From contig NZ_CP030082.1 in NCBI RefSeq assembly GCF_006874645.1, positions 1,488,001 to 1,552,000 on the forward strand: 64,000 nt of DNA, written 5' to 3'. Source of the DNA: Bdellovibrio sp. ZAP7 (GTDB lineage: Bacteria > Bdellovibrionota > Bdellovibrionia > Bdellovibrionales > Bdellovibrionaceae). Positions within the stretch are counted from its first letter, which is position 1. Each line of letters opens with the position of its first letter. Under the pieces are notes generated by a model that had not been told where the DNA came from, did not search any database, and was given only the letters and a program-made list of their open reading frames with translations. This document shows positions 1 through 64,000 of the stretch, piece by piece. A program made the position numbers and the translations under genes.

Positions 1-3000
1 GTGCGGGTTTTGAAACTGAGGCATTGAAAACAAATCCGATGCTTATTGAAGTCAACGGATGTTCCGCCGGTGTTTTCTTTAGACCGATCACGGGTTACTC
101 CGAGCAAAACGTCAATATGTCATCGTCGTTGTTGGGCTTTATGGTCAACACCGATTATAAAGCGAAACTGGCAGCGGCCCTTCAGGATAATGGCGCCGAT
201 TTGCAATCTTTGATGTTAATCTTGGGTTCGCCAGACAGCATGCAAAAGTCTTATGAAATCTTAGTGGCGAATACCGAAGCCACCGATAAGTTCACACAGA
301 TTTTTGGCGTGGGTCCAGAGGCTTTGTTGGATGCATCTCCTGAAGTGACTTATGTCAATGTACCGTCCTTAGTACAAGAACGCGTCACTTACCAATTCGA
401 GGCGGATTCATCGCATTGGTCACCAAGCTATACCACGATTTATGAGTGGAAAAAGAACGCTTCATCCCTGGGGGCGGGGAAGTCCTTTTCTTTTGCACCA
501 GGTGGGAACTCTCAAGGCAACCATACCCTGACGCTTTACGTGGGGCAGGATGATGGCTCCGGTCACGTAAATACGACGAAGCCAAACAAGGTCTTTACGG
601 TTCCCGTCGAGATCACAAACAATGTTCCTCCGCAGCCACCGAGCTTTACGGTGACATCTCCGTCGATCGCAGGTGGCCAGCCGGTGAATACGCGCAATCT
701 GGTGATTGGTATTCAGACCGGGGCTGCACTTGCGAACTGTGATACTTTTAGTTCCTTGGTAATGACTGAAAGTTCAGCGATGCCAAGTGAAGCTACGAAC
801 TTTCCAATTGTGTGTACCCAAAATGGCACGCAAAGTTTGAATGTTACGCTATCTGCGGGTGAAGGAGCGAAAACCCTTTATCTTTGGGCAAAAGATGCTT
901 CGGGATTGATTTCATCCGTTCCAACAACACTTGCTGTTGTTCTGGACACGGTGACACCGACGGTGACGATCTCAACTCAACCGTTGGCGCAAAGCAAATC
1001 CAGTTCTCAAGTATTTGCCTTCACCGGCAATGATGGCAGTGGAACTATCGATCGCTTTGAGTGTAAAATTGATGCGGATGCCTGGACTTCGTGTTCAAGT
1101 CCTCTGTCCCTGGCGGGCTTAGCAGAAGGCGATCACACATTTAATGTCAGAGCTGTCGATACGGCGGGGAATATCTCCACTCCGGATTCTAAAACTTGGC
1201 ATATCGATTTAACGGCTCCGACGTTGACGTTGGCAGGACCACCAGCAATTACAAATTCTTTGTCTTCAGTTTTCACTCTGACGGGAGTGGACACAGGTGG
1301 TTCTGGTATGGGCGGCTATCAATGCAGCTTGGATTCCGGCGGCTATGCAAGTTGTACAGCGGTGGTTAACTATGTTTTAGTAGCAGGCAGCCACACCTTT
1401 AAAGCGCGTGCCTATGACGTGGCCGGAAATGTCTCAAACATTCTGACTCACTCGTGGACGATCGATACGACTCCACCAATAGTGACGATTACATCGAAAC
1501 CTTCTGCAACAACGAATGCCACGACTGCGGCTTTTGGTTTTGTCGGTACGGACTCGGGTGGTGCGAGTATTTCGGGTTACGAGTGTGAACTTGATGCCGG
1601 GGGATTTGCGGCTTGTACAACAGGTAAGTCATATTCCGCATTGGCTGATGGCAGCCATACGTTTAAAGTTCGTGCCACAGACACTGCGGGGAATTTGAGT
1701 GCCGTCACGACATATACATGGGTGATTAATACTGTCACTCCGATGGCATCCATTACCTCATCACCGGACAGTATTACGAATCAAACTTCAGCGACGTTCG
1801 CGTTCTTCGCGACTCCGCCATCAGGTGGTTCGATCGCAAGTTATCAGTGTAAATTAGATGGCGGTGCCTTCGGTGCTTGTACTTCTCCACACACTTATAA
1901 TGGATTGGTGCAGGGGACTCATACTTTTACGGTTCATTCCGTGGATAATCTTGGCAATGACAGCGATGATACATCCTATACTTGGGTTATTGATACGACG
2001 AATCCTACTTTAACTATTACCGATCATCCGGCTCTGAGTACAAACTCTGCGACAGCACAGTTTAAATTCACCGGTGCCGATACGGGTGGCGGAGCTATTG
2101 AGAAGTACTACTGCGATATCGATGGTGGTGGCTTTACAGAATGTGCGAGCCCTAAAAATCTAACATCGTTAGCAGAAGGCTCACATACTTTTCAAGTGAA
2201 AGTCATGGACACGGCAGGCAACACATCGACAGTGGCAAGCTATACGTGGTCTGTGGACTTAACGTCACCGGTACTGACTCTGTTGACGAAGCCAAACAGT
2301 CTGACGAATCAAACGACGGCATCGTTTACGTTCAGCGCGTCCGATGCCGGCTCTATCTCTGGATATGAATGTAAAATTGACGGTGGGACTGCGGTGTCGT
2401 GTGTGTCAGGGGTATCTTATTCTTCTTTGACAGCTGGCGCACACAATTTTGAAGTGGTGGCCATTGACGATGCTGGAAACTATTCGTCTTCGATTTCATA
2501 TTCCTGGACAATCGATTTAACGGCACCGACTGTGACGATCACGGCGAAACCCGCTGCGAACTCCAACTCGTCAACGGCGACATTCAGTTTCACAGGCATG
2601 GACACGGGCGGTGGTGCAATTGCAGGCTATAAGTGTAAAATTGATGGTGGAGCTTATTCGACTTGTATGTCGGGTGGTTCTTATAACTCTCTGGCTGAAG
2701 GCAGTCATACTGTTTATCTTTATGCATCGGATACGGCTGGAAATGATGGCACTCCGATTTCCTACACATTTGTGGTGGATACAGTTGCTCCCACACTGAC
2801 GATCACGACGCCGGCTAGTAATGGCTATGTGATTCCAGTTGGAAATGTTTCTGCGGTTACGTTCAGCGGTGCTTGTTCTGAAGAAGGTCTTTCGGTTACT
2901 TTGACCGGGGTGAGCGTCGTTCCGGTTCTGTGCTCAAGTGGTGCTTATACGATTGTTGCCAATATGTCTTCTTTGCCAGATGGTACTTATACGATTTCGG

Positions 3001-6000
3001 CAGTCCAAGTCGATGCCGCAGGAAATAGCGGTGCCTCTTCGAATCGGACAGTCATCAAAGATGCAACAGCTCCAACGATCACAGTCACAACTCCAAGTGT
3101 TGTTAAAGGTGGTGGAGTGATCTCTGCAACTTGGACTAACACCGAAGCCAACGTTGCCGCGAGCTCTTCATTCACGGTCGAGCTTTATGATGGCACGACG
3201 TGGACCAACGTTGGCACTAAAACGGCGACGGCAGGTGCAAATAGCGCTGTCAGCTACTCGTTGACGGGGATCACGGTTCCAGTTGTAAATACCGGTTCTG
3301 CTAAGATTCGTGTTTCGTTGACGGACGCCGCTGGCAACGCAAAAACAACGACATCGGGATCGTTTGCCATTGATAGCAGTGCGCCAACTCTTTCAAGCTT
3401 CACCGTGAATGGTGGTGCGCCTTCAACGACGAACAACAACGTTTTGATCGGCTTTAACGGGACGGACAGTTACAGTAATATCGCTAAAATCTGCATGCAG
3501 ATGACCGCGACCGCACCGACAGCTGCAAGCAACTGTTGGATTCCTGTGAACTCCTATGGTTTGACGGCGGCAAAAAACCTGGTGACGTCTTCGATTTACT
3601 ATAACGTGGGGTTGGTGTCAGGAACGTTTAATATCTACATTTGGTTGATGGATGCTGTAGGTAATATTTCGACAAATGCGGCTACGGCGGGTGTTGATAA
3701 GGGCAGTGTGGTTTATAACTCGCCAAACCCTCCTGGCATCAGTGCAATTCAATTAACTTCAACGGATACACCGAATTCGCCCCCAGCAGGATCAGATCTG
3801 ATTGTGGGTGCAGGGCAGGCTATTTATTTGAAATGGAATATTACAAGCACTACAGGTCTCGCAACGAATCCTATCAAAGTGACTTATACCACTGATGACG
3901 CCACAGAGGGTGGAGTGCTTTCTTCAGGGTTGGCAAATGCTGGCAACGGCGGTTGTAACGTCACTGCAGGTTACACAGGTTGTGCTGTGTTCACAGCTCC
4001 AGTGGGCACATACTTCCGCTTAAAAATTCAGGCGACAGATTCCCAAGGCTTCTTTACAACGATCGCAAGTAATCCCCTGAACTCGGGTAAGATTAATTTC
4101 TTAGCGGGTAATACCGACTTGGGCCTTAATTCCAGTGCGAAATCAGCCATTATCAAGCCAACGGGAACTTACTCTCTGGCAGTTCTTGATGATGGTCGCA
4201 TCTTTGTGATCGATACACGCGGTCTTGCGTGGGTAAATCCAGCAACGGGTGTATATGAGATTCTGGCGACAACGGCATCGTCAGCTTCTGGTGACGGTGG
4301 AGTCTTAACAAGTGCCAAGTTCAAAGCACTCAATGGTATCTGGGTTGACAGTAATAATGATGTGCTGGTCGCAGATAGTAACTACATCAGAAAGATAAAC
4401 ACTAAAGTCAGTCCAATGACGATCTCTCGCTTTATCGGGGGAGGCACTGACACAAGTTCTTACGTGGCCGTGGCTACCAATTATAAAGCGAGCGTGATGA
4501 AGCATCTCACCGTAGCCTCAAATGGTGATATCTATTTCACGGGTGAAAATGGCTTGAAGGTGCGCAAGTACACGGCAGCCACAGGAGCGATCAGTCTGAT
4601 CACTCTGTCCGGTACGGGTAATAGCAGCTCTTCCACTCAGAATAATGCCCTTTGTACTTTCAGTAACTACTTTGTGAGTTTCGATTCTTCTGGTATTGCG
4701 GAAAGAATGGGTTGGTCCATGTCTTCGGGCAATGCATCTTCATCTTGTCCTTTGGGGTCCACTTCGGAAACAAAAGCCTACGCGCAAGTGGATCCAACGA
4801 CGGGTGTGGCACAGTTACCGGCACCATCCCGCGTGAACTCTTCAACGGGTTACCGCGAGTATGTAGACTTCTATAATGATAAGAGCGGTAACTTATATAC
4901 CGGTTACTCCAATTCAACCAATGCTCAGGGTATTTTTAAGTTTGAGCCTGTTTCCATGACCTGGACGCGTATCTATGGCAGTGCCAATTTCGGAACTTGC
5001 GCTGATGGAACCGCTCAGGAAAATTGTGGGATCGTAGCGGCCTCTATCGCCTTTAACAGCCAGGGACAGCTATTCTATATCGATGGTAAATCCAATGCGG
5101 TTCGTACTATTGACTATGAAGGTAAGGTCAGAACTCTAGTGGGGGACCGTCTGGGATCTGATGATGGAAAAAATGCCCTGGTCAGTCGTTTTGCAAATCT
5201 GACCGATGTGAAGGGTTGGACGTCGTCTGGAACGAACTATATTACGATGTATGACTTTGACGACGTCCGCATTCGCGAGTTCACACCAGGTGGATCTTTA
5301 ACGACTCTGGCGGGCCAGCAGTATTCAAAAATGCCGACCAATGGATCGACGGCTGCTACGAATCCGTTGACGAATGTATATGATGCCGCTCCGACGCGAT
5401 TCGTGTTAGGCGCGAACGGTGATATTTATATGCCAAGAACCGCTGCGACGATCGCGAAGATTTCGCGGGCCACGGGCAATTGGGAAGACCTCAATACGAA
5501 TGGCGTTTACGGACCAGGCCCCGTGGCTTTAAGCGGGAACAAACTTCTGGTATCGACATTCTCTTATAACGGAACTCTGAACTCCCTGGTGGACTCGCGC
5601 CTAAGTATCGTCGATACTGTTGCGAAAACAATTAGTCGTGCCGCATATGATGGAAGCACGTCCATTGGAACGACGATTTGTGCGGATGGTTCCCTGGTGA
5701 ATGGCGGATGTGCTGTAACGGGCCTTGCGAAAGACGAAAGCTATCAAGGCGCATTTGACGTTGCTACGAACAGCTGGTTGGTCGCTGATACAAATGGCTA
5801 CCGCATTGCTAGCTTTGCCTTGGATGCTTCCGGCAACATGAGTACGCTGTTTACGGCTCCTCGTGCATTCTCTAAATTTGCGATCAACCGCACTTCGAAC
5901 TTATCTGTAAATCATGTCTATATCTGTTCAAGCGGTTCGCTTTATAAATATGACTTGAACAATTCGGGAGCCGAGACATTGTTAGCTCTGCCAAATTCGA

Positions 6001-6107
6001 CTTTCACCTGTGATGGTCCTATCACTTACGATAGCAACCGCAATAGCTTGCTCTTCGTCTATAAACAAAATGGCCTTCAGGGTGTGGCTGAAGTCGTAAG
6101 CCCTTAG
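1..6107 (+). CDS. Giant surface lipoprotein with Ig-like repeats and NHL-type propeller (5' end missing)
   Basis: The frame is open from the left edge, so the true start lies outside the window. The first visible residues read (C)AGFETEAL: bases 1-2 (GT) would complete a Cys codon if the preceding base is T, which would make it a lipobox Cys. That matches the NCSSTGFET start of the glycanase at 7832. The gene is therefore probably a lipoprotein cut just after its lipidated Cys. Residues about 310-920 are seven tandem Ig-like units of 86-88 residues, each ending in a D-T/L-TxP linker, with the conserved pattern YxCxxDxGxFxxC...GSHTFxVxAxDxAGN. Further, more divergent Ig-like units follow to about residue 1300. 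From about 1370 to the end there are NHL/propeller-type blades (for example DVLVADSNYIRKIN). Such proteins are normally displayed at the cell surface and bind proteins or glycans; a specific ligand cannot be inferred. No clear terminator follows the TAG stop. Confidence 0.85.
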   Translation, partial: AGFETEALKTNPMLIEVNGCSAGVFFRPITGYSEQNVNMSSSLLGFMVNTDYKAKLAAALQDNGADLQSLMLILGSPDSMQKSYEILVANTEATDKFTQIFGVGPEALLDASPEVTYVNVPSLVQERVTYQFEADSSHWSPSYTTIYEWKKNASSLGAGKSFSFAPGGNSQGNHTLTLYVGQDDGSGHVNTTKPNKVFTVPVEITNNVPPQPPSFTVTSPSIAGGQPVNTRNLVIGIQTGAALANCDTFSSLVMTESSAMPSEATNFPIVCTQNGTQSLNVTLSAGEGAKTLYLWAKDASGLISSVPTTLAVVLDTVTPTVTISTQPLAQSKSSSQVFAFTGNDGSGTIDRFECKIDADAWTSCSSPLSLAGLAEGDHTFNVRAVDTAGNISTPDSKTWHIDLTAPTLTLAGPPAITNSLSSVFTLTGVDTGGSGMGGYQCSLDSGGYASCTAVVNYVLVAGSHTFKARAYDVAGNVSNILTHSWTIDTTPPIVTITSKPSATTNATTAAFGFVGTDSGGASISGYECELDAGGFAACTTGKSYSALADGSHTFKVRATDTAGNLSAVTTYTWVINTVTPMASITSSPDSITNQTSATFAFFATPPSGGSIASYQCKLDGGAFGACTSPHTYNGLVQGTHTFTVHSVDNLGNDSDDTSYTWVIDTTNPTLTITDHPALSTNSATAQFKFTGADTGGGAIEKYYCDIDGGGFTECASPKNLTSLAEGSHTFQVKVMDTAGNTSTVASYTWSVDLTSPVLTLLTKPNSLTNQTTASFTFSASDAGSISGYECKIDGGTAVSCVSGVSYSSLTAGAHNFEVVAIDDAGNYSSSISYSWTIDLTAPTVTITAKPAANSNSSTATFSFTGMDTGGGAIAGYKCKIDGGAYSTCMSGGSYNSLAEGSHTVYLYASDTAGNDGTPISYTFVVDTVAPTLTITTPASNGYVIPVGNVSAVTFSGACSEEGLSVTLTGVSVVPVLCSSGAYTIVANMSSLPDGTYTISAVQVDAAGNSGASSNRTVIKDATAPTITVTTPSVVKGGGVISATWTNTEANVAASSSFTVELYDGTTWTNVGTKTATAGANSAVSYSLTGITVPVVNTGSAKIRVSLTDAAGNAKTTTSGSFAIDSSAPTLSSFTVNGGAPSTTNNNVLIGFNGTDSYSNIAKICMQMTATAPTAASNCWIPVNSYGLTAAKNLVTSSIYYNVGLVSGTFNIYIWLMDAVGNISTNAATAGVDKGSVVYNSPNPPGISAIQLTSTDTPNSPPAGSDLIVGAGQAIYLKWNITSTTGLATNPIKVTYTTDDATEGGVLSSGLANAGNGGCNVTAGYTGCAVFTAPVGTYFRLKIQATDSQGFFTTIASNPLNSGKINFLAGNTDLGLNSSAKSAIIKPTGTYSLAVLDDGRIFVIDTRGLAWVNPATGVYEILATTASSASGDGGVLTSAKFKALNGIWVDSNNDVLVADSNYIRKINTKVSPMTISRFIGGGTDTSSYVAVATNYKASVMKHLTVASNGDIYFTGENGLKVRKYTAATGAISLITLSGTGNSSSSTQNNALCTFSNYFVSFDSSGIAERMGWSMSSGNASSSCPLGSTSETKAYAQVDPTTGVAQLPAPSRVNSSTGYREYVDFYNDKSGNLYTGYSNSTNAQGIFKFEPVSMTWTRIYGSANFGTCADGTAQENCGIVAASIAFNSQGQLFYIDGKSNAVRTIDYEGKVRTLVGDRLGSDDGKNALVSRFANLTDVKGWTSSGTNYITMYDFDDVRIREFTPGGSLTTLAGQQYSKMPTNGSTAATNPLTNVYDAAPTRFVLGANGDIYMPRTAATIAKISRATGNWEDLNTNGVYGPGPVALSGNKLLVSTFSYNGTLNSLVDSRLSIVDTVAKTISRAAYDGSTSIGTTICADGSLVNGGCAVTGLAKDESYQGAFDVATNSWLVADTNGYRIASFALDASGNMSTLFTAPRAFSKFAINRTSNLSVNHVYICSSGSLYKYDLNNSGAETLLALPNSTFTCDGPITYDSNRNSLLFVYKQNGLQGVAEVVSP
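946..2785 (+). repeat. Seven tandem Ig-like coding repeats (about 263 bp each)
   Basis: The unit boundary is the DT(T/V)xPTxTI linker. Each unit has the same order of features: a TN(x)T-A-F-F-x-G strand, YxC, a second Cys about 10 residues later, GSHTF and AGN. The DNA copies have diverged clearly, so the array is old rather than a recent slippage expansion. Confidence 0.85.
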
Positions 6108-6202
6108 GTCACTTTCCGAAGAGTAATTTTTTAGACTGAAACAGTACTTTTCAATCATGCCTCTGAGGGTAGACTTAAGCTGCATCCATGTAAGGAGGTC
6201 TT

Positions 6203-6586
6203 ATGAATACCCAAACTCAAAAGGACACCTTAGCTGTCGGAAAAAAACTCGTCGATTACTGTAAAAGCAATAAAGTGGTCGAAGCTATCAATGACCTTTA
6301 TGGCAAAGACATCGAAAGCCGGGAAGCCTTCGAATCACCTGGAATGCCTGCAGAATCCCGAGGAATAGAAAATGCGCTCAAAAAAAACAAACACTGGGAA
6401 GAAACGATGGAGATTCATTCCTCCCAAATTGATGGTCCATTTCCTTTGGGCGATCGATTCGCAGTCCACTTTAAATACGATGCGACTGATAAAAAAACTC
6501 AAAAAAAATGGGCTATGGAAGAAGTGGGAGTCTACACCGTGAAAGACGGAAAAATTGTGAAAGAAGAATTTTTTTACTCGATGTAG
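6203..6586 (+). CDS. NTF2/SnoaL-like small protein
   Basis: This is a 127-residue cytosolic protein without a signal peptide. The pattern of an N-terminal helix (KKLVDYCKSNKVVEAINDLYGKDI), a central GIENALKKNKHWEE helix and a C-terminal beta-sheet ending in VGVYTVKDGKIVKEEFFY is that of the nuclear transport factor 2 / SnoaL-like superfamily. These are cone-shaped folds that bind small ligands or act as simple isomerases. A very strong ribosome binding site (TAAGGAGGTC, four bases before ATG) fixes the start and suggests high expression. It stands alone between the giant lipoprotein gene and a bidirectional terminator. The substrate is unknown. Confidence 0.8.
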   Translation: MNTQTQKDTLAVGKKLVDYCKSNKVVEAINDLYGKDIESREAFESPGMPAESRGIENALKKNKHWEETMEIHSSQIDGPFPLGDRFAVHFKYDATDKKTQKKWAMEEVGVYTVKDGKIVKEEFFYSM

Positions 6587-6594
6587 GTTTGTGA

Positions 6595-6644
6595 TTTTGA
6601 AAATGAAAAAGGCTGCGTTGAGGCAGCCTTTTTCATTTTCAAAA
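6595..6644. terminator. Bidirectional terminator, 22-bp perfect stem
   Basis: The arms at 6595-6616 and 6623-6644 are perfect reverse complements around the 6-nt loop GTTGAG. GGCTGC/GCAGCC forms the GC core, flanked by A and T runs, so the hairpin works in both directions. It serves the NTF2-like gene (+) and the small lipoprotein gene (-). Confidence 0.9.
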
Positions 6645-6654
6645 TTTACTTTGC

Positions 6655-6789
6655 TTAGTGGTGGTCAAGTCCACCCAGTTGAGTCGGCGTGTGAGTCTCT
6701 TCGCGAACCGTGCAATTGGAATAGAATAAGCAAATGAAGAGATAAATTGCAGATAGAGTTAGAAAACCTTTTACTCGGATTTTAGCCAT
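6655..6789 (-). CDS. Small lipoprotein, 44 residues
   Basis: The translation from 6789 is MAKIRVKGFLTLSAIYLFI, then CLFYSNC and an 18-residue polar tail ending in LGGLDHH. The positive N-terminus, hydrophobic stretch and Cys26 preceded by YSN resemble the FQNC-type lipobox of the glycanase at 7832. A GGAG ribosome binding site lies 8 bases before ATG. The gene ends at the shared bidirectional hairpin, which supports a real transcript. The mature peptide is only 19 residues and no function can be assigned. An alternative start five codons upstream (MGDYG) lacks a good ribosome binding site. Confidence 0.6.
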   Translation of the reverse strand: MAKIRVKGFLTLSAIYLFICLFYSNCTVREETHTPTQLGGLDHH

Positions 6790-7133
6790 TCCATAATCTC
6801 CCATGCGGCCAGTTCTTTAATATTCTCGTCTTTTTTGCGTCATTTAACGATAGCTAAAGATGCAAAACTGCTCCGTATTCTCAAACTGAAACGTACGAGT
6901 GTTAAATGCGATTTGCTTTCGAATTTCATTTCAGCAATTTCGCGTAGATAGAAAATACTTTCGTGTCACAAAATTTTAGCAATGACGATTCGTGATGAGA
7001 ATGCTTAGTGACATATTCCAGAGTAAGGTCCAGGCAATTTTATGAAAATGACGAAGAATTTTACAGCCCCTTCCTGAGCTTAGAGCGGAGCTGAAAGGCT
7101 GTCGGATATTGGGTGAGACGAAATAAAAAAAAA
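6790..7133. other. Intergenic stretch without a gene
   Basis: There is no credible reading frame on either strand. The left part should hold the promoter of the small lipoprotein gene. Around 7063-7105 the sequence can fold (CAGCC...GGCTG enclosing GAGCTT...GGAGCTG) just ahead of the 7134-7154 hairpin, so a short plus-strand RNA is conceivable, but nothing else supports it. Confidence 0.4.
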
Positions 7134-7160
7134 GCCGAGTCACAGTGACTCGGCTTTTTT
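7134..7160. terminator. Hairpin terminator
   Basis: The arms GCCGAGTCAC (7134-7143) and GTGACTCGGC (7145-7154) pair perfectly, with A and T runs on both sides. It lies 22 bases past the stop of the minus-strand secreted-protein gene and is its likely terminator. Confidence 0.85.
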
Positions 7161-7181
7161 AATAGCTGAACAGAACAAAGT

Positions 7182-7577
7182 CTAGCGGCAGATCATTTTG
7201 GAAACAGTGTTGCTGTATTCGTAACCCGAGTCGTTTTCGTCGTACTCTAGAGTTGAATTAGCTTTTCCCAAGTCGCCCAAGGAAAGCTTTGCCCATTTCT
7301 CGGCACGTGAGCCCAAAGAACCTGTGATAGATTTATCACCAGAAGATTCACCCAGGTTGTAAGAGCCAACATCTGCAGTCCACACGTCAGTGTAGTCTTC
7401 AGAATTTTTGGATTTCGTTTTCTCCGTTCGATAGTCGAAGGAAACACCGTTATTCAAAGAAACTTGTACGTTCACTTTGCTGCCATTTTTATCGATACCC
7501 GTGCAAGAAACCGTTCTGGCTTGTGACGTCGCTGCAGCAAGTAGAGTGGCAGCAACTAAAAGAGACTTCATTTTCAT
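7182..7577 (-). CDS. Small secreted protein of unknown function
   Basis: The start MKMKSLLVAATLLAAATSQA is a clear Sec signal peptide. The mature part (about 110 residues) begins RTVSCTG and ends in SKMICR, so its two cysteines could pair. It is rich in Ser, Asn, Asp and Lys and looks like a small beta-rich periplasmic protein. I chose ATG at 7577 because a GAGG ribosome binding site precedes it; GTG at 7583 would add only two residues. The family is not recognised. Confidence 0.7.
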   Translation of the reverse strand: MKMKSLLVAATLLAAATSQARTVSCTGIDKNGSKVNVQVSLNNGVSFDYRTEKTKSKNSEDYTDVWTADVGSYNLGESSGDKSITGSLGSRAEKWAKLSLGDLGKANSTLEYDENDSGYEYSNTVSKMICR

Positions 7578-7674
7578 AGACACCTCGAAGAGTAAGTTCG
7601 AAAAAGATGCGTTGTTATACTGCTAATCAAAAAAAAGTGGGGGATGAAACGTGCCGAGTGAAAAACTGGTAGGA

Positions 7675-7693
7675 GTGTCACAAAAATTGACAC
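7675..7693. promoter_or_regulatory. Candidate operator, GTGTCA-N7-TGACAC
   Basis: A perfect 6-bp inverted repeat with a 7-nt AT-rich spacer lies between the divergent genes starting at 7577 (-) and 7832 (+). TTGACAcc inside the right arm could be a -35 element for the glycanase gene, so a regulator bound here could control it. No matching -10 box is convincing. Confidence 0.3.
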
Positions 7694-7831
7694 CTTGCTG
7701 GGGTGATCCCTAAGGTCTCATTAGCCCTATTGCTAGAAACGCCCTTTTTGGATCAGAACAAGACTCGACACTCACATCAGTAGTAAATAGCGTCTTGTTA
7801 AAGCACAATTGTTAATAGGGGATGCACACAT

Positions 7832-9631
7832 ATGAAATCTGTCTGGAAAAAACGCCAACGTATTATGTCGTATACGGCGCTTCTTGCGCTGATGCTCCTA
7901 TTCCAAAACTGCTCCAGCACGGGTTTCGAAACACCGGCAAGTACGACAGGCAGCCAGTCAACTCCAGGTACGACTCCCAGTCCATCTCCCACGGCAAGCC
8001 CTTCGCCGACCGTAAGTCCGTCACCAACCGTTTCTCCTACAGCAAGCCCAACGGTAAGCCCGACAGTGTCACCAACGGTGAGCCCGTCACCAACGACAAC
8101 GCCACTGCCAGCAGCTGATGTAACATTTAATATTGATGTGAATTTAAATCGTCACACGATTTCTCCTTATATCTATGGTTCAAACTATGAGACCAGTTTG
8201 TTCAATAATATTGGTTCCTTCCGCATGGGGGGTAACCGTTGGACGACTTATAACTGGGAGAATAATGCGACCAATGGTGGCACCGACTATAACAATTCCA
8301 GCGGTAATCGCGTTTGTGAACTCGTGAACTGCGGTAATAACAGTGAAGTTCCGGGGGAGGCGGTGCGCCTGGGTGTTTTGCTGGCCTATAAATATGGAGC
8401 CGCTCCGGTTGTGACGATTCCGATCGTTGACTATGTTGCTGCCGATAAAAATGGGACAATCACAGCACAAGCCTCGGATACGAATCCACGCTTTAGAAGA
8501 AATCTGGATCGTAAGCCGTCCTCGGTGACGACTCCTGTAGCAAGCCTTAATGACAACTACGTTTATCAAGACGAAGCGGTGACGTACTTCCAGAATACTT
8601 TTAAAACGGAACTCGCAGCAGGCAAGAAAATACACTACATGCTGGATAACGAACCGGCGATTTGGAAAACCACGCATCCGTTGATTCATCCGCAAAAGAC
8701 TTCCTATGCCGAGATGAAAGAAAAGACGATTCGTTTTGCCAGTATGATTAAAGAAAAAGCACCGAACTCAATGGTGTTCGGTCCTGTGGCTTATGGTTTT
8801 AATGAAATGATGAGCTTGCAAGATGCCGACGATCGCAGCAACGGTGAATACATGTCCTGGTACTTGCAGCAATTAGCTGCCGCAGAAAAAACTTATGGCA
8901 AACGCCTGGTGGATGTTTTGGATATGCACTGGGGTTCTGAGGCTCGTGGTGATGGCAACCGTGTGCTTGATGAGACCGTCGCGCAGACGGCAGGCTTGAT
9001 TGCGGCGCGCCTGCAGGCGCCGCGTTCGTTGTGGGATCCCAACTATAAAGAGACTTCCTGGATTGTGGATGATTATTTAAAGGCGCCTCTAAAGTGGATT
9101 CCACGGTTAAAAGAACGTATTGCGACTTATAACCCGGGCACAAAGATTTCTTTTTCTGAATACAATCACGGTGGTGGCGGCATCATTTCTGGTGGTATCG
9201 CTGAAGCTGATGTTTTGGGTATCTTCGGCCGTGAAGATGTATATCTTGCGACTCACTGGGACCGGGAAGATTCGCCGTACATTTATGGTGCGATGAGATT
9301 GTTCGTGAATTACGACGGTGCGGGTGCCCGCGTGGGTGATATCTCGGTAAAAGCCGTTTCTACGAGTGATGATAAGTCTTCGGTGTATGCGATGCAGTCC
9401 TCCACGGACAGCAAGAAGCTTTATATCGTGGCGATCAATAAAACGTCGGCGGCATTAAGCACGAATATCAGCATTGCAAATGCCGGGTCCTTTACGAAAT
9501 ACTCGCGCTATATGATCTATGACGGTGTCTCCACGCCGAAGAGCATGGGTGACACGGCAATCAGTGGCAGCGCCTTTAATTACTCGATGCCGGCGATGAG
9601 TGTGACGACGATGGTTCTGTCGGCACCGTAA
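7832..9631 (+). CDS. Glycoside hydrolase family 44 lipoprotein (endoglucanase/xyloglucanase type)
   Basis: The signal peptide ends in LMLLFQN with a lipidation Cys at residue 27. A Ser/Pro/Thr linker follows (about 40-95, built of SPT/TVSP repeats), then a complete GH44-like domain (about 95-599). It has the family's signatures: YGSNYE, RMGGNRWTTYNWENN, LDNEPAIW with the expected acid/base Glu274, and SFSEYNHGG with the expected nucleophile Glu443. GH44 enzymes cleave beta-1,4-glucans and xyloglucan with retention. The linker suggests the enzyme stands off the membrane, probably at the cell surface. No carbohydrate-binding module is seen. The 3' end overlaps the convergent DUF3750 gene by 56 bp. 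The natural substrate in this organism is uncertain. Confidence 0.88.
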   Translation: MKSVWKKRQRIMSYTALLALMLLFQNCSSTGFETPASTTGSQSTPGTTPSPSPTASPSPTVSPSPTVSPTASPTVSPTVSPTVSPSPTTTPLPAADVTFNIDVNLNRHTISPYIYGSNYETSLFNNIGSFRMGGNRWTTYNWENNATNGGTDYNNSSGNRVCELVNCGNNSEVPGEAVRLGVLLAYKYGAAPVVTIPIVDYVAADKNGTITAQASDTNPRFRRNLDRKPSSVTTPVASLNDNYVYQDEAVTYFQNTFKTELAAGKKIHYMLDNEPAIWKTTHPLIHPQKTSYAEMKEKTIRFASMIKEKAPNSMVFGPVAYGFNEMMSLQDADDRSNGEYMSWYLQQLAAAEKTYGKRLVDVLDMHWGSEARGDGNRVLDETVAQTAGLIAARLQAPRSLWDPNYKETSWIVDDYLKAPLKWIPRLKERIATYNPGTKISFSEYNHGGGGIISGGIAEADVLGIFGREDVYLATHWDREDSPYIYGAMRLFVNYDGAGARVGDISVKAVSTSDDKSSVYAMQSSTDSKKLYIVAINKTSAALSTNISIANAGSFTKYSRYMIYDGVSTPKSMGDTAISGSAFNYSMPAMSVTTMVLSAP

Positions 9632-10358
9632 AGACTGGTTTATCCGACATTCCTAAACGCCCGACGAATGGCAGCTTCAAAGCCGGTCGGGCAAAGTCGA
9701 TTCCAAAGTTCATTCCTAAAAGGTTGATTTCGATTCCCTCGGCCAATCCTACCGTGGCTCCCAGCATGCCAAATAATGAAAGCTGCACACCTGTACCAGA
9801 TTCGGTGATGCCCACAGGTTGTGCGCGCCCGATCCAATCCTTGCCGATCGCATGCGGTGGCAGATCAGTGTAAATTCCCGGTGTATTTCTCATTACATAA
9901 GAAACAAAGGTGTTGCTGTTGGGGCCGGGATAAACGCGGTAAGAATCCGGGTAAGGGTAACTTTCCACGGCTTTTAAAATATTCGGAATCATTTCAGCCG
10001 CAGCGTCTCCACGAATATCCAAATGCAAAGTCGGCTCATTGCCAAACCATCTTTCGTCAGGTTGACGGTGAGTCAAACGGACCACGGGCCACCCACGATT
10101 CGCGTAGTAGCCAATGACCTCATAGATATTCCACTGACTGGCATCTTTTTCTTTATAGGCGATCCACGAGTGGACGGCGAGATTGCCTTTCCATCCATAA
10201 GTTCGCGCAGAATAAATCTGCACCACCGCGCGAGATTCTTGTTGAGGAGTCGGAGCTATGCCGATGGAGCTGCGATCCGCAGTCCGCCAATCACTGGCAG
10301 CGGCTAAGAAAGATTTAAAAAATAGAACACTCACTAGTAACAGCGATTTCTTTTTCAT
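9576..10358 (-). CDS. DUF3750 family secreted protein
   Basis: I start at MKKKSLLLVSVLFFKSFLAAAS, a clear signal peptide; a longer upstream frame has no signal logic. The body matches the DUF3750 pattern: VVQIYSARTYGWKG, AVHSWIAYK, YEVIGYYANRG, RWFGNEPTLHLDIRG, VESYPYP, then PGPNSNTFVSYVMR and LPPHAIGKDWI. The conserved PGPNSNTF block with H and D residues hints at an enzyme fold, but no function is established. The C-terminal 20 residues are a Ser/Pro-rich tail and overlap the end of the glycanase gene on the other strand. No strong ribosome binding site is visible. Confidence 0.8.
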   Translation of the reverse strand: MKKKSLLLVSVLFFKSFLAAASDWRTADRSSIGIAPTPQQESRAVVQIYSARTYGWKGNLAVHSWIAYKEKDASQWNIYEVIGYYANRGWPVVRLTHRQPDERWFGNEPTLHLDIRGDAAAEMIPNILKAVESYPYPDSYRVYPGPNSNTFVSYVMRNTPGIYTDLPPHAIGKDWIGRAQPVGITESGTGVQLSLFGMLGATVGLAEGIEINLLGMNFGIDFARPALKLPFVGRLGMSDKPVFTVPTEPSSSHSSPASSN

Positions 10359-10478
10359 GCTGATCAGAATAACTGATAACTGCGAAAAGCAACAGCCATG
10401 GAGCGCCATAAGACAGACCAAGGTAGGCCGCGAGATCCGCGCCCACCTTGAAAAACAAGTGATTCTATTGTTCCGGTA

Positions 10479-10829
10479 TTATTCGGGGCGTGGATTTTTT
10501 TGTAGATTGCAACCACCGACGAGTTGGTCATTCCAAACTCCTTCGTACTGATAAACAGTATCTGACATACCATCGCTGCCTTTTTTATTTAATTGAATGC
10601 GAAGTTTCGCTTCTCCATTAATGGATTTGGCTGTCAGGAAATTTCCCATTTTGGTGTGAGTCGATGGCCAAGTCACGAGCTCCTCATTTGGACGAGTTAG
10701 AGCCAGTTCATGCATCTCAGTGTCGTAAGTGACCTGTTGAAAAGGCTCCGTAAAATTACACCAATAAGTTGTCGCAAAAGCGGTCGGTGCAAAGATGATG
10801 CTCACGAAAGCGGCTAGGACATGCTTCAT
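10479..10829 (-). CDS. Small secreted protein of unknown function
   Basis: The signal peptide is MKHVLAAFVSIIFAPTAFA, followed by a mature domain of about 97 residues starting TTYWCNF and ending near VGGCNLQKNPRPE, with one cysteine near each end that may form a disulfide. A GGAGA ribosome binding site precedes ATG. It resembles in layout the 7182-7577 protein (signal peptide, short beta-rich domain, terminal Cys pair), though sequence similarity is not obvious. About 120 bp separate it from the DUF3750 gene on the same strand. Confidence 0.7.
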   Translation of the reverse strand: MKHVLAAFVSIIFAPTAFATTYWCNFTEPFQQVTYDTEMHELALTRPNEELVTWPSTHTKMGNFLTAKSINGEAKLRIQLNKKGSDGMSDTVYQYEGVWNDQLVGGCNLQKNPRPE

Positions 10830-11108
10830 AGATTCTCCTTTTGTATTTGTTGTAGGAGGAGATTAAGGGGGGAATCCTTGTTTGGTGTACTAACAACTCG
10901 GTAATCCGGCTTTTAAGTGCTGAGAATCACAGGGCTCCGTGGGTCATTTAAGAGATGGCAAAAAAGGGGTGCCTATTTTGTCGTTTGTTTTGGAAAGGAT
11001 TTCCCGGTTTACAGGGGTGGAAAGGGGTCAGCTCGAATTTAGGCGGACAAGACCTCTCGGCATAGAAAATGGATAGTGGTCTCTATCAACCTTAATAAGG
11101 AACCATTT

Positions 11109-11915
11109 ATGTCTAAACGTTATACAAAAATCTTTGCAGCTTCTGTTTTGATGATGATTATGGGTCTTTCCAATGCGCATGCAGCGATGGATAAAGACAA
11201 TGCGATCGATGCTCAATCTGACGTTGAAAGCGCTTTTGCAAATCTAGATGAAGCTCAAGGTGGCTTTGATGAATCCGTATCTGAGCTTGGCGCTGCGAAA
11301 GCTGATTTCGCCGATCGTACTCGTGAACATAAAGACACAACTCAACGCACTCGCCGCGAAATCAAACGCTTGCAAGTAGAGGCTGATCGTAACTCCAAGC
11401 AAACAACTCGTTTGATTAGTGAAGCAATCACTTTGCGTAAGCAAATCGAAAAAATGGACTCCCAAGAAAACGATGCTCGCAATAAATTGGCACGTATCAA
11501 TGAAAAATTGAATAAGGCCAAGGCGGACCGCGATCAATCTCAGGACAGAAAAATGCAGATGACGGCTCAGATCAATGCAACTCGTAACGAAACAGCTCGT
11601 ACGAATGCGGCTTTGAAAACCGAGCAAGCGAAATTGGCTCGTGCTAAAAATGAAGAGCGTCAATCAGCTGCGATGCTTAAGAAAACGGATGCTGATTTCT
11701 TGAAAGCTCGTGCAGCTTATGAACGTGAATCTAAAAAGCTTGAGCAACAAACGATGGCGGCTTTGTCGAATGCTGACAAGCACAACAGAAAAGCTCAGCA
11801 AAACATCGAAAAAAGAAAACAACTTCAAGACAAGTTGAACCAAAAACGTCAGAAGTTGAGTGAAGCGAAGCAAAAGCAAAAACAAGCTTTGGCTCGTTTA
11901 AGCACATTGAACTAA
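11109..11915 (+). CDS. Periplasmic coiled-coil protein
   Basis: The start MSKRYTKIFAASVLMMIMGLSNAHA is a signal peptide, and an AAGGA ribosome binding site precedes this ATG, so an upstream in-frame start is rejected. The mature protein, about 240 residues, is almost wholly charged heptad-type helix rich in Lys, Arg, Glu, Gln and Ala, typical of a long coiled coil. There is no beta-barrel, OmpA-like or enzymatic domain. Codon use (CGT, GCT, AAA preferred) and its own terminator suggest strong expression as an independent unit. A structural periplasmic spacer or scaffold role is an inference only. Confidence 0.75.
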   Translation: MSKRYTKIFAASVLMMIMGLSNAHAAMDKDNAIDAQSDVESAFANLDEAQGGFDESVSELGAAKADFADRTREHKDTTQRTRREIKRLQVEADRNSKQTTRLISEAITLRKQIEKMDSQENDARNKLARINEKLNKAKADRDQSQDRKMQMTAQINATRNETARTNAALKTEQAKLARAKNEERQSAAMLKKTDADFLKARAAYERESKKLEQQTMAALSNADKHNRKAQQNIEKRKQLQDKLNQKRQKLSEAKQKQKQALARLSTLN

Positions 11916-11937
11916 AAAGCTTTGCGGCTTAAAAATG

Positions 11938-11963
11938 AAAGGGACCCGACGGGTCCCTTTTTT
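11938..11963. terminator. Bidirectional terminator between convergent genes
   Basis: AAAGGGACCCG and CGGGTCCCTTT pair around a minimal loop, with a T run after the stem on the plus strand and A residues before it. It closes the coiled-coil gene (+) and the solute-binding protein gene (-). Confidence 0.88.
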
Positions 11964-12721
11964 TATTCGTAGTGGCGATATTTTTTGCGGAACTCAGATT
12001 CGATTTTTTGATAAGTTCCATTGGCAATGATGGTTTGCATTCCCTTTTCAAAGATGGCTGCGTATTTAGAACCGTCTTTGTGTTTTTTCGAGAAGTTTAC
12101 GTACAAGGAATCTCGGGAAACTCTTCCCAAGGCTTTTACTTTCTGCCTTAGTTCTGGGTTCTTTTCCAGAATCGACTCTCCCGTTAAGCCCCACAGGACG
12201 GCGTATTGAATGCGACCGGCTGCCACTTTTTGCAGCTGGGATTTTTCATTCGGCCCGTTTTCCGTTTTGATGCTCTTGTTCGCGATAAATTCTGAAGGGT
12301 ACGTGTAACCAATTGTAGTTCCAACCACTTTACCCTGAAGATCCGAAAGCTTTAAGCCCGCTTTTTCATTTTGGCGGCCATAAATAACCATATCCGCTTG
12401 GAACAAGGGGGTCTCATGAAAGATATAATTATCTTTGGTGTTCTGATTGATCAGAGTGTCAAAGCAACCAATAGAGTTGCCTTTGTCGACCTCCATCATA
12501 CAGCGAGTAAAAGGCATAGGGCGTATGATTGCCGTCACACCTTGTGACTTAAAAGCCGCACGCACGATATCGGGCGCAAGTCCCTGAACGTCTTTATAAT
12601 CCTGAGTGGCGGAGGAGTATGGTGCCCAGTCGTCTTCCCCCACCAGGGTGATGGTTTCGGCCTGGGATGGTCCCGAAAAAAGCAATGCAAGAAGAAATAT
12701 CCAACGAGAAGAGATCATCAA
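11963..12721 (-). CDS. Periplasmic solute-binding protein, family 3 type
   Basis: After a signal peptide ending SGPSQA the 252-residue protein follows the bacterial extracellular solute-binding family 3 layout: ITLVGEDDWAPYS, GLAPDIVRAAFKSQG, MPFTRCMMEVDKG, then LQGKVVGTTIGYTYPSEF and the C-terminal KGMQTIIANGTYQKIESEF helix. Relatives bind polar amino acids or similar small ligands in the periplasm for ABC importers, or act as free-standing sensors. No permease or ATPase gene is adjacent, so its partner is elsewhere or absent. It is divergent from the malic enzyme gene across a 119-bp promoter region. Confidence 0.8.
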   Translation of the reverse strand: MMISSRWIFLLALLFSGPSQAETITLVGEDDWAPYSSATQDYKDVQGLAPDIVRAAFKSQGVTAIIRPMPFTRCMMEVDKGNSIGCFDTLINQNTKDNYIFHETPLFQADMVIYGRQNEKAGLKLSDLQGKVVGTTIGYTYPSEFIANKSIKTENGPNEKSQLQKVAAGRIQYAVLWGLTGESILEKNPELRQKVKALGRVSRDSLYVNFSKKHKDGSKYAAIFEKGMQTIIANGTYQKIESEFRKKYRHYE

Positions 12722-12840
12722 ATTAAGCTACCTCAAAAATGGCACTAATTATACTAGTATTTGTTCATGTCCAGTTATACGAGCCATCATCATCTTTATA
12801 ACTGATGTACAAGTGGGGGCCTTCGTAATAAGATGCCGCC

Positions 12841-14541
12841 ATGGACACAGACAATTCCCAGAAACGACCGGTTTATATTCCTTATTCAGGAACTTTTCTT
12901 TTGGACATTTCTTTACTGAATAAAGGAAGCGCATTTTCTGAAGAAGAAAGAAGCAACCTCAATCTCCATGGACTTTTACCAGAACACATCGAAACTATTG
13001 AAGAGCAAGCGGGTCGTGCTTACAGTCAATTTTCGCTGATCAAAAACAATCTTGATCGCCACGTCTTTCTACGTCACTTGCAAGATACTAATGAAACTCT
13101 GTTCTATTACTTGGTTGTTAGGCACATCACTGAAATGTTGCCCGTGATTTATACTCCCGTGGTGGGGGAAGCCTGCGAACACTTTTCTGAAATCTATCGT
13201 GCCCACCGTGGTTTATTTATTTCTTACTCCCACCGGGATCGTATTGATGAAATGCTTCGCAACGTAACGAAGCAAAAAGTAAAAGTGATCGTGGTGACGG
13301 ATGGTGAACGAATTTTAGGTCTAGGCGATCAAGGCATCGGCGGTATGGGAATTCCAATTGGCAAGTTATCTCTGTATACGGCGTGCGGAGGTATCAGTCC
13401 TGCGTACACTTTGCCTGTCGTTTTGGATGTGGGTACGAACAATCAAACATTAATTAACGATCCACTTTATATGGGTTGGAAGCATCCACGTATTTCTGGG
13501 GATGAATATTATCAGTTTGTGGATGAGTTCATTGAAGCCGTCAAACGTCGTTGGCCTGATGTGCTTTTGCAGTTCGAAGACTTCGCACAAAAAAATGCTT
13601 CACCTCTGTTGAAACGTTATCGCGATGAGATCTGCTGCTTTAATGACGACATTCAAGGCACAGCCTCGGTTGTTGTCGGCAGTTTGATTGCAGCCAGTCG
13701 TGCAGCCGGTGGCCAGCTCCGCGATCAAAAAGTAGTGTTCCTGGGGGCTGGTTCTGCGGGTTGCGGAATTGCCGAACAAATCGTGGCACGCATGAAGCAA
13801 GAAGGACTTTCTGAACAAGAAGCCCGTGCTCGTGTCTTCATGGTAGACCGCTATGGTCTTTTAACAGACAAGATGCCAAACCTTTTGGAGTTCCAAGCTC
13901 CGTTGGTGCAACCAACAGATTCTCTTCAGTCCTGGGGACTGTCAGAGGGCGAGATTTCTTTGTTGGAAACTGTTCGTCACGCAAAACCGACAGTATTGAT
14001 CGGCGCCTCGGCTCAGCCTGGATTATTCACTGAAGAAATCATTCGTCTGATGCACAGTCATTGTGCTCGTCCGATCGTGATGCCTTTGTCGAATCCGACA
14101 TCTCGTGTGGAGGCTTTGCCAGAAGATATCATCCGTTGGACCGAAGGCTCGGCATTGGTTGCGACCGGCAGTCCTTTTGCGCCTGTGGCTTTCAACGATA
14201 AAATCTATCCCATTGCTCAATGTAACAACTCTTATATTTTCCCAGGCGTAGGCTTGGGAGTGATCGCATCAGCAGCCCGTCGTGTGACGGATTCGATGAT
14301 GATGGCGGCCAGCGAGGCTTTGGCAGATTGCTCTCCGATGGCTATTTCTGGAGAGGGTGTTTTATTGCCTGAACTAAAAGACATTTCCTCTGTTTCAGTC
14401 GAGATCGCATTCAGAGTGGGTAAGGCTGCCCAGGTCGATGGAGTGGCCGCTAAAATGACGGATGACGAGCTCTTAGCAGCCATCCAGCATAACTTCTGGA
14501 AACCGGAATACCGCACGTATCGCCACAGAGCCGCGACTTAA
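12841..14541 (+). CDS. maeA: NAD-dependent malic enzyme
   Basis: At 566 residues it matches the large MaeA/SfcA-type enzyme, which oxidatively decarboxylates malate to pyruvate with NAD. Visible signatures are [54 protein letters not shown] (metal-binding acidic pair), the Rossmann motif [15 protein letters not shown], and [16 protein letters not shown]. It sits alone, divergent from the solute-binding gene, with a long GC-rich non-coding tail downstream. The role is likely C4-to-pyruvate flux when the cell feeds on amino acids. The ribosome binding site is weak. Confidence 0.93.
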
Positions 14542-14700
14542 GATCGAGGAGAGCTGACTCGGCCTTGTCGATCTTGAGCTGGGTGCATCAGCGACCCGCC
14601 ATCGTGGCTCAGCCGTGGCCCGCTTGCGGCGGGTGCGCGCATCCATGCGCCCACGGAGGTCGCTTCTCACCCATCCCAAGGTGTCTAAGAAATAGTCGAA
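14542..14700. other. GC-rich, structured non-coding segment
   Basis: This stretch after the malic enzyme stop is clearly richer in GC than both neighbours. It can form several hairpins, such as GGGTGCGCGC...ATGCGCCC near 14628-14653. The frames crossing it have no protein-like content. It could be a Rho-dependent or structured 3' end, or the remnant of an acquired repeat. Confidence 0.35.
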
Positions 14701-14746
14701 AAACAGAATTCTGAAATTTCTCACGAGAGCTAGTAAACTGAGTTCT

Positions 14747-15604
14747 ATGATTCAGGAACTTTGGCATTCATTCCCCAGAACGTTAGTCGAAAGAATTAAT
14801 TCGCTGCTGGACGAGGCTGAGCCAAGTCAGGCCAAAGCCTTTCAGCTTTATAAAAGCTGTCAGGCCGACGGGCTGTGGGATGAGTCGTTTGAAAAGTTTC
14901 AGAAAAAACTCAACGCCTTTTATGCTTTGCCGAAACACGATCGTCGCAAAAGCGCTATGGACCAGGCCTTAAACGGTCCGATGCCTTCAGCGACCTTTGC
15001 CGAATTTCATCTCAACTTTAGAAATGCAGCCATCGATAATCGTTCTTTGCAAACTCTGGCCAGTTGGACTCATCATCTTTTGCGCGTGGGTGGCAAATAT
15101 ACGAGTGTCGTTATTGCCGAAGATATTATTTCCAAAACTTTGAATTACATTACTCAACCTCCAGCGTTTGAAAAATCCTCGAACATTGATTTTGATGATT
15201 TTTGTGAAGCTTGGAGAAAAACGGTTTTTAAAAATTACGGAAAATCTCACGACGCCGAGATGACTCGGATCGTGGGGGAGTTGCGCTACTTAAACAGTCA
15301 GCTTGTGATTGAGGAACAGCAGCGCCGTGACCGTCCGGTGATGATCCCAACGATCTATCTGACTCAGACAGAAATCGATTGGACCATGGCAGTGATGGAG
15401 GCTGCGGAAGAAAACTTAGAAATGCCCAAGTATCCTCTTTCCAAAGGACCGCAGAAACCTCGCTTGATTGAACTCTTGCGTGTGGTACAGCTTTATAAGA
15501 TCGTGCAAAACACGCAGCTTCCAGAGTTCGTGAAACACCGGGAAAGCATTCGCGCGACCATCTTGGATCGCTGTCAGCGACTGCTTGTCGACAAAGCAAG
15601 TTAA
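14747..15604 (+). CDS. Conserved cytosolic protein of unknown function
   Basis: The 285-residue protein has no signal peptide or membrane segment. It is mainly alpha-helical by composition, begins MIQELWHSFPRTLVERINSLLDEAEPS and contains amphipathic stretches such as QTLASWTHHLLRVGGKYTSV and RLIELLRVVQLYKIVQ. Normal codon use and a full-length undisturbed frame support a real gene. I recognise no family or catalytic motif. It is isolated between the GC-rich segment and the PLP enzyme gene. Confidence 0.65.
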   Translation: MIQELWHSFPRTLVERINSLLDEAEPSQAKAFQLYKSCQADGLWDESFEKFQKKLNAFYALPKHDRRKSAMDQALNGPMPSATFAEFHLNFRNAAIDNRSLQTLASWTHHLLRVGGKYTSVVIAEDIISKTLNYITQPPAFEKSSNIDFDDFCEAWRKTVFKNYGKSHDAEMTRIVGELRYLNSQLVIEEQQRRDRPVMIPTIYLTQTEIDWTMAVMEAAEENLEMPKYPLSKGPQKPRLIELLRVVQLYKIVQNTQLPEFVKHRESIRATILDRCQRLLVDKAS

Positions 15605-15739
15605 CGATTTAAAGCCTCTAATCTATCCAATAAGACTTGGTATGGCCACGGGCGTTACCGCCTGAAGTCATGCCTATCTCTCTTCTAGAACCTGTGCTCT
15701 ATTTTTGAGACCTGAATATCAGTTTCTCGAGGGGGAATC

Positions 15740-17020
15740 GTGACTAAAAAGTCCGCTCGTAAAAAGTTATCGCCACGCACACAAGCCATTCACGGTGAAG
15801 CACTTTCAAAATCCTGGGAGTTTTCTCATCACTTGATTCCGCCGATGACGGCATCTACAACATTCCGACTGGGTTCTTTAACCCGTGGTGCCGAGGGCTT
15901 TAGCACATTTGCAGGACCGCAAAACTCTGATCAGCCGATCTGGATTTATGATCGCTTGGAAGAGCCGACAACAAAGATGCTTGAAGACCAGCTGGCTATT
16001 TTGGAAAAAGGCGATTGTGCCGTGACGTTTGGTAGCGGCATGGGTGCAATCTCTGCGACCTTGATGACGTTGATGAAAACCGGTCAGAAAGTGGTTTCGC
16101 ATAAAACTCTTTATGGTTGCACGTACAGCTTGATCACAAACTGGTTGCCACGTTTTGGTATCGAACATTCCTTGATTGATGTGAATAATTTTAAAACTCT
16201 GGAACAAGAACTGAAAGATCCAAAAACACGCGTGGTGTATTTTGAATCTGTTTCTAATCCTATTCTGGAAGTCGCTGATCTGGAGAAAATTGCGGAGCTG
16301 GTAAAAGCGGCCAATAAAAAACGAAAACCCGATAATCGCATTTATACTGTGGTGGATAATACTTTCGCAACGCCTTGGTCTTTGCGTCCTATCGAGTGGG
16401 GCATTGATTTCGTTATTCAAAGTTTGACTAAAAATATCTCGGGTTTTGGGACAGAGATGGGTGGGGCTGTGATCTGTCCAAAAGCTTTCGATGGCCAGCT
16501 GCGTGTGGCTCGTAAAGACTTTGGTGCGATCATTCATCCGTACTCCGCTTGGCACATCCTGGTTTATGGGATCTCGACGCAAGCCATTCGCTTTGAACAA
16601 CAACAGGCGACAGCTTTGAAGGTGGCTCAGTTCCTGGAAAAACACCCAAAAATCGAGAGCGTCACTTATCCTGGATTGAAATCTCATCCGCAAAGCAAAC
16701 TGGCGCGTAAGTATCTGGTTTCTCCCGAAAATAACTTTGCTCCGGGCACGATGATCTCCTTTAAACTTAAAGGCGACATGAAACGCTGTCAGAAATTTGT
16801 CGATGATGTCGCGCAAAATTCTTATGCGATCACTTTGGCGGTTTCCTTGGGTCTTACAAAAACTTTGATCGAAGTTCCAGGGTTCATGACTCATTCAGCG
16901 ATCCCGGAAAACAAACGTGGCGAAAGTAAAATTGACCCGCGTGCGATTCGTCTCAGTATCGGTCTGGAAAGTGTGAAGGATATTATTGGGGATCTTGAAG
17001 ACTCGTTGAAACAAGTCTAA
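15740..17020 (+). CDS. Cys/Met-metabolism PLP-dependent enzyme (gamma-lyase/synthase type)
   Basis: The start is GTG after a GAGGGGGA ribosome binding site. The 426-residue protein belongs to the cystathionine gamma-synthase / methionine gamma-lyase fold. Visible features are FGSGMGAISATLMTL (phosphate-binding region), HKTLYGCTYSLI with the substrate-stacking Tyr, ESVSNPILEVADL, VVDNTFATPW with the pyridine-binding Asp, and SLTKNISGFG with the PLP-binding Lys. The C-terminal ends DPRAIRLSIGLESVKDIIGDLEDSL. The family includes gamma-lyases that split methionine and synthases of transsulfuration; sequence alone does not separate these here. The next gene is TPP-controlled but is a separate unit. 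Confidence 0.85.
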   Translation: MTKKSARKKLSPRTQAIHGEALSKSWEFSHHLIPPMTASTTFRLGSLTRGAEGFSTFAGPQNSDQPIWIYDRLEEPTTKMLEDQLAILEKGDCAVTFGSGMGAISATLMTLMKTGQKVVSHKTLYGCTYSLITNWLPRFGIEHSLIDVNNFKTLEQELKDPKTRVVYFESVSNPILEVADLEKIAELVKAANKKRKPDNRIYTVVDNTFATPWSLRPIEWGIDFVIQSLTKNISGFGTEMGGAVICPKAFDGQLRVARKDFGAIIHPYSAWHILVYGISTQAIRFEQQQATALKVAQFLEKHPKIESVTYPGLKSHPQSKLARKYLVSPENNFAPGTMISFKLKGDMKRCQKFVDDVAQNSYAITLAVSLGLTKTLIEVPGFMTHSAIPENKRGESKIDPRAIRLSIGLESVKDIIGDLEDSLKQV

Positions 17021-17064
17021 GAAATCCTATTGACCTGACTTCCTGATTGCGACATAAAGCTCAG

Positions 17065-17153
17065 CACAACTAGGGGTGCTGCTATTCGGTGTTGAATGGC
17101 GGCTGAGAAATACCCTTTGAACCTGTTTGAGTTAGAACTCGCGTAGGGAAGTC
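17065..17153 (+). promoter_or_regulatory. TPP (thiamine pyrophosphate) riboswitch
   Basis: The consensus blocks are all present and in order: ACTAGGGGTGC, GGCTGAGAAATACCC, TTTGAACCTG, and GCGTAGGGAAGT. The short P1 can form between ACT (17069-17071) and AGT (17150-17152). The ribosome binding site (AGGGA) is inside the 3' end of the aptamer, only a few bases before the ATG at 17156, so TPP binding should hide it and block translation directly. An upstream GACTTCC at 17037-17043 is complementary to GGAAGTC at 17147-17153 and may form a competing pairing. Confidence 0.93.
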
Positions 17154-17155
17154 AC

Positions 17156-19252
17156 ATGAAAATACCCTTTCTCTTGGTGTCCGCCATTCTTGGTGGATTA
17201 AGTTTTGAAGCCCGCGGGCAGGAAGCCTCTGCCGCCATCCAATTACAACCTGTTTTAGTGAGCGAGACCGCAGACACTGATGCTTCTGTGCTTGGGTTTC
17301 CTGGATTTACTTTGCAGGAAGTTCCTTTGTCTGCCTCTAGTTACGATGATGGCGATCTTCAAAAAAATCAGATTCATCGTCTTTCAGATTTAACGACTTT
17401 AGATGCCTCTTTGACGGATAGTTACAATGCCACTGGTTACTGGGACATGGTTTCAATTCGTGGTTACACGCTCGATAATCGCAATAACTTTCGCCGGGAA
17501 GGTTTGCCGATTAATGCCGAAACCTCGATCCCTTTGGACAACAAAGCCGATGTGCAAATATTAAAAGGCCTTTCTGGAGTGCAAGCGGGCATCAGTGCCC
17601 CCGGTGGTTTGATCAATTATCTGGTCAAGCGTCCCACCGGAAAGCGATTTATCAATGTGCGCTCTGATGCCAGTGATTCAGGAAATTTCCTGGTGTCGGC
17701 GGATGCCGGTGGATTACATCAGTCAAATGAGAATTTAAGTTATCGCTTCAATGTCGCTCGGGAATATCTGTCGCCACATTTAGAAAACGCTAAGGGCACA
17801 AGAACATTGCTTGCTGGAGCGGTCAGTTATCGTCTTGGTAAGGCAAGTTTATTGGACATCGAGTTGGAGTGGTCACAGCGTTCGCAACCCAGCCAGGCCG
17901 GAATGAGTTTATTGGGTTTCAGTCTGCCTGTAGTATCTGATCCAAATATCAATCTGAACAATCAGTCTTGGTCTCAGCCTGTGAAGTTTGCGGCCCTCAC
18001 AGGGACTTTACGTTATACTCAGATGTTTACTGAAAATTTAAATTGGGTGACATCACTTGGCGGTCAGAATCTGGTTAATGGGGATCATCTGGCTTACGCT
18101 TTCGGTTGTACGAAAGAGGGAAACTTTGATCGCTATTGCTCTGATGGTACTTTTGATTTCTATGACTTTCGCAGCGATGATGAAAAGCGCGATACACAAG
18201 CACTGCGCACGTCTCTCGACGGAAGGTTTCAATCATCACGGTTTGCACACTCGTGGAATTTTGGCGTGATGGGCTGGAAATCAAAAGAACGCTATCAACG
18301 ACAAGCCTACAATTTTGTTGGCGAAGGAAAAGTCGACGGTTCTGCCGTTGTTCCCGCGGATCCATCTTTGACGGATGAAAGCACAAATCGCGACTCTGAC
18401 AATCTTCAGGTTTTTGCTTCGGATTCTGTAAATTGGAATTCCTGGACGGGATGGTTCGGAACCAGCTGGAATGGTAGCGAGCGCAGTAGTGTGCGCACCG
18501 ATGGTTCACGCCCGACAAGCTACTATCAAAGTTTTATTTTGCCCTGGGCGGCCTTGTCCTATCAGTTTGAACAATTCATGACTTATGCGAGTTATGCCGA
18601 AGGGATGGAGTCTTTTGTTACTCCGAACCGAAATACCTATGCTCGTCCTGGTGAATTTTTGCCGGATGTAAAGTCAAACCAATACGAAGTCGGATTGCGT
18701 GGGGGGCGTGATATTCGCTGGGCTACGGCTCTGTTTGAAATTCATCGCCCGGTAGTGATCGATCAGGCGCCTCTTTATCAGGTGGACGGTAACGATGTGC
18801 ATCGTGGAATTGAAGTAAACTTGCAGCAAGTTTTGCAAAGATGGAGCTGGAATTTCAATGGCATGCTTTTGGAAACTAAACGCGAAGACAGCTCTGTGAA
18901 TCCGGCTCTGAATGGGAAAAAGGCCATTAATGTTCCAGATGCGACCGTGCGCACAGGAGCACAATATCACTTGCTCAGCGTCGCTGGTATGTCGGTTGGT
19001 GGGCGAATAGTTTATGAGGGCCCACGTGCGATCCTTGCGGATAATTCGCTCACCTTGCCGGGATGGGTGCGCTGGGATGCGGGGTTTGGTCTAAAGAAAA
19101 ATTGGGGATCCGTCCCCGTGAGAGCGGAGGTCTTAGTTGAGAATTTGCTTGATCGGAAATATTGGAGAGAATCTCCCACACAATATGGTCACGTGTATTT
19201 GTATCCCGCTGCTGAAAGAATTTTGACTCTGAGTTTTCAGGCGGAAATCTGA
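17156..19252 (+). CDS. TonB-dependent outer-membrane receptor, probably for thiamine
   Basis: This 698-residue protein has a short signal peptide (to about residue 21), a TonB-box-like stretch (LQPVLVSE), a plug domain with SIRGYTLDNRNNFRREGLPI and VQILKGLSGVQAGISAPGGLINYLVKRP, then a 22-strand-type barrel. It ends RAEVLVENLLDRKYW...YLYPAAERILTLSFQAEI, a typical C-terminal receptor strand. By sequence it looks like a siderophore-type receptor. However, the TPP riboswitch directly fused to its start points to uptake of thiamine, a thiamine phosphate or a thiamine precursor across the outer membrane. No thiamine biosynthesis gene or inner-membrane thiamine transporter is adjacent. Confidence 0.88.
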   Translation: MKIPFLLVSAILGGLSFEARGQEASAAIQLQPVLVSETADTDASVLGFPGFTLQEVPLSASSYDDGDLQKNQIHRLSDLTTLDASLTDSYNATGYWDMVSIRGYTLDNRNNFRREGLPINAETSIPLDNKADVQILKGLSGVQAGISAPGGLINYLVKRPTGKRFINVRSDASDSGNFLVSADAGGLHQSNENLSYRFNVAREYLSPHLENAKGTRTLLAGAVSYRLGKASLLDIELEWSQRSQPSQAGMSLLGFSLPVVSDPNINLNNQSWSQPVKFAALTGTLRYTQMFTENLNWVTSLGGQNLVNGDHLAYAFGCTKEGNFDRYCSDGTFDFYDFRSDDEKRDTQALRTSLDGRFQSSRFAHSWNFGVMGWKSKERYQRQAYNFVGEGKVDGSAVVPADPSLTDESTNRDSDNLQVFASDSVNWNSWTGWFGTSWNGSERSSVRTDGSRPTSYYQSFILPWAALSYQFEQFMTYASYAEGMESFVTPNRNTYARPGEFLPDVKSNQYEVGLRGGRDIRWATALFEIHRPVVIDQAPLYQVDGNDVHRGIEVNLQQVLQRWSWNFNGMLLETKREDSSVNPALNGKKAINVPDATVRTGAQYHLLSVAGMSVGGRIVYEGPRAILADNSLTLPGWVRWDAGFGLKKNWGSVPVRAEVLVENLLDRKYWRESPTQYGHVYLYPAAERILTLSFQAEI

Positions 19253-19253
19253 A

Positions 19254-19282
19254 AAAAAGGACGGGGAGACCCGTCCTTTTTA
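19254..19282. terminator. Bidirectional terminator between convergent genes
   Basis: AAAAAGGACGGG and CCCGTCCTTTTT pair around GAGA, with A and T runs on both sides. It closes the receptor gene (+) and the alkylsulfatase gene (-). Confidence 0.9.
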
Positions 19283-19300
19283 GGTTGGCTTTTGGAAGTA

Positions 19301-21307
19301 TTATTCAGCACTGGCCATGCGATCTTCTTTCGAATTTTTTTCTTCAACTGGAGTGACAAGGTTAAAGGCTGGATCAAAAGTATCCAATGTCGCAACCAAA
19401 TCATCCAATGCTTTGGTTTTGCCATCTGATTTAAGCTTGTCGTTTCTTTGCAGGTCATCGGATCTTGCCATACCTCCAAGGATTGAACCGAAGTCTTCTG
19501 ATGACATGGTGTAAGTCGCATCGACTTTTTCTCCTGGCACCATTTTTCGAATATTCAAAACAGAGTTATTGAGCTCCAGGACTTGCTTTTCTTTGGAGTT
19601 ATTTAAAGACAAGCCGATTTTCATTTTCTTGCCTTGAGCTTTTTCAGGATTGATATGCAGTCCCGTGTACTCAATTAACATAGAAAGCGGCAATGTGCGG
19701 GTGTCGATGAACTGCATAGTTGGCATTTTTGAAGCGCCACGTAGTTCAGCCGCTCCCGAAAGGTAAACGTCGCGCCATGGACCGCTTTCAGCTTGGAAGC
19801 CCATTTGCTCCAAAGAGGCTGCTTGAAGTCTGAGGGCTTCTTTGTTTGTGGGCTCAGCATATACCAAGTGATTCACAACTTCAGCCGCCCAGCGATAGTC
19901 GCCCTTATCAAAGGCTTCGCGCCCAATTTTTAGGACTTTCTTTGCTCCACCCATGGCCGTCACATAGCGTTTGCCAGCTTCCACGCGAGGATGCTTGTGA
20001 AGAGTCGCGGGGTTGGCATTATAGAATCCCAGATACAATTGATATGTGGCTTTGACGTTGTGGCTTAAAGAACCATAGTAACCACGGTTATAGAATTCTT
20101 TGGCCAATTCATCTGGAAGTTCCATTTTTTCTGCGATTTCTTCGGCATCATAACCTTGGTTCGCCAGTCGTAGGGTTTGGTCATTGATGAATTTATACAT
20201 GTCACGCTGTTTGGTGATATGCTCTATTACTTTGGCGTTGCCCCATCTTGGCCAGTGATGAGAGGCAAAACTCACGTCAGCTTTTGAGCCAAACATGTCC
20301 AACGTAGTTGTCAAAGCATTCGCCCATACCATCGGGCTGCGCACTTTTGCTCCACGTAGCGTGTAAAGATTGTGCATCGTTGACGTGGCATCTTCTGAAA
20401 GGCAAAGAGCCTTCAGCTGTGGAAAGTAAAAGAGCATTTCTGATGGGGCTTCAGTACCAGGGGCCATTTGGAATACGATTTCGATTCCATCCACCGTCAA
20501 TTTTTCACCCGTTTTGGAGATTGTTTTATTTGGTGGAATCAGACCGGAAGTGCCCAGCGAAGTTGCTGGCCCCAAACCTGTTCCTAAATTTCCAGCTGAA
20601 GAGTTTTGAATACCAGCTCCATACATATAGATCGCTCGGCGTCCCATCGCATTTCCGGCATAAAGATTTTCGCTCACGGCTTCTTCGACAAGGCCTTCAG
20701 GTGCGATGACTTGAATCTTTTTGCTTTTAGCGTCTTCGGCCGTGATCACTCCAGCGGCTCCACCAAAGTGATCGACGTGACTGTGAGTGTAGATTACGGC
20801 TTTCACTGGGCGCTGGCCCAGTTTTTCATTTGCCAACTTCAAGCCCGCAGCAGCGGTTTCTGAGGATATCAATGGATCAATAACAATCCAACCGGTCTTT
20901 CCTTCGATCAACGTCATATTCGAGACATCAAAACCACGGATTTGATAAATCTTGTCAGTGACTTTGAAAAGTCCATTGATGCGCGTCAGTTGTGACTGTC
21001 TCCATAAACTTGGATTGGCCGTATCTGGTGCTTCAGTGTCTTTAACAAAATTAAAAGCGTTCAGATTGTAAACGGTTTTACCTTCAGCATTTTTGATCAC
21101 GGGATTGTCAAGTGTGGCAATGAAGCCCTTCTGAGCAAACTCGAAATCTTCTTTATTCGAAAAATCCAACATCTTACTATAGCTTTGGTTGATTCTTCTA
21201 GTAGTTTCAGTGGCTTTTCCTTCAGGTAAATCTGCTGCGGAAGCGACCGAGGCCGTGAAAGCGAATACAGTCGCGCTGAGAGCCGTGCTGCTCAAAAAGT
21301 TCTTCAT
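19301..21307 (-). CDS. Secreted alkylsulfatase, SdsA/YjcS-like metallo-beta-lactamase fold
   Basis: I start at MKNFLSSTALSATVFAFTASVASA, preceded by a strong GGAGGAAATT ribosome binding site; a start seven codons upstream is rejected. The zinc motif THSHVDHFGG lies near residues 174-183, followed by the family's ASHHWPRWG region. Downstream come a helical middle domain (WAAEVVNHLVYAEPTNKEA...EQMGFQAESGPWRDVYLSGAAEL) and a C-terminal SCP2-like lipid-binding domain (about 530-660). Family members hydrolyse sulfate esters of long-chain alcohols such as dodecyl sulfate, probably in the periplasm here. Its role may be detoxification or carbon and sulfur gain from surfactant-like lipids. The gene is divergent from the SNF2 helicase gene with only about 60 bp between. 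Confidence 0.88.
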   Translation of the reverse strand: MKNFLSSTALSATVFAFTASVASAADLPEGKATETTRRINQSYSKMLDFSNKEDFEFAQKGFIATLDNPVIKNAEGKTVYNLNAFNFVKDTEAPDTANPSLWRQSQLTRINGLFKVTDKIYQIRGFDVSNMTLIEGKTGWIVIDPLISSETAAAGLKLANEKLGQRPVKAVIYTHSHVDHFGGAAGVITAEDAKSKKIQVIAPEGLVEEAVSENLYAGNAMGRRAIYMYGAGIQNSSAGNLGTGLGPATSLGTSGLIPPNKTISKTGEKLTVDGIEIVFQMAPGTEAPSEMLFYFPQLKALCLSEDATSTMHNLYTLRGAKVRSPMVWANALTTTLDMFGSKADVSFASHHWPRWGNAKVIEHITKQRDMYKFINDQTLRLANQGYDAEEIAEKMELPDELAKEFYNRGYYGSLSHNVKATYQLYLGFYNANPATLHKHPRVEAGKRYVTAMGGAKKVLKIGREAFDKGDYRWAAEVVNHLVYAEPTNKEALRLQAASLEQMGFQAESGPWRDVYLSGAAELRGASKMPTMQFIDTRTLPLSMLIEYTGLHINPEKAQGKKMKIGLSLNNSKEKQVLELNNSVLNIRKMVPGEKVDATYTMSSEDFGSILGGMARSDDLQRNDKLKSDGKTKALDDLVATLDTFDPAFNLVTPVEEKNSKEDRMASAE

Positions 21308-21370
21308 AATTTCCTCCTGGATAATCAATTATGGTTTAGTGTCGCCTGGAGAGCCAATCTGCTATGGACA

Positions 21371-24300
21371 ATGTGTGAGAAATCACCCATAATGTTCGAT
21401 GCCCATTCAAGTGGTCATATTGACAAAGGACAATGCGTGTTTCTTGCTCCTCTGAGTCTTCAAAATGTTGCTCAACTTCGTCACCCGAGTGAGCGTGTTC
21501 CCGTAGGGGAACAGCGTGAATTCGCCGAAGGTTTGGACCTGATCGCCGACAATGGTTTTGACGGCTACGAAATGCACCAAAGCCCCAGCGGTTCCATGCA
21601 ACTTAAAATCTTCATGGATGACAAAAAGGATGCGGGTCGATGCACTGTCAAAGTTTTGCAGGACGAGACCTCTGGCGTACTGGATTTCCGATGTGACCAA
21701 TGTGGCACGCGCGGTGACACTAAAATTACTTGTTCGCACCAATTCGCAGCTTATGTGATTTTATGGCAGGCGCTTACTTTGGAAGAAGACGCTCCTGCAG
21801 ATCCGCGCATTGAAAAACTCGCAGAAGATTTAAGAGGGCCCAGCCAACGTTCGCGCCAAGGTGTAACACCGGGCTTGGAAGCTGAAGCCACGGGATTTTT
21901 GCAGTCGATCACGCTTTATTCCGAAGAAGCTCCAGTTCTTCGCGGAGAAACCTTAAGCTCGCTTTTAAATGAAACTGAAAAACCACATCGCCTGATTGAT
22001 GTTTCTAAGGAACAGGAAAGCCTGGCACCTTCGTTGTGGAATCTGCCGGATGTGTTTCGTAGAAAGCTCACTGCTTATTCTGAAAACTATTTTAATGAAG
22101 TGAACGAACAAAACCGCATTGCCGGAATGGTTCGGTATAATTTTAGCAATGGCGTGCAGGTTTCAGCCAAAGATATTCTGCGCCATCCACTTTACAAAAG
22201 CGTTCCTAAGGATTTATTACCTCAGCCACGCAAGCCGGATTCCGCATTTGATAAATGGCCCTTGACCCTACAGCGTGACAGTCTTTTTATCAGTCAGGGC
22301 CTTCGCGAAGTGGAAGAGATCATGCAAGTGGTTCTTTCCAACGTGGCGACAAAACTTAATCAGGGACAGCTCGAAGTTTATATTCAAGGCAAGAATTCAC
22401 AAAAAACTTTGCCTGTTCGCTATATCGATTTCGATATGAGCCGTGAGTTTGAATGGCGCGTTGATTTTACGGATAAAGACACGCTGATCGCTCGCTTTGC
22501 TTTAACCAGCCCGGAACGCAAAAAGCCTTTTGCCTTTTTCGAATCTTTTGCATTCGAGGCAGAAGAAGGCGTTTTGGCTGTGCATCCGTGGTACCGCGAA
22601 TGGAGTCAATTCGTTCAGGTATTAACGGACATCCATGAAGATGCTTTGCAATTCAGTCTAAGCTCTCAAGACTATCCTCGCGTAGAGATCGAAGGGGAGC
22701 TTGAAGCGAAACGCATGGTGAAGCACCTGCGCTCGCGCACGATTCCTTTGCATATCACTGGCGAAACGAAAGTTTTGCCCGAATCCCAAAGTATCACGGG
22801 TATTTATTTAACGGAAAACGGCAGCTTCCATTTGCAACACGAAGCGCGTGTTATGGGCCAAAAAGATCTGGCCCGTGCAGGTTGGACAGCACGTTCCTCT
22901 TTATACCTTCACGTTTTGTCGGAAGGCCTGCCGTACTTCTTGGGGGCGGATGCCAAAGACGTGGCGACCCGTGCGCGCGGTAAAAGGGATTGGGATTTAA
23001 AACTGCTGCGTCACTTGGGCGTGCTTCAATACTTGACTCTTGAGACTTTGAACTGGCACTTCGCGGGTGAGCTGACGGATGGTCGCATTGTCGAGGAAGA
23101 CGAAATCTTTAAACTTGTACAAGACAATATTCAAGCTCTCTTGGTCAGCGGTACGGGCGTCGTATTAGCTCGTGATATGTCTTTGCAGGAGCTTTGCTCG
23201 CGCAACGTGCTGGTTTATTTCGATGACTATGTTTCTAAAACTCTCGCAGCCTTGAAATCCAGTGAGTCCTTTTATTCTGAATCCGGCGAAGTGATTTTGG
23301 AAGGCGCTGTCGAGCGCGAATTCCGCCTGATCTATGAAATGTTGAAACGTCTGGTGTCGACAACCAATGGGGATGCCTTTAAAAAATCTCGCACGTCATT
23401 CCTGTCAAAAATTTGGAATGGCGAACCCGAGAAGGATCCAACTTTGCGCTCGGGATTGTTCCACTTCCCGAATGTTCGTAAAGAAGGCTCTCACACTCAT
23501 GACACCATTGAATCTCTTCAGGCCCTTTTGCCATTTGGCTTTAAGATTTACTACAAAGGTCAGGCTCTGCAGGAATTAAATGAAGATGACTTCCAAGTGG
23601 ATTTCCTTTTAACCAGCGATGCTTCCGAAAAGTATTTCAACTGGTTTGAATTGAATCCAAAATTCTTCCTGAAAGGTCAGGAGATCGACGCCCAAGCCAT
23701 GACAGGTTTTGGTGGCGGTGGAGTGATCGAGTACGACGGCAAGCTTTATCTAGTTCCTAAAAAGCAAATGCCAAGCCTGCGTCGTCTGGAAAATTTCTGG
23801 CGCAAACTGCAAGGCGGGAAATCCGATGCGAAAACCAAAGGTGGTATCGGGGAACGAGTTTATAAACTTCCTCGCCATCAGATTTTGGAACTTTTGGCAT
23901 TGCGGGCTTCCGGCGTCGCCATTCGTGGGGATCACGAATGGAAAAAGATTTGTGATTTCTATGATGGATTGGGGCAGGGGCCTCGTCCGGTGCACATTCC
24001 TAAGACGGTGAAGGCTGAGCTTAAACAGTATCAGGAATATGGCGTGCAATGGTTACAGGATCTTTATAATCTGCGCCTGGGTGCTTTGCTGGCAGATGAT
24101 ATGGGTTTGGGTAAGACCTTGCAGACGCTGACGTTCCTGGAAGATCTACGTGTTAAAGAAGAACTGGGACAGGTTTTGATCGTTGTTCCTTCGTCATTGA
24201 TCTTTAACTGGCAAAGTGAAGTACAAAAATTCGTACCCGATTTGCCTCTGGAAGTCTTTACCAATAAGGACCGCGATCGCTTGGGTAAAAAACTTTTCAC

Positions 24301-25435
24301 CAAGCAGGATTGTGTCCTGATCACGACCTATGGTCTTTTGATGGAGCATGAGGACTTCTTGTCCCAGGTTCACTGGAAGACATTGATTTTCGATGAAGCC
24401 CAGAATTTAAAAAATATCACGACTAAACGCACCAGTGCGGCTCGTTCCTTGAATGCGCAATTTAAAGTCTGTCTAACTGGTACGCCGATGGAAAATCACT
24501 ATGGTGAATTCTATTCTTTGGTGGATATACTGGTTCCAGGCAGTCTTGGTAAAATTGAAGACTTCCGTCGCCAATTCGTAAATACCGAAATGGTCACGCG
24601 TGAAGAAATGGATGATTTGAAATTAAAGATCAAACCATTGCTACTTCGCCGTACTAAAAAAGAAATCCTGGATCAGCTTCCAGAAAAACAAGAAACGAAG
24701 ATGAGCATCGCTTTTGAAGACAAGCAGATGGAAATCTATCGTGACATCGCCTTGTCATATAACCAAAAGGTTCAAGAGGCGATGACGACGAACGGTGAAG
24801 CCAGCGTGCAACTGCAAATGTTGACGGCTCTTCTTCGCTTACGTCAGGCCTGTTCAGATCCTGCAGGTTTGCCAAATGTTCGTTACGAAAAAGTACCACC
24901 GAAATTGGAAACCTTGCTGGAATCGATTAGTGAGATCGTGGAATCCGGCGAAAGTGCTTTGGTATTCACGCAGTTCCTTCAAACCCTGGAACACACGGCC
25001 CGACTTCTGCACGAGGCCGGTATCCCAGTCTTTGTGCTTCACGGGGGAGTTCCAACAGCTCAACGCCAAAAGATTTTGGCCGAGTTCAATGCGACCAACG
25101 GTGGTGCTGTGCTCGTGATGACTTTGAAAACGGGTGGTGTGGGTCTGAATTTGACCAAAGCCAGCTACGTCTTTCATTTGGAACCGTGGTGGAATCCTTC
25201 GGTTGAAAACCAGGCAACAGACCGTGCACACCGTTTGGGGCAAAGCAAGGCTGTTCAGGTGTTCCGCTATATCATGCATGAATCTTTAGAAGAAAAAATC
25301 GAAGTTCTGAAAAATCGCAAAGGCGTTAAATTCCAAAACCTATTCGGCAATGCTGAATCAACGACAGATTTAGGCGGCAGCGCGAGTGGTGCTTTGAGCA
25401 AAGAGGATTTCGATATCTTGTTAGGGCTTAAATAA
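21371..25435 (+). CDS. SNF2-family helicase with N-terminal zinc-finger-like region
   Basis: The 1354-residue protein has a Cys/His cluster resembling a SWIM zinc finger (FRCDQCGTRGDTKITCSH, about 105-122). A long unassigned middle region follows, then a C-terminal SNF2 ATPase (about 890-1340). ATPase motifs are LLADDMGLGKTLQTL (Walker A Lys about 915), LIFDEAQNLKN, LTGTPMENHYGEFYSLVDIL, and in lobe 2 VFTQFLQTLEH and QATDRAHRLGQ. Bacterial SNF2 proteins with SWIM fingers are thought to translocate on DNA and remodel protein-DNA complexes; their exact job is unclear. A later ATG (21392) is an alternative start, and neither has a strong ribosome binding site. No restriction or defence genes are adjacent. 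Confidence 0.9.
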   Translation: MCEKSPIMFDAHSSGHIDKGQCVFLAPLSLQNVAQLRHPSERVPVGEQREFAEGLDLIADNGFDGYEMHQSPSGSMQLKIFMDDKKDAGRCTVKVLQDETSGVLDFRCDQCGTRGDTKITCSHQFAAYVILWQALTLEEDAPADPRIEKLAEDLRGPSQRSRQGVTPGLEAEATGFLQSITLYSEEAPVLRGETLSSLLNETEKPHRLIDVSKEQESLAPSLWNLPDVFRRKLTAYSENYFNEVNEQNRIAGMVRYNFSNGVQVSAKDILRHPLYKSVPKDLLPQPRKPDSAFDKWPLTLQRDSLFISQGLREVEEIMQVVLSNVATKLNQGQLEVYIQGKNSQKTLPVRYIDFDMSREFEWRVDFTDKDTLIARFALTSPERKKPFAFFESFAFEAEEGVLAVHPWYREWSQFVQVLTDIHEDALQFSLSSQDYPRVEIEGELEAKRMVKHLRSRTIPLHITGETKVLPESQSITGIYLTENGSFHLQHEARVMGQKDLARAGWTARSSLYLHVLSEGLPYFLGADAKDVATRARGKRDWDLKLLRHLGVLQYLTLETLNWHFAGELTDGRIVEEDEIFKLVQDNIQALLVSGTGVVLARDMSLQELCSRNVLVYFDDYVSKTLAALKSSESFYSESGEVILEGAVEREFRLIYEMLKRLVSTTNGDAFKKSRTSFLSKIWNGEPEKDPTLRSGLFHFPNVRKEGSHTHDTIESLQALLPFGFKIYYKGQALQELNEDDFQVDFLLTSDASEKYFNWFELNPKFFLKGQEIDAQAMTGFGGGGVIEYDGKLYLVPKKQMPSLRRLENFWRKLQGGKSDAKTKGGIGERVYKLPRHQILELLALRASGVAIRGDHEWKKICDFYDGLGQGPRPVHIPKTVKAELKQYQEYGVQWLQDLYNLRLGALLADDMGLGKTLQTLTFLEDLRVKEELGQVLIVVPSSLIFNWQSEVQKFVPDLPLEVFTNKDRDRLGKKLFTKQDCVLITTYGLLMEHEDFLSQVHWKTLIFDEAQNLKNITTKRTSAARSLNAQFKVCLTGTPMENHYGEFYSLVDILVPGSLGKIEDFRRQFVNTEMVTREEMDDLKLKIKPLLLRRTKKEILDQLPEKQETKMSIAFEDKQMEIYRDIALSYNQKVQEAMTTNGEASVQLQMLTALLRLRQACSDPAGLPNVRYEKVPPKLETLLESISEIVESGESALVFTQFLQTLEHTARLLHEAGIPVFVLHGGVPTAQRQKILAEFNATNGGAVLVMTLKTGGVGLNLTKASYVFHLEPWWNPSVENQATDRAHRLGQSKAVQVFRYIMHESLEEKIEVLKNRKGVKFQNLFGNAESTTDLGGSASGALSKEDFDILLGLK

Positions 25436-25437
25436 TC

Positions 25438-25458
25438 AAAAGGTACGCCGTACCTTTT
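25438..25458. terminator. Bidirectional hairpin between convergent genes
   Basis: AAAAGGTAC and GTACCTTTT are perfect arms around GCC. The hairpin lies just after the SNF2 stop and before the end of dbpA on the other strand. The T run is short, so it may be a modest terminator. Confidence 0.7.
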
Positions 25459-25484
25459 AGGGTGCGGCGCAATTCCGAATTATA

Positions 25485-26882
25485 CTATTTTACGATTTTA
25501 ACTTGGAACTTTTGCGCTTTGATTTTGCCGTTGCGAAGGCTGTTCAAAGCGTGATTGGCTTGATCCGTTCGGATCGCAACGTATGTATAGGTATCATGCA
25601 TTTCGATTTTGCCGATATCGCCGGCTTTCAAACCACCCGCAGCACCGGTCAAGGCACCCAGAATATCTCCTGGACGGATTTTGTTCTTGCGACCGCCAGA
25701 AATCATCAGCGTTTGCATCGGGGCTTGTTTCCATTCCCAGTTCAAACCGAATTGGTTTTTGAAACCTAAGTTAGGTTTTTGGAATTTACGACCCGTGATG
25801 TTTTCAATTTCAATCAATTTCAAAGTATCGCGAGCTGATAGCAATGTCACAGCCACTCCGGACTTACCAGCGCGACCCGTACGACCGACGCGGTGAACGT
25901 AGGTTTCTGGCTGCAGAGGGAAGTCATAGTTCACCACCAGCTCAAGATTTTCAATATCCAATCCGCGGGCGGCAACATCGGTGGCTACCAAAATTTTGGC
26001 GCTGCCATTTTTAAACAAAGCCATTACGCGTTCGCGATCTTTTTGCTCCAGGTCGCCATGCAGGCAGGTGGCGCTGGCTTTTAATTCCGAGAACTTCGCC
26101 ATCAAATCATTGACGGTGTTTTTAGTATTACAAAAGACGATGCAAGACTCAGCTTGATGCTGTTGCAAAACGCGCATCAGGTTTCCAGCTTTATCTTTTT
26201 CTTCCGAGTCATAAGTGACTTCTTCGATTTGTAAAGCTTCGGCGCCTTCTTCGATGGATACTTTTTGCGGATTTTTTTGATAGCGTTTGCTTAAATCTAA
26301 AACGGCATCAGTGAAAGTCGCTGAAAACAAAACTGTTTGGCGATTCACGGGAAGCTCTCGCATTAGATTTTTAATTTCAACGATAAAGCCCATATCGAAC
26401 ATCTTATCGGCTTCATCAAGTACGACAGTTTTGACATCATCCAAGAACAAGCGCTCTTTCGAGGCCAGATCCAAGATACGCCCGGGAGTTCCCACCGCGA
26501 TCTGTACGCCTTTTTCAAGTTCAAGCTGTTGTTCGCGGCCTGTTTGGCCACCGCCAGTCAGAGCAATCGTTTGCAGGCCTGGAAGCCCACGGCCCAACTT
26601 ACGGACCTCGGTTAATACCTGGATAGCCAGTTCGCGAGTCGGGCAGATGATAAGTGCTTGCAAAGTCTTTTGGTTGATTTCCAGTTGTTGCAAAATCGGC
26701 AATAAGAATGCCGCCGTTTTTCCACTGCCAGTTTTGGATTGGCCGATGACATCTTTGCCCGCCAGAAGTACGGGAATACTCTTTTCTTGAATAGGAGTCA
26801 TAGAGCTAAAACCCAGTTCTTCAACGACAGTCAAAAGCTCAGGTTTAAGATTTAGTGCAGAGAAAGAATTCGTCGTATTCAA
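25485..26882 (-). CDS. dbpA: ATP-dependent RNA helicase DbpA
   Basis: The DEAD-box core shows FSSMTPIQEKSIPVLLAGKDVI, SKTGSGKTAAF, PTRELAIQV, VLDEADKMFD, LFSATFT and YVHRVGRTGRAGKSG. The last 75 residues are a DbpA-type RNA-binding domain with an RRM-like fold (GGRKNKIRPGDILGAL and IGKIEMHDTYTYVAIR). DbpA uses this domain to bind hairpin 92 of 23S rRNA and works in assembly of the large ribosomal subunit. The start is TTG, with a GGGAG ribosome binding site that is partly inside a hairpin (26888-26906). It lies 61 bp after a minus-strand lipoprotein gene, so some read-through is possible. Confidence 0.93.
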   Translation of the reverse strand: MNTTNSFSALNLKPELLTVVEELGFSSMTPIQEKSIPVLLAGKDVIGQSKTGSGKTAAFLLPILQQLEINQKTLQALIICPTRELAIQVLTEVRKLGRGLPGLQTIALTGGGQTGREQQLELEKGVQIAVGTPGRILDLASKERLFLDDVKTVVLDEADKMFDMGFIVEIKNLMRELPVNRQTVLFSATFTDAVLDLSKRYQKNPQKVSIEEGAEALQIEEVTYDSEEKDKAGNLMRVLQQHQAESCIVFCNTKNTVNDLMAKFSELKASATCLHGDLEQKDRERVMALFKNGSAKILVATDVAARGLDIENLELVVNYDFPLQPETYVHRVGRTGRAGKSGVAVTLLSARDTLKLIEIENITGRKFQKPNLGFKNQFGLNWEWKQAPMQTLMISGGRKNKIRPGDILGALTGAAGGLKAGDIGKIEMHDTYTYVAIRTDQANHALNSLRNGKIKAQKFQVKIVK

Positions 26883-26887
26883 TTAAA

Positions 26888-26906
26888 GGCTCCCGGGAAT
26901 GGAGCC
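26888..26906 (-). promoter_or_regulatory. Hairpin covering the dbpA ribosome binding site
   Basis: On the minus strand GGCTCC and GGAGCC form a 6-bp GC-rich stem with a 7-nt loop. The 3' arm contains the GGGAG ribosome binding site, seven bases before the TTG start. Combined with the rare start codon this should keep translation low unless the stem is opened, possibly by an RNA helicase such as DbpA itself. Confidence 0.45.
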
Positions 26907-26943
26907 CAATATAGCAGAACTTAAGAGGAAATTCTAGTGCGCA

Positions 26944-29508
26944 CTAGTTTTGAAGGCCGCTCAGCGCTTGCAGCCAAGGGCTCGTAATCTTTGACAATTG
27001 TACGTTGCTCTCGACCGGAAGGTGAGGGGCAAGCTCAGTTAATGCCAAAAGAGTGACGACTTTCTGTGGGAAATCCAAGGTCGTCCCGTCGCCATTCACA
27101 TAGAACTGCTCCTTAGGATTAAAGAGCTGTTTGTTCATGGCATAATAGATTTCCTGGGCACTCCAAAGGTACGCATCAATCTTAGTCAGCTTCCAGGCCG
27201 CCAAGAGCGCACGAATAGCATAGGCTTGCTCGTAAGCGCGATATGGAACTTCAGCAGAGCGTTTAAATTCTTTCAGCTTATATTGCGATTGAACCAGGGA
27301 GTCTTCGTTGATCAGCTGGTTAGAAATAAAGTTCGCCAGGGACACGATCAAAAGTTTTAGATCGCGGCGACCCTCGATCAAGTCATCAAGGTTCGAGCGA
27401 CCATTGCTGTCTTTTTCAAGCAAGATACTGGATTTTGTTTTTTCAACTCCATCCGTTGCTGCTAAGAACTCATTCAAGGAAAGCAAAAACTTCGCGACAT
27501 CCACGGAGCGAACGATGTTGGATTTCACACCGTCTTTCATGTCAACGATTCCGCCCATAATGGCTGTCTCGTTGCTGGTGGAGTATTGATCTGCCCAGAT
27601 GATGTTATCATCCAAAGTCACCAAAAAGACGGGAGTGGCTTTTTTCGTGATGTCTTTTAATAGAACTGCAACATCACCCACGTTCAAGGCAAAGAACATG
27701 TCTTTCGGGAATAAAGGACGTGCGAACTCCGAAGACTGAATGTCCTCGATTAATTCCTGTGCTTTAATATTTCCCAGGTACTTATCAAAACTGCTGACTT
27801 TCCAGTCGGCTGTGATTTTCAACATCTGGCTTAAGCCATCGATTTGTTCAGCAAAGGATGCAGCCGAAAAATCCTTGGCGTAATCCATTCCCGGATTCAC
27901 ATGGAAAGGATCCTGAAGAGTCACTTGATCAGGAATGCGGTAGGAATACGGCATCTCGGAAAGTTTCATGATGTCCAAAGGGTGTTTCACTTTCTCAACT
28001 GGAGAAAGTAACGCCGGTACCAAGCGGTCGTTGATGTCGCGATACCCACCGATAGTGATCAGCTTGTTAACCTGTGAAAGAGCTGTTTGCAGCCCCAGGC
28101 TTGCGTCGTCAGTATTTTCCATCAGTAAGGATCGCGCCATCACTGAAGAACCTGCCGTGTTGGCTTTAAGAGAAGCCGGGGAGCCCACGCCTTGAATTTG
28201 CAAAGGTGATTTCTTAGTCAGTTGCAGTTGAATAGAAGGCGTCTCAAAGCCAGCAACTTTACCCTCATAAGAGTTCATTTTCTTAACTGACCACTTATGC
28301 AAAAGATCTTTGACGTAGGGTTCGTAGTTGTTTTGAACATCGCGAATATCAGCGGCTTTCTTAGTGATGCCATTATCTACGTTATCAGCAAAGATAACTG
28401 GGATCTCATGCACGAATCCCAAAGCAAAGTTCTCGACCACATTGGTAAGGAACTTTAACGCCGTTTCATTTAAAGTATCGCGGATTTTCAAAACACCGAA
28501 CTTTTCGATCTTTGGCAGGATAAATACTTTTTTAGTAATGCCATCGATCGGGCCACCACGACAGCCCGGTGTGCGCAAACACTCTAGCTCTTTTTCGTTT
28601 TGCTTACGAAGAAAATCATAAAGCGTTTCGTTCGCCGAGCCATAATACTTCTCGCGCTCTTCGGGAGTCAGGGTTCTCCATACGTCAACCAGAACCGTCA
28701 AGGCACCTTGAGCATCACCAATGACTTCAATGCCACGACCGATTTGCAAGCCTTGACTCAGTTGCTTGCTGTATTCGTCCGGCAAAGTGACTTCGAACTC
28801 TTTAAGGAGTTGCTGAATTAATCCCAGGTTTTTATAGAAGTTTGTGGATTCATAAAATGACTTCGTGAATGCCGCCATTTTAGCAAAGTAAGGCTTAGTT
28901 TGAGCCGATATTTCAGTAATCAATCCTTCTTCGACAGGAGCACTTAAACCCAACGAAGGAATTTGGCCAATGAAGGATTCTGTGAAGTTTTCAACTTCTT
29001 TAATCAAAATCTCCACGCGCACCTGGCGACTGGCCCAAGGGAATTGCTTACCAATAGAAATCAGACGCTCACGCAATTGCACTTTGGCGCGAGCCAGATC
29101 ACTTTGAATAGTTTCAAGACTGGAAGTCACTTCCGTCTTAGTCTGCGCAATCACCAGTCCCGCATAAGGTGCCAGCGCTAAAGCCTGATATGACGTCGTT
29201 TTTGGTTGGGAGTAAAATTTTTTAATCCAAGTCAGACCCTTTTGGCGCAAAGTCGGATTGTTCGTTAATAAACCCAAAGTGTGAACATTTTGAGCCTGGC
29301 GGAAGAAATTTGAAGTCGAGACTTCACCTTGCCACGAGATATCCAATTTCGTGGCGTCAGACTCACGCAAACCTTCGCGTAAATTTACGTCTGAAAAACG
29401 AGGGCCGAAAATTTGAGTTCCACCGCCCAGGCTTGGTGATTGAACTTTAGGGGCACACGCCGCCAACAGGAGAGTTATCGCTAAAGAAATGCGTAATGCT
29501 TTTTTCAT
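26944..29508 (-). CDS. Large lipoprotein of unknown function
   Basis: The N-terminus MKKALRISLAITLLLAACAPK has a standard lipobox with Cys18. The remaining 836 residues have no recognised domain. The region from about 70 to 330 is helical, and the part after 750 (RAYEQAYAIRALLAAWKLTKIDAYLWSAQEIYYAMNKQLF) resembles helical hairpins of alpha/alpha-barrel proteins. A GGAGGG ribosome binding site sits immediately after the stop of the upstream beta-barrel gene, 9 bp away, so the two are translated from one transcript and probably work together at the outer membrane. Its stop lies in a palindrome (CTAGTGCGCACTAG, 26934-26947). An envelope role is inferred. Confidence 0.75.
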   Translation of the reverse strand: MKKALRISLAITLLLAACAPKVQSPSLGGGTQIFGPRFSDVNLREGLRESDATKLDISWQGEVSTSNFFRQAQNVHTLGLLTNNPTLRQKGLTWIKKFYSQPKTTSYQALALAPYAGLVIAQTKTEVTSSLETIQSDLARAKVQLRERLISIGKQFPWASRQVRVEILIKEVENFTESFIGQIPSLGLSAPVEEGLITEISAQTKPYFAKMAAFTKSFYESTNFYKNLGLIQQLLKEFEVTLPDEYSKQLSQGLQIGRGIEVIGDAQGALTVLVDVWRTLTPEEREKYYGSANETLYDFLRKQNEKELECLRTPGCRGGPIDGITKKVFILPKIEKFGVLKIRDTLNETALKFLTNVVENFALGFVHEIPVIFADNVDNGITKKAADIRDVQNNYEPYVKDLLHKWSVKKMNSYEGKVAGFETPSIQLQLTKKSPLQIQGVGSPASLKANTAGSSVMARSLLMENTDDASLGLQTALSQVNKLITIGGYRDINDRLVPALLSPVEKVKHPLDIMKLSEMPYSYRIPDQVTLQDPFHVNPGMDYAKDFSAASFAEQIDGLSQMLKITADWKVSSFDKYLGNIKAQELIEDIQSSEFARPLFPKDMFFALNVGDVAVLLKDITKKATPVFLVTLDDNIIWADQYSTSNETAIMGGIVDMKDGVKSNIVRSVDVAKFLLSLNEFLAATDGVEKTKSSILLEKDSNGRSNLDDLIEGRRDLKLLIVSLANFISNQLINEDSLVQSQYKLKEFKRSAEVPYRAYEQAYAIRALLAAWKLTKIDAYLWSAQEIYYAMNKQLFNPKEQFYVNGDGTTLDFPQKVVTLLALTELAPHLPVESNVQLSKITSPWLQALSGLQN

Positions 29509-29517
29509 CAGTCCCTC

Positions 29518-30747
29518 CTAAAAGAAAAGCATCAGGTTTAATTCCTGAGCCAGTTGACGTTCCACATTCACTCCCGCGACATAATCGGAAATTTCCAAAG
29601 ATGCGATCATTGGGAGTAAAGATTTCTTTTTAAAATAAGATGAGACTGTAGAATACACAATCTGCGCTTTCACTTTATGAAAGTTCGACGCTGTGTATTT
29701 GGAAAGCATGTCGTAACGAAGACCGCGGGAACCGCTGTATGAATCGGCCTCTTTATTTCCGTACTCGTATCCTGTTCCCAAACTCAGTTGATCGTTCCAA
29801 TCATAAAACAGATTGCTGCCTACTATTTGAGAATTTCCAATTTGACGATGGATGCGCTCTTTGTTGACTGCATCAGGCAGCGTATCGTCTTCATTCGAGG
29901 GAACACGCTCCGTGATTTGATCTGGAACGTTTAAGATATAACTTGCGAAAGGAACCGCCGTCATTTTCCAGAACTTGTACGAGTAGGCGATAGTATTATT
30001 GATATTTGTACGACCAAAATTATTCAGCGCTGCCAAGTCATCACAATCATATTGTGGACCTGTCGGTAAATTGATCTGCGCCTGATAGATCAGCGCATTC
30101 TTTGAATCGTCAAAGAATTTATAGATGCTGACCAACTGAACGTCTCCCACAAAGGAATCGTTGTGGTCTTCAAGTTTCTTATAGCCTTTTTGCGCTAAAG
30201 TATCGTTGGTTGCTTTGCCCAAATCTGTATTAAGAGCCTCATCAAGCTCCGGGCTTAAACCAGAAAACTGCTGACGGTAATAGTCGATGTTTGAAAACTG
30301 CTGAGACAAAGTTATACGGTTGGTATAGTTCACAAAAGGAACCCCGGCAGCCACAGTCCATTTAGACGTCACTCCGCGTGCAAAAACAGGTGCGAAGTAA
30401 TTCACGTGCGGTTGAGTGTCTACGTGTAAGACACCCAGGTTAAATTTATCACCCAAACCTGAGGCGCCAAACTTGTTTAAAGCCGTAATCAGCTTACGGG
30501 CATCGGCATTGAATTTTTGCAGGGTTTTGGCGTCGAAGTTAACAGACTTATAATCACCCAAAGTGATCAGGCTGCCGTCGTCTGTATATCTTTCACCAAT
30601 GCCGTCAAGATTGCCATAGCGGAAGGAGGGACTATTGATGCCCTCTGGGAGAGTTTCGGTCGATAGCAGGGCGAAGGCACGGGAGGCACCCAAGAAAAGG
30701 CTACTTGCTATGAGTAGAATGATCACTACTTTCACTTTTATCCTCAC
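29518..30747 (-). CDS. Outer-membrane beta-barrel protein
   Basis: The start is GTG (MRIKVKVVIILLIASSLFLGASRAFA signal peptide). The 409-residue protein alternates aromatic and polar residues in strands such as FLGDVQLVSIYKFF-type and NALIYQAQINLPTGP, and ends in LAQELNLMLFF, an outer-membrane protein terminal strand with C-terminal Phe. It resembles transporter- or porin-like barrels used by envelope systems, with SKWTVAAGVPFVNY and LSLGTGYEYGNKEADS as typical strand pairs. It is the first gene of a two-gene operon with the large lipoprotein. The ligand or cargo is unknown. Confidence 0.75.
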   Translation of the reverse strand: MRIKVKVVIILLIASSLFLGASRAFALLSTETLPEGINSPSFRYGNLDGIGERYTDDGSLITLGDYKSVNFDAKTLQKFNADARKLITALNKFGASGLGDKFNLGVLHVDTQPHVNYFAPVFARGVTSKWTVAAGVPFVNYTNRITLSQQFSNIDYYRQQFSGLSPELDEALNTDLGKATNDTLAQKGYKKLEDHNDSFVGDVQLVSIYKFFDDSKNALIYQAQINLPTGPQYDCDDLAALNNFGRTNINNTIAYSYKFWKMTAVPFASYILNVPDQITERVPSNEDDTLPDAVNKERIHRQIGNSQIVGSNLFYDWNDQLSLGTGYEYGNKEADSYSGSRGLRYDMLSKYTASNFHKVKAQIVYSTVSSYFKKKSLLPMIASLEISDYVAGVNVERQLAQELNLMLFF

Positions 30748-30881
30748 CAGAATGCGACTCCGGTGTTATAGCCGGAATGCATAAAAAAGTCTTGTAGAAA
30801 GGTATCTTTTTACAGAATGTAAACTATGATGTTCCCACTGTGCTGGCTTAAACGAAGAATTTCTGCTAGAGTCCGTACACT

Positions 30882-31901
30882 ATGACGACACTTAAGGTAT
30901 TTCTTTCCGACTCATTTCATCCGCAATTAAATCTTGCGACGGAAGAATGGATTTTCCATAACCTGGATCCGTCCAGTCAGATTTTATTTTTGTGGAGAAA
31001 CGAAGAGACTGTCGTCATCGGTCGCAATCAAAATCCCTGGTCTGAGTGCAATCTTGCACAAATGAAAAACGACAATGTTCATCTGGCTCGTCGAACGACG
31101 GGCGGTGGCGCTGTATTCCATGATTTGGGCAACACCAACTTTACTTTTCTTTCGCCTAAAGATGGCTACCGCCGCGAGAACAACATTCAGATTATCTTTG
31201 ATGCTTTGAAAGAGTTCGGTATCCAGGCCGAAGCTTCAGGTCGTAATGATTTGATGGTGCCATTCCATGATGGCCCCCGCAAATTCAGTGGCAGTGCTTA
31301 TCGCGAAAAGAAAGACCGCGCCTTTCATCACGGAACTCTGCTGTTACATGCAGATTTAACTCGTCTGGGTAATTACCTGACACCAAATCCCAAAAAGCTT
31401 CAAGCCAAGGGGAAAGAATCCGTTCGGGCGCGTGTGACGAATTTGAATGAGCTTTCTAAAGACATCAACCATGACAATGTGTCAGAGGCGATGATCCGCT
31501 CTTTTGAAAAATTCTATGGTGCCAAAGCTGAAGTGATCATGCTGAATCTTGAAAGCCTGCCCAAGATTCCAGAGCTAAAAGAGCAATATGATATTCTTTC
31601 TTCCTGGGAGTGGTTGTATGGATCCACTTTGGAATTCACTCACAAAATGGATGAATATCTGAGTCTGGGGTTCTTTGATTTTCATTTCATCGTCGTTGAC
31701 GGTGTGATCAAAGATCTAAAGATTTATACAGACTGCCTGTATCCGGCACTTATCGAAAACATGCAACACTCGCTGATTGCAAAACACTATTCCGGTCACA
31801 GCGTAAAGAACGCCTTCGCAGAAGTCGTTCAAAAGTTTCCGGACCTTGAGCCACAGATTAATGAACTTGAATCCTGGCTTGTAAAGAATATTGAAATTTA
31901 A
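30882..31901 (+). CDS. lplA: Lipoate-protein ligase A
   Basis: The catalytic domain shows NLATEEWIFHNL, VVIGRNQNPWSECN, ARRTTGGGAVFHDLGNTNFTF (lipoyl-AMP binding loop), and KFSGSAYREKKDRAFHHGTLL with the active-site Lys. An accessory C-terminal domain of about 85 residues follows, giving a full-length 339-residue bipartite LplA. The enzyme attaches free lipoate to the E2 and H proteins of 2-oxoacid dehydrogenases and the glycine cleavage system. A predator could use it to salvage lipoate from prey. It is followed 10 bp later by the S1-domain protein gene, probably in one operon. Confidence 0.93.
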   Translation: MTTLKVFLSDSFHPQLNLATEEWIFHNLDPSSQILFLWRNEETVVIGRNQNPWSECNLAQMKNDNVHLARRTTGGGAVFHDLGNTNFTFLSPKDGYRRENNIQIIFDALKEFGIQAEASGRNDLMVPFHDGPRKFSGSAYREKKDRAFHHGTLLLHADLTRLGNYLTPNPKKLQAKGKESVRARVTNLNELSKDINHDNVSEAMIRSFEKFYGAKAEVIMLNLESLPKIPELKEQYDILSSWEWLYGSTLEFTHKMDEYLSLGFFDFHFIVVDGVIKDLKIYTDCLYPALIENMQHSLIAKHYSGHSVKNAFAEVVQKFPDLEPQINELESWLVKNIEI

Positions 31902-31911
31902 GGATGTCCCT

Positions 31912-32745
31912 GTGCAAGTTGATATTGGTAAATTAAATAAATTAAAAGCCGTGAAAAAAGCTGAATTCGGAATGTTTCTGGATGGCGGTGATGACGGGGA
32001 GATTTTATTGCCTCGTCGTTATGTTCCTGACGATTTAAATGTCGACGACGAGATCGAAGTGTTTGTTCATTTCGACTCCGAAGACCGCCTGATCGCTACG
32101 ACTGAAAAACCGAAGGCCATGGTGGGTGAGTTTGCCCATTTGATGGTAAAGTCGGTGGAAAATGTCGGAGCTTTTCTGGATTGGGGCTTGGGTAAAGATC
32201 TTTTCCTTCCTTACGCAGAAATGACTCGTGACCTTCGCGCCGGTCAAGCGGTGGTTGTATTTATTTATTTGGATAAATCAGATCGTATCGCTTCTTCCAT
32301 GCGTCTGGATCGTTATATCTCCAAAGAGCCTGGTGACTACAAAGAAGGTCAACAGGTAGATCTATTCATTGGGGCGCAGACCGATCTGGGTTTCAAAGCC
32401 ATCATCAATGGCAAGCACTGGGGTATGATCTACACGAATGAAATCTTTGATCGTATCGTACATGGCCAAAGGTTGAAGGGCTATATCAAGAAAGTCCGTG
32501 AAGATGGGAAAATTGATTTAAGCCTGCAAAAGACGGGTCATCAAAGCTCAGAGGATATTGGACCTTTGATCCTTGAGCGCCTTCGCGAAGAGGGTGGCTT
32601 TTTGCCGATCAATGACAAAACTGCTGCCGAACTAATTTACGACATGTTCGGCGTCAGCAAAAAGAAATATAAAATGGCTTTGGGTGATCTGTATAAAAAA
32701 CGTGTGATCACAGTGAAGGATGATGGAATCTATCTTAATAAATAG
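31912..32745 (+). CDS. CvfB/YitL-like S1 RNA-binding protein
   Basis: I choose GTG at 31912 because an AAGGA ribosome binding site precedes it; the longer TTG start at 31891 would overlap lplA and adds VPV-type filler. The 277-residue protein has S1-like beta-barrels in tandem (GMFLDGGDDGEILLPRRYV, VENVGAFLDWGLGKDLFLPYAEM, VREDGKIDLSLQ) and a C-terminal winged-helix part (TAAELIYDMFGVSKKKYKMALGDLYKKRVI). This is the layout of the CvfB family, which binds RNA and affects gene expression and virulence in Gram-positive bacteria. Its 3' end overlaps the convergent DUF1254 gene by 11 bp. Confidence 0.82.
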   Translation: MQVDIGKLNKLKAVKKAEFGMFLDGGDDGEILLPRRYVPDDLNVDDEIEVFVHFDSEDRLIATTEKPKAMVGEFAHLMVKSVENVGAFLDWGLGKDLFLPYAEMTRDLRAGQAVVVFIYLDKSDRIASSMRLDRYISKEPGDYKEGQQVDLFIGAQTDLGFKAIINGKHWGMIYTNEIFDRIVHGQRLKGYIKKVREDGKIDLSLQKTGHQSSEDIGPLILERLREEGGFLPINDKTAAELIYDMFGVSKKKYKMALGDLYKKRVITVKDDGIYLNK

Positions 32746-34081
32746 ATTCCGAATCGACTTTCGTCAAAGAAGGTTGTTTGACCAATCCCGGCGGAAAATA
32801 GTTACCCTTCACAACGTCCTTGCTGGGGCCATAGAATCTGAAAGTCAGATTATAGTTGCTGCCGGCGGGAGTCGGTAGCCAGTTCTCTTCCGGTGCACCT
32901 AGCGGCAGCTTGCTCGCGAAATACAAAGTCACAGATCCATCTGCGTTCGGTTTGATATTTGATCGATTGTTGATTACGAACTTGTTCGCAGGATTCGGGA
33001 TCACTTTATAGTTTTTTGAATCTACACCGGTGATGCTCCAGAAATATTTCGCGCGAGTGGAGGGTAGCTTATCTTTAGGAAAGGTCAGAGTGTAAACCGC
33101 ACTGCCATCCAAAAGCTCACCCTTGGCATCGTTTCTGGCGCTGTAATAAACGGCTTCGTTATTGTTGTTGGCCCAGATGCCTGCATAGTTAACCAAGGCT
33201 CGCGCTTGATAGTCGTTTCCATAATTTCCAAAACGTCGCACAAGGTTCCAGCCATTTTTTGTGCGTTCCACTTTTTCTTTGAGCGCGAAGAAAGAAGGGA
33301 TAGCTTTTTCTCTGATAATTTTAGCTGTGGCTTCGCGGGAGTTGTCGTGTCGGGCGGTTCTTTCCACTGTCAGAACTTTGATCTGCAGTCCGCCCATATT
33401 CGGATTGATGTCCTTTTCAGAGGAAAGTATCGAGGCAGCATTTTCAAAAATCTCAATGCCGGGAAGCTGATCGTGCTCAAATTCGACGATCTTTGGTGAC
33501 TCTGTGATTTCCGGTTTACCGGTGGGATAAATCTTAATCTGACGTTGCAGTTTCACTGCTTCGTTGGGATCTTTGCCGAGTTCTACTCGGGCTAAGATGC
33601 GGGATTTTTTCGAGGGCAGAATCACTTTTTGAACCTCAGGGGCCAAGGTGACCTGTGAATCCTTTGAACAGACGGCGAACTTCCCGAAGGGATGCTTGGG
33701 ATAAGTTCGGTCATTTAGATTTGCCGTGGTCTCGCCCCAGCCATTTAGGAATTGAACCGTATAATAGCGGTCTTTGATTTCAGGAATCTCCACGATGGTG
33801 CAACTGTTTTGGTCGATGGCCACCCAGGCTTCACTGTAGGCGACATCCAGGTTGGGGTTGGCCCACTGAACTCCACCGACATCCCGATGCTTGATTTCAT
33901 TCCATTTCATATCGTCTTTGGTGAAATCTAAATTTTCCTGACGCAAAACCAGGATTCTGGCCATCAGATACTGATAGGCGTCGATGACCTCTTTGTCGGT
34001 GATGTTTTTTACGGGACGAGCCAGGGATGTTGTGGTGAACAGCAATGATGATGCGACAAATATCATCCATACAGTTTTCAT
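32735..34081 (-). CDS. Secreted DUF1254/DUF1214 protein
   Basis: After the signal peptide (to about LARP at 23) the 448-residue protein carries a DUF1254-type domain (YYTVQFLNGWGETTANLNDRTYP) and a C-terminal DUF1214-type domain (EAVYYSARNDAKGELLDGSAVYTLTFPKDKLPSTRAKYFWSITGVDSKN, then NYNLTFRFYGP). Proteins of this kind are widespread and secreted; their biochemical function is not known. A GGAGAG ribosome binding site supports the start. The gene is divergent from the outer-membrane protein at 34234. Confidence 0.85.
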   Translation of the reverse strand: MKTVWMIFVASSLLFTTTSLARPVKNITDKEVIDAYQYLMARILVLRQENLDFTKDDMKWNEIKHRDVGGVQWANPNLDVAYSEAWVAIDQNSCTIVEIPEIKDRYYTVQFLNGWGETTANLNDRTYPKHPFGKFAVCSKDSQVTLAPEVQKVILPSKKSRILARVELGKDPNEAVKLQRQIKIYPTGKPEITESPKIVEFEHDQLPGIEIFENAASILSSEKDINPNMGGLQIKVLTVERTARHDNSREATAKIIREKAIPSFFALKEKVERTKNGWNLVRRFGNYGNDYQARALVNYAGIWANNNNEAVYYSARNDAKGELLDGSAVYTLTFPKDKLPSTRAKYFWSITGVDSKNYKVIPNPANKFVINNRSNIKPNADGSVTLYFASKLPLGAPEENWLPTPAGSNYNLTFRFYGPSKDVVKGNYFPPGLVKQPSLTKVDSESIY

Positions 34082-34233
34082 AAAAAACGTCTCTCCTTAC
34101 TTGTAAGACACGGTTCATTGTAAAAAATGATCTTGGATTTACCTACATGCTTATTGGCAACTCCAAACAGTTCTAAGTGCACTTGGCGCGCAAATTTATT
34201 CATCATGGATTTCAAAACAAATGGGAGGATTTA

Positions 34234-35016
34234 ATGAATCGCTTTATGCTGGTTGCCTGCATTTTTTTACAAGCCTGGGTCGCCAAGGCCGAGGTAACGG
34301 GCGAGGAGATGAATAAAGCCAACAATCCTTTGACGCCGCTGGCGGCCGTAAATCTTCATGACTATGTGCAAAGCTCAGTCTATTCCACGGACGAAACACT
34401 GAATACGGCGTATTTGCGAATCGCTTCGCCGATGATGTTAGGTGGTCATGCGCAATTAGCGCGTATGACAATTCCCTATTCTTTTTCTGCTTTGGAAACT
34501 CCGACAACGACAACTTCGGGAGTGGGAGATGTCAGTGTGTTTGACGTTTTTCTATTTAAAGGAGTCGGTTCGATGGAATTTGGCGTGGGGCCGCTGTTAG
34601 TTCTACCCACAGCATCGAAGGATGAGACTGGAGCTGGCAAATGGCAGATTGGTGCCGCGGGAATCATCATGGCTCCGCAGTTTTGGGGCCTTTTAGGTGC
34701 TTTGATTACCTATCAGCATGATTTCGCCGGAGACAGTGATCGTCCCACACAAAATCTGGCAACGGCACAGCCCTTCGTGATTTGGAATATGCCGGCCGGT
34801 TTCTATTTAAGATCCGCGGGTATTATGATCTTTAACTGGGAAACTGGGGATTACAATATTCCGTTGGGAGCGGGACTGGGGAAGGTTTGGAAGCTTCAAG
34901 GGGGAACCACAATTAATCTGTTTGCGGAACCTCAGTGGACCGTGGCCCATGTGGGAGACTATACACCGAACTTTCAAACGTTTGTTGGTTTGAATTTCCA
35001 GTTCCCTTTGAAATAA
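34234..35016 (+). CDS. Outer-membrane beta-barrel protein
   Basis: The start MNRFMLVACIFLQAWVAKA follows a GGGAGG ribosome binding site; an upstream in-frame ATG (34177) is rejected. The 260-residue mature protein is built of amphipathic beta strands (AQLARMTIPYSFSAL, GVGDVSVFDVFLFKG, IGAAGIIMAPQFWGLLGALITYQHDF) and ends FQTFVGLNFQFPLK. It resembles putative transporter-type barrels whose substrates are unknown. Its stop abuts the stop of the opposite-strand FadL-like gene with no gap and no hairpin between. Confidence 0.7.
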   Translation: MNRFMLVACIFLQAWVAKAEVTGEEMNKANNPLTPLAAVNLHDYVQSSVYSTDETLNTAYLRIASPMMLGGHAQLARMTIPYSFSALETPTTTTSGVGDVSVFDVFLFKGVGSMEFGVGPLLVLPTASKDETGAGKWQIGAAGIIMAPQFWGLLGALITYQHDFAGDSDRPTQNLATAQPFVIWNMPAGFYLRSAGIMIFNWETGDYNIPLGAGLGKVWKLQGGTTINLFAEPQWTVAHVGDYTPNFQTFVGLNFQFPLK

Positions 35017-36132
35017 TCAGTAATTCACAGAGGACGAATACATAAATCCCAAGGTGTCGGAGTTGCTCGCTCCGACTTCGCTATTCTGAGAATACTTATA
35101 ATACAATCCGAAATTGGCTTCATATGTTCTGTTGTTATAATTGATACCGGTTGAAAGCATCGAGATGGATTGGTTCGACATTTGCGTAAAACTTCCTCCT
35201 CCCATAAAGCGAACACTTCTGAAGGGCACTTTAATCCCCGTTGAGATATTGAAAAGGCTAAGATCAGATTCTTGCTGAATCGGTGTCGAGGGTAGTGCAT
35301 ATTGAGGTGCATAACTTAGATCCAACAGAAAAGTATTATCGCTGAAATGAAAGACCTGACCGACAGTCACTCCCAATATGGGATCGGTATGGGGAGTGTA
35401 GCGACCAAAAGTTTCTGTGGCTTGCGTATCTCCAGTACTTAATTGATTCTGATAGAGGTCTCCTTCGGAATACAGATTCAAAGCACGCCATTGTAAGGTT
35501 GCACCGATGCTATAGTCATCCCGGGCGCGCCAAACAAAACCGGGATTTAAAGCGATATAGTTTTGTTGTTCGAATTTTTTTTGATTTAAAGACGTGGTCG
35601 TTCCCGCCGAAACCGTATTAATGATTGAATCCGATCTCAGTTCATTCCAAGTAAAGGCAATAGAAAACCCCCAGGCCAAGGACTTATCAATCAAGCCGCC
35701 ATAGGAAAGTCCCCCTTGTGCATATTGAAAGCGCACATCTTTGGCTGTCACTCCCCCTGAGGCATCTTGTATCCGAAAGGTGTTGTCGACATTGGTGGGA
35801 TAGGAATAGAAGAAGCCGGTTTTTATTTTTTCATCGACACTGAAAACAGCCGATGTCATTAAAGTCGAAGAGGTGAACGATCCTGTTTGATTGTGAAATG
35901 CCGGGTCCTGCATTTCTTGATAGGCGATACCCGTGCCGGAAACAGTCAGGTTCAGTTGATATTCACAAAACCCCAAGCCTGCGGGATTGTAAAGGGGACT
36001 GCCGGGGGAACATAAAAGCCCCACGCCAGCATTTCCCAGAAAAGCTTCCTGACTGCCCACAGGGGAGAAATAGTAAGAAGCCCAGGTGCAAGCGGGACTC
36101 AGGAATAATAAAAGTAAAACGAAATACTTCAT
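35017..36132 (-). CDS. FadL-like outer-membrane protein
   Basis: A signal peptide (MKYFVLLLLFLSPACTWA) leads into SYYFSPVGSQEAFLGNAGVGLLCSPGSPLYNPAGLGF. The pairing of GNAGV with an S-x-YNPAGL block is typical of FadL/OMPP1-type barrels that carry hydrophobic compounds. The rest is barrel strands ending DTLGFMYSSSVNY. Here the N-terminal hatch region has extra cysteines (Cys at CSPG and FCEY). It lies nine bp after the next barrel gene in one operon (38843 to 35017, minus strand). GTG at 36144 would add four residues. Confidence 0.7.
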   Translation of the reverse strand: MKYFVLLLLFLSPACTWASYYFSPVGSQEAFLGNAGVGLLCSPGSPLYNPAGLGFCEYQLNLTVSGTGIAYQEMQDPAFHNQTGSFTSSTLMTSAVFSVDEKIKTGFFYSYPTNVDNTFRIQDASGGVTAKDVRFQYAQGGLSYGGLIDKSLAWGFSIAFTWNELRSDSIINTVSAGTTTSLNQKKFEQQNYIALNPGFVWRARDDYSIGATLQWRALNLYSEGDLYQNQLSTGDTQATETFGRYTPHTDPILGVTVGQVFHFSDNTFLLDLSYAPQYALPSTPIQQESDLSLFNISTGIKVPFRSVRFMGGGSFTQMSNQSISMLSTGINYNNRTYEANFGLYYKYSQNSEVGASNSDTLGFMYSSSVNY

Positions 36133-36153
36133 TCCAAGTCCCACATTCTTAAA

Positions 36154-36717
36154 CTAATCAAGTGAGAACATCAGGTTAAGACCCACGGATTTATAATCAG
36201 CAAGTCCTTTTGCCATCGCCGAATTGTTGGCATCAAAGTATAGATCCAGGCCCCACCGGGAATTGAATTTAAATGTTGAACCAAAGACAAACGGAAATGA
36301 CGGGGTATCAATACTTGAAAGTTTGCAATTTGGATCGCCGGAACAGGAGCTCGCAATGTTGATAGAGGCAATAAAACCCAGGTAGATCCCAAATTTTTCC
36401 TGCGGCTTAAACAGGATCGTGATGGGAATATCCAGATAGTCCAAATTGAAATCAATCTTGGTGCCTGAGTCACTTTCCGTTTGCAATGGTCTTTGTGTGT
36501 ACAGCAGACCAGAGCGGAAGTGGGCGATATTTCCCTCTAAAGGCATGTGCACAAAGGCGCCAGCCTGCAAACCTGTGCGAGCATGGGTCGAGATACCGGG
36601 CCCATAGGCATAACCGTTTTGTTGGCGAGCTCCCAACTCAATTCCGTAATCCAAAGCGGCTTGAGCCGTGGACGTAAATATGAAAGCAGCAACGAGCGAA
36701 ATAAAATACTTTTGCAT
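36154..36717 (-). CDS. Small outer-membrane beta-barrel protein
   Basis: The start MQKYFISLVAAFIFTSTAQA follows an AAAGGAGA ribosome binding site. The 187-residue protein has eight-strand-type barrel features: YGIELGARQQNGYAYGPGI, LQAGAFVHMPLEG, FRSGLLYTQRPLQ, FNLDYLDIPITILFK, and a last strand KSVGLNLMFSLD. It resembles the PorT/outer-membrane beta-barrel 2 group. A short loop with two Cys (SSCSGDPNCKL) may be disulfide-bonded. It sits between the large repeat protein and the FadL-like gene in a minus-strand operon. Confidence 0.72.
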   Translation of the reverse strand: MQKYFISLVAAFIFTSTAQAALDYGIELGARQQNGYAYGPGISTHARTGLQAGAFVHMPLEGNIAHFRSGLLYTQRPLQTESDSGTKIDFNLDYLDIPITILFKPQEKFGIYLGFIASINIASSCSGDPNCKLSSIDTPSFPFVFGSTFKFNSRWGLDLYFDANNSAMAKGLADYKSVGLNLMFSLD

Positions 36718-36737
36718 GAATGTTCTCCTTTGGTTAA

Positions 36738-38843
36738 TTAACGACGAAAGCCACCACCGCCACCACGAAATCCACCGCTTGCGCGCATGCCACCACCGCC
36801 GTGAAGGGCGGGAGCACCGCCACCAGTGCGTTGCATGTCAGCCGCTGGTTGACGGGGTTGTTGTTGAGGCGCACGGCCTTCGTGGGAGCGTTCTAAATTT
36901 TGAATGTTGTCGGGTTTGCTGACGGGGGTCCAAGTATCCGGACCATTGTATTTGGACCAGTCGCCTTTGCCATTACGACGATACACGCTGCCATCGTGTC
37001 CTGCGTAAACGGTGTTGCTATCAAGGCCACGAGCAAACTTAGTGTTGCCAATCGTGTTGATGGCAACTCCATGTCCCCCAGAGCCCGTAATCACCGTGCG
37101 TTTACCCCAGTTGTGATAAGTGTTATCAACATTGATGTTTACATAAGTTGGACCCCAGCAGCAAGATCCCCATCCCCAAGGATACATCACGGCGCCCATC
37201 GAAAAGCCCATGTAAAATCCGGCATCGTATCCCCACCCATACCCCACGCCAAATCCGTAAGTATAGGGTGGGGGATACCACGCAGACGAAGAAGTATAGG
37301 CGCTATAAGCATAACCGGTTCCATACACAATCGTGCCGTCAGCGGAAACGAATGTGCCGTGATACCCTGGCGTATAGCCAACAATCACATACTCTCCGTT
37401 CGTGCCGTAAACACGCACGTAAGTGACGTAATACAAGGGTGATGACGGTGGAATTTGATAAATCTGATCAGGAACAGCGATCGAAACGTCCCAAGGTCCT
37501 TTCGCCGTCGTCGAGTTAAACCAAACACCATCTTGAACCACATAGAACAAACTTGGATTCAACATTAGCATCGGGGTGTTGCAATTTTCTGCATACTGCA
37601 TTGATGTCCCAGGAATCTTTTGCCATTTGATTTCGCCATCGCACACCAAGTTCTTTGGTTTTAGAGTGCGAGGCACTTGCGCGGTCTGAGGAATTTGACT
37701 GGTAATCAAAGCTTCCTTAGCTTGGGGAGTTCCCGGTACTGATACCAAAACCTCGGCGACCTGACTGGTCACAGGAATTTTCGCAAAATCTTTTGGCAGG
37801 TTTTTGCCTTTCGCAAAACTCCAAGGTCCTTCAAGGGCTTTCGCTGTGAACCAACGCCCAGAAATCAAAGTGTAAAACTGCTGAGACGAAGACTCCAAGA
37901 AGATGGAATTAGGAGAATTTGAAACATAAAGCAGGCCCGTGTTTTCGACCGCTGAATATTTGGGAGTGCCTTCAGATTGTAAAAGCTCCGTCGGGCGAGT
38001 CGCGATAAAGACTTTAGGAGTGACGCCCGGTGGGAAGATTGAATTTCCATCCGATGTTCTGCCTTCCAAAGGATCTACGGTTTTTGCTTTTAACAGTTCC
38101 TCTTTGGCCATCACAAACTTTGACGAGGGTTCTGATTTGGTCACATTAAAAGGACCCGTCGCACTGGGGGCCGAGAACCATTTCCCCAAAGCCCACAGGT
38201 AATATTCCTTGTCGCTGTTTTTTAAAATCAGCGCACTTGTATTCACCACACGCTGCACGTTTTTTTCTTTGCCAGCAGGCCCTATAACCGGCTCGCCGGA
38301 AATCATAATTAAAAGGCTCGGCTGAGTCGCAAAAATCACCTGGGGTGGATCATTTTTCAGTTCCGGAGATTTTCTTTTTTTATTAGAGGAAAAAGCGTCT
38401 AAATTTGAAACCACGTTGTGATAGGGGATTACATAGTTTTTGCCGTTCAGTGATTTCTCAAGTCGCGCTTTCAGCTCCTCGCGTTTGGCGGCGTTCTCAG
38501 GAAACTGCAGATCCGTGACCTTGATCGTTTGCAGTGTCAGGGTGTCATCGCCCTTGTCGATTAAAGTGCTCGCTTTCAACAGAAAGGACCCATAGGAGTC
38601 TTTGCCGTCTTTTTGATATTTAAAGGCGGCACGAGCGGTGATGACGTTGTTATCGAGGGATTCGACTTGCGGTTGAAAAACAGTGATTTTTTCTTTCGCT
38701 GCGGTTTCTACATCACGCGGCCAGATGACCGTTGTGGCGGCAGCAGGCGTTTGCTCCTTGGTATCTTTGGCTTCAGGAGCTGCACGAGTGGCTAGCCCAA
38801 TTAAAAGTACAATGCAAACAGCAGCTGAAAACTCCAGTCTCAT
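36738..38843 (-). CDS. Secreted repeat protein with aromatic and Gly-rich C-terminus
   Basis: A strong GGAGGG ribosome binding site precedes MRLEFSAAVCIVLLIGLATRA, a signal peptide. The 701-residue protein has three degenerate repeats of about 75-100 residues, each ending in an aromatic pair before a GPF/GPW: YYLWALGKWFSAPSATGPF, FYTLISGRWFTAKALEGPW and FYVVQDGVWFNSTTAKGPW. A Tyr/Gly-rich stretch follows (YGFGVGYGWGYD), then a tail of Gly, His and Gln ending RGGGGGFRR. Similar proteins are sometimes annotated as carbohydrate-binding family V/XII, but that name rests on weak similarity. It may be a surface or matrix protein. It is the first gene of a three-gene outer-membrane operon. Confidence 0.72.
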   Translation of the reverse strand: MRLEFSAAVCIVLLIGLATRAAPEAKDTKEQTPAAATTVIWPRDVETAAKEKITVFQPQVESLDNNVITARAAFKYQKDGKDSYGSFLLKASTLIDKGDDTLTLQTIKVTDLQFPENAAKREELKARLEKSLNGKNYVIPYHNVVSNLDAFSSNKKRKSPELKNDPPQVIFATQPSLLIMISGEPVIGPAGKEKNVQRVVNTSALILKNSDKEYYLWALGKWFSAPSATGPFNVTKSEPSSKFVMAKEELLKAKTVDPLEGRTSDGNSIFPPGVTPKVFIATRPTELLQSEGTPKYSAVENTGLLYVSNSPNSIFLESSSQQFYTLISGRWFTAKALEGPWSFAKGKNLPKDFAKIPVTSQVAEVLVSVPGTPQAKEALITSQIPQTAQVPRTLKPKNLVCDGEIKWQKIPGTSMQYAENCNTPMLMLNPSLFYVVQDGVWFNSTTAKGPWDVSIAVPDQIYQIPPSSPLYYVTYVRVYGTNGEYVIVGYTPGYHGTFVSADGTIVYGTGYAYSAYTSSSAWYPPPYTYGFGVGYGWGYDAGFYMGFSMGAVMYPWGWGSCCWGPTYVNINVDNTYHNWGKRTVITGSGGHGVAINTIGNTKFARGLDSNTVYAGHDGSVYRRNGKGDWSKYNGPDTWTPVSKPDNIQNLERSHEGRAPQQQPRQPAADMQRTGGGAPALHGGGGMRASGGFRGGGGGFRR

Positions 38844-38917
38844 CGCGTCCCTCCTGATCTTATTTCAACCAGAATAGGGGATCAGACCGAAATTAGGACG
38901 GTCCTGTGGTAATAAAC

Positions 38918-39025
38918 ACATGAGCGGCGCCAGATAAGTTTTCTCTGCGTTGCTGCGTCTTCGTTGTACTAGTAGTGCAGCTTCATCCTTGCGCCTTGAT
39001 AACACTTATCTGGCGACGCTCATGT
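38918..39025. repeat. Long inverted-repeat element, 108 bp
   Basis: The 22-nt arms at 38918-38939 (ACATGAGCGG...AAGT) and 39004-39025 match as reverse complements at 21 of 22 positions. The 64-nt centre can fold again (GCTGC...GCAGC). The element lies between the large repeat-protein gene and the asparaginase gene, both on the minus strand. No gene is inside. It has the look of a REP/MITE-type interspersed element. Confidence 0.7.
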
Positions 39026-39041
39026 TTAGTCGTGGGCCTGT

Positions 39042-39563
39042 TCAGGGGATTTCTTCGAAGGTGCCTTTTTCGCGATTTTTGCGAACGTTAGGGACTTTGA
39101 AAATCTGATTATGGAAAGAGATGTAGAATCCTGGTGGCAAAAGTTTGGCAGCCAGCATAGCTTCCGTCACATTTTGTGTCGCATCACTGTCATCAAAGCC
39201 CATCGGAATCATAGCGCCTGTGAAAACCACAGGAACTTTGGGTGTACCGATTTCTTTAAAGCAGTATTCAGCCGACACATGCATCGTGTCTGTGCCGTGC
39301 AAAAGAACGATGGGGCAACCACGTTGCATTTGATCTTTGACTGTCGCCGCAATCAGGGCGCGGTCTTCATCGTTCATGTAAAGTGAATCTTTGCTGAGCA
39401 GGGGATAAACCAAAATATTGGTGTAAGGCAAACGCAGCTTGGAAAGAATGCGATTCTTGATGCTGGTGCCACGATTTTCCAACGAGCCATCAAACTCGTT
39501 GTAAGTCTTTTCAATCGTGCCACCGGTAGTGATAATGACGACGTCTTGTACTGGAGTTCCCAT
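39042..39563 (-). CDS. One-domain asparaginase-like protein
   Basis: The 173-residue protein matches only the N-terminal, catalytic half of type I/II L-asparaginases. It has TTGGTIEKTY (first catalytic Thr), VLLHGTDTMHVSAEY (second Thr-Asp pair), and VVFTGAMIPMGFDDSDATQNV. The C-terminal domain of about 150 residues that shapes the dimer and active site is absent, and the frame stops cleanly 17 bp before an inverted-repeat element. Stand-alone asparaginase-domain proteins exist in databases, so it may work as an oligomer. Activity is uncertain. It lies 38 bp after a TolC-family gene on the same strand. Confidence 0.8.
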   Translation of the reverse strand: MGTPVQDVVIITTGGTIEKTYNEFDGSLENRGTSIKNRILSKLRLPYTNILVYPLLSKDSLYMNDEDRALIAATVKDQMQRGCPIVLLHGTDTMHVSAEYCFKEIGTPKVPVVFTGAMIPMGFDDSDATQNVTEAMLAAKLLPPGFYISFHNQIFKVPNVRKNREKGTFEEIP

Positions 39564-39567
39564 ATGT

Positions 39568-39592
39568 CGGAGATCCTATGCTAAGATCTCCG
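39568..39592 (-). promoter_or_regulatory. Intercistronic hairpin
   Basis: CGGAGATC and GATCTCCG form a perfect 8-bp stem around a 9-nt loop between the TolC-family gene and the asparaginase gene. There is no T run, so it is more likely an RNA-processing or translation-control element than a terminator. The AGGA of the asparaginase ribosome binding site sits at the loop/stem border. Confidence 0.4.
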
Positions 39593-39601
39593 AACTAGCT
39601 A

Positions 39602-40978
39602 CTAATTTTCGCTAACTTGCTGGCCACAAGCTTCATCAAGGCTCATGGTATCTTTTTTGGGATTAAAGATTTTGCCCAATTTACCTGTCAAACCGCCAGT
39701 GCCTTTTTTATACACTTGGCATTTTTTGATCAAACCGAAGTGGTCCGAGATCATCATGCGGTGCAAACCAACGCGCAATGTATCAAGGCTCGTCTGAGCT
39801 TTTACGCGATTAGTGTACGCTACTGTCAAAGAGTTGCCCGCATTCAAAACGTGCAACAAATCTGTCATACCCATTTTGAATTTTTTAACTTCATTTTCGT
39901 ACAGAGCTTCCAAGTTAGCTTCTGCCTGGCGAGCCAAGTTCAATTGCATTTGGCTTTCGCGCAAAGATCCAACAGTTGTCTCAACGATTTTAATTTGGTC
40001 CTGATCGATTTGTTTTTTCTGCAAACGAATCGCATCCAGTTCGCGGTTTCCGATTTTCAAGATCAAGAAGTTACCGAAATTGAAGTTTGCAGAACCTGCA
40101 CCCTCAGCATCAGAGAACGCACCCGTTGGTCCACGAGAGGCACCCAAAGTTGCTCCCGTAAGGAAGGACCAGAACGCACTCCATTTAGCCGCTTCAGTAG
40201 CTTTTAACATAGAAGCCAGCTGACGAAGTTCTGGAGATTTAGCCAAAGATTGGTCGATCGTTGTTTGCATGGATTGTTCTTCTGCTGGAGAAGATCCAAT
40301 ATGGAAAGCTTCGATTTTGATATCCGTGGAAAGAGGCAACGCCAACATGTCGCGAATCGCCGCTTTTTCCTGAAGGATCAAAACGTCCATTTGGGAAACT
40401 TGGATCTTAGCCAATTGAGTTTGGGCCTGAGCTTGCATGAGCTCTGATTTTTCTCTCATGCCGGCATTCACGGCTCTTTGAAGCATGTCTTCGATTTTTT
40501 TGTAGTTTTCGTATTGGTACTGAATGATCGCGCGAAGTTCCATATCGCCTTGGATAGTGGAGTACAATGCGTATGCAGAAGAATACGTGTTCAATTGAGC
40601 GATGTAGTACGCTTCACCTTGAGCATTCAAAAGATATTGGTTTTCGCGAAGATCCAACCATTTGCTTGGCAGCAAGAATGGCAAAAGCATCGTTACTGAC
40701 GCCAGCGAGAAGCTGAACGTGCTGTCGATCGCCGCACCCAGGTTGATACCTGGAAGCAGATTTCTGCGGGCGCGATCGACGCTGTCTTTCGCTTTGTAAA
40801 CGTTGTTCAATTGAACAGCCAATTCGATATTGCTTTCGAGTAGGCGTGTTTTCAAAGTGCGTGGATTGATGGTGATGCTAGTTGGTGCCGGTGCAGCTTT
40901 TGGTGCAGCAACAGCTGTTGCGGTCATGATAGTTGCAAGAGCAAGCGCTGCCAAATTTCTCATTTTGAACTGAAACAT
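39602..40978 (-). CDS. TolC-family outer-membrane efflux protein
   Basis: The 458-residue protein has a signal peptide ending near TAVAAP, then the long helix pairs of the outer-membrane efflux fold: LNNVYKAKDSVDRARRNLLPGIN and GMREKSELMQAQAQTQLAKIQVSQMDVLILQEKAAIRDML in the first half, repeated as LNLARQAEANLEALYENEVKKFKMGMTDLLHVLNAGNSLTVAYTNRVKAQTSLDTLRVGLHRM in the second. TolC-type proteins form channels for drug export or type I secretion. No inner-membrane pump or periplasmic adaptor gene is beside it. The start follows an AAGGGGAA ribosome binding site. Confidence 0.85.
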   Translation of the reverse strand: MFQFKMRNLAALALATIMTATAVAAPKAAPAPTSITINPRTLKTRLLESNIELAVQLNNVYKAKDSVDRARRNLLPGINLGAAIDSTFSFSLASVTMLLPFLLPSKWLDLRENQYLLNAQGEAYYIAQLNTYSSAYALYSTIQGDMELRAIIQYQYENYKKIEDMLQRAVNAGMREKSELMQAQAQTQLAKIQVSQMDVLILQEKAAIRDMLALPLSTDIKIEAFHIGSSPAEEQSMQTTIDQSLAKSPELRQLASMLKATEAAKWSAFWSFLTGATLGASRGPTGAFSDAEGAGSANFNFGNFLILKIGNRELDAIRLQKKQIDQDQIKIVETTVGSLRESQMQLNLARQAEANLEALYENEVKKFKMGMTDLLHVLNAGNSLTVAYTNRVKAQTSLDTLRVGLHRMMISDHFGLIKKCQVYKKGTGGLTGKLGKIFNPKKDTMSLDEACGQQVSEN

Positions 40979-41187
40979 ATGAGTTCCCCTTCGAGTGGTT
41001 GAAAAATTATTCGGCGCCTAACTATAAGTCAAATCTTCTGTGAAAAATAAGAATTAAACGGCCCTAAACATCATAAGTCATTCGCGTTTACGTACCCCTT
41101 TGAGAACCGCTTTGCGGAAGACTTTTAAAGATAAAATGAGCTGTTAAAATGACCGTTAGGAAAACATCGATTTCGAGGAGCAGTACG

Positions 41188-41556
41188 TTGGAAGATCAGA
41201 AGTCGTTTAATTACAGTATAAGTCATAAAAACAAGATGCTTGTTGTTTCCTTTAGCGGCGAAGAAATGAGTCCCGTCGTGGTCCCAGCTTTGGAGGCCGT
41301 ACGAGCTGAAATTCTTGCCAAAGAGGAAGTCGTTCAAGTCGTGTTTTATTTTCAAAACATCGATCGCATATCAAACGAGGCGCTGGCCAGTTTTGCCCAG
41401 CTACAAAGAGATGTGCGCGCTAAACCCGCAGATCTAAGGCTCTGTTCCCTTAAAGAGTCCTTGCGTGAAAAGCTATTGAGGATGGGTGTGGTCCGAGGAC
41501 TTGAGGTTGCTGAAGATTTAAAGAGTGCCCTCTTGTCTTTCCCGCGGGCAGCCTGA
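41188..41556 (+). CDS. STAS-like domain protein
   Basis: I favour TTG at 41188 because GAGGAG lies seven bases before it; ATG at 41149 (13 codons upstream) has no ribosome binding site. The 122-residue protein has the STAS/anti-sigma-antagonist-like pattern: NKMLVVSFSGEEMSPVVV, VVQVVFYFQNIDRISNEALASFAQLQRDV, LRLCSLKESLREKLLRMGVVRGLEVAEDLKSAL. The usual Asp-Ser phosphorylation pair is not clear (IDRISNEAL holds a Ser), so regulation by phosphorylation is possible but not shown. No kinase or phosphatase gene is adjacent. The cytochrome gene follows 36 bp later. Confidence 0.7.
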   Translation: MEDQKSFNYSISHKNKMLVVSFSGEEMSPVVVPALEAVRAEILAKEEVVQVVFYFQNIDRISNEALASFAQLQRDVRAKPADLRLCSLKESLREKLLRMGVVRGLEVAEDLKSALLSFPRAA

Positions 41557-41592
41557 TATTGTTGACTCCTTCACTGAAGGAGTCGGCTGCTT

Positions 41593-42237
41593 ATGAAAGA
41601 AACTAACTATAGTTTTAGAAAATACCAACCTGCCAGCTTGCGCTGGTGGCACTGGTTGAACGCTTTGGCGATCCTGGCCTTGCTGGGCACGGTGCTTTTG
41701 CGCAAAACCTTTTTAAGCTGGCGCACGAATGCTGAATTCATCAAAACTAAAGTGGAAGAGGGCGCGGGTTCCGTAACCCCGGAAGTGGCAGAGTCTATCG
41801 CGAAAGGTCTTCGCGATTTGATGTGGCAATGGCACTACTGGATCGGTTTCGGGTTGGGAGCTTTGTTACTTGCCCGCATCCTGATTGGCTTGTTCGTCGT
41901 TAAAAAATGCCCGGCAACTCAAGCCGTGCAAAGTGCCGCGGGCCTTAAAGAGGTGCCAAAAACAAAGCGTATCGGGGCCGTTCACTACACTTTGGTGAAA
42001 ACCGGTTACGCGTTATTTTATCTGTTCACCTTGTACATGGTTCTTTCCGGACTCCTATTGTATTTCAAGAACGACCTGGGGCTGGCAAAGGATCTAACCA
42101 GCTTCCTTAAAGAAGTGCATGAATGGTTGATGTGGTTCTTCGTGGCATTCGTGGTGGGTCATATCGCTGGCGTCTTCATCGCTGAAAACCGCGGTGATAA
42201 AGGCCTCACATCAGATATGATCAACGGTGGGGAATAA
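41593..42237 (+). CDS. Cytochrome b561-type membrane protein
   Basis: The 214-residue protein has four hydrophobic segments with histidines in the usual places: LRWWHWLNALAILALLGTVLL, WQWHYWIGFGLGALLLARILIGLFV, HYTLVKTGYALFYLFTLYMVLSGLLLYF and VHEWLMWFFVAFVVGHIAGVFIAENRGDKG. This fits the bacterial cytochrome b561 / hydrogenase b-type family, which binds two hemes and moves electrons in the inner membrane. No hydrogenase or dehydrogenase gene is next to it. A strong terminator follows. Confidence 0.82.
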   Translation: MKETNYSFRKYQPASLRWWHWLNALAILALLGTVLLRKTFLSWRTNAEFIKTKVEEGAGSVTPEVAESIAKGLRDLMWQWHYWIGFGLGALLLARILIGLFVVKKCPATQAVQSAAGLKEVPKTKRIGAVHYTLVKTGYALFYLFTLYMVLSGLLLYFKNDLGLAKDLTSFLKEVHEWLMWFFVAFVVGHIAGVFIAENRGDKGLTSDMINGGE

Positions 42238-42276
42238 AGGACTTCGCTGTATAACTTAAAGTGGAAGTTCAAATAA

Positions 42277-42305
42277 AAAAAGGCTGTCGGGAAGACAGCC
42301 TTTTT
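42277..42305. terminator. Bidirectional terminator between convergent genes
   Basis: AAAAAGGCTGTC and GACAGCCTTTTT pair around GGGAA. It closes the cytochrome gene (+) and the lysozyme-like gene (-). Confidence 0.9.
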
Positions 42306-42310
42306 GCGTT

Positions 42311-43132
42311 TTAGTTGCAGTATTTGTAGTCCTTAATCGCTAGTTTAATGAAATCGGATCCATTTCCTTTAAGGATTTTTACTTTGCCCTCAGACGTTGG
42401 GATTTTTAAAGAGTATTTAGTCTTTGCATCACTCTGCATAACTTCCCAATATGTTGCGGCTTGAGCTCGTTCGGGGAACAATCGGAGATTTTTGCTAATG
42501 TCTTGGGGAGCAACACCTTTTTTTGCCATTCGTTTTGCATGGCTACTCATATAGCCATCAAGCATTGAAAGCACACAGGGAATAAACCTGTTGGAATCTT
42601 TCGTAGTGGCATCTCCTTTTCGGCATAGGTAACCATTGTAACTTGGCGAATCTTCATGATCCACGTGAAGTTGGAAGGGGCCGCCAAGATTGCCGTTGGG
42701 ACCACCGCGTCGCGATCCTAGTTGGCGGCAGGTGCTTTCATAAAATGCCATTGCCCCTAGAATCGTAGTCCAGACTTCTTCTTTTTCCTTTTGGGAAAGA
42801 GTCGGGTATTTGGGGCAAACGGCGATGAGATCGGTTGTCCCTCTCGTTAAATTAGGGAATTTATTCTGACTGAACGCAAATTCAACCGATTTATAATAAC
42901 GTCCTTCTTCTTCCTGATTCACGACTGCCTTACATGCCTTTTCTGCTCCAATCCGATTTAAAGATCTCGCGACATCAATGGCTGCGGCATCGCGGTCTTC
43001 AACTTCTTCAGTTTGATAGATTTGGTCAGTTATCGAAGAGCTTTTGAAGGATCCCGCAGATCCATGAGCTAACGAAAGGTTGCTGAAGATAAGGGCAACT
43101 AGAATGATAGTTGTGGTGTTCAAACTTTTCAT
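42311..43132 (-). CDS. Secreted lysozyme/transglycosylase-like protein
   Basis: I start at MKSLNTTTIILVALIFSNLSLAHG, which gives a good signal peptide; ATGs 3 and 13 codons upstream are possible, and no start has a clear ribosome binding site. Around residues 130-160 the stretch AMAFYESTCRQLG...NGNLGGPFQLH has the spacing of a lysozyme-like SLT active site (Glu in FYES, then G-x-x-GPFQL). Six or more cysteines suggest an oxidised periplasmic protein. If active it would cleave peptidoglycan glycan strands, a common need of predatory bacteria. The assignment rests on this motif only. Confidence 0.55.
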   Translation of the reverse strand: MKSLNTTTIILVALIFSNLSLAHGSAGSFKSSSITDQIYQTEEVEDRDAAAIDVARSLNRIGAEKACKAVVNQEEEGRYYKSVEFAFSQNKFPNLTRGTTDLIAVCPKYPTLSQKEKEEVWTTILGAMAFYESTCRQLGSRRGGPNGNLGGPFQLHVDHEDSPSYNGYLCRKGDATTKDSNRFIPCVLSMLDGYMSSHAKRMAKKGVAPQDISKNLRLFPERAQAATYWEVMQSDAKTKYSLKIPTSEGKVKILKGNGSDFIKLAIKDYKYCN

Positions 43133-43281
43133 ATTTGGATTCATTTGCAGAGAAAATGCCTGCCTAAACATGTTTGTATGAGCCCCAGGATCGAAAAGGG
43201 CTGTCTAAGTTTGAGACACCGACAAACTTTGCGTTACCGGTCCCTTGGAGTCAAAATCCTCCGAAAGGATCCAGCGTGATA

Positions 43282-44958
43282 TTATTCAGATAGAGCGGGC
43301 TCTGCGCACAACGCATTTAAGTAATCCCAAGGAATGAGGACCCATTGGGGGCCATACCGTAATGAGAGTTGGTATGGTGACAGCATGGATGAACGTTCAA
43401 AGTCTGCATATGACATATTGCACATTTGGCCAAAGCTAGTTGGATCAGAAAATAGGTTTTTTTGAAGTGACCGAAGATACTTTTCTAAAATGACCTTCTC
43501 TGGTGGATTTTCATCAGCGGAGACATCTTCCTCGGATTTCCCTTCGAAGTAGAAAGAGTTAAAATTCTCATGCAATTCGGTAATTGCTTCTGAAAGAGAA
43601 GTTTGTTTCTTTTCAAGAGTTTTAGATGACTGAATTTTGTTTATACTCTTTTTCACAAAGGATACGAATTTGGGCTCTCCTCGGTATTTGATCGTGCGAG
43701 ATTGAGACTCATCCGGTGCAAAATAGTTGATGCTAGGCTCAAATACTTGTGGAAATGCTGACTTCCAATAAGCTGGTTCGTCATTAAATCCATAGATAGT
43801 TGCTTCGATCATAATATAGGGCATTATGAGAAGATCTTGAGCCGGATCTTCCTTGGCTGAGGAAAACAACCTCTTATTGTCTACGATCAATAGTAAGTTG
43901 TATGGTTGGGACAAAAAGCCAACATCATTCAAACATTTTTCCGAAAACTTTTTTGAGCGACATTTTTCGAGAATGGGGTCTAATTCGTTTTTAAGAACAG
44001 TATTTACGATTCTTAAACCAGGCAGAATTGAAGAATATTTATCTACATTACAGGTTCTATAGGTATATTTACGATTTCCGGTCGCAACTCCATCTTCATT
44101 CAATTCGTTTTCCAACCATGCGGAATCAAACTTACAATCTTGGCCAATGCCAAATAAAAACCAAGGACTAATGCTTATCCCAAAGTCAGAAATTTGTATC
44201 ATCTTTGTCTTCAAAGCAGGGCTGTTCAGAAGTGCAATAAATAAACTGACATCTTTAAACCGCTCTTGAAATATACGTTTCGCTTCCAGGTTGTAAAGTA
44301 AAGATATCTCATTACTATTTAATGAATTGGAACATCCCAATTTTTGTATGAAATTTAAAATTTTCTTTGAAGCAATATTTTGGGGATATACGAATGATCT
44401 TGGAACAATAGATTTGTATAAAATCGGACAAGTAAGGCCTAGTGACTGAACTTTTCCAATTGCTTTCGCTGTTTCACCTGAGTTTAAGTCGTCAAATATC
44501 TCATTGAAAAGTTCACGATGATAGTCAAATGACTTGCTAATCTCTTGAGAAACGACTCTGTTTTTAGATTGAATAGCTAGCTTATTTAAAAAGTCTTTGG
44601 CTTCCTGTAGGTCATTCTGAAACAGTGAATCCAGGTTTTTATTGCTTTGATAAATCGTCAATCCAATTTTTTCGAACAATTGAATTTTTTCTTTAGAGTT
44701 TAAGGAGAATAGAATTTCAGAAGGTGTTTGTCCGTTTTTTGCCAGAAAATCAAAATTATATATTTCAAGACCCTCGAGATCTTTTGCTGTTAAGTCTACT
44801 TTGTATAAAAGAGAAAATAGTTTTTCTTGTACCGCGATCTCAGGTTTTAGACTCGAAGGCTGTACTGTTTTTGAATGAGGATTTTCAATATCTAAAGGCT
44901 TGGTTACGGAGCAACCAATAATGGATATAAATACTAAATAAATGCAGAGGTGTTTCAT
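43282..44958 (-). CDS. AT-rich lipoprotein with ankyrin-like segment
   Basis: MKHLCIYLVFISIIGCSVTKP carries a lipobox (IIGC). Near residues 60-100 NFDFLAKNGQTPSEILFSLNSKEKIQLF looks like one ankyrin-type repeat; the remaining 450 residues are unassigned, mostly helical, with scattered cysteines. The region is visibly richer in A+T than its neighbours, which suggests recent transfer or weak selection on codon use. Its start codon overlaps the stop of the upstream lipoprotein gene by 4 bp (ATGA), so the two are translationally coupled and probably act together at a membrane. Confidence 0.7.
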   Translation of the reverse strand: MKHLCIYLVFISIIGCSVTKPLDIENPHSKTVQPSSLKPEIAVQEKLFSLLYKVDLTAKDLEGLEIYNFDFLAKNGQTPSEILFSLNSKEKIQLFEKIGLTIYQSNKNLDSLFQNDLQEAKDFLNKLAIQSKNRVVSQEISKSFDYHRELFNEIFDDLNSGETAKAIGKVQSLGLTCPILYKSIVPRSFVYPQNIASKKILNFIQKLGCSNSLNSNEISLLYNLEAKRIFQERFKDVSLFIALLNSPALKTKMIQISDFGISISPWFLFGIGQDCKFDSAWLENELNEDGVATGNRKYTYRTCNVDKYSSILPGLRIVNTVLKNELDPILEKCRSKKFSEKCLNDVGFLSQPYNLLLIVDNKRLFSSAKEDPAQDLLIMPYIMIEATIYGFNDEPAYWKSAFPQVFEPSINYFAPDESQSRTIKYRGEPKFVSFVKKSINKIQSSKTLEKKQTSLSEAITELHENFNSFYFEGKSEEDVSADENPPEKVILEKYLRSLQKNLFSDPTSFGQMCNMSYADFERSSMLSPYQLSLRYGPQWVLIPWDYLNALCAEPALSE

Positions 44959-46010
44959 TGCAATTCCTCTGGTTGCTCCGGGAGTGGTGCTTCCTCAGAA
45001 GAAGCCTCAACGTTTGGATGACCTAGCCAATAAAGAACGATACCCACGTTAACAGAGTTGCCATCTTCACAGATAGGATCAAAGTCACATTTATCAACAG
45101 TTCCTTCAAATGGAACATTATAGAAAATTGGCTGGGCGCTAACCATCGGACTAAGAAGATCAATCCAATATTTTTTGTTGTTCGGACTTTCACCATTAGG
45201 TGACGAAGCTAAAATTAATAAGCGGGGGTCGATACGTAAAATTCCAGATTTAGTTGAAATTTCGATTGCTACATTCTGAAAGCTTGCCAAAGTTTTCAGA
45301 AGTTCAACAACTCTGGAGGATTGTAAGTTTCGGTGAAATTGAATTTTCAATTCGTTTTGAAGCCACGAATACAAATAAGGAACAGATAGTTCCGATTTTA
45401 AGTCTTTACATGTATTAGTGCTGGTGATGTTGTTGAAGTAATCAAGAAAACGATTTTCAGTAATTTGTAGGATTCCATCTGAGGTATTGTTGATTCCCCG
45501 ATAATAGTACCAGTCGGAAATAGTCTGAAACAGGCGTACGCAAGATCCTGAGCTGATTCTATTTCTTAGAAATAACTCGTTCCATTTGGATTTTGTGTTT
45601 TCGGATTTGATCTCTAAAAGAATATTCATTAGTTGAGCGTTTTGATAGGGCTCAATTAGTGCTGTAAGTACTGGGTTTTGATCCAAGATGATTTTGGAAT
45701 TCGCATTGTAGGCAAAAGAGGACATGTTTCTTGATGCCAAGAGATAGGTTATAATTTTTAGTTTTTTTTCTTGAATGGCGATGTCGAGTGCGTTTTGACG
45801 ATAGAGGTCTTCTAACTCTAATGATTCAAGTTCAGATACAATATCTTCGTCATTTCTATTTTTAAAACTTTCAAGAAGAGATTCTTGGGGCGCCGATACG
45901 GCCTTAGCGTCTTTTTGTACTTTGTCCTTACGGAATGAGCAGCCTGACGTTACCAGGGTAACTGCGATAAAGGTCGTTAAAAAAAGATTAAAAGATAACT
46001 TTTTGGGCAT
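44955..46010 (-). CDS. AT-rich lipoprotein with ankyrin-like segment, partner of the next gene
   Basis: A signal peptide ends in VTLVTSGC (lipidation Cys24). Residues about 65-100 (LEDLYRQNALDIAIQEKKLKIITYLLAS) look like an ankyrin repeat. The C-terminal domain contains paired cysteines (VDKCDFDPICEDG) and ends in a Glu/Pro tail (EEAPLPEQPEELQ). It resembles the 43282-44958 lipoprotein in size of lipoprotein leader, ankyrin-like start and AT-rich codon use, so the two may be distant paralogs. No function is recognised. Confidence 0.7.
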   Translation of the reverse strand: MPKKLSFNLFLTTFIAVTLVTSGCSFRKDKVQKDAKAVSAPQESLLESFKNRNDEDIVSELESLELEDLYRQNALDIAIQEKKLKIITYLLASRNMSSFAYNANSKIILDQNPVLTALIEPYQNAQLMNILLEIKSENTKSKWNELFLRNRISSGSCVRLFQTISDWYYYRGINNTSDGILQITENRFLDYFNNITSTNTCKDLKSELSVPYLYSWLQNELKIQFHRNLQSSRVVELLKTLASFQNVAIEISTKSGILRIDPRLLILASSPNGESPNNKKYWIDLLSPMVSAQPIFYNVPFEGTVDKCDFDPICEDGNSVNVGIVLYWLGHPNVEASSEEAPLPEQPEELQ

Positions 46011-46115
46011 CGCGCCCAGTGGTGCAAGTTTTGGCCTCGCATTAAAGCGATTTTAAATCGGGATCGGGTGTCTATAAGTTAGATAGGCGACTCATTTGGG
46101 CACCTGAAAAACAAA

Positions 46116-46139
46116 GGGTCGGTGATTGCTCACCGACCC
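46116..46139 (-). terminator. Terminator of the RGG-tailed helicase gene
   Basis: GGGTCGGTGA and TCACCGACCC form a perfect 10-bp stem with a TTGC loop, followed on the minus strand by TTTGTTTTT. It lies about 35 bp past the helicase stop. Confidence 0.88.
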
Positions 46140-46174
46140 TCGAAGTCGCCCACATAGTTGACTTAAATATCTAA

Positions 46175-48094
46175 TTAATCGCGGAAACGACGGGGAGCTG
46201 AAGAACCGCCACCTGGGCGAGATCTTTTGATCCCTGGGTGATCCGCGCGCTCAGAACGCTCAGAACGAGCACCACGGTTGTCGTCGCTGCCGAAGGAACG
46301 TTTGCGGAAAGAACGCTCGCCACCACCATTGTCACCAGCAGGTGCACGGTTGCCACGGCCTTCTTCACGGTCATAACGCTCAGTACGTGCACTTGAGCTG
46401 CGCTCAGCACGTTGTTCGCCACCTGCATCGTTACCACGGAATGCGCTGCTTGCGCCCCCTGGTGCACGGCGAGGAGCACTAGCACCTCTGCTGCTTGGTC
46501 CATCATTTTGGTAACCACCATCGTTGAAACGAGGACGATCGCCATCATCACGACGGTTGCTACGGAAACCACCACGGTCACCGCGGTAACCACCACCCGT
46601 ACGAGGACGGTCACGGTAACCACCACGATCACCACCACCATCACGGCCAGAAGTGAAGCGGTTGTTGTTCGGATCACGAGGCAACAATTCACGAGGGATA
46701 CGGTCGCCCATGTAATCCAAGATCAAATCTTTTTTAACGAATACATCTGGGAAGTACGCCACGATAAAGCGTGCAAGGAGGTCTTCTTTAGAAAGATCTT
46801 TGAAATTGATGTCGTCAGCTTGAACCAAGTCTTGGATCAAATCAGCAGCCAAAAGAAGAGAAGCGTCGTCCTCTTTCATCGCGCCCACTTTATCCAATAC
46901 GTTTTTGATTTTAAGACCCGCAACTTCATCAGCAGAAGGCACAACACCTTTAGTGAAAGTCGCTTTCGTCGTGTTCATGATACGACGAAGAAGAGTCAAT
47001 TGATCAGAGTTCACCAAAGTGATAGCAGTCCCTTTTTGACCGTTACGACCCGTACGGCCGATACGGTGAACATAAGATTCTGCATCCCATGGCAAGTTGT
47101 AGTTCACAACGTGAGTCAAATCTTTGATATCCAAACCACGTGCCGCAACGTCAGTTGCTACGATAACTTTAACTTGTTTGGATTTGAATTTTCTCAAAGT
47201 TGCTTCACGCTCCTGTTGAGATTTATCACCGTGCAAAGAGTCTGTTGGGAAGCCACGTTGAGCCAAGATGTCAGAAAGCTCAGCAACTTCCATTTTAGTC
47301 TGGCAGAAGATGATACCGTAGAATTCAGGCAAAGTTTGCAACAAGCGAGAGATAACCTCTGTTTTGTGCATGTTCTTAACTGTGTAGTAAACTTGCTCGA
47401 TAGTGTCAGCAGTAGAGCCCACTTTGTTCACGGCCACTGTCTCTGGGTTTTCCAAGTACTTTTCAGTGATACGACGAACTTCAGTCGACATAGTTGCTGA
47501 GAACAACCAAGTTCTGCAAGCTGCGCGATCACTGGAAGCAGCGTCGTCTGGGTGGGTTGCTGACAAGATGAAGTCCAAAGCGTCTTTGAAACCCATAGAA
47601 AGCATTTCGTCTGCTTCGTCCAGGATCACAGTTTGAACTTTGGAAAGTTTTAACATTTTTTGTTCAAGGAAATCCACCAAGCGGCCCGGTGTCGCTACCA
47701 CAATGTGGGCGCCACGTTTGATGCCGTCGATTTGTGTGCGGTAAGAAGCACCACCGTAGATTGTTACTACGCGGATGCCTTTTTTCTTACCAAGCAAAGC
47801 CAATTGCTCAGCCACTTGCAACGCCAACTCACGAGTTGGAGAAAGAACAAGAGCTTGAGTGTCTTTGATTGTCGCATCTAGATTTTCGATAAGAGGAATA
47901 CCGAACGCAGCAGTTTTACCAGTCCCTGTAGAAGCGAGACCGATGAAATCGTTCGCACCGCCTAATAGCAAAGGAATAGCTTGTTTTTGAATGGGCGTCG
48001 GAGTTGAGAAGCCCATGTCTTTCATCGCATCCATCAACGGAGCGCTAAGACCAAAGCTTTCAAATGTATCGACAGTAGTTAAAGGAGGAGTCAC
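46175..48094 (-). CDS. DEAD-box RNA helicase with long RGG-rich tail
   Basis: I start at GTG 48094 (VTPPLTTVDTFESFGL), preceded by GAAAGG; a frame extension to 48184 has no ribosome binding site. The core has FSTPTPIQKQAIP, ASTGTGKTAAFGIPL, LSPTRELALQV, VILDEADEMLSMGF, LFSATM and YVHRIGRTGRNGQKG. A middle region follows, then about 170 residues dominated by Arg, Gly, Ser and Asp (GGYRGDRGGFRSNRRDDG) that bind RNA non-specifically. It is the CsdA/DeaD or RhlE type, which helps ribosome assembly and RNA decay, often in the cold. A 440-bp leader region upstream may carry control elements. Confidence 0.9.
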   Translation of the reverse strand: MTPPLTTVDTFESFGLSAPLMDAMKDMGFSTPTPIQKQAIPLLLGGANDFIGLASTGTGKTAAFGIPLIENLDATIKDTQALVLSPTRELALQVAEQLALLGKKKGIRVVTIYGGASYRTQIDGIKRGAHIVVATPGRLVDFLEQKMLKLSKVQTVILDEADEMLSMGFKDALDFILSATHPDDAASSDRAACRTWLFSATMSTEVRRITEKYLENPETVAVNKVGSTADTIEQVYYTVKNMHKTEVISRLLQTLPEFYGIIFCQTKMEVAELSDILAQRGFPTDSLHGDKSQQEREATLRKFKSKQVKVIVATDVAARGLDIKDLTHVVNYNLPWDAESYVHRIGRTGRNGQKGTAITLVNSDQLTLLRRIMNTTKATFTKGVVPSADEVAGLKIKNVLDKVGAMKEDDASLLLAADLIQDLVQADDINFKDLSKEDLLARFIVAYFPDVFVKKDLILDYMGDRIPRELLPRDPNNNRFTSGRDGGGDRGGYRDRPRTGGGYRGDRGGFRSNRRDDGDRPRFNDGGYQNDGPSSRGASAPRRAPGGASSAFRGNDAGGEQRAERSSSARTERYDREEGRGNRAPAGDNGGGERSFRKRSFGSDDNRGARSERSERADHPGIKRSRPGGGSSAPRRFRD

Positions 48095-48106
48095 GAGTAG
48101 CCTTTC

Positions 48107-48542
48107 AGTTAGTGGAGCACTTAACCAAAGGGCCAAATTCGTTTGGGGTATTGGTATATGCTCTAGGAATGGCGCAAGATACACGATGTTAGGGGTAAAA
48201 GCTCAGGATATATTCCACCTCTGTAAGAATAATGAACTATTTGCAGAAACTGAGAGTATTTCAGACACTTACATTGCTCTCGTCGATTATAGCGATCCTC
48301 GTGGAATTAGAGTATCCAAGGCCCACTCGCGATAGGTGATTCCATTCTGGCACTCTCCCTCAAGCCTAGATCTGGCGCGACCTTCAGGGGGCTTGGACTT
48401 TAGAGCTCTCATGAATCTCAGAATTTCAGATATACTTTTGGAGATGCCTAAATTCCTGGCAGGGAGCCCGTCGTTGCTCCTTCGGTGTAAATAATTAAAA
48501 ATTTTGGCGCATCTGGCGAAAAATCGCGATATACAGGGGACC
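48107..48542. other. Long intergenic region between divergent genes
   Basis: About 436 bp separate the helicase gene (-) and the ABC-F gene (+). Short frames exist on both strands but none has a ribosome binding site or protein-like composition. The region must hold both promoters, and probably a long 5' leader for the helicase, as is common for cold-induced helicase mRNAs. No definite hairpin terminator is present. Confidence 0.4.
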
Positions 48543-50174
48543 ATGATTCATTTATCCAACATCACAAAGCAGCAGGGGAACAAAGTTCTCTATCGTAACG
48601 GTTCATTCCAAATCAACGACGGCGAGAAAATCGGTCTGGTCGGTTTGAATGGTACTGGTAAAACCACTATCTTCCGCATCATCACGGGTGAGGAAGGCTA
48701 CGATGGAACAGTTTCTAAATCCGATAAAACTGTGATCGGTTACTTCTCTCAAAATATCGAAGACATGCGTGGCAGATCTGCCATCGAGGAAGTGAAATCT
48801 GCGATCGGCAATATCGGCAACATGCAGGTGAAAATGCAGGAGTACGAAGCAAAGCTTTCGGACCCTGATTTGGATCCGGATGAAATGATGAAGATCCTGG
48901 AAATATACGGGGAGATGCAAGGGGAGTTCGAACGCCTGGGGGGCTACGATCTGGAATCCCGTGCAGCAGAGATCCTGACAGGTCTTGGTATCGGTCCTGA
49001 AGACTATCACCGTCCGACAGAGAGTTTTTCAGGCGGTTGGAAAATGCGTATCGCTTTGGCGAAAATCCTGGTGTTGAACCCGCAAGTCTTGCTGATGGAC
49101 GAGCCGACGAATCACTTGGACGTGGAATCGATCATCTGGCTTGAAGAGTGGCTGGTGAATTTCAAGGGCGCGATTTTGATGACGTCGCATGATCGTGACT
49201 TCATGAATCGTATCGTGGGTAAAATCGTAGAGATCGCGAATAAAACGATCACGGTCTACGGTGGTAACTATGACTTCTATGAAAAAGAGCGCGACATCCG
49301 TAAGGAACAGTTAATCGCGGCTGCAAAACGTCAGGAAGATATGTTGGCGAAAGAAGAAGAGTTCATTGCTCGCTTCGCAGCCCGTGCTTCCCATGCGGCG
49401 CAAGTTCAATCTCGTGTTAAAAAGTTAGAAAAAATTGATCGTATCGAAATTCCTGAAGAGGAATCTGAAATCAAATTCGTATGGCCAGTACCTCCACGTG
49501 GTGGGGATGAGGTTGTGCGTTTTGAAGGCCTTTCGAAAGTTTGGAAGCGCGATGATGGCAAAGAGAAACAAGTGTTCTCGGGTGCTCAAGCCTTGGTAAA
49601 ACGCATGGATCGCATTGCGGTGGTGGGCGTGAATGGTGCAGGTAAATCAACATTACTTAAAATTATCGCCGGTGAGGTTGAGCCTACCTCTGGTACCTGT
49701 GCTTTGGGGGCTTCCATCAATCTAGGGTACTTCTCTCAGAACTCTTTAGATGTCTTGGATCCTAAAATGACGATCGTGGATGAGGTGCATTCACGTATGC
49801 CGACAGCCGGTATGGGGACTGTGCGCTCGCTTTTGGGAGCGTTTAAGTTCTCTGGCGAAGAAGCTGAAAAGAAAATCTCGATCCTGTCGGGTGGAGAGAA
49901 GTCTCGTGTGGTTTTGGCGACAATCTTGGCGCAACCCGTGAATCTTTTGATCCTGGATGAGCCTACGAATCACTTGGACATCGTTTCTCGTGAAGTTTTG
50001 CTGGACGCTATCAAACAGTTTCCGGGAACTGTGATGATCGTATCGCATGATCGCCACTTCTTGCGTGAAGTGACGACTCGTGTATTCGAAGTTGATAAAA
50101 ATCAGCTGCGCATCTACGAAGGTGACTACGATTACTACATCCACAAAAAGAAATTAGAAGCGGCCGGAAAATAA
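48543..50174 (+). CDS. ABC-F family ATPase (ribosome-associated type)
   Basis: I start at MIHLSNITKQQGNK, after an AGGGG ribosome binding site. Two ABC domains lie in one chain without membrane segments: GLNGTGKTT, SFSGGWKMRIALAKIL, LMDEPTNHLD and SHDRDF in the first; GVNGAGKSTLLK, LSGGEKSRVVLATIL, LDEPTNHLD and SHDRHF in the second. The linker between them (KLEKIDRIEIPEEESEIKFVWPVPP) is the typical P-site tRNA-interacting motif region. ABC-F proteins act on the ribosome to relieve stalling or, in some groups, to resist antibiotics. At 543 residues it is close to the YbiT/EttA/Uup size range. The alpha/beta hydrolase gene follows 12 bp later. Confidence 0.9.
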   Translation: MIHLSNITKQQGNKVLYRNGSFQINDGEKIGLVGLNGTGKTTIFRIITGEEGYDGTVSKSDKTVIGYFSQNIEDMRGRSAIEEVKSAIGNIGNMQVKMQEYEAKLSDPDLDPDEMMKILEIYGEMQGEFERLGGYDLESRAAEILTGLGIGPEDYHRPTESFSGGWKMRIALAKILVLNPQVLLMDEPTNHLDVESIIWLEEWLVNFKGAILMTSHDRDFMNRIVGKIVEIANKTITVYGGNYDFYEKERDIRKEQLIAAAKRQEDMLAKEEEFIARFAARASHAAQVQSRVKKLEKIDRIEIPEEESEIKFVWPVPPRGGDEVVRFEGLSKVWKRDDGKEKQVFSGAQALVKRMDRIAVVGVNGAGKSTLLKIIAGEVEPTSGTCALGASINLGYFSQNSLDVLDPKMTIVDEVHSRMPTAGMGTVRSLLGAFKFSGEEAEKKISILSGGEKSRVVLATILAQPVNLLILDEPTNHLDIVSREVLLDAIKQFPGTVMIVSHDRHFLREVTTRVFEVDKNQLRIYEGDYDYYIHKKKLEAAGK

Positions 50175-50186
50175 GGCTGACAAATA

Positions 50187-50987
50187 ATGAAGCTCGCCTT
50201 TGATTTGCGCGATTTTAAAATTCCTGTGGACCGACTGGCTCCGCAGGAATCCTTTCGCACCCGTCAAAAAGACGTCCTCTCCTATCGATTCTATCCCACG
50301 CGTTCCGAAAAATTAGTTATTTTGTATCATGGTGTTGGCGGTGACAGTCGCTACCTGTGTGCGCTGGCGAGTGCGATTGCCAAGGCGGGGATTGCCCAAG
50401 TGGTGACACCGGATTTTCGCTGCCATGGTGCCAGCCTGGGGGCATCAGACATCATTCCTGCCAATCAACTTGAAATAGACCTGGAAGAACTCATCATTCA
50501 TTTGAAAATGAAGTTTTCGATCAAGAAGATGATCTTATCGGGCCATTCCCTGGGCGGAGGCTTTACGTTAAGAGTGGCTGCCTCCGATGTTGGCAGGCAG
50601 TTTTCAAAGTTTGTAGCTTTGGCACCTTATCTGCCGCAATCATTCCATGCTCTGACGCCTGATTTGGGTGGCTGGATTTTTATGGATAAAGATGGCGAAG
50701 GCATTAACGTGAATTACCCGGAGATTTTTAAATCCGGTGAAGAAAAGACTCATTACAGTTCTGAGTTTGTTCGAGCGGCTATCGTTCCTGAGGATTTACT
50801 ATTTCGTCTTCATAAAGAAAACGTTTCCCTTAGCGTTGCGACGGGGGACAGAGACGAGGTGGTCATCGGGGCTCGCCATGTGGAGATCTTTGAAGGGATC
50901 GCATCTGGCGTCGTTTTAGAGAAGGGTTTGAACCATCTTACGATTGTCTCAAAACCATCAGTCGTCTTGTCCCTGTATGAGTCGTAA
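50187..50987 (+). CDS. Alpha/beta hydrolase
   Basis: The 266-residue cytosolic protein has the fold's core motifs: LVILYHGVGGDSRYLCALASAIAKAG (oxyanion region), VVTPDFRCHGASLG, and MILSGHSLGGGFTLRVAAS with the nucleophile Ser in GHSLG. DRDEVV and a late GLNHLTIVS supply the expected acid and His. The enzyme type (esterase, lipase, peptidase) cannot be told. It probably shares a transcript with the ABC-F gene. Confidence 0.85.
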   Translation: MKLAFDLRDFKIPVDRLAPQESFRTRQKDVLSYRFYPTRSEKLVILYHGVGGDSRYLCALASAIAKAGIAQVVTPDFRCHGASLGASDIIPANQLEIDLEELIIHLKMKFSIKKMILSGHSLGGGFTLRVAASDVGRQFSKFVALAPYLPQSFHALTPDLGGWIFMDKDGEGINVNYPEIFKSGEEKTHYSSEFVRAAIVPEDLLFRLHKENVSLSVATGDRDEVVIGARHVEIFEGIASGVVLEKGLNHLTIVSKPSVVLSLYES

Positions 50988-51105
50988 TTGCGACCGTAAA
51001 TATGATTAATTTCACTTAAGCTGACAAAAGTCCTGCCGATAAGTTCAACAGAAAATAGAAGATTACAGAACTTATATAACCAAATCTTGAACGTAGGCGG
51101 GGGTT

Positions 51106-51336
51106 ATGAATTCTGAACTGGGAGTGTTCGCACTCCGTCAGATTGTTTCGTCCATGGTAGTGCTGGGGCCACTGATTGTGATTACAGGGGCCTTTAGTTA
51201 CGTCTTTAATCAAAATCGCAAAGCCGTGATAGCTTACGTCGTGATAGGTTGTATTCTGACCATCATCGGCGGATTGAATCTCTATCACGATTTCGGTGCC
51301 AAGAAGACCGGAGAAATAGCACGCGAAAAAGAGTAG
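51106..51336 (+). CDS. Small two-helix membrane protein
   Basis: The 76-residue protein has two hydrophobic segments (VVLGPLIVITGAFSYVF and VIAYVVIGCILTIIGGLNLY) with a short charged loop (NQNRK) and a charged tail (KKTGEIAREKE). A GCGGGGG ribosome binding site precedes ATG, and its own terminator follows 7 bp after the stop. No family is recognised. Confidence 0.65.
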   Translation: MNSELGVFALRQIVSSMVVLGPLIVITGAFSYVFNQNRKAVIAYVVIGCILTIIGGLNLYHDFGAKKTGEIAREKE

Positions 51337-51343
51337 TGGTGGG

Positions 51344-51373
51344 AAAAGGCTCGCAGTGATGCGGGCCTTTTTT
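51344..51373 (+). terminator. Rho-independent terminator
   Basis: AAAAGGCTCGC and GCGGGCCTTTT form an 11-bp stem (one G-T pair) around AGTGAT, followed by a T run. It separates the small membrane protein gene from the transporter gene, which therefore needs its own promoter in the next 50 bp. Confidence 0.9.
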
Positions 51374-51423
51374 ATGACACGATGTGGGTCCCATTCGATA
51401 GCAAACTATGGTCTTCTTTTGTT

Positions 51424-52683
51424 ATGGAAAATCGCAAAAAGAAAATCCTTAGTTGGGCGCTATATGATTGGGCGAACAGCACTTACTCCACGACGGTGAT
51501 GGCGGGATTTTTCCCAGTCTTTTTCAAAATGTATTGGAGCCAGGGCGTGGATGCCACGGTTTCGACGGCACGTTTGGGCACAGCAATTTCCATTTCCAGT
51601 CTGGTGATCGCATTTATGAGTCCTACTTTGGGAGTTGTGGCCGATCTTCGCGGGCTTAAAAAACTTTTCTGTCTTTCCTTTATGTTGATCGGGGTTATCG
51701 CTTGCGGGTGGATGACTTTCATTCCGTTGGGTGATTGGTGGAATGCGATCCTGGCGTATAGTATCGCGATGATGGCCTTCAATGCGAGCTGCGTATTTTA
51801 TGAATCCCTGATGCCTTTCGTCGCTGAACCCAAGGAAATGGATTACGTGTCTTCGTTGGGATATGCCCTGGGATACCTTGGTGGCGGTATTTTATTTTTG
51901 ATCAACGTTCTGATGCATCTTTTCCCGGAATGGTTTGGATTGCGAGACGGCGTACAGGCAGTGCAAGTTTCTTTTATGACTGTGGCCGTCTGGTGGTTCG
52001 TGTTTTCGATTCCTCTCGCGCGGAATGTTCCTGAACCGGCGGTGCCAGTTTCCAAAGACAACATCTGGAAACTTACCAATCGCAGCATCTTGACCTTGCA
52101 GGCGACCTTTAAGGAACTGATAACGAAAGAGCGCAATCTGCTGATCTTTATGATCGCTTATTGGATGTATATCGATGGCGTTTACACCGTCATGACCATG
52201 GCCGTGGATTACGGCATGTCGATTGGCTTGGGCTCGAAAGATTTGATCGCGGCTCTTTTAATTACGCAGTTTATCGGATTCCCTTGTGCTTATTATTTTG
52301 GAACGGTGACCAAGCGTTTTGGCGCCAAGTTACCGGTCTTGGTGTGTATCGGAATTTATTCCGTCACAGTGGTTGCTGCCATGTGGATGAGTCAGGCATG
52401 GCATTTCTATTTGCTGGCGGTGATAATCGGAATGGTTCAAGGGGGCGTGCAATCTTTGAGTCGTTCATTGTTTGGAAAAATGGCGCCGAAACATCAAAGT
52501 GGTGAGTACTTTGGTTTATTCAATCTGGTGGGCCGATTCGCCTCGATCCTGGGGCCGTTGATTGTGGCCTTTACCGTGACGATCACCGGGAATTCTCGCG
52601 TGGGAATGGTGGGCTTGTTATTGCTATTTATCGTCGGGGGAGGACTCCTTATGAAAGTTAAGGAGCCTCAAGAGCACGGTTAG
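51424..52683 (+). CDS. MFS transporter, UMF1/Atg22-like
   Basis: I favour MENRKKKILSWALYDWANSTYSTTVMAGFFPVFF; the ALYDWANSTY motif is diagnostic of this group. An in-frame start 14 codons upstream would add MWVPF... with no clear benefit. The 419-residue protein has about 12 hydrophobic segments and the late stretch GGVQSLSRSLFGKMAPKHQSGEYFGLFNLVGRFASILGPL. In yeast Atg22 exports amino acids from the vacuole; bacterial substrates are mostly unknown. Release or uptake of amino acids is a fair guess in a predator. Its stop overlaps the 3' end of the next small gene on the other strand by 4 bp. Confidence 0.85.
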   Translation: MENRKKKILSWALYDWANSTYSTTVMAGFFPVFFKMYWSQGVDATVSTARLGTAISISSLVIAFMSPTLGVVADLRGLKKLFCLSFMLIGVIACGWMTFIPLGDWWNAILAYSIAMMAFNASCVFYESLMPFVAEPKEMDYVSSLGYALGYLGGGILFLINVLMHLFPEWFGLRDGVQAVQVSFMTVAVWWFVFSIPLARNVPEPAVPVSKDNIWKLTNRSILTLQATFKELITKERNLLIFMIAYWMYIDGVYTVMTMAVDYGMSIGLGSKDLIAALLITQFIGFPCAYYFGTVTKRFGAKLPVLVCIGIYSVTVVAAMWMSQAWHFYLLAVIIGMVQGGVQSLSRSLFGKMAPKHQSGEYFGLFNLVGRFASILGPLIVAFTVTITGNSRVGMVGLLLLFIVGGGLLMKVKEPQEHG

Positions 52684-52877
52684 TGCTTTTTATCGGATTC
52701 AGCTTTGGATTCATCTGAAGCTGAATGCGGCTCGGAAGAGGGTGACTGCTGCTCTTCGATAATTTTTTTGGCTTTTTTGCCAGTGATCCCCATCCATTCC
52801 GGCAAAAAGACGGCAACGGCCACGAAAATCATGGTGATGATAACAAAGAAAATGCTCATGCTAAGAATGAGTTCCAT
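52680..52877 (-). CDS. Small single-helix membrane protein
   Basis: The 65-residue protein begins MELILSMSIFFVIITMIFVAVAVFLPEWMG, one transmembrane helix, followed by a Lys-rich stretch (GKKAKKIIEEQQ) and a Ser/Glu-rich tail ending KKH. A GGAGG ribosome binding site at the right distance supports it as a gene. It lies antisense between the transporter and rlmE. Its function is unknown. Confidence 0.65.
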   Translation of the reverse strand: MELILSMSIFFVIITMIFVAVAVFLPEWMGITGKKAKKIIEEQQSPSSEPHSASDESKAESDKKH

Positions 52878-52983
52878 CTGCGGGCCTCCAAAGAATGTAT
52901 CTTTTCTAGTCCATTCGCGCCCAAAAGGGAATGTGAAATTTAATAATGGACTTTACCCCCTGAACACGACATAAACCTTCGAT

Positions 52984-53577
52984 ATGACTTACAATCCACG
53001 CGATAGATACTTTAAAAAAGCAAAAGAAGAGGGCTTTGCCGCTCGTTCTGTTTTTAAGCTTGAAGAGATCGACAAGAAATACAAAATTTTTAAAGGCAGT
53101 GGCCAGACCGTTTTGGATTTGGGTGCTTCGCCAGGCTCGTGGTCTCAGTATGCCTCAAAAGTCGTAGGAGCCAAAGGGCGCGTGTTGGGTGTGGATTTAA
53201 GCCCGGTGACGGTCAAGTTGCCAAATGCTGTATTTATCCAAGCCGATCTTCGTGATTTGAACCTGGAAGACACTTTCCGTGATCATGGATTCCATCCTCC
53301 GTTTGATATAGTGATGTCTGATATGGCGCCTAAAACAACAGGCATCCGTATGACTGACCAGGCTCGTTCCATGGAGCTGTGTGAGCTGGCGTTGGATGTG
53401 GCTCGCAAGTTTTTAAAAAAAGACGGACACTTTGTTTGTAAGCTTTTTCACAGCGATGACTTTGCCAAGCTTCGTGAGGAAATTAAAAAGTCCTTTGCTA
53501 AATGTGAAGTGATGAAGCCAGATTCCACACGCAAAATTTCTAAAGAGATCTTTTTGATCGGTCTTAATAAAAAATGA
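52984..53577 (+). CDS. rlmE: 23S rRNA 2'-O-ribose methyltransferase RlmE (FtsJ/RrmJ)
   Basis: The 197-residue protein shows the full RrmJ pattern: YNPRDRYFKKAKEEGFAARSVFKLEEIDKKY (first catalytic Lys), VLDLGASPGSWSQYA (SAM site), VMSDMAPKTTG (Asp), FVCKLF (second Lys) and STRKISKEIFLIG (Glu), so the K-D-K-E set is complete. The enzyme methylates the 2'-O of U2552 of 23S rRNA in the large subunit, late in ribosome assembly. Its stop overlaps the start of the pseudouridine synthase gene by 4 bp, so both RNA-modifying enzymes are made together. Confidence 0.93.
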   Translation: MTYNPRDRYFKKAKEEGFAARSVFKLEEIDKKYKIFKGSGQTVLDLGASPGSWSQYASKVVGAKGRVLGVDLSPVTVKLPNAVFIQADLRDLNLEDTFRDHGFHPPFDIVMSDMAPKTTGIRMTDQARSMELCELALDVARKFLKKDGHFVCKLFHSDDFAKLREEIKKSFAKCEVMKPDSTRKISKEIFLIGLNKK

Positions 53578-54251
53578 TTCAAATCGTTTTCGAAAACTCC
53601 CATTTCGTGATCTGCGATAAGCCGGCAGGGGTGCTTTCCACTCCCAGCCGTATGGGAGCTGAAGACGAGCGCAATTGCCTAGGCATTGCTTTGCAAAAGC
53701 AATTGGGGCTGCAAATCTATCCTGTCCATCGCTTGGATTTTGAAGTGTCAGGTTTGGTGATGTACGCGAAAACGGCGGAAGCTCATCGTAAAGCCAATGC
53801 GTGGTTTGAACACAAACAAGTCAGTAAAACCTATCGTGCTTTGACAACTGCTCAAGATTTTTCTCATATTCCTGCGAATGTTAAAAACCCGCGCGAGAAA
53901 TTCACCGTGGCCACCGGACGGAAATTTGAATGGAAGTCGCGCATTCTGCGGGGCAAGCGCCGCGCCTTTGAAAGCCCTGAGGGCAAAGACTCTTTGACGC
54001 TGGCAGAGTATTTGGGAACGAATGCTGACGGTTTCTTGCAATGGGATTTGCAGCCGGTGACGGGTCGTTCGCATCAATTGCGCTTTGATTTAAGCCGCCA
54101 TGGTTTTCCGATTGTGGGCGATGCTTTGTATGGATCTAAAGTTCCAGGCGAAGGCAAAGACGCGATCGCCTTAAGAGCGTACAAGATTGATTTTAGCAAA
54201 GCCCCTGGTCACCAGGAGCTTCAACTTCCCGGTATTATTCAATTGGCCTGA
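53574..54251 (+). CDS. RluA-family pseudouridine synthase
   Basis: The 225-residue protein has FENSHFVICDKPAGVLSTPS, the catalytic motif VHRLDFEVSGLVMYAKT (Asp in HRLD), and QPVTGRSHQLRFDLSRHGFPIVGDALYG. It is a compact RluA type without an S4 domain, and makes pseudouridine in rRNA or tRNA; the target position is not evident. The HRLDFEVSG reads DFE where many family members have DTSG, a small but notable variation. It is translationally coupled to rlmE (ATGA overlap), and its end overlaps the convergent heme-motif gene by 13 bp. Confidence 0.88.
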   Translation: MIQIVFENSHFVICDKPAGVLSTPSRMGAEDERNCLGIALQKQLGLQIYPVHRLDFEVSGLVMYAKTAEAHRKANAWFEHKQVSKTYRALTTAQDFSHIPANVKNPREKFTVATGRKFEWKSRILRGKRRAFESPEGKDSLTLAEYLGTNADGFLQWDLQPVTGRSHQLRFDLSRHGFPIVGDALYGSKVPGEGKDAIALRAYKIDFSKAPGHQELQLPGIIQLA

Positions 54252-56146
54252 GAGATCGGTGCCACGGCTTTCTTAGGATGGCCGTCGACGCGGAACTGGA
54301 ACAAGAAGTAAGGCGGCACACATGAACCGCGATTGCTTTCAAAACTTTCCGCACAAATATAGTCATCACGGCAAGGGTTCAGCTGATCACAGCCACGCAG
54401 TCCCACTCCTAACGAGTATTCTTTTAAACAAGCGTCAAAGTTTTTAGTCCCGATACAAGCGTTGAAACCTGGGCGTGCGGCTGGCAACGGACCACAGCTG
54501 GCTTCCGCTGGTAAGTTGTCACAGCTAAGCGTTCTGACGTTACCGTTTAAGAAACCACCAGTGCGTGTGCCAGGCATCTGACTTTGTGGCGAGCACATCG
54601 CGTTTGGAAGTGTCACAGTCAGCTTGTCAGAGGTGCGGATGTATTTATCCTTACCGAAAGCAGTCGTCACGATTTTACCCATCTCGCATGGATCGCCGAC
54701 TTGTTGAGTTTCGGTCAGGCAAATACCTAAGCCCAAGCTGTCTTCTTTTTCTAACAGAGTTTTGCAAGTAAGGCCTTGAGCGCATGTCCAACCACTGAAG
54801 GATGGATCTTTGCCTGTCGAGCAGTGTGCGCCCCAACCATTCATCAAGCCCGTACCGATAAGTTTTTGCGAACGACGCTCCTGAGGGCGGGCGGCGAAAC
54901 CGCGGGAGTAATCAATCTTTTCATTGCGAGCAAAAGCATCGATGATTTCGCGACGACGAGCCAGGTCCCCCATAAAGTGGGCAGAGCCCGGAAGGAAGAC
55001 AGAGTTGCCGGCGTATTTGCCTTGAGGATCACGGCCCGTGAAATGAAAGCCACCGATCGCACGCGTTTGATGGCAACCCACGCAAGTGGATTCATTCAGG
55101 CGGCGCAAAAGTGCCGTGCCAGATTTGATGTTCTCAAGATCCTGCGATTTAACTGAGTCTGTTGCCGTAGATGGCAACAAACCATAGAACAGACGATTGC
55201 CAGAACGGTTGATTCCGCCGGGAGCAATTGAAATAGCGCTTTTCGCCAAAAACTTTTTTGGCAGAATCATCGTGCCGTCATCAATTGTTTTCAGGTTCTG
55301 TGGATTTTTGATCCACTCCACAAGTTCATTCATAAGGGCGGGATCCGCCTGCAAGCGAGCGCGGTCGATTTGGTTTTCCAAAGTCGTTTCTGCGAATCCT
55401 TTGCCTGTCCACTCGTAAGCTTTTAGCAGGTATTCTGCATGCCCACCAAAATCAGGACGCTCAGACGCAGCCATGCGTGAGATCTGCATATTGATCTCTA
55501 GATCTTTTAACTGGGATGGAATGAATACCGATGGATTCAAGGGGCCAGACGTTAATACATCCTGAGCGGTGGATTCAGAAGTCACTGTCTGCCAACGTTG
55601 GGCAATACCCAAACAACCTTGCTGAGAGATTCTGCTGCCTTGGTGCAAAAGCAAATTGATCGTGATCGGCAAACGGGAAGCTACGTTCACACCTTGGCTT
55701 TCCACGTTATAGGCCAAACGATAGATGAAACGAATTTCACCGCAGTAGTTTGGATTTTTATAGCCCACGTCCATGCGATTGATCACGCCGACCAACGCAA
55801 AACGGGCGCGGGCGTGAGTAAGGTAATTCAAATCGAAAAGTCTTTGTCCAAAAGCCAAACCCACCCCAGAAGCAGGATTGTTCTTTTGATAGATATCCAT
55901 TTCAGTTCGTAAACTGTCCAAAATCACTTTGAAGTTGGTTTTGGAAAGAACCGAATTGTCCACCACGCCTAATTTCTGACCTGGATTTACCAAGTCAGCC
56001 AAAGCGAATCCTTGGGCTTCGAGGGATTTTAATACCTCGGGCTTAGAAATGCTTAAAGCATTTTCTAAATTTTCCCCAGCCACAGCTTGTACCGTGACTG
56101 CCGAAAAAACTAAAATCGCAAGAAGGCGTAGAAGTGATTGAGTCAT
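54239..56146 (-). CDS. Exported protein with single CxxCH motif and Cys-rich tail
   Basis: I start at MTQSLLRLLAILVFSAVTVQAVAG, one base after the upstream stop, with GGATGG as a likely ribosome binding site. The 635-residue protein has one heme-type motif, STCVGCHQTRAIGGFHF (about residues 355-359). The Cys-rich C-terminal 200 residues contain CSTGKDPSFSGWTCAQGLTCKTLL, CGPLPAARPGFNACIGT and CDQLNPCRDDYIC, which resemble disulfide-rich binding modules. The N-terminal 340 residues are unassigned but have ARFALVGVINRMDVG and EIRFIYRLAYNVESQG blocks. It is the last gene of a four-gene operon with two Tat-type proteins and a caspase-like protein. Covalent heme attachment is likely but not certain. 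Confidence 0.75.
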   Translation of the reverse strand: MTQSLLRLLAILVFSAVTVQAVAGENLENALSISKPEVLKSLEAQGFALADLVNPGQKLGVVDNSVLSKTNFKVILDSLRTEMDIYQKNNPASGVGLAFGQRLFDLNYLTHARARFALVGVINRMDVGYKNPNYCGEIRFIYRLAYNVESQGVNVASRLPITINLLLHQGSRISQQGCLGIAQRWQTVTSESTAQDVLTSGPLNPSVFIPSQLKDLEINMQISRMAASERPDFGGHAEYLLKAYEWTGKGFAETTLENQIDRARLQADPALMNELVEWIKNPQNLKTIDDGTMILPKKFLAKSAISIAPGGINRSGNRLFYGLLPSTATDSVKSQDLENIKSGTALLRRLNESTCVGCHQTRAIGGFHFTGRDPQGKYAGNSVFLPGSAHFMGDLARRREIIDAFARNEKIDYSRGFAARPQERRSQKLIGTGLMNGWGAHCSTGKDPSFSGWTCAQGLTCKTLLEKEDSLGLGICLTETQQVGDPCEMGKIVTTAFGKDKYIRTSDKLTVTLPNAMCSPQSQMPGTRTGGFLNGNVRTLSCDNLPAEASCGPLPAARPGFNACIGTKNFDACLKEYSLGVGLRGCDQLNPCRDDYICAESFESNRGSCVPPYFLFQFRVDGHPKKAVAPISQAN

Positions 56147-56147
56147 A

Positions 56148-57326
56148 TTACAGACCATCCGCTTGCAAGGCTCTGAAACCATTTAGCAGGTGCAGATATT
56201 CTTGCGCCAGAGTGCTGGAGTTTTTAGACACCCGATTCGACACCTGGCAGGTGTGATCATCACAAGTCATCACCGATTGGCAGGACTTCATCGTGCAGCT
56301 CAATTGAGCATCATTCACCACAAATGAAACCAACATATTGCCTCGACCGGCTTCGATTTCAGCAAGGGCCTGGTAGCACTCGTCCACGGTTTTTCTCGTT
56401 TTATAAACAGGACACAACCATTCTTTGGCAACTTGGCTGAACTCTGCCGCGCTGGAGTTGCGTTGCAGGGATCTTTCCGCCAAGAAACCGTAAAGGGATG
56501 CCGCCATCGCTTTTTGACAGTCTCTTTCATTCAATTGACAGAAGAATTTGTAATGGCTTAGCAGGGGACCCTGGAAGTTACCCCATTTGCCGGCATAGTG
56601 AGAAAACATCGTGCGCATACGAAGGCAGCCACCTTCAGAACATTTCACATTCAAATCAGGATTGAAAGTCGCCCAATCCTGATTCGGAGCGCGGTTTTCT
56701 TCGTCGACATAAAAGTGACCGTCGCTGTGCAGACGCTCAAAACGAGTGCCGGTGAAAGAACCCGCCACCGCGATATCCCATTTGTTGGAAAGGCTTTGCG
56801 CATTCAACCAACCGCTGTTGCATCCATGAATGATCGCAAAGGCGTCGGAAGCAAAGTGGCTCGCAATGGAGGCCACGATGGGCTCGCGGAAATCAAAACG
56901 GAATCCCAAGCCATCTGCTTGAGTGCCCAATGACGGGGAGTTGTGCCCAAAGAATTCCAAGGAACGTATGTTGTTGAATTTAAGAATCTCTTTCGAGCCA
57001 GATTGTGTTTCAAGCTTCACGTCATTGCTAGTTACGAATGTCCAACCGCTTTTGGAAAGGTTTGCAGCGTTGTTGGCATTCTCTAAAACTGAAATCAGAA
57101 CGATTTGATCTTGAGGAAAGTTACGCTTGTAAAGTTGTGCACGTCCCAAGGCTGTCAATTGGGGTTGAACGCCTAAGTCAGTCCCGCGGCCCGACAACAA
57201 AATTCTGACGCTTTTATTATAGTCGATGGGACCTTGCTGTGTCGGTACGGCGATAAAATACGCTTGCGCTGGGGACAGCGTCGTCAAAGAAATAAAGAAT
57301 GCGAAAAGTGCGAAGAGGGTTTTCAT
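56148..57326 (-). CDS. Exported caspase/CHAT-like protein (predicted His-Cys peptidase)
   Basis: A signal peptide (MKTLFALFAFFISLTTLSPAQA) leads into a 370-residue protein. The segments VRILLSGRG, IRSLEFFGHNSPSLGTQADG (His128) and AFAIIHGCNSGWLNAQSLSNKWDIAVAGSFTG (Cys169) follow the clan CD peptidase pattern: strand-His, then a strand ending in a Cys with small residues and a Gly. The spacing and the paired 'GH' and 'HGCNSG' blocks resemble caspase-like/CHAT domains. The remaining 200 residues are Cys-containing and unassigned. Neighbours on both sides are separated by 1-2 bp. This is an inference from motifs, without an alignment. Confidence 0.6.
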   Translation of the reverse strand: MKTLFALFAFFISLTTLSPAQAYFIAVPTQQGPIDYNKSVRILLSGRGTDLGVQPQLTALGRAQLYKRNFPQDQIVLISVLENANNAANLSKSGWTFVTSNDVKLETQSGSKEILKFNNIRSLEFFGHNSPSLGTQADGLGFRFDFREPIVASIASHFASDAFAIIHGCNSGWLNAQSLSNKWDIAVAGSFTGTRFERLHSDGHFYVDEENRAPNQDWATFNPDLNVKCSEGGCLRMRTMFSHYAGKWGNFQGPLLSHYKFFCQLNERDCQKAMAASLYGFLAERSLQRNSSAAEFSQVAKEWLCPVYKTRKTVDECYQALAEIEAGRGNMLVSFVVNDAQLSCTMKSCQSVMTCDDHTCQVSNRVSKNSSTLAQEYLHLLNGFRALQADGL

Positions 57327-57328
57327 AT

Positions 57329-57787
57329 TTATTCCTTTGTCGCTTGTTTGCGAATTGTTGCTAATGTCATCGGGGAGGCCGAGATTAAAAAATTATGAAC
57401 GTAATTTCCCGCTGCCGAGATCACGCGGACTTCCACGTTTTTTTCACCACCCGCAATGGCCAAAAGTTTGGCTTGGCTGATTTTGACATCGTGGGAATGT
57501 GTGCTGAGAGCTTTAGGATCCAGGTGGCTTTGTCCGATAAAGGTTTTAAAGCCTTCAACGTCATAAGAATCCTGATCCACTGGAGTTGTCTTTAAAACAA
57601 TTCCGTCAGCAGGTGGTTGGATCAGGGCTTTGATCGGAATCGTTAAAGAATGAAAGTGTTCAAAAAACGGAGAGTCTTGAGTCTCGACAGAGAACTCGCC
57701 CACATGAGCAACGCAAAGAGAACCCATCTCAGCCGAAAAAGCTGTGAAGTTGTTCAAGTTAAGGAAGTCGCGACGTGAAAGACCCAT
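57329..57787 (-). CDS. Tat-type exported protein, paralog B
   Basis: I start at MGLSRRDFLNLNN, a twin-arginine motif, four bases after the stop of the paralog before it. The 152-residue protein has the same layout as its neighbour: a conserved EHFHSLTIPIKALIQPPADG block, DQDSYDVEGFKTFI, LDPKALSTHSHDVKIS, IAGGEKNVEVRVISAAGNYVHNFLISAS. The hydrophobic part of the signal (NNFTAFSAEMGSLCVAHV) is weak for a Tat peptide. So export may be lost, or may occur with the paralog ('hitchhiker'). His residues in EHFH and HSHDV are conserved between the two and may bind metal. Function unknown. Confidence 0.65.
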   Translation of the reverse strand: MGLSRRDFLNLNNFTAFSAEMGSLCVAHVGEFSVETQDSPFFEHFHSLTIPIKALIQPPADGIVLKTTPVDQDSYDVEGFKTFIGQSHLDPKALSTHSHDVKISQAKLLAIAGGEKNVEVRVISAAGNYVHNFLISASPMTLATIRKQATKE

Positions 57788-57791
57788 ATTA

Positions 57792-58280
57792 CTATTTTCC
57801 CGCACGACCGCGTTGAATTTTAACTTGGGCAGAACGAGACGCCGTAAAATAGAAATAGTGAGCGATGTTTCCCTTCGGAGTCATCACGGTGATTTTCACT
57901 TCTTTTTCGCCACTGGCAATGCGATCCAATTCATTCTTTGTGAAGGTGACTGAATGGGAATGAACACGAAGGCTTGCACCATCTAGGCCTGTCTCTTTGA
58001 TAAATTCATTGAAGGCTTTTTCATCCAGGGATGCCTGATCAAGAACACTTGTACGTGTTGTATAACCTTGTTCAGGGGGAGCAATCAAAACGGAAACTGG
58101 AATTGCCAGAATATGAAAGTGCTCATAGCGAGCAAAGTAAGTTGCTTCCGCAGTGACTTGATCCATGCGAACCAGGCATGTGTCATCAGCTTTGGCCGCT
58201 TCCACTGCAAAGGACCTATTAGACAAGGCTAAGGCTGCGCCCGCCACTGTGGCATTTTTTAAAAAGTTACGTCTGTTCAT
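57792..58280 (-). CDS. Tat-type exported protein, paralog A
   Basis: I start at MNRRNFLKNATVAGAALALSNRSFA, a good twin-arginine signal (RRNFLK, then a modest hydrophobic stretch); a frame extension to 58343 begins with TTG and is rejected. The mature domain (about 135 residues) has YEHFHILAIPVSVLIAPPEQG, DQASLDEKAFNEFIKETGLDGASLRVHSHSVTFT, ASGEKEVKITVMTPKGNIAHYFYFTAS, sharing these blocks with paralog B. It is the first gene of the operon with B, the caspase-like protein and the CxxCH protein. The beta-sandwich-like ending is reminiscent of small Tat-exported accessory proteins, but no known family is recognised. Confidence 0.7.
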   Translation of the reverse strand: MNRRNFLKNATVAGAALALSNRSFAVEAAKADDTCLVRMDQVTAEATYFARYEHFHILAIPVSVLIAPPEQGYTTRTSVLDQASLDEKAFNEFIKETGLDGASLRVHSHSVTFTKNELDRIASGEKEVKITVMTPKGNIAHYFYFTASRSAQVKIQRGRAGK

Positions 58281-58389
58281 AGGAATGGTTTTACCAGACG
58301 TCCTAGGAACCAGATAATTGTTTCGGTTTATAGTGGTGCCCAATGGTTACCACGAAATAAGTACATAGGGGTGGCTAAGAGTTCGACAC

Positions 58390-59052
58390 CTAGATTTCGC
58401 GCTTAATCTGCGCCAGGTAAGACTTGATGAAGGCCACCCGATGTTCAGCTTCTTTTTTAGCGGTCTCAGTGTTCAGGTGGTCCATCAATTTAAAGAGTTT
58501 TTGATAGAAATGGTCGATGCCATAGTTTTTATCATCCAGATCACGCTTTTCAGCCCAGGGGTCTTCTTCAGAATAAAAAGGACGGCTCATCAGCGAGCTC
58601 GTTGCAAAACAGCGGGCAATACCTATGGCTCCCAGGGAGTCCAGGCGATCGGCATCTTGAACGATTTTAGCTTCGAGCGTTGTGGGCTTTATGTTGGCAC
58701 TGTAACTGTGGGCTTCAATCGCATGACGAATATCTTCCAAGTACTGTTCTGGATAATCCACGGATTTAAGATACTCGACGGCTGCTTCAGCAGAAAGGGC
58801 CGAGGCATAGGGTCGGCGGGGATCACCTTTAGGCACGTTGATAAAGTCATGAAAGAACGCTGCTGGCATGACCACTTCCCAGAGACCGTGCTCAGCTTCA
58901 CATAAACTTTTAGCGGTATTGACGACGCGTTGAATATGCAAGAAATCGTGTGCAGGATCGGAACTGGGATAAAGCACACGGGCTTTATTCTTAAAGAGAT
59001 GGAACCATTTATTTTCGTCAAAGCTAGTTTGCGATTGATTCATGACTTCCAT
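58390..59052 (-). CDS. HD-domain phosphohydrolase
   Basis: The 220-residue cytosolic protein has the HD pattern: DPAHDFLHIQRVVNTAKSLC, AAFFHDFINVPKGDP, EAKIVQDADRLDSLGAIGIARCF and a late HRVAFIKSYLAQI. It matches the YedJ-like group of small HD hydrolases, which act on phosphate esters such as nucleotides; the substrate is unknown. ATG at 59043 (three codons later) is an equally good start. It is 14 bp after the papain-like peptidase gene and about 110 bp before the Tat operon, so it may be the end of a separate unit. Confidence 0.8.
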   Translation of the reverse strand: MEVMNQSQTSFDENKWFHLFKNKARVLYPSSDPAHDFLHIQRVVNTAKSLCEAEHGLWEVVMPAAFFHDFINVPKGDPRRPYASALSAEAAVEYLKSVDYPEQYLEDIRHAIEAHSYSANIKPTTLEAKIVQDADRLDSLGAIGIARCFATSSLMSRPFYSEEDPWAEKRDLDDKNYGIDHFYQKLFKLMDHLNTETAKKEAEHRVAFIKSYLAQIKREI

Positions 59053-59066
59053 CTCTTTAGTTTGAA

Positions 59067-59897
59067 TTACGGATTTACTCGTTTCACGGAAGGAGACGTA
59101 AACTTGTCAAAATACGCGTACAGAGGTTGATCTGAGAACTCGTCGACATGGTCGAAAGTCACGTATCCGTAACCTCGGTCACCCCATTTTGGTCCCCACG
59201 AGTTTTTGAACATAAATGCGCGTCTTTCCGTGTTGTACCCAACTAGCAAGACAGCGTGACCCGCGCAAGCAATTTGGCCACTGGCGCATTGCTCAGCGAT
59301 TTCTTTATTCATCGTGAATGTACCTTTGGCGTCGTTGATATGAGGGATGGCAACATTCAAAGTAATAACCACAGAACGGTTTTGTTTAATTTGTTCCATC
59401 GCCAGTTCGGACCATGAACGCGAGGAGTGTCTTTTGGAAATTTCTTTGAATTTCAAACTTCTGTAGCTGACCTTTGGAATCTTCTTTTGGCGCAAATCAA
59501 AGAAGGACATTTGACCGGCATTGAAAGGTTTGGTGAAATCCAGGCTTTCTTTTTGATACGGCAATTGGTCTTCTTCATAAAGGTAAAGGTCGTTTTGCAG
59601 GCTTGCCATAATGTCGTAAGTGTTTCCAAATTCAACTTCCGGGCGCCAAGCATTGATGATTTTATGACGGAAGATTTCGAATTCTTCGGAAATGTCATAG
59701 TCCTCACCAGTTAATGTTTTAAAGGCACTTTCCACGGCCGCAGAGACAGCAAAATAAGCGCAAGTATTACGTCTTTCCTGGTCCTTAACCGGAGTCTGCA
59801 AGTGAGTCAGAATAGTTTCTTCGGCTTTGGCGTCTTTGACGTAAACCGAGCACAGCAACGCGGCCGTGAAAAAGAGAGTGCGGATCACAAATGTCAT
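59067..59897 (-). CDS. Secreted papain-like cysteine peptidase (C1 type)
   Basis: The start follows GAAGGAAA. The signal peptide ends near KDAKA. Catalytic residues are visible: PVKDQERRNTCAYFAVSAAVESAF (active-site Cys, with the oxyanion Gln four residues before RNTC), AGHAVLLVGYN (His), and FKNSWGPKWGDRGYGYVTF (Asn). The mature chain is about 250 residues, close to bare papain, with no clear propeptide, unlike eukaryotic C1 enzymes. The RNTCAYF differs from the usual SCWAF: the aromatic residue follows Ala. It is likely a periplasmic or secreted peptidase; many predators release such enzymes. It lies upstream of the HD hydrolase gene. Confidence 0.85.
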   Translation of the reverse strand: MTFVIRTLFFTAALLCSVYVKDAKAEETILTHLQTPVKDQERRNTCAYFAVSAAVESAFKTLTGEDYDISEEFEIFRHKIINAWRPEVEFGNTYDIMASLQNDLYLYEEDQLPYQKESLDFTKPFNAGQMSFFDLRQKKIPKVSYRSLKFKEISKRHSSRSWSELAMEQIKQNRSVVITLNVAIPHINDAKGTFTMNKEIAEQCASGQIACAGHAVLLVGYNTERRAFMFKNSWGPKWGDRGYGYVTFDHVDEFSDQPLYAYFDKFTSPSVKRVNP

Positions 59898-60042
59898 TTT
59901 ATTTCCTTCGCATTAAATAATCGCCGAGAGATTTTGCAATCCAGCTGCCAGATGGAGGCGAACTGAGGAGGCGTACACGAGGGAAATCACATTTGTGAAG
60001 ATAATTATTACCTGTGTGTTTAAGGTTTCACCACGGGAGAAG

Positions 60043-60366
60043 TTATTCGGGCTCCGGTAGATCCACCAGGCTTTGCGACTCATCCCATGGCTGCCACAGA
60101 GCGACTTTGTGTCCATCGGGATCGTAAATCCACGCGAATTTTCCGCGTTCATTTTCATCGACATAGTCGATGATGCGAACACCGGCTTCCGCTAGGGATC
60201 CGATTAGGGGCGCCAGATTTTGAATGCGAAATATTGTAGTTTCCGGCAGGTCTTCATTCTCCTGAAAATGCTCTTCCATAAAGCCGCCGTTGAGATCACG
60301 GTGAAGATGAAGTTTTTCTTCGTACCAACGGTTCAATGCTTCGGGTCTTTGAATGAAGTTTTCCAT
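60043..60366 (-). CDS. VOC (glyoxalase/bleomycin resistance-like) protein
   Basis: The 107-residue protein shows the single-domain vicinal oxygen chelate pattern: RPEALNRWYEEKLHL, ETTIFRIQNLAPLIGSLAEAGVRI, FAWIYDPDGHKVALWQP with the C-terminal metal ligand Glu expected near the end replaced by WQP. The first strand that usually precedes the RPEALNRWY helix is only four residues long, so the protein is slightly truncated at the N-terminus. A stop lies in frame three codons upstream of ATG, so this is real. No ribosome binding site is clear. The substrate is unknown; a weak VOC resistance or lyase role is possible. Confidence 0.65.
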   Translation of the reverse strand: MENFIQRPEALNRWYEEKLHLHRDLNGGFMEEHFQENEDLPETTIFRIQNLAPLIGSLAEAGVRIIDYVDENERGKFAWIYDPDGHKVALWQPWDESQSLVDLPEPE

Positions 60367-60436
60367 ATAAGGCTATTTTCCGCCACAGACTCGCAGTGAA
60401 CAAGCCCAGTCTTAAACGCGTGCTTAGTGGCAAAGC

Positions 60437-61123
60437 CTAAGACCTAAAGATTGTGAAATGATCAAAGACTTGAGGCTCGTTTATTTCAGAAAGCCAAGGA
60501 TGGGATTGAAAAATACGGTGGCGGATGTAACGTCCTCGTGCCACAACTTGGATGCTGTGCTTTTGGGCGATCTTCCTTAAGTCTTCCAAGGTTTTGTCGA
60601 CCGCAGGTGCGCTTCCGAAGTCAAAAATAAAATAGTAGTCTGCAAGAACCGGTACAAACTGGGGATCCGTCAGATCTTGGGTTTTAATAGCCGCCAGAGG
60701 GTAAGCGAATTTTTTTAAGATTCGATTGCCTTCATCCACGCGCTCGGCCACCAGTTCGTACCCGGTGAATTTCACTCCGGGATAATGTTTGCCCACCACA
60801 AACGCCATGCGACCATACCCACATCCAAGATCCACGATGTGCTGGCCGTCTTGAGGTTTCAATAGTTCTAAAATAAAACGTATTTCAGTGTAAGGAGTCT
60901 GCAGAGCCTGAACTGGAAGTCCTCGCCAAAAATTCACCGGGATGTTTTCATCCGCTTGAACATTGTAGTCCTGGGACTTGAGCAAGGCTTGCTCAACTTC
61001 GGCGGTTTTAAATCCCAGCCACTCATCGACGACAACCGAATGTTCCTGTGCTTCCAGGTACGTGTGCGCTTCTTCGTCGATCAGTGGAAAGGGCCCGTCA
61101 GGGTTGAAATCAATCTTGCTCAA
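60437..61123 (-). CDS. SAM-dependent methyltransferase
   Basis: The start is TTG (MSKIDFNPDG). The 228-residue cytosolic protein has the class I SAM fold with VDLGCGYGRMAFVVGKHYPGVKFTGYELVAERVDEG (motif I and the acidic end of strand 2), then FIFDFGSAPAVDKTLEDL. The target is not evident from the sequence. It lies 9 bp after the subtilisin gene on the same strand and is likely co-transcribed with it. Confidence 0.82.
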   Translation of the reverse strand: MSKIDFNPDGPFPLIDEEAHTYLEAQEHSVVVDEWLGFKTAEVEQALLKSQDYNVQADENIPVNFWRGLPVQALQTPYTEIRFILELLKPQDGQHIVDLGCGYGRMAFVVGKHYPGVKFTGYELVAERVDEGNRILKKFAYPLAAIKTQDLTDPQFVPVLADYYFIFDFGSAPAVDKTLEDLRKIAQKHSIQVVARGRYIRHRIFQSHPWLSEINEPQVFDHFTIFRS

Positions 61124-61132
61124 TAACTCTTG

Positions 61133-62068
61133 TTATAGGCTTGAGATATCATTCTGTAAAGCGGTAATCCTGACGTTGGATTTCAGTTTGCCGGCCAAGG
61201 ACCGATCGCGGATACCTTCTGTTTCCAATTTCAATTTTATTAATTCAGGATCGCGCAGAGTTGGATTTTGTAACATCAGCGCGGCCGCAAGCCCGGTTAC
61301 CCATGCCGTTGCCTGCGAAGTTCCGGTCATCATTCCAAATTGGCCACCGGGCAGGGAAGAGTATACGTTCTTGCCCGGGGCCGCGATATCTACACTTTGC
61401 GAACCATAATTACTGCTGTCGATCAGATGACGATCCGAATCCATGGCGGCGACAGAAATAATATTTTTAAGCTTATAGCCGGCAGGGTAGTAACCCATTT
61501 TGTCGGTATCACGACCGTCATTACCGGCGGCAGCGACAAAGAGAATTCCTTTCTCTTGAGCTTCACGGATAGCCTGCTCTTCCAAAGCACTGCGTGTGTC
61601 CCCGCCGCCGGAGTAGTTGATAATATCGGCCTTCATTTTGATCGCATACCGAATTGCACGAACGGTATTGAGCAAATTGACTCGGCCACTTTGTTCCGGA
61701 TCGTAATATTTTAAGACCATGAATTTCACTCGCGAAGACAGAGTTCTTTGGCGAATAATACCCGCGATATGTGTGCCATGCCCGTGACTGTCACTGACAT
61801 CGCTATTTTCAGAAACAAAATTCCATCCATGGAGGTCCCCGGCATATCCGTTGCCATCGTTATCTAAGCCATTGGTTTTTTCTTTGGGATTTACCCACAA
61901 GTTGTCTTTGATCAGTGGGTGGTTCACATCAATCCCTGTATCGATAATCGCAATAACGATGTCTTTATCAGGGTCGGACGTGCGGGGTTGAGCAACGGAA
62001 GACCATAGAAATGGTGTTGCTGAGAGAATTCCAAAAAATGATTTCTGAAGTAAGTTAAGTGATCTCAT
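61133..62068 (-). CDS. Subtilisin-like serine peptidase (S8)
   Basis: I start at MRSLNLLQKSFFGILSATPFLWSSVA, preceded by GGGGG; an in-frame ATG 17 codons upstream (62119) is rejected. The triad is clear: IAIIDTGIDVNHP (Asp), DSHGHGTHIAGII (His) and MTGTSQATAWVTGLAAALML (Ser), with the oxyanion Asn in VAAAGNDGRD. The mature enzyme of about 300 residues has no propeptide of the usual size and no extra domain, so it is a compact secreted S8 peptidase, suited to protein degradation outside the cell or in prey. The methyltransferase gene follows it. Confidence 0.92.
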   Translation of the reverse strand: MRSLNLLQKSFFGILSATPFLWSSVAQPRTSDPDKDIVIAIIDTGIDVNHPLIKDNLWVNPKEKTNGLDNDGNGYAGDLHGWNFVSENSDVSDSHGHGTHIAGIIRQRTLSSRVKFMVLKYYDPEQSGRVNLLNTVRAIRYAIKMKADIINYSGGGDTRSALEEQAIREAQEKGILFVAAAGNDGRDTDKMGYYPAGYKLKNIISVAAMDSDRHLIDSSNYGSQSVDIAAPGKNVYSSLPGGQFGMMTGTSQATAWVTGLAAALMLQNPTLRDPELIKLKLETEGIRDRSLAGKLKSNVRITALQNDISSL

Positions 62069-62229
62069 GTCTGCCCCCGTGAATAGGGACATTGCATTTG
62101 GCGGGCCAGGTATAAGCAAATCTAATGCGGTCTCATCCGGAGATTTGTCACTTGTGTTTAGAAATCGCTATACAGGGTCTGAGGGCGTTTCAGCTGTCTA
62201 AAAGGCGACATACATAGACAACTTTTATA

Positions 62230-62263
62230 CAGGGGTTAATAAGTTCGTCCTTTTTAACCCCTG
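62230..62263. terminator. Hairpin downstream of the Cys-repeat gene
   Basis: CAGGGGTTAA and TTAACCCCTG form a perfect 10-bp stem with a 14-nt loop. It sits 26 bp past the stop of the minus-strand Cys-repeat gene. There is no strong T run, so it may be a weak terminator or RNA-stabilising stem. Confidence 0.5.
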
Positions 62264-62288
62264 GTTTTGCTTATGATGGAACAGTGTT

Positions 62289-62963
62289 TTATCGGTGGCC
62301 ACGGTTCTTTCGAGAGCAGATGTGTGCCGCCTGTTCGTAAGATTCAATCCCTGTACCAGGAAGGCGGAAGTATTGATTTCTCACGCAAGTCTCGACAGCG
62401 TCGGCGTCGCTAGTACCTCGGCATGCAATAGCTGCCACACGGTAGGTTTCAATGCCACTGCCACTGATGACGCTATATAGTCTGCGCATACAATCTTTGA
62501 TTTGCTCCACAGGTCCTGGGCTTGAGCAGGCGATGCTGGCGACCGAGCGAGATTCTTCCCCGGAGCCTGGTAGCATGGCATAGATACTGTCAGTGCAGGA
62601 AGTTCTTCTCTCTGCGTTTTCACCGCCATTTTTGCAAAGATGAGCAGCTTGTCTGTAAGACTCCAGGCCAATGCCGGGAAGACGGCTGTATTGTCGTTGT
62701 ATGCATTCAGTGACGCTGTTGATGGGTGCACGTCCACTGCACGCAACGGCCGCCACTTCGTAAGTTTCAAGGCCGACGCCTGTCATGGAGAAGTATACGG
62801 AAGACAAACAACTTTTTGCTTCCTCAGTTTCGCGACCACTTCGACACGCAATCTCTGCAATTTTTCGCGTTTCAAAACCCGATCCCGGCAAACTGAAGGA
62901 GACTCCGTCAACGCAATTCTGATAATTGGCGTGGACTGTTAAGGCCAAGAAATTCAGTGCCAT
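62289..62963 (-). CDS. Secreted Cys-repeat protein, six 35-36-residue repeats (start possibly broken)
   Basis: The 224-residue frame holds six tandem repeats, each with C-x22-C and a core such as YxRLPGxGxESYxxAAxxC. The cysteines (17, 40, 52, 75, 87, 110, 123, 146, 158, 181, 193, 216) alternate spacings of 23 and 12-13. This is a pattern of six disulfide-linked units. Units 1-3 resemble units 4-6, so a three-unit block was duplicated. The annotated start at 62963 gives an unusually short signal peptide (MALNFLALTVHA). A better start (ATG at 62987 with GGAGGAAAATA) is followed by TAA at codon 3, then SIFLAMALNFLALTVHA. So the gene may be a pseudogene, may reinitiate at 62963, or the base may be a sequencing error. 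Confidence 0.65.
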   Translation of the reverse strand: MALNFLALTVHANYQNCVDGVSFSLPGSGFETRKIAEIACRSGRETEEAKSCLSSVYFSMTGVGLETYEVAAVACSGRAPINSVTECIQRQYSRLPGIGLESYRQAAHLCKNGGENAERRTSCTDSIYAMLPGSGEESRSVASIACSSPGPVEQIKDCMRRLYSVISGSGIETYRVAAIACRGTSDADAVETCVRNQYFRLPGTGIESYEQAAHICSRKNRGHR

Positions 62964-63139
62964 CGCTAGAAAGATTGATTATTTCATTATTTTCCTCCGT
63001 TTGGTTTGGTGATGCGAAACTCGCAAGAAACGCATCTGCAAGGTGCAAGCCATTAAATTTGGTGTCGTTATGAAACTGATTAATTCTGGGCAACACCCGT
63101 ATTTTGACGAACTTCTTTGGCCGTGCTAAAACTTGCACC

Positions 63140-63640
63140 ATGGAAGAAATACAGAACAAGATTTCATATAGAGATAAGACCCAATTTTACCGCGAGCTGA
63201 ATTCAGAGGCTTTTGCCTTGTCCGAAAAAGAATGGTTCGTGAACCTTGCAAACTTTTCTGCGCTTTTGAATCAGCATTTGCCGGAAATTAATTGGGTTGG
63301 TTTTTACCTGAATCATAATGGGGAGCTTTTGCTTTCTTCATTTCAAGGTCTGCCGGCTTGTACTCGTATTAAGATGGGGAAGGGTGTTTGTGGGACTGCT
63401 GCGCAGACTTTACAAAGTCAGCTAGTGCCGGATGTTCATCAGTTTCCTGGGCATATAGCATGTGATGCTCGATCGCGTAGCGAGGTTGTGATTCCCTTGG
63501 TATTGGGGGATCGTCTGTTGGGTGTGCTTGATATTGATTCGCCTCATTTGAATCGTTTTGATTTGGAAGATGTGAAAGGGCTCGAGGAGTTTGCTCGCAT
63601 CTTGCTTGAGAAGACGGTGTGGCCGAGTTCCTTTGCTTAA
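63140..63640 (+). CDS. msrC: Free methionine-(R)-sulfoxide reductase (GAF type)
   Basis: The 166-residue cytosolic GAF-domain protein matches the fRMsr family by length and motifs: INWVGFYLNHNGELLLSSFQG, LPACTRIKMGKGVCGTA, HIACDARSRSEVVIPL. The three conserved cysteines are present at 74, 84 and 108 (the E. coli enzyme has 84, 94 and 118). Such enzymes reduce free methionine R-sulfoxide using thioredoxin, repairing oxidised methionine. I start at ATG 63140; a TTG 12 codons upstream adds MTNFFGRAKTCT and is unlikely. Its terminator follows immediately. Confidence 0.93.
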   Translation: MEEIQNKISYRDKTQFYRELNSEAFALSEKEWFVNLANFSALLNQHLPEINWVGFYLNHNGELLLSSFQGLPACTRIKMGKGVCGTAAQTLQSQLVPDVHQFPGHIACDARSRSEVVIPLVLGDRLLGVLDIDSPHLNRFDLEDVKGLEEFARILLEKTVWPSSFA

Positions 63641-63652
63641 CCGGTGGAAATA

Positions 63653-63681
63653 AAAAAGGCCGGTTTGTACCGGCCTTTTTT
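63653..63681. terminator. Bidirectional terminator between convergent genes
   Basis: AAAAAGGCCGGT and ACCGGCCTTTTT pair around TTGT, with A and T runs on both sides. It closes msrC (+) and the GGDEF gene (-). Confidence 0.9.
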
Positions 63682-63687
63682 ATTGAG

Positions 63688-64000
63688 TTATGCGACTCTT
63701 TTGATTCCTGAAGGGTTCGCGACAGTGTATTTGTTGCGGCCCGTTTGTTTGGATGTGTAAAGAGCTTCATCGACTCTTTTGTACCAGCCGTCGGGAGTTT
63801 CTCCGGCTTCAAGTTGGGCGATTCCTAAACTTGCGGTAAAGCGGATTTCCAGGTTGCCGTGGACGAAAACTTCCTTGCGGATTTTTGCCATGCAATCGTC
63901 GACCATTTTGATCGCTTGTTTGGTGTCGCAGCCAGGAAGGATCACAGCGAATTCTTCACCGCCAAGGCGGGCTACGAAGTCTTCTTCGCGGGCGAAGCTT
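63688..64000 (-). CDS. GGDEF-domain protein (5' end missing)
   Basis: Only the C-terminal part is in the window, and the frame stays open to the right edge. Reading inward from the edge gives SFAREEDFVARLGGEEFAVILPG, so the GGEEF active-site motif (a functional GGDEF variant) is present. It is followed by the typical ending FTASLGIAQLEAG and YKRVDEALYTSKQTGRNKY. It is therefore likely an active diguanylate cyclase domain, making c-di-GMP, a key switch of predatory life cycles. Any sensor domain lies outside the window. The allosteric RxxD inhibition site upstream of GGEEF cannot be checked fully. Confidence 0.88.
   Translation of the reverse strand, partial: SFAREEDFVARLGGEEFAVILPGCDTKQAIKMVDDCMAKIRKEVFVHGNLEIRFTASLGIAQLEAGETPDGWYKRVDEALYTSKQTGRNKYTVANPSGIKRVA

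Follow-up and report, generated by a model that had tools for sequence, protein, structure and literature searches.

The question raised by this locus is whether four closely spaced genes, for which no named system is apparent, form a genuine unit and, if so, what this unit does for a predatory bacterium. The genes, A to D, lie within a 64,000-nucleotide stretch of Bdellovibrio sp. ZAP7 DNA (the window), which is part of a complete 4.12-Mb genome (G000). They follow each other in the order A-B-C-D on the minus strand with gaps of 4, 2, and 1 bp (A-B, B-C, and C-D), exactly where a sequence-only reading had placed them, and a scan of these gaps found no terminator-like stem. Searches of the four proteins against Pfam and NCBIfam scored nothing except the Tat signal of A, a PHROGs search scored nothing, and PADLOC models of anti-phage defence gave no match at E values up to 0.1. 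The same reading knew of no named system with this composition, and none was found.

Table 1. Positions in the window of the four-gene cassette, its boundaries, and its flanking genes
Feature	Position	Strand	Description
A	57792-58280	-	ATG at 58280, stop at 57792; 162 aa; small protein, predicted Tat-exported
B	57329-57787	-	152 aa; A paralogue; SRRDFL N terminus
C	56148-57326	-	392 aa; exported protein, predicted clan CD-fold cysteine peptidase-like
D	54239-56146	-	635 aa; exported CxxCH protein, Cys-rich C-terminal domain
Left cassette boundary	54239-54251		3' ends of D and the convergent RluA-type gene overlap
RluA-type pseudouridine synthase gene	53574-54251		flanks cassette on D side, convergent with D
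Right cassette boundary	58281-58389		109-bp intergenic region upstream of A
HD-domain gene	58390-59052	-	beyond intergenic region upstream of A

An identical A-B-C-D order is found in the window, in a close Bdellovibrio relative (G022), and in a genome from a different family of this order of bacteria (G219). Each of the four genes is under purifying selection, with dN/dS values against the closest relative, G022, of 0.033 (A), 0.140 (B), 0.025 (C), and 0.037 (D). Because these values stay within 0.025-0.14 and the gene order recurs in a second family, the cassette is not a chance arrangement. In G219, A and B are one in-frame fused polypeptide of 300 aa with a single N-terminal RR signal, and a frameshift, perhaps an error of assembly, breaks up D. 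Amino acid identities between the G219 and window proteins are 59% for A, 52% for B, 59% for C, and 55-65% for the parts of D; the four proteins have therefore diverged to a similar degree. In G010, a relative placed in the same genus, C-D is seen on a separate 3.2-kb contig that begins at C, in a location different from that in the window.

Phylogenetic analysis gave a consistent picture. Cassette copies of C are monophyletic (support 100/100), as are those of D (98/96), both apart from the commoner stand-alone paralogues. The two cassette clades have the same internal branching order, and the stand-alone C and D genes of other Bdellovibrio genomes branch outside them. When set against copies from rhizobia, cassette D forms one group in all 200 bootstrap trees. 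These rhizobial plasmid copies are the nearest outside relatives of cassette D (100/99, in a tree with long branches). Such a position suggests that at least D has moved laterally, which we regard as a lead. The insertion site is empty in the close relatives G011 and G021, where only 16 and 21 bp separate the matches to the RluA and HD genes. An ORF resembling a MarR-type regulator (by reading, without a profile match) lies between these two genes in G010 and G006. We read this as a probable gain of the cassette at the RluA/HD site in the G000/G022 lineage. A-B-C-D is a heritable unit, inherited as a block. The proposal of one conserved unit is thus borne out by the order shared with G022 and G219, the congruent C and D clades, and the low dN/dS values. 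As for gene neighbourhoods, the four genes are kept together in the cassette lineage (window, G022, and G219, with C-D in G010), but most relatives have separate stand-alone C and D genes and no A/B. Since C and D usually occur without A/B, the notion of one system is valid for the cassette lineage only.

The individual families have wider and different distributions. C-type proteins are encoded in 72 of the 369 genomes of the phylum, representing 27 genera, with up to five per genome, D-type proteins in 21 genomes (11 genera), and A-type proteins in about eight. C and D are mostly apart from each other, adjoining other exported genes, A-type proteins are also found without C or D, and many members of the genus have no cassette. 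In G006, for instance, the C and D homologues are at C1:3070955-3071980 and 3130097-3131776. As C and D are far commoner as stand-alone genes, their partnership is not obligatory. The C family was seen in Bdellovibrionota and Bacteriovoracia only, and C had no match on plasmids. Spread of D and A beyond the phylum was judged from plasmids only, among which neither A nor A-like proteins had a match. No relatives of A/B were found in genome-wide and viral scans. Phages scanned with the cassette DNA and D likewise gave no match, nor did D match any viral contig.

Protein C was modeled using AlphaFold2 with 12 homologues (mean pLDDT 83.8, pTM 0.87). As assessed by VIA-align, the list of similar structures is filled by clan CD proteins, the best being legumain/asparaginyl endopeptidases (legumain-type enzymes at Z 10.5, rmsd 5.1 over 228 residues), with GPI transamidase (Z 10.0), SAVED-CHAT (9.0), C11 (8.4), and caspase-6 (7.9) further down. 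Foldseek gave no match for this model at an E value of 0.001 or better, its high-probability rows being a secreted C11 protease (0.99), legumain (0.87), and caspase-4 (0.84). The fold assignment consequently rests on the VIA-align Z scores, coverage, topology, and an invariant dyad. In clan CD, the third core strand leads up to the catalytic His and the fourth to the catalytic Cys, and a Gly next to the His is kept in all characterised families (PMC4357240). In C, H128 comes just after strand 120-126 and C169 just after strand 158-167, i.e. in the clan CD position. Both residues are invariant in all 46 C homologues across the phylum, so the His-Cys pair has passed the conservation check suggested for it, and C229, C234, C305, C317, C344, and C349 are likewise invariant in 46/46. 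On the other hand, the residue after the His (position 129) is Ser, Asn, or Ala in 45 of these homologues and Gly in one, and position 127 is Gly in only 22. Because this Gly is absent beside the His, the activity of C could differ from that of the clan, and we therefore call C a clan CD-fold protein and place it in no named family.

Comparison with legumain (MEROPS C13), and with clan CD in general, shows the same fold and strand order, the dyad at the corresponding strand ends, and export; the 41 residues between H128 and C169 are a further likeness. The differences are an identity of about 10%, no Pfam match, Ser/Asn/Ala in place of Gly after the His, a Cys usually preceded by Gly, and a C-terminal part of its own that is rich in disulfides. 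No CHAT or caspase Pfam match was obtained for 13 C members at E values up to 1, and a PDB sequence-profile search using a C profile returned nothing. DUF4347 (PF14252) was discarded as a candidate family, its profile finding nothing in the same genome at E values up to 10. On the basis of the model, C is a predicted clan CD-fold protein of a family absent from the libraries searched, and it is probably active as a peptidase. The label caspase/CHAT-like, given to it from the sequence alone, is right about the caspase fold and the His-Cys dyad, but CHAT-like is loose because the closest structures are legumain/asparaginyl endopeptidases.

The four proteins were predicted by the earlier reading to be exported, two by Tat and two by Sec. 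Tat export is a firm prediction for A, which scores 28.6 bits against TIGR01409 (cut-off 16.7) and 23.2 against Pfam TAT_signal (cut-off 22.7). It is plausible for B, which has an SRRDFL motif and a best 13-residue hydrophobic stretch of 1.18 (versus 1.24 in A), but is scored as Tat by neither Pfam nor NCBIfam. C and D both have ordinary Sec-like hydrophobic stretches at their N termini. A and B are paralogues with 33-35% identity; EHFH, HSH, and H-x-F motifs are present in both, as is a single conserved Cys. These motifs are invariant across the A/B family, and the His pairs of A are invariant in seven diverse members. The two proteins represent diverged members of a small HxH protein family that has no earlier description. 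The structural model of A has moderate confidence (pLDDT 70) and no match to known folds (best Z 2.9), which at such confidence is no evidence of a new fold; a PDB sequence-profile search using an A profile gave merely weak, chance-level matches. EHFH-type matches in f12 genomes (G126, G143, G147, and G151) were rejected as relatives of A, being chance matches inside an iron-sulfur, HdrD-like protein. A single-domain A relative in G225 adjoins a papain-type ORF that is just below the Pfam cut-off. The closest known counterparts are uncharacterised small Tat proteins with three HxH sites, such as a single-domain one in G274 (L159:1507-1857), which has an RR signal followed by three HxH sites in the arrangement HxH-V-x-I ... 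HxHTVTLT..QL..L..G..V ... DHDHTFTL. A and B differ from it in having EHFH and HSH, with the third site reduced to HxF, in carrying a longer insert, and in being paired, either in tandem or by fusion. Tat export suits folded, cofactor-loaded proteins. In view of this export and of the invariant histidines, we infer that A and B bind metal via their HxH motifs.

Protein D has a single CVGCHQTRAIGGFHF motif, with C355-H359 followed by H368, and a Cys-rich C-terminal domain that ends CVPPYFLFQFRVDGHP (family tail PPYFLFQxRxDGHP). This tail contains many invariant cysteines and is disulfide-rich. All 23 homologues, including those from Alphaproteobacteria, have one CxxCH each, always as CxxCHQ...GFH(F/L/M), and the conservation asked of this motif is thus found. 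No Pfam or PDB profile match was obtained for 12 D members. In a profile comparison, D aligned with PSCyt3 (DUF1588, PF07627), a planctomycete-type cytochrome domain, with a probability of 55% over 26 columns only. The two share C-x2-C-H-x6-G-F-x5-D spacing, but D has no Pfam score, a His after GF, and a Cys-rich tail that is absent from the PSCyt3 stretches compared. PSCyt3 domains are also present in the genome of the window. The motif and its spacing suggest that D may carry one covalent haem. Plasmids of Rhizobium lusitanum, Pararhizobium gei, and Mesorhizobium encode homologues with 31-33% identity. Near these are GH25 lysozyme genes, a gene with an N-acetylmuramidase domain, or peptidoglycan-binding ORFs, the last adjoining D homologues in Rhizobium and Mesorhizobium. 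The gene after a D paralogue in G219 encodes a secreted protein that has an M15 D-Ala-D-Ala dipeptidase domain (Pfam E value 1.2e-38) and whose homologue in G029 has no M15 domain. This peptidoglycan link comes from few neighbourhoods, none of which contains C or A/B.

Taken together, these features lead us to favor, tentatively and with somewhat less than even confidence, the view that the cassette encodes an exported proteolytic module consisting of a clan CD peptidase (C), metal-binding A/B, and haem-type D. The cassette would be laterally mobile or repeatedly gained, and its module would act outside the cytoplasm. C would be a catalytically intact cysteine endopeptidase with a caspase/legumain fold, stabilised by disulfides. 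A and B would be exported partners holding metal via their HxH motifs, and they may work as a pair because they are a single Tat-type polypeptide in G219. D would be a disulfide-rich CxxCH protein with one covalent haem, and its task would be to anchor the module or control it outside the cell, probably at the cell wall or close to it. The four proteins may be physical partners, and the module may have a link to predation or wall turnover. The earlier reading had raised redox-linked control of a periplasmic or surface peptidase; the CxxCH of D is compatible with covalently bound haem, and a redox role for it would be putative. The core of that reading stands, with the association of the four genes confined to one lineage.

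The evidence on metal and haem could also be read differently, the cassette being mainly a redox unit in which A/B are copper- or zinc-type proteins, D is a monohaem cytochrome, and C just matures or turns over its partners. The conserved HxH motifs and Cys of A/B, Tat export of A, the invariant CxxCH of D, and the PSCyt3-type cytochromes in the same genome all fit, but profile and structure searches found no recognisable cytochrome, cupredoxin, or oxidase domain, and C forms a large independent family without other cassette genes. We consider this reading unlikely. Less probable again is delivery of a prey-directed enzyme, with C, aided by A, B, and D, working in the prey periplasm during predation. 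C is widespread and duplicated in Bdellovibrionota and Bacteriovoracia, with as many as five copies in a genome, and Bdellovibrio uses a prey-lytic protease (PMC12546842). The text of that paper mentions neither caspase nor cysteine protease, however, a search for expression data on the A-D genes found none, and the cassette is absent from many members of the genus. It is improbable to a still greater degree that C, instead of being a hydrolase, works as a transpeptidase or ligase and fixes A/B or D to the cell surface, in the manner of asparaginyl ligases and GPI transamidase, which have this fold. Peptide asparaginyl ligases and GPI transamidase are indeed among its closest structures (Z 10.0-10.2), and members of the D family are near cell-wall enzymes, but the same fold serves hydrolases equally well and stand-alone C genes have no A, B, or D partners. 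Finally, that four functionally unrelated exported genes were gained together and share a promoter by chance is the least probable reading. In its favor, C and D each stand alone in most genomes, and A-type proteins are found where both are missing. Against it, all four genes keep their order and have diverged to a similar extent in two families, and the A-B fusion, the congruent clades, and the strong purifying selection point the same way.

The exported proteolytic module thus remains the reading that we prefer. In its most elaborate form, it would represent a new kind of regulated extracytoplasmic proteolysis in predatory bacteria, in which a caspase/legumain-fold peptidase with a non-standard His environment is activated or scaffolded by the metal-binding A-B pair exported via Tat, with a haem-bearing, wall-associated D as its gate, all encoded by a mobile cassette; as a whole, this version is doubtful. 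Whatever the fate of that model, D is a conserved protein, haem-type by its motif, that is shared with rhizobial plasmids and annotated only as hypothetical. C defines a large exported caspase/legumain-fold family in Bdellovibrionota and Bacteriovoracia, for which the cassette offers a tractable four-gene way in. Because this family is missed by the profile libraries searched, predatory bacteria appear to hold an additional class of predicted peptidases.

The exported CxxCH protein of the cassette (D) groups with D homologues on rhizobial plasmids and not with stand-alone Bdellovibrio D. These plasmid homologues lie close to lysozyme and peptidoglycan-binding genes. Within the phylum, G219 (another family of the order) and G029 have a longer D paralogue, and after it comes a conserved secreted protein that bears the motif DDxHNHDGTH; the G219 copy of this secreted protein also contains an M15 D-Ala-D-Ala dipeptidase domain. 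In G001, the D homologue is broken by a TAG stop and is likely a pseudogene or a sequencing error.

At genus level, the intergenic site between the RluA-type pseudouridine synthase and HD-domain genes holds a MarR-like gene, nothing or the cassette (window 54251-58390 vs L168-L171 in relatives). The surroundings of the cassette are rich in peptidases, with papain-family and subtilase genes.

Coordinates of the features (L-numbered loci in their own coordinates)
Feature	Coordinates	Placement
Papain-family gene (PF00112)	window 59067-59897	just upstream of cassette
Subtilase gene (PF00082)	window 61133-62119	just upstream of cassette
Rhizobial-plasmid D homologues	L101:8908-11226; L102:8608-11109; L103:8656-11064	
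Longer D paralogue and secreted protein	L146:7495-11309	G219:C260
Longer D paralogue and secreted protein	L025:7375-11048	G029:C15
Interrupted D homologue	L021:8319-10055	G001
A-B fusion	L092:5390-6292	G219
A relative and C1 ORF	L094:777-2394	G225
Three-HxH protein	L159:1507-1857	G274

The small HxH-motif paralogues A and B are fused into a single two-domain protein in G219, a Rosetta-stone fusion. In G225, an exported papain-type (C1) ORF lies directly downstream of a single-domain A relative, and a small Tat/lipoprotein of G274 carries three HxH motifs, apparently belonging to a wider family without annotation.

In some Bdellovibrio (L060-L064), the neighbours of stand-alone C, the clan CD-fold peptidase-like protein, are an exported protein of the DUF7844/Lnb_N type and a second, small protein that is secreted. 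In f12 (Bacteriovoracaceae-type) genomes (L111-L118), a lipoprotein and two exported proteins of ~1000 aa with no assigned function share a conserved block with C.
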